Shown here: in pieces, positions 1 through 7,001 of the stretch
Numbering within the stretch: the stretch's first letter is position 1
Layout: every line of letters starts with the position of its first letter
From: Pseudonocardiaceae bacterium
Lineage (GTDB): Bacteria > Actinomycetota > Actinomycetes > Mycobacteriales > Pseudonocardiaceae
Length of the DNA: 7,001 nucleotides
Assembly (NCBI GenBank): GCA_025937115.1
Contig: JAICSB010000165.1
Coordinates: 1-7,001, forward strand
Direction of reading: 5' to 3'
Position numbers and translations under genes: made by a program
Notes under the pieces: model-generated
Seen by the model: the letters and a program-made list of their open reading frames with translations, nothing else
The model's database searches: none
What the model was told of the DNA's origin: nothing

Positions 1-2
1 AC

Positions 3-1174
<1,172 letters not shown>

Positions 1175-1192
1175 CCCCCGCGTCCCCTCTGA

Positions 1193-1216
1193 TCGCCATT
1201 CGGAGCCGAATTGCGA
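1193..1216. repeat. Palindrome L1 (outer left copy)
   Basis: This is a near-perfect palindrome with arms of 11 bp around a central AG and one mismatch (1197/1212). It carries the 18-base core CGCCATTCGGAGCCGAAT at 1194-1211, shared by all four copies in this unit. Its outer 21 bases (1191-1211) are exactly repeated in inverted orientation at 2270-2290. It lies 19 bp after dapB and downstream of the minus-strand DUF559-like gene. Confidence 0.9.
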
Positions 1217-1234
1217 CGCTGACCGCTTGTAGAC

Positions 1235-1256
1235 CGCCATTCGGAGCCGAATTGCG
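1235..1256. repeat. Palindrome L2 (inner left copy)
   Basis: This is the second left copy, a direct repeat of L1 over 23 bases with a 41-bp offset (1235-1257 versus 1194-1216). It has 10-bp arms around AG with one mismatch (1238/1253). It ends 15 bp before the stop codon of the minus-strand gene. It could contribute to transcript termination or stability, but the two-base centre and lack of a T-tract make a classic intrinsic terminator unlikely. Confidence 0.9.
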
Positions 1257-1271
1257 ATATCGGCGACGCGA

Positions 1272-2136
1272 TTAGCTGCGTCGGGTGAGGGCGGCGCGGA
1301 CCATGTGGGCCGGGTCGTTGAGCAGCTGGGCGGTGACGAACACGATTTCCCAGCCTGCGGCTTGCACCCGGTTGAGCCGATCCCGGTCTCGATTGAGCGC
1401 CCACAGCTCGCCGTCCCGCCAGGAGCCGTCGTACTCCACCGCGACCTTGTGCTCTGGGAAAGCCAGGTCGGCGCGGGCGAGCCGACCGCTGCCGTCCTCG
1501 ATCCAGTACTGCGGCACGGGGTGCAGGCCGTCGAGCACAAGCCACACCCGGACCCGCGATTCCGGTCGAGACTCCGCCCTTGGATCGGCAAGCTCGATGG
1601 CGCGGCGGGCCAGCACGATGCCCTTGTCCGAGCGTCCCTCGACCATCCGGACGACCTGCGGCAATGCCACCAACCCGGCCCGCAGCACGGCATCGAGGTC
1701 GGCGACGGCATCCGGCAGCGGCCGGTCGAGCAACAGATCGAGCGTGGTCCGCAGCGGGGTTGCGACGGCAACCTCCGACCACGGTGTGCACTCGTGGGGT
1801 CGGACGGCGGTTCGCCGCACGTTCAGCCCAGCGCGCCGGGCAATGCGAGTGCTGTCCGGGACCACGACCTGCACGCAATCTTCAGCGCGGGCCAACTGCA
1901 CACCCCACAGACCAGCCGCCGACTTGCCGGTGATCACAGTCTCAGGTGGTAGCGCGAGTGCTGCGGCTGCGCAGCGCAAGTCGTGCGACAGCGGCTCGCT
2001 GCGGTGTGCGTAAACGCCCTGGAACAGCCGCCGCACTGTCTCCGCGCAACTGGCTGCGGGTCAGCGCACCCATGACTACCGCGTCAGTGCCCTTGAAAAC
2101 CGGTGCGGGATCCCTGAGTTTGATCTCTTTGGCCAT
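1272..2136 (-). pseudogene. DUF559 / AbiEi-antitoxin-like protein with Vsr-like nuclease C-terminus, apparently frameshifted near its N-terminus
   Basis: The main frame (GTG at 2036 to TAA at 1272) encodes 254 residues with the layout of actinobacterial 'AbiEi-family antitoxin / endonuclease domain' proteins. It starts VRRLFQGVYAHR, has a middle domain with TGKSAAGLWG (36-45) and TPLRTTLDLLLDRP (93-106), and ends in a DUF559/Vsr-like PD-(D/E)XK domain. E159, D190 (RADLAF), E201 in VEYDG and a trailing RDRDRLNRVQAAGW helix are candidate active-site parts. That frame is closed upstream by TGA at 2061-2063. The missing N-terminus lies in another frame: from ATG 2136, MAKEIKLRDPAPVFKGTD continues through LTRSQLRGD, the expected lead-in to RRLFQGVY. 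Joining them needs a +1 shift at about 2037-2040. It may be a broken gene, a sequencing error, or a shorter protein starting at 2036. An in-frame ATG at 2157 is an alternative upstream start. The activity is not established; the family includes antitoxin regulators and putative nucleases. Confidence 0.75.
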
Positions 2137-2178
2137 AGCCGGCAACTGTGCCGCCATCCGCCGAATCGATCAAACGCC

Positions 2179-2208
2179 CATCCACAGGCAAGCCAAGTTA
2201 TCCACAGG
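2179..2208. promoter_or_regulatory. Paired ATCCACAGG repeats including a consensus DnaA-box sequence
   Basis: ATCCACAGG occurs at 2180-2188 and again at 2200-2208, exactly 20 bp apart. The second copy lies within TTATCCACA (2198-2206), a perfect match to the DnaA box consensus; the first reads CCATCCACA. On the minus strand these are CCTGTGGAT repeats upstream of the DUF559-like gene starts (2136/2157). They could be operator or promoter elements of that gene. Two boxes without an AT-rich region do not make an origin. Confidence 0.45.
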
Positions 2209-2223
2209 AAGCCTGGGTCATTC

Positions 2224-2245
2224 CGTCATTCGGCTCCGAATGGCG
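2224..2245. repeat. Palindrome R1 (inner right copy)
   Basis: It has 10-bp arms around a central CT, with one G-T type mismatch (2226/2243). The 18-base core is present in reverse orientation at 2228-2245, relative to the left copies. It lies upstream of the DUF559-like gene, so it could act in its promoter region. Confidence 0.9.
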
Positions 2246-2261
2246 ACGGCCGGGGTGCTGT

Positions 2262-2291
2262 CGATCGCTATTCGGCTCCGAATGGCGATCG
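2262..2291. repeat. Palindrome R2 (outer right copy)
   Basis: This is the longest of the four palindromes: 14-bp arms (2262-2275 and 2278-2291) around a central CT, with a single T/G mismatch. The reversed core lies at 2270-2287, 42 bp from R1. Its outer 21 bases mirror those of L1, giving the unit perfect 21-bp terminal inverted repeats (1191-1211 and 2270-2290). No target-site duplication is evident outside them. It ends 13 bp beyond the stop of the GNAT gene and might also affect that transcript's 3' end. Confidence 0.92.
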
Positions 2292-2304
2292 GGGCGACGG
2301 TGAG

Positions 2305-2868
2305 TTAGGTGAGAGTGAGGTCTAGGGGGCCGGTTAGGCGGATTTCACGGAGCGCGCGGCCGGCGGCGTCGAGGGTGCGGATGGTGCCGTCGGGGTTCCA
2401 GCCGGCGCGCCGGTAGAAGCTCAGCGAGGCCGGGTCCTCGGCGGGCACCCAGGCGATTCCCCGAGTAGCTCCGGCGTCGCGTAGCACCGCCGCGACGGCA
2501 GCGAGCAAGCGGCCGCCGTGGCCTCGGCGTCCCCACCTGGGCTCTACCAGCAGGGTGCTCACCAGCACGGTCCGTGCCGCGTCAGGCGGCAACGCGCCAT
2601 CGGCAGCGGCCACGTCCTCCTCGGGCGCCGGACCGGCCACCACGAATCCGACCGGATCGTCGCCTTCGGTGGCGATCAACACCGTCGCCCCACCCTCGAG
2701 CGCGTCGGCCCAGACTTCCCGCAGGTGCGGTGCATCCAGCTCGTCGAGGGTGCCGGGCGGCAACAGCTCGGAGTAAGCGGCGCGCCAGGTGGCGGCATGC
2801 AGCGCGGCCAAGATGGGAACGTCCTCAGATGTCGCCGCGCGCACCCGAGCCACTGCCATACCACTCAC
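2305..2868 (-). CDS. GNAT-family N-acetyltransferase
   Basis: This is a single-domain GCN5-related acetyltransferase of 187 residues, expected to move an acetyl group from acetyl-CoA to an amine on an unidentified substrate. The N-terminus has the RAATSEDVPILAALHAATW pattern (10-28). Motif A is visible as VSTLLVEPRWGRRGHGGRLL (103-122), with the CoA pyrophosphate loop RRGHGG at 114-119. The C-terminal motif LSFYRRAGW (149-157) is typical of the fold. The longest start is the GTG at 2868; an ATG at 2859 removes only MSG and is equally credible, since neither has a strong ribosome-binding site. The gene diverges from the DNA glycosylase gene at 2930 and may share a control region with it. It reads toward the palindrome-bracketed gene on the same strand. 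The family is certain, the substrate unknown. Confidence 0.93.
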   Translation of the reverse strand: MSGMAVARVRAATSEDVPILAALHAATWRAAYSELLPPGTLDELDAPHLREVWADALEGGATVLIATEGDDPVGFVVAGPAPEEDVAAADGALPPDAARTVLVSTLLVEPRWGRRGHGGRLLAAVAAVLRDAGATRGIAWVPAEDPASLSFYRRAGWNPDGTIRTLDAAGRALREIRLTGPLDLTLT

Positions 2869-2879
2869 GGTATGCGGTA

Positions 2880-2917
2880 GCCGGAACGCAGACGTATCCG
2901 GGCGCTAGCGCCGGAAC
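2880..2917. promoter_or_regulatory. Candidate operator in divergent intergenic region (perfect 12-bp palindrome and direct repeats)
   Basis: GGCGCTAGCGCC at 2901-2912 is a perfect 12-bp palindrome. GCCGGAAC occurs at 2880-2887 and 2910-2917, a direct repeat with a 30-bp offset (about three helical turns). They sit in the short gap between the divergent GNAT and glycosylase genes, where a shared operator is expected. No clear -35/-10 pair could be assigned. In high-GC DNA a 12-bp palindrome can arise by chance, so this is tentative. Confidence 0.4.
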
Positions 2918-2929
2918 TGTCGGTGCCGG

Positions 2930-4192
2930 ATGGCAGCATCAGTGACCGTGGAGATCGTGGGACAAGACAGTGCGCGGCGCACCGCGCTGGCCGCGCAGGG
3001 CTTTGCCGATCCGCGCCCAACCGGGGTGGCGACTCGGCGGCATCTGGTCCGGGTGCTGGGTCGGATCCGGTTGCTGCAGTTGGACTCGGTCACCGTGCTG
3101 GCCCGGGCGCACTACCTGCCGATGTTCAGCCGGCTGGGTCCATATTCAAGGGAACTGCTTGACGCCGCAGCCTGGGGGCGCCCGATGCGCCGTCCTCGGC
3201 TGCTGGCGGAGTGCTGGGCGCACGAGGCAAGCCTGGTTCCGGTTGGCGACTGGCCGCTGTTGCACTCGGGAGCAAAGGACCCCGGCTGGTGGCGACGGTA
3301 TGGCGAGCTGGCGCAGCGAGCCCCAGAGCTGGTCTCAGCAGTGCTGGATGCGGTCAAGGAATACGGCCCGGTCGGCGCAGGCACGTTGGAACGGGAATTG
3401 GGTGCGGGGGTCCGTGCAGTACCTGGATCATGGTGGAATCGGACCGACACAAAACGGATCTGTGAGTGGCTGTTCGGTATGGGCGAGCTCGTCGCCGGTA
3501 CCCGGCGTGGCTTCGAGCGGCTCTATGACCTGCCGGAGCGGGTGCTCCCAGCGGAGGTACTCGGCCGCCGAGTCGACGCTGAGCAGGGCGCCCGTGAGCT
3601 GATCGCGCGGGCTGGTTCCGCGCTGGGCGTAGCCACCGAAGCTGACTTGCGGGACTACTACCGGTTACCACCGGAGCGCAGCCGCAAGGCGGTCACGCAG
3701 CTCGTGGAAGCCGGCGAGCTGCAACCGGTGAGGGTCAGGGGCTGGCGGGCACCGGCGTACCGGCACCGTGATGCTCGCACGCCGCGACGGATCACCGGTG
3801 CCGCACTGTTGTGCCCGTTCGATCCGCTGATCTGGGACCGGGCGCGCACTGAGCGGCTTTTCGGCTTCCGCTACCGGGTCGAGATCTATGTCCCGGAGCA
3901 CCGGCGTAGCCACGGCTACTATGTGTTCCCCTTTCTCCTGGACGGCGAGCTGGTCGCCAGAGTCGACCTCAAGGCTGACCGTTGCGCAGGTCTGCTGCGG
4001 GTGCCGGGTGCTTTCGCCGAGCCCGGGATCGCCAATACTTCGCGAGTGGTCACCGAGCTCGCCGGGGCGCTGAAGGAGATGGCGCAATGGCTGGAGTTGG
4101 ACGGGATCGCCGCCGGGCAGCGCGGGGACCTGGTCGCGGCACTGGGCAGCGCGACCAGGCGTGGCGCACTGGTCAGGATGGTGCCGCAGTGA
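2930..4192 (+). CDS. AlkX/YcaQ-like winged-helix DNA glycosylase (HTH_42 / AlkZ family)
   Basis: The 420-residue protein matches the winged-helix (HTH_42) DNA glycosylase family of E. coli YcaQ (AlkX) and Streptomyces AlkZ. Members excise alkylated bases and can unhook interstrand crosslinks. The catalytic Q-phi-D/Q motif appears as Q50-L51-D52 in LLQLDSV. It is followed by the family pattern [15 protein letters not shown] (58-72) and WAHEASLVP (96-104). The C-terminal part has [10 protein letters not shown] (295-304), [17 protein letters not shown] and RVDLKADR (344-351), all family signatures. QLD rather than QxQ favours the AlkX/YcaQ branch over the azinomycin-resistance AlkZ branch. The ATG at 2930 lacks a good ribosome-binding site; the GTG at 2957 is another possibility. 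Its last 20 bp overlap the convergent DUF4097 gene. No biosynthetic cluster is visible nearby, so a general DNA-repair role is the simplest inference. Confidence 0.88.
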
Positions 4193-5099
4193 CCAGCGCG
4201 TCGCCTGACCCGGTCCGGGCCCGCACCCGCAGCGCGACCTCACCCTCGGCGGGCGGACCGCCGACCGGGAGGTCGCTGTGCGCGCGCCCCGACCCGGAGC
4301 TGACGTCCAGCTCGGCAAGGACGCCGGCGTGGATCCCGACTTGCAGCTGTCCCGAACCGGTGGTGAGCTCAAGTCCACCGGCGCTGGCGTCAACCACTGT
4401 GAGGTCGCCGCTGCCGGTGCGCGCGCTGACGTCGCGCGCGACAGCGCCAAGCCGGACGTCGCCGGAACCGGTCTGCACGGTTCCGCTGCCCTGCGTGCCC
4501 TCGACGCTGATCACGTCGACCTCCCCGGACCCGGTCCGCACCCGCAACTGGCCCGAGACCGTTCCCAACCGCACGTCGCCCGAGCCGGTGCGGACGTCGG
4601 CCGCTCCGCTGCAGCGTTGCGCCCGGACCTGTCCGGAGCCGGTGGCGGCATCGAGAGCGGCGGCCATTCCAGTAATGGCGACGTCCGCGGAGCCGCTTCG
4701 AGCGTTGATCGACGAGTCCGGCGGCGCGCTCACCTGGATTATCAGCGGCACAGTGCGCAGCGGAAGCTCCCGCGGTGTGCGTACGGTGAGTCGCTGCCCG
4801 GTGAAGTCGATCGTCGTGCGCCGCACCGCCTCGGCTGCCAGCTCGCCCGGAGCAGTGGCCCCGGTCTGCTCGCCCAACCAGTTCAGCAGGCCACCGATCC
4901 CTACCGCCCACGGCGGTTGGCTGGTCGGATCTGGGCGGATCTGTACAGCTACCTCAGGACCCGCAGTGCCTTCCTTTGGGCCGTCCTCCAGTGTGATATC
5001 CAGCCGTCCACTATCCAGCTCGACCGAGATGTCGATTGGTCCTTGGCACTCGAAGTCCTGTTGCCGAACCACCGATGCGTCGGTGTCGTCGTGTTCCAC
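4173..5099 (-). CDS. DUF4097-family beta-strand repeat protein
   Basis: The 308-residue protein is dominated by imperfect ~18-21 residue repeats with the core TGSGD/E/Q followed by alternating hydrophobic residues (for example TGSGDVRLG). They begin near 135, 153, 171, 189, 210, 228, 247, 268 and 296. This is the hallmark of DUF4097 (putative adhesin-like) proteins, predicted to form a stacked beta-helix. The N-terminus is acidic with no signal peptide or membrane segment, so it is probably cytosolic despite the 'adhesin' label. The start is the GTG at 5099, supported by a strong GAGGAG seven bases ahead. It lies 28 bp after the HicB-like gene and is presumably its operon partner; RHH plus DUF4097 is a pairing I recall from other actinobacteria. 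Its stop overlaps the 3' end of the glycosylase gene. The molecular role is unknown. Confidence 0.85.
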
Positions 5100-5104
5100 G
5101 AGTT

Positions 5105-5110
5105 CTCCTC
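5105..5110 (-). promoter_or_regulatory. Strong ribosome-binding site fixing the GTG start of the DUF4097 gene
   Basis: On the minus strand GAGGAG precedes the GTG start by five bases (5104-5100). It lies in the 28-bp gap after the HicB-like gene, so the downstream gene can be translated independently of coupling. Confidence 0.8.
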
Positions 5111-5127
5111 AACGAGATAGCAGGTGG

Positions 5128-5679
5128 TCAGCCCTGGGTCCAGCCTTGGACCCGATTGCGGCTACGGTGATCGCCCGGTCCCCGCCGCGTCTCGTTCCAC
5201 GGCTCGCCGCGCAATGCGCCGGCAACGGCTTGGGAGACCCAGGTGTTCAGGGACACGCCCTGCTCGGCGGCGGCCCGCTCAGCCTGACCCTTGAGCTGGT
5301 CGAACAGCCGCAGGGTCATCCGTCGGATGTCACCGCTGGCGTCGCCGAAGGGAGTTGCGCCTGGCTCGTTGGGCGGCGACGAACCTTCCGTCCGCGGATC
5401 GGTGCCATGGTTCCCGGTAGCACTCGAGCCGGTGTCGGATGGAGCGCTCACCGCGATCCGCACGTCACGGCCGTCCAGCCGCACCTCCACCACCCGGTCG
5501 TCCAGCGCCGCGGTGACCTCCGCGGCGAGGTCGGACAGCGCATTCATGATGGTCAAGCGGGCCGCGGGGCCCAGCGCGGCGCCCAGCCCGGCGGCGGTGT
5601 GGCGGGTCTGCTCATCGCCCGCCGACGCCGCGGCGGTGAGGTCTTCGCGCAGCTGCGAGATGTACGGAGTGAGATCCAT
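5128..5679 (-). CDS. HicB-like ribbon-helix-helix protein (antitoxin-family regulator)
   Basis: The product is 183 residues from ATG 5679, or 187 from ATG 5691. The N-terminal part starts [14 protein letters not shown] and is helical (about 1-60). It is followed by a short beta segment [15 protein letters not shown] (63-77) and a Ser/Pro/Gly-rich linker (about 80-115). A ribbon-helix-helix DNA-binding domain follows at about 117-156: strand DIRRMTLRL, helix [14 protein letters not shown], turn G141-V-S-L-N, helix [12 protein letters not shown] basic tail ends the protein. Such proteins are commonly annotated 'HicB family antitoxin', but no HicA toxin gene is next to it. The partner gene is the DUF4097 protein. 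The open frame continues to 6051, but that part is antisense to thyX and does not resemble this family, so it is not used. No ribosome-binding site precedes either ATG; leaderless translation is possible. It may autoregulate through the palindrome at 5691-5722. Confidence 0.82.
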
Positions 5680-5686
5680 GATGTCA

Positions 5687-5715
5687 AGCATGGCGTCACA
5701 TCTGACGTCAGTCAA
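5687..5715 (-). promoter_or_regulatory. Possible promoter of the HicB-like/DUF4097 operon
   Basis: On the minus strand TTGACT (5715-5710) and CATGCT (5692-5687) are spaced by 17 bp. This would place transcription start near the ATG at 5679, fitting a leaderless mRNA and the absent ribosome-binding site. The -10 match is weak. The spacer contains the centre of the palindrome below, so a bound repressor would block it. Confidence 0.3.
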
Positions 5716-5722
5716 GACGCCA
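5691..5722. promoter_or_regulatory. Concentric palindrome, candidate operator between the HicB-like gene and thyX
   Basis: A perfect 10-bp palindrome CTGACGTCAG (5702-5711) is flanked by inverted 7-bp arms TGGCGTC (5691-5697) and GACGCCA (5716-5722) sharing the same centre at 5706.5. It can also be read as three TGACGTCA-like boxes at 12-bp spacing (5691, 5703, 5715). This regular arrangement is typical of sites bound cooperatively by dimeric ribbon-helix-helix repressors. It lies between the divergent HicB-like and thyX genes. The binding protein is inferred, not shown. Confidence 0.5.
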
Positions 5723-5734
5723 CTGGTGTCGCAG

Positions 5735-5740
5735 TACGCT
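5735..5740 (+). promoter_or_regulatory. Possible -10 element of thyX
   Basis: TACGCT fits the TANNNT pattern of actinobacterial -10 elements, about 42 bp before the thyX start. No convincing -35 could be assigned, so this is tentative. Confidence 0.25.
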
Positions 5741-5767
5741 GCGGACGCTCGGAACCGCGGCCGTCTC

Positions 5768-5774
5768 GAGAGGA
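5768..5774 (+). promoter_or_regulatory. Ribosome-binding site supporting the thyX GTG start at 5782
   Basis: GAGAGGA ends seven bases before the GTG at 5782. The later in-frame GTGs at 5848 and 5857 lack a comparable purine-rich stretch, which favours the upstream start. Confidence 0.65.
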
Positions 5775-5781
5775 ATGCACA

Positions 5782-6597
5782 GTGAGCCAAGCGCAGGAAG
5801 TTGACGGCGCCGCGAGCGCCACCGAAGCGCAAGTCAACGACCCACAGGTGAGCACCGTGACGTTGCGGGTCCAGCTCGTCGGTAAAACCGAGTTCTTCCC
5901 GCCCGCTGATGTGCCGTGGTCCACCGACGCCGACGGTGGGCAAGCACTCGCCGAGTTCGCCGGTCGGGCCTGTTACCAGTCGTGGCGTAAGCCCAATCCG
6001 GTGACCGCGACGAATGCCGGATACCTCCGACATATCCTTGAGGTCGGTCACCTTTCAGTGCTCGAACACGGCACGGTCAGCTTCTACCTCACCGGCGTGT
6101 CGCGGTCGTTGACCCACGAGCTAATCCGGCACCGGCATTTCTCCTACTCGCAGTTGTCTCAGCGCTACGTTCCCGAGCGGACCGCCGCGATGGTCGAGCC
6201 GGACGTCATCGCCAATGATCCCGAGCTGCACCAGCGGTTCCACGCCGCGGCCCAGGCCAGCCAGCAGGCCTACAACCACCTCCTCGCCGGTTTGGAAGAA
6301 CGGTTCGCCGACGAGCCGAACGCCACGTTGCGCCGCAAGCAGGCCCGCCAGGCGGCCCGCTCGGTGCTGCCCAATGCCACTGAGACCCGCGTCGTGGTCA
6401 CCGGCAACTACCGGGCCTGGCGGCACTTCATCGCGATGCGTGCCACCGAGCACGCTGATGTCGAGATCCGCGAGCTGGCCGTGGAGTGTCTACGCCAGCT
6501 GCACAAGGCAGCACCCAACGCGTTCAGCGACTTCGAGATCAGCGTCCTGCCAGACGGCACCGAGATCGCCTCCAGCCCGTTCGTGTCAGAGGGCTGA
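5782..6597 (+). CDS. thyX: FAD-dependent thymidylate synthase ThyX
   Basis: ThyX makes dTMP from dUMP with methylenetetrahydrofolate, FAD and NADPH, in place of or beside ThyA. The 271-residue sequence closely resembles the mycobacterial enzyme throughout. It shows [10 protein letters not shown] (59-68), [19 protein letters not shown] (78-96) and the ThyX motif RHRX7S (R116, H117, R118, S126 in [14 protein letters not shown]). The conserved [20 protein letters not shown] (184-203) and [12 protein letters not shown] (209-220) follow. The GTG at 5782 is chosen for its ribosome-binding site. It adds about 22-25 polar residues before the conserved TLRVQL; starts at 5848 or 5857 would give ~246-249 residues, closer to the usual ~250. 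The frame stays open far upstream (to 3982), but that part is antisense to the DUF4097 and HicB-like genes. The PPOX gene follows after 14 bp, likely co-transcribed. Confidence 0.97.
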
Positions 6598-6611
6598 AGT
6601 AGCGTGCAGTG

Positions 6612-7001
6612 ATGGACCTCGACGAGGCACGGGCGGTTGTCGCTGAGCAGCACCACGCGGTGCTGACCACCCTGCGCCGCGACGGTACGCCGCAGATGTC
6701 GCCGGTGGCGGCGACGGTGGACGCAGCGGGCCGGGTGGTGGTGAGCACCCGTAAGACCGCGTTCAAGGTGCGTAACCTACGGCGCGACCCACGAGTGTGG
6801 CTGTGTGTGCTGCCTGATGGGTTCTACGGCGGCCGCTGGATCCAGGTGGGTGGCTCGGTGCGGATAGTCGAGCTACCCGAGGCGATGGAAGGGCTGGTGG
6901 ACTACTACCGGAGGGTGTCCGGCGAACACCCGGACTGGGATGACTACCGGGCGGCGATGGAGCACGATCAGCGAGTGCTCTTGCAGGTCGAGCTCACCTC
7001 G
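6612..7001 (+). CDS. PPOX-class, probably F420-dependent oxidoreductase/binding protein (3' end outside window)
   Basis: The frame from ATG 6612 stays open through 130 codons to the window end. It matches the split beta-barrel (pyridoxamine 5'-phosphate oxidase-like) family, in the actinobacterial F420-type subgroup. Visible elements are DGTPQMSPVAATVD (24-37), the cofactor-phosphate segment STRKTAFKVRNLRRDPRV (45-62), GRWIQVGGSVRIVELPEAM (74-92), and LVDYYRRVSGEHPDWDDYR (95-113). Most of the domain is present; only a short C-terminal end should be missing, as the family is usually ~135-150 residues. Cofactor (F420 versus FMN) and substrate cannot be settled from sequence alone. Its closeness to thyX suggests co-transcription, although dapA is the more usual thyX neighbour in actinobacteria as I recall. 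Confidence 0.88.
   Translation, partial: MDLDEARAVVAEQHHAVLTTLRRDGTPQMSPVAATVDAAGRVVVSTRKTAFKVRNLRRDPRVWLCVLPDGFYGGRWIQVGGSVRIVELPEAMEGLVDYYRRVSGEHPDWDDYRAAMEHDQRVLLQVELTS

Follow-up and report, generated by a model that had tools for sequence, protein, structure and literature searches.

Whether a nuclease-like gene bracketed by paired palindromes forms a unit comparable to the REPtron, and what the enclosed protein may have to do with those palindromes, is the question raised by this locus. The window (the whole stretch of 7,001 nucleotides analysed here) contains, as originally predicted, four copies of an 18-base core arranged as two tandem pairs. Core 1, the outer arm on the dapB side (1191-1216, exact core 1194-1211), and core 2 (1232-1257, exact core 1235-1252) form the left doublet on the plus strand, 41 bp apart start to start. 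Core 3, on the gene-start side (2221-2246, exact core 2228-2245), and core 4 (2263-2290, exact core 2270-2287) form the right doublet on the minus strand, 42 bp apart; 0 of 200 shuffles reproduced any of these matches. The doublets flank a minus-strand gene (1272-2157), and the whole lies between two synteny anchors, dapB on the left (383-1174, plus strand) and a GNAT acetyltransferase gene on the right (2305-2868, minus strand). Terminal inverted repeats of 21 bp, also foreseen, are perfect (1191-1211 against 2270-2290) and 96% complementary when extended to 26 bp. Two descriptions require qualification. Each copy is palindromic, but imperfectly so (ATTCGG-NN-CCGAAT with partial outer pairing), and while the doublets are oriented (+,+) and (-,-), their "pointing inward" depends on a central AG/CT that is not the same in the orthologue of core 3 in the related genome G006. 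This central dinucleotide varies between orthologous cores (window 2228-2241 compared with G006), so that core orientation is no stable mark. No Rfam family was detected, plasmids offered no DNA or protein match, and the core was absent from viral contigs.

The assignment of the enclosed gene as a single DUF559/AbiEi-like gene stands as to kind, but in the window its coding sequence is divided between two frames (1272-2036 and 1942-2157). The frameshift falls in the N-terminal part and represents either real decay or an assembly error; the orthologues in G001 (300 aa) and G002 are intact. Structure modelling predicts an AbiEi-like part joined to a Vsr/I-Bth0305I homing-endonuclease-like domain at residues 197-299. 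PADLOC matched the protein to its AbiEi profile, and the modelled N-terminal part resembles the AbiEi fold. Pfam gave no match for the window's reading frames at 0.001 and placed MTES_1575, DUF559 and Vsr all below cut-off for the intact protein, while a sequence search of the PDB with the protein returned nothing meaningful. No AbiEii (DUF1814) toxin gene adjoins the gene within the window, its neighbours being dapB and GNAT.

The core, which defines the palindrome family termed F1 here, is a repeat scattered through the genomes of a single uncultured Pseudonocardiaceae group, mostly as doublets 41 or 42 bp apart. The expectation that it would recur in relatives was borne out, with up to 94 copies per genome. 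ATTCGGNNCCGAAT occurs 64, 45, 1, 12, 11, 13, 3 and 2 times in G001 to G008, respectively (reversed control 0), and a longer F1 form, allowing at most two mismatches, 94 times in G001 and 68 times in G002 (reversed control 1 and 0). This longer form is present in 8 of 61 genomes (G001 and kin). A scan for the 18-mer in one genome per species, covering 84,980 species, found 68 stretches, all from bins titled Pseudonocardiales, Pseudonocardiaceae or Streptosporangiaceae save for an Acidimicrobiia and a Rhizobium bin; only the two stretches with the present locus matched the window protein (tblastn). Pairing of the dispersed copies was likewise confirmed. Across 80 stretches (39 from G001, 32 from G002, 7 from G006 and one each from G004 and G005), adjacent cores less than 150 bp apart gave 73 intervals, of which 72 measured 41 bp (33) or 42 bp (39), in any relative orientation.

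F1 doublets have conserved arms and a variable mid-spacer, and the flanks of 74 of them approximate to a consensus of AGAC/GAYC, with no GTAG in this family. Identity at orthologous sites was 94% for core letters, 81% for the spacer, 83% for variable core positions and 87% for the surroundings, some of the 20 pairs counted (19 G001-G002 and one G001-G006) being poorly aligned; 26 pairs had been set up, of which four were skipped for long intervals and two window pairs omitted from the totals. Neither stem covariation nor compensatory pairing was seen among F1 copies (two nominal hits among 96 tests), and on this basis an RNA or single-stranded DNA hairpin was rejected as the conserved feature. 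Doublets are copied as units, since spacer sequence is shared between doublets of the same genome above controls (23 of 1091 pairs at a score of at least 6, against 2.8 or 5.5 expected) and the homology fades, by eye, outside the arms. At one site a whole doublet is present in G001, missing in G002 and degenerate in G005. Arrays also gain or lose whole 41/42-bp units, as G001 has a core triplet (L113) where G002 (L114) and the window (1191-1257) have pairs, each seemingly without a different unit. The first 130 bases of two G001 contigs (L148, L153) have a doublet and its preceding bases in common and diverge immediately after its final arm, a pattern that would fit a branch point at the doublet in either the assembly or the population.

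The placement of F1 favours gene 3' ends, with 30 of 40 clusters in G001 and 27 of 33 in G002 lying at most 40 bp from a stop codon. Counted with a home-made gene caller on stretches centred on F1 copies, convergent gaps are enriched in both G001 (18/38 against 14/142 neighbouring gaps, p 1e-6) and G002 (16/29 against 4/88, p 1e-8); scarcity in divergent gaps is weak (3/38 against 24/142, p 0.21, and 1/29 against 17/88, p 0.04, respectively).

Sites lacking the gene, which the original prediction proposed to seek between dapB and GNAT, do exist in kin, but they look more like losses than pre-insertion sites. The doublet-gene-doublet arrangement occupies this gap in the window, G002 and G006, and in G001 with the triplet on the dapB side. 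One doublet is found in G003 (spacing 38) and in G007, one core in G005 and no full core in G004; the gap is bare in G009 and G011 and holds other sequence in G010 and G012. Given the G012 insert, the gap seems to be a variable site: L123 (G012:C352, 164-2848) features about 2.6 kb of other sequence between dapB and GNAT, as well as an F1-like core at the GNAT 3' end. The GNAT gene beside the G006 unit (L118, G006:C62) matches over only 27 residues and seems degraded. Gene loss is favoured because of the locus tree, ((G009,G011),(G010,G007,G006),((G004,G003),(G005,(G002,(G001,window))))), in which support is partly weak and the count at this site is three or more losses versus two gains. The G005 core is flanked on its left as core 1 is and on its right as core 3 is (z 5.1 and 6.6 when compared with the G002 copies). 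Recombination between doublets would produce this, although an insertion into one core would give the same picture; a clean hybrid occurs only in G005, and the doublets without a gene in G003 and G007 show none. In G007 (L074/L248, G007:C68) and G003 (L073/L245, G003:C195), the nuclease gene survives as a truncated remnant that has kept its flanking palindromes. As such remnants are still flanked, the palindromes evidently outlast the gene.

Linking the repeat to the gene requires more than this one locus. The proposed enrichment of the core beside DUF559 genes failed to appear: with at most two mismatches, no F1 core was found beside the other DUF559 hits examined, where two weaker matches were chance-like, and F1 was rejected as a general mark of such genes. 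The significance of the single F1-bracketed locus was also rejected, as placing 40-55 clusters at random brings two within 1.1 kb of each other in 31-51% of trials. Because the paralogues lacked F1 and the proximity of two clusters was unremarkable, the link at first looked like chance.

The paralogues, however, have palindromes of their own. Exact inverted 13-mers common to both flanks were found at 14 of 30 paralogue loci (some of which are the same place), and the resulting families mostly present two copies on each side of the gene. Their palindromes and start-to-start spacings are ATTCGGAGCCGAAT for F1 (41/42 bp), GCAGTCTGCATCCAGAACGCG for F2 (42-44 bp), CCCCGATATGTCCCCATATCGGGG for F3 (42-43 bp), CGGTCTCATGGATGCTTAAGCACC for F4 (42 bp), CGCATTCAGCGGGCTCAGCGGGGT for F5 (40 bp), GTGTCGTGAACTCGACACCA for F6, which has a relative in G012 (48-49 bp), and GGGAAGAATGAGCCGCG for F7. 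Away from the genes, 1.02 Mb of sequence contained 3 distinct copies of F2, 4 of F3, none of F4, 18 of F5, 7 of F6 and 1 of F7; reversed controls gave 0, except for 1 with F7. Inverted repeats from flank to flank reached a score of at least 16 at 16 of 26 DUF559 places, against 7 of 3160 random blocks taken from stretches of G001, G002, G005 and G006. The 26 places comprise 22 of the 26 first listed (one contig end, two short places and one second gene half were dropped) and four further ones, with about a dozen other weak DUF559 matches outside the sample. Repeats were missing at ten places: four in G008, two that are distant relatives, and four whose matches are partial or frameshifted.

This pairing is clade-specific. 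F1, F2, F3, F4 and F6 each correspond to one clade of the protein tree (support 99-100 / 97-100), in which F6b stands beside F6 and two rows are fragments. Units of F1, F2 and F3 and three of the four F6 units occupy matching loci, no flank match was seen for either of the two F4 units or for the F6 unit of G009, and flanks never match between families. On these comparisons the DUF559 genes would mostly behave like vertically inherited single-copy genes, which is how PMC8049555 describes RAYTs. Same-family units with non-matching outer flanks were noted in G010 (L244), G007 (L248) and G009 (L246), and are possibly moved units.

Similar bracketing extends across the class. A profile built from 12 proteins (A1) found matches at or below E 1e-20 in 184 of the 296 genomes of the class; such proteins are often named only "endonuclease domain-containing" or hypothetical. 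Our sample consisted of the 29 loci that the search gave in addition to that of G001, plus 40 more taken in nearly rank order (three contig ends were skipped and two lower matches added). Both flanks were available for 61 of these 69, from 31 genomes, and the loci are non-independent, several stemming from one genome or near relatives. A bracketing score of at least 20 was reached at 50 of the 61, against 1 of 122 pairs of flank and gene interior; relative to cross-locus pairs, a control inflated by related loci, 31 lay above the 99th percentile and 47 above the 95th. Among arbitrary genes (20 stretches of 20 kb from 12 of the surveyed genomes), 1 of 168 reaches 20 and 11 reach 16. The sole control gene at 20 turned out to be related to DUF559 (phmmer 1e-13), thus found blind, and another relative there scores 16.2. 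Hairpins at score 13 were present on the left of 35, on the right of 29 and on both sides of 20 of the 61 loci, and in none of the 61 gene interiors. In the 50 bracketed loci the element lies close to the edge of the profile match, at a median of 16.5 bp downstream and 52.5 bp upstream.

One class-level element, that of L258, L267 and L279, reproduces the dispersal: it has 18, 28 and 19 copies in its own three genomes, compared with 0-1 in each of eight other genomes; the reversed control gave 0-1. A DUF559 gene was present at 3 of the 30 loci returned, these three representing two genes, and 19 of 20 dispersed places carried doublets with a 37-bp register. Enrichment in convergent gaps is absent for this element (5/20 against 5/15), and we discarded that F1 feature as a general trait.

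How, then, does the system compare with those already described? A REPtron combines a RAYT (TnpA-REP, a Y1 HUH protein) with REP/BIME/REPIN doublets, and resembles our units in that cognate palindromes bracket the gene, doublets have a fixed spacing, copies are dispersed between genes, repeats are clade-specific and the gene is inherited largely vertically. It differs in that the protein enclosed here is AbiEi-like and Vsr-like rather than Y1 HUH, that the foot of the F1 palindrome has no GTAG (or CGTC) tag, and that F1 arms occur in any relative orientation, with no hairpin covariation found. The prediction of a REPtron-like unit survives as to bracketing, cognate families, dispersed doublets and gene-less sites. 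The system works like a REPtron but departs from the definition of one in the Y1 gene, absent from the eight core-bearing genomes, and, for F1, in GTAG. AbiEi of the type IV toxin-antitoxin system AbiE, and Rv2827c, share a similar N-terminal part and paired inverted repeats beside the gene; our locus differs by its extra nuclease-like domain, by having no AbiEii (DUF1814) gene adjoining in the window, and by doublets on both gene sides as well as scattered in the genome. I-Bth0305I and Vsr resemble the predicted fold of residues 197-299, which is here fused to an AbiEi-like part and bracketed by palindromes. A literature search conducted largely outside subscription journals found no description of this nuclease-palindrome link.

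In our estimation the locus probably belongs to a large actinobacterial class of the form doublet-nuclease gene-doublet, whose protein reads, acts at and spreads its own doublets. Each protein clade would have its own short palindrome, arranged in doublets whose spacing (37 to 49 bp) is characteristic of the family; such doublets would flank the gene at either end and also stand alone elsewhere in the genome. By analogy with AbiEi at its promoter, the AbiEi-like part would read the two arms of its doublet, and the nuclease part would act at the doublet thus read. The architecture, the clade-specific pairing, the dispersal and the unit-wise duplication and loss of doublets are observed and the fold is predicted, whereas we infer that the protein binds, cuts and spreads these sequences. 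Repair or recombination would then copy doublets to new sites and keep them alike, and may sometimes remove the gene, leaving a solo doublet. The earlier suggestion of palindromes maintained or dispersed by a DUF559 protein agrees with the bracketing, the cognate families and the dispersed copies, though F1 itself is absent beside the other DUF559 genes examined.

The plainest rival, which we consider unlikely, holds that the doublets are only operators of a self-regulating AbiEi-type repressor, that its nuclease-like domain is decayed or unrelated, and that the dispersed doublets are its other sites. According to PMC3985639 and PMC7319586, the promoter of S. agalactiae AbiEi contains two inverted repeats (11-mers separated by N27) to which the protein binds, and for Rv2827c the bound sites are two pairs of 23-bp repeats, a spacing close to that of most families here (37-44 bp). 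This keeps alive the autoregulatory sites offered by the original prediction, as do the AbiEi-like N-terminal part with its PADLOC match and the excess of core over spacer conservation with no stem covariation, as for a protein-bound site. Elements just downstream of the gene, F1 at gene 3' ends and in convergent gaps of G001 (the scarcity in divergent gaps being weak), and the duplication and loss of doublets as units all argue against operators alone.

Three other explanations may be weighed against the same data. That an ordinary REP-like repeat flanks the gene by chance, its tie to DUF559 accidental, would suffice for F1, with its unremarkable cluster proximity and its absence from the other DUF559 hits examined, but becomes very improbable beside the class-wide two-sided palindromes of other paralogues, far above controls. 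Equally hard to credit is a role as bidirectional terminators of transcription, or as structures at mRNA 3' ends, with no tie to a protein; proximity to stop codons and convergent-gap enrichment speak for it, yet sequence and spacing are strict rather than structure, compensatory pairing is lacking, the class-level element is not convergent-enriched and clade-specific bracketing is left unexplained. If incomplete genomes had hidden a Y1 (RAYT) transposase, the doublets could be REPINs proper that it spreads, which would account for features that PMC3116915 ascribes to REPINs: fixed-spacing doublets, spacers less conserved than arms and intergenic placement. However, the Y1 family PF01797 is found in 0 of the 8 core-bearing genomes, which may be incomplete, and among the 61 genomes searched as G001 kin it occurs in 8, all of which lack the core; as the F1 consensus also has no GTAG tag, we give REPINs proper very little weight.

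Returning to the reading of a protein that spreads its own doublets, we rate the system as apparently new in kind, its mechanism being argued by analogy. We tentatively propose that it represents a possible actinobacteria-wide, undescribed class, in which a homing-type domain with an AbiEi-type operator-binding domain would disperse and homogenise its own operator doublets, amounting to an independent invention of the REP-RAYT arrangement in very many clade-specific pairs. If this is true, populations of REP-like repeats can accompany a protein unrelated to RAYTs, an antitoxin-type DNA reader has become linked to a homing-type nuclease, and palindromes in actinobacterial intergenic DNA would gain a reading. 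Proteins of this kind are common in actinobacteria and, should each have its own doublet, a natural substrate for the family would be known at once and could be tested with short DNA.
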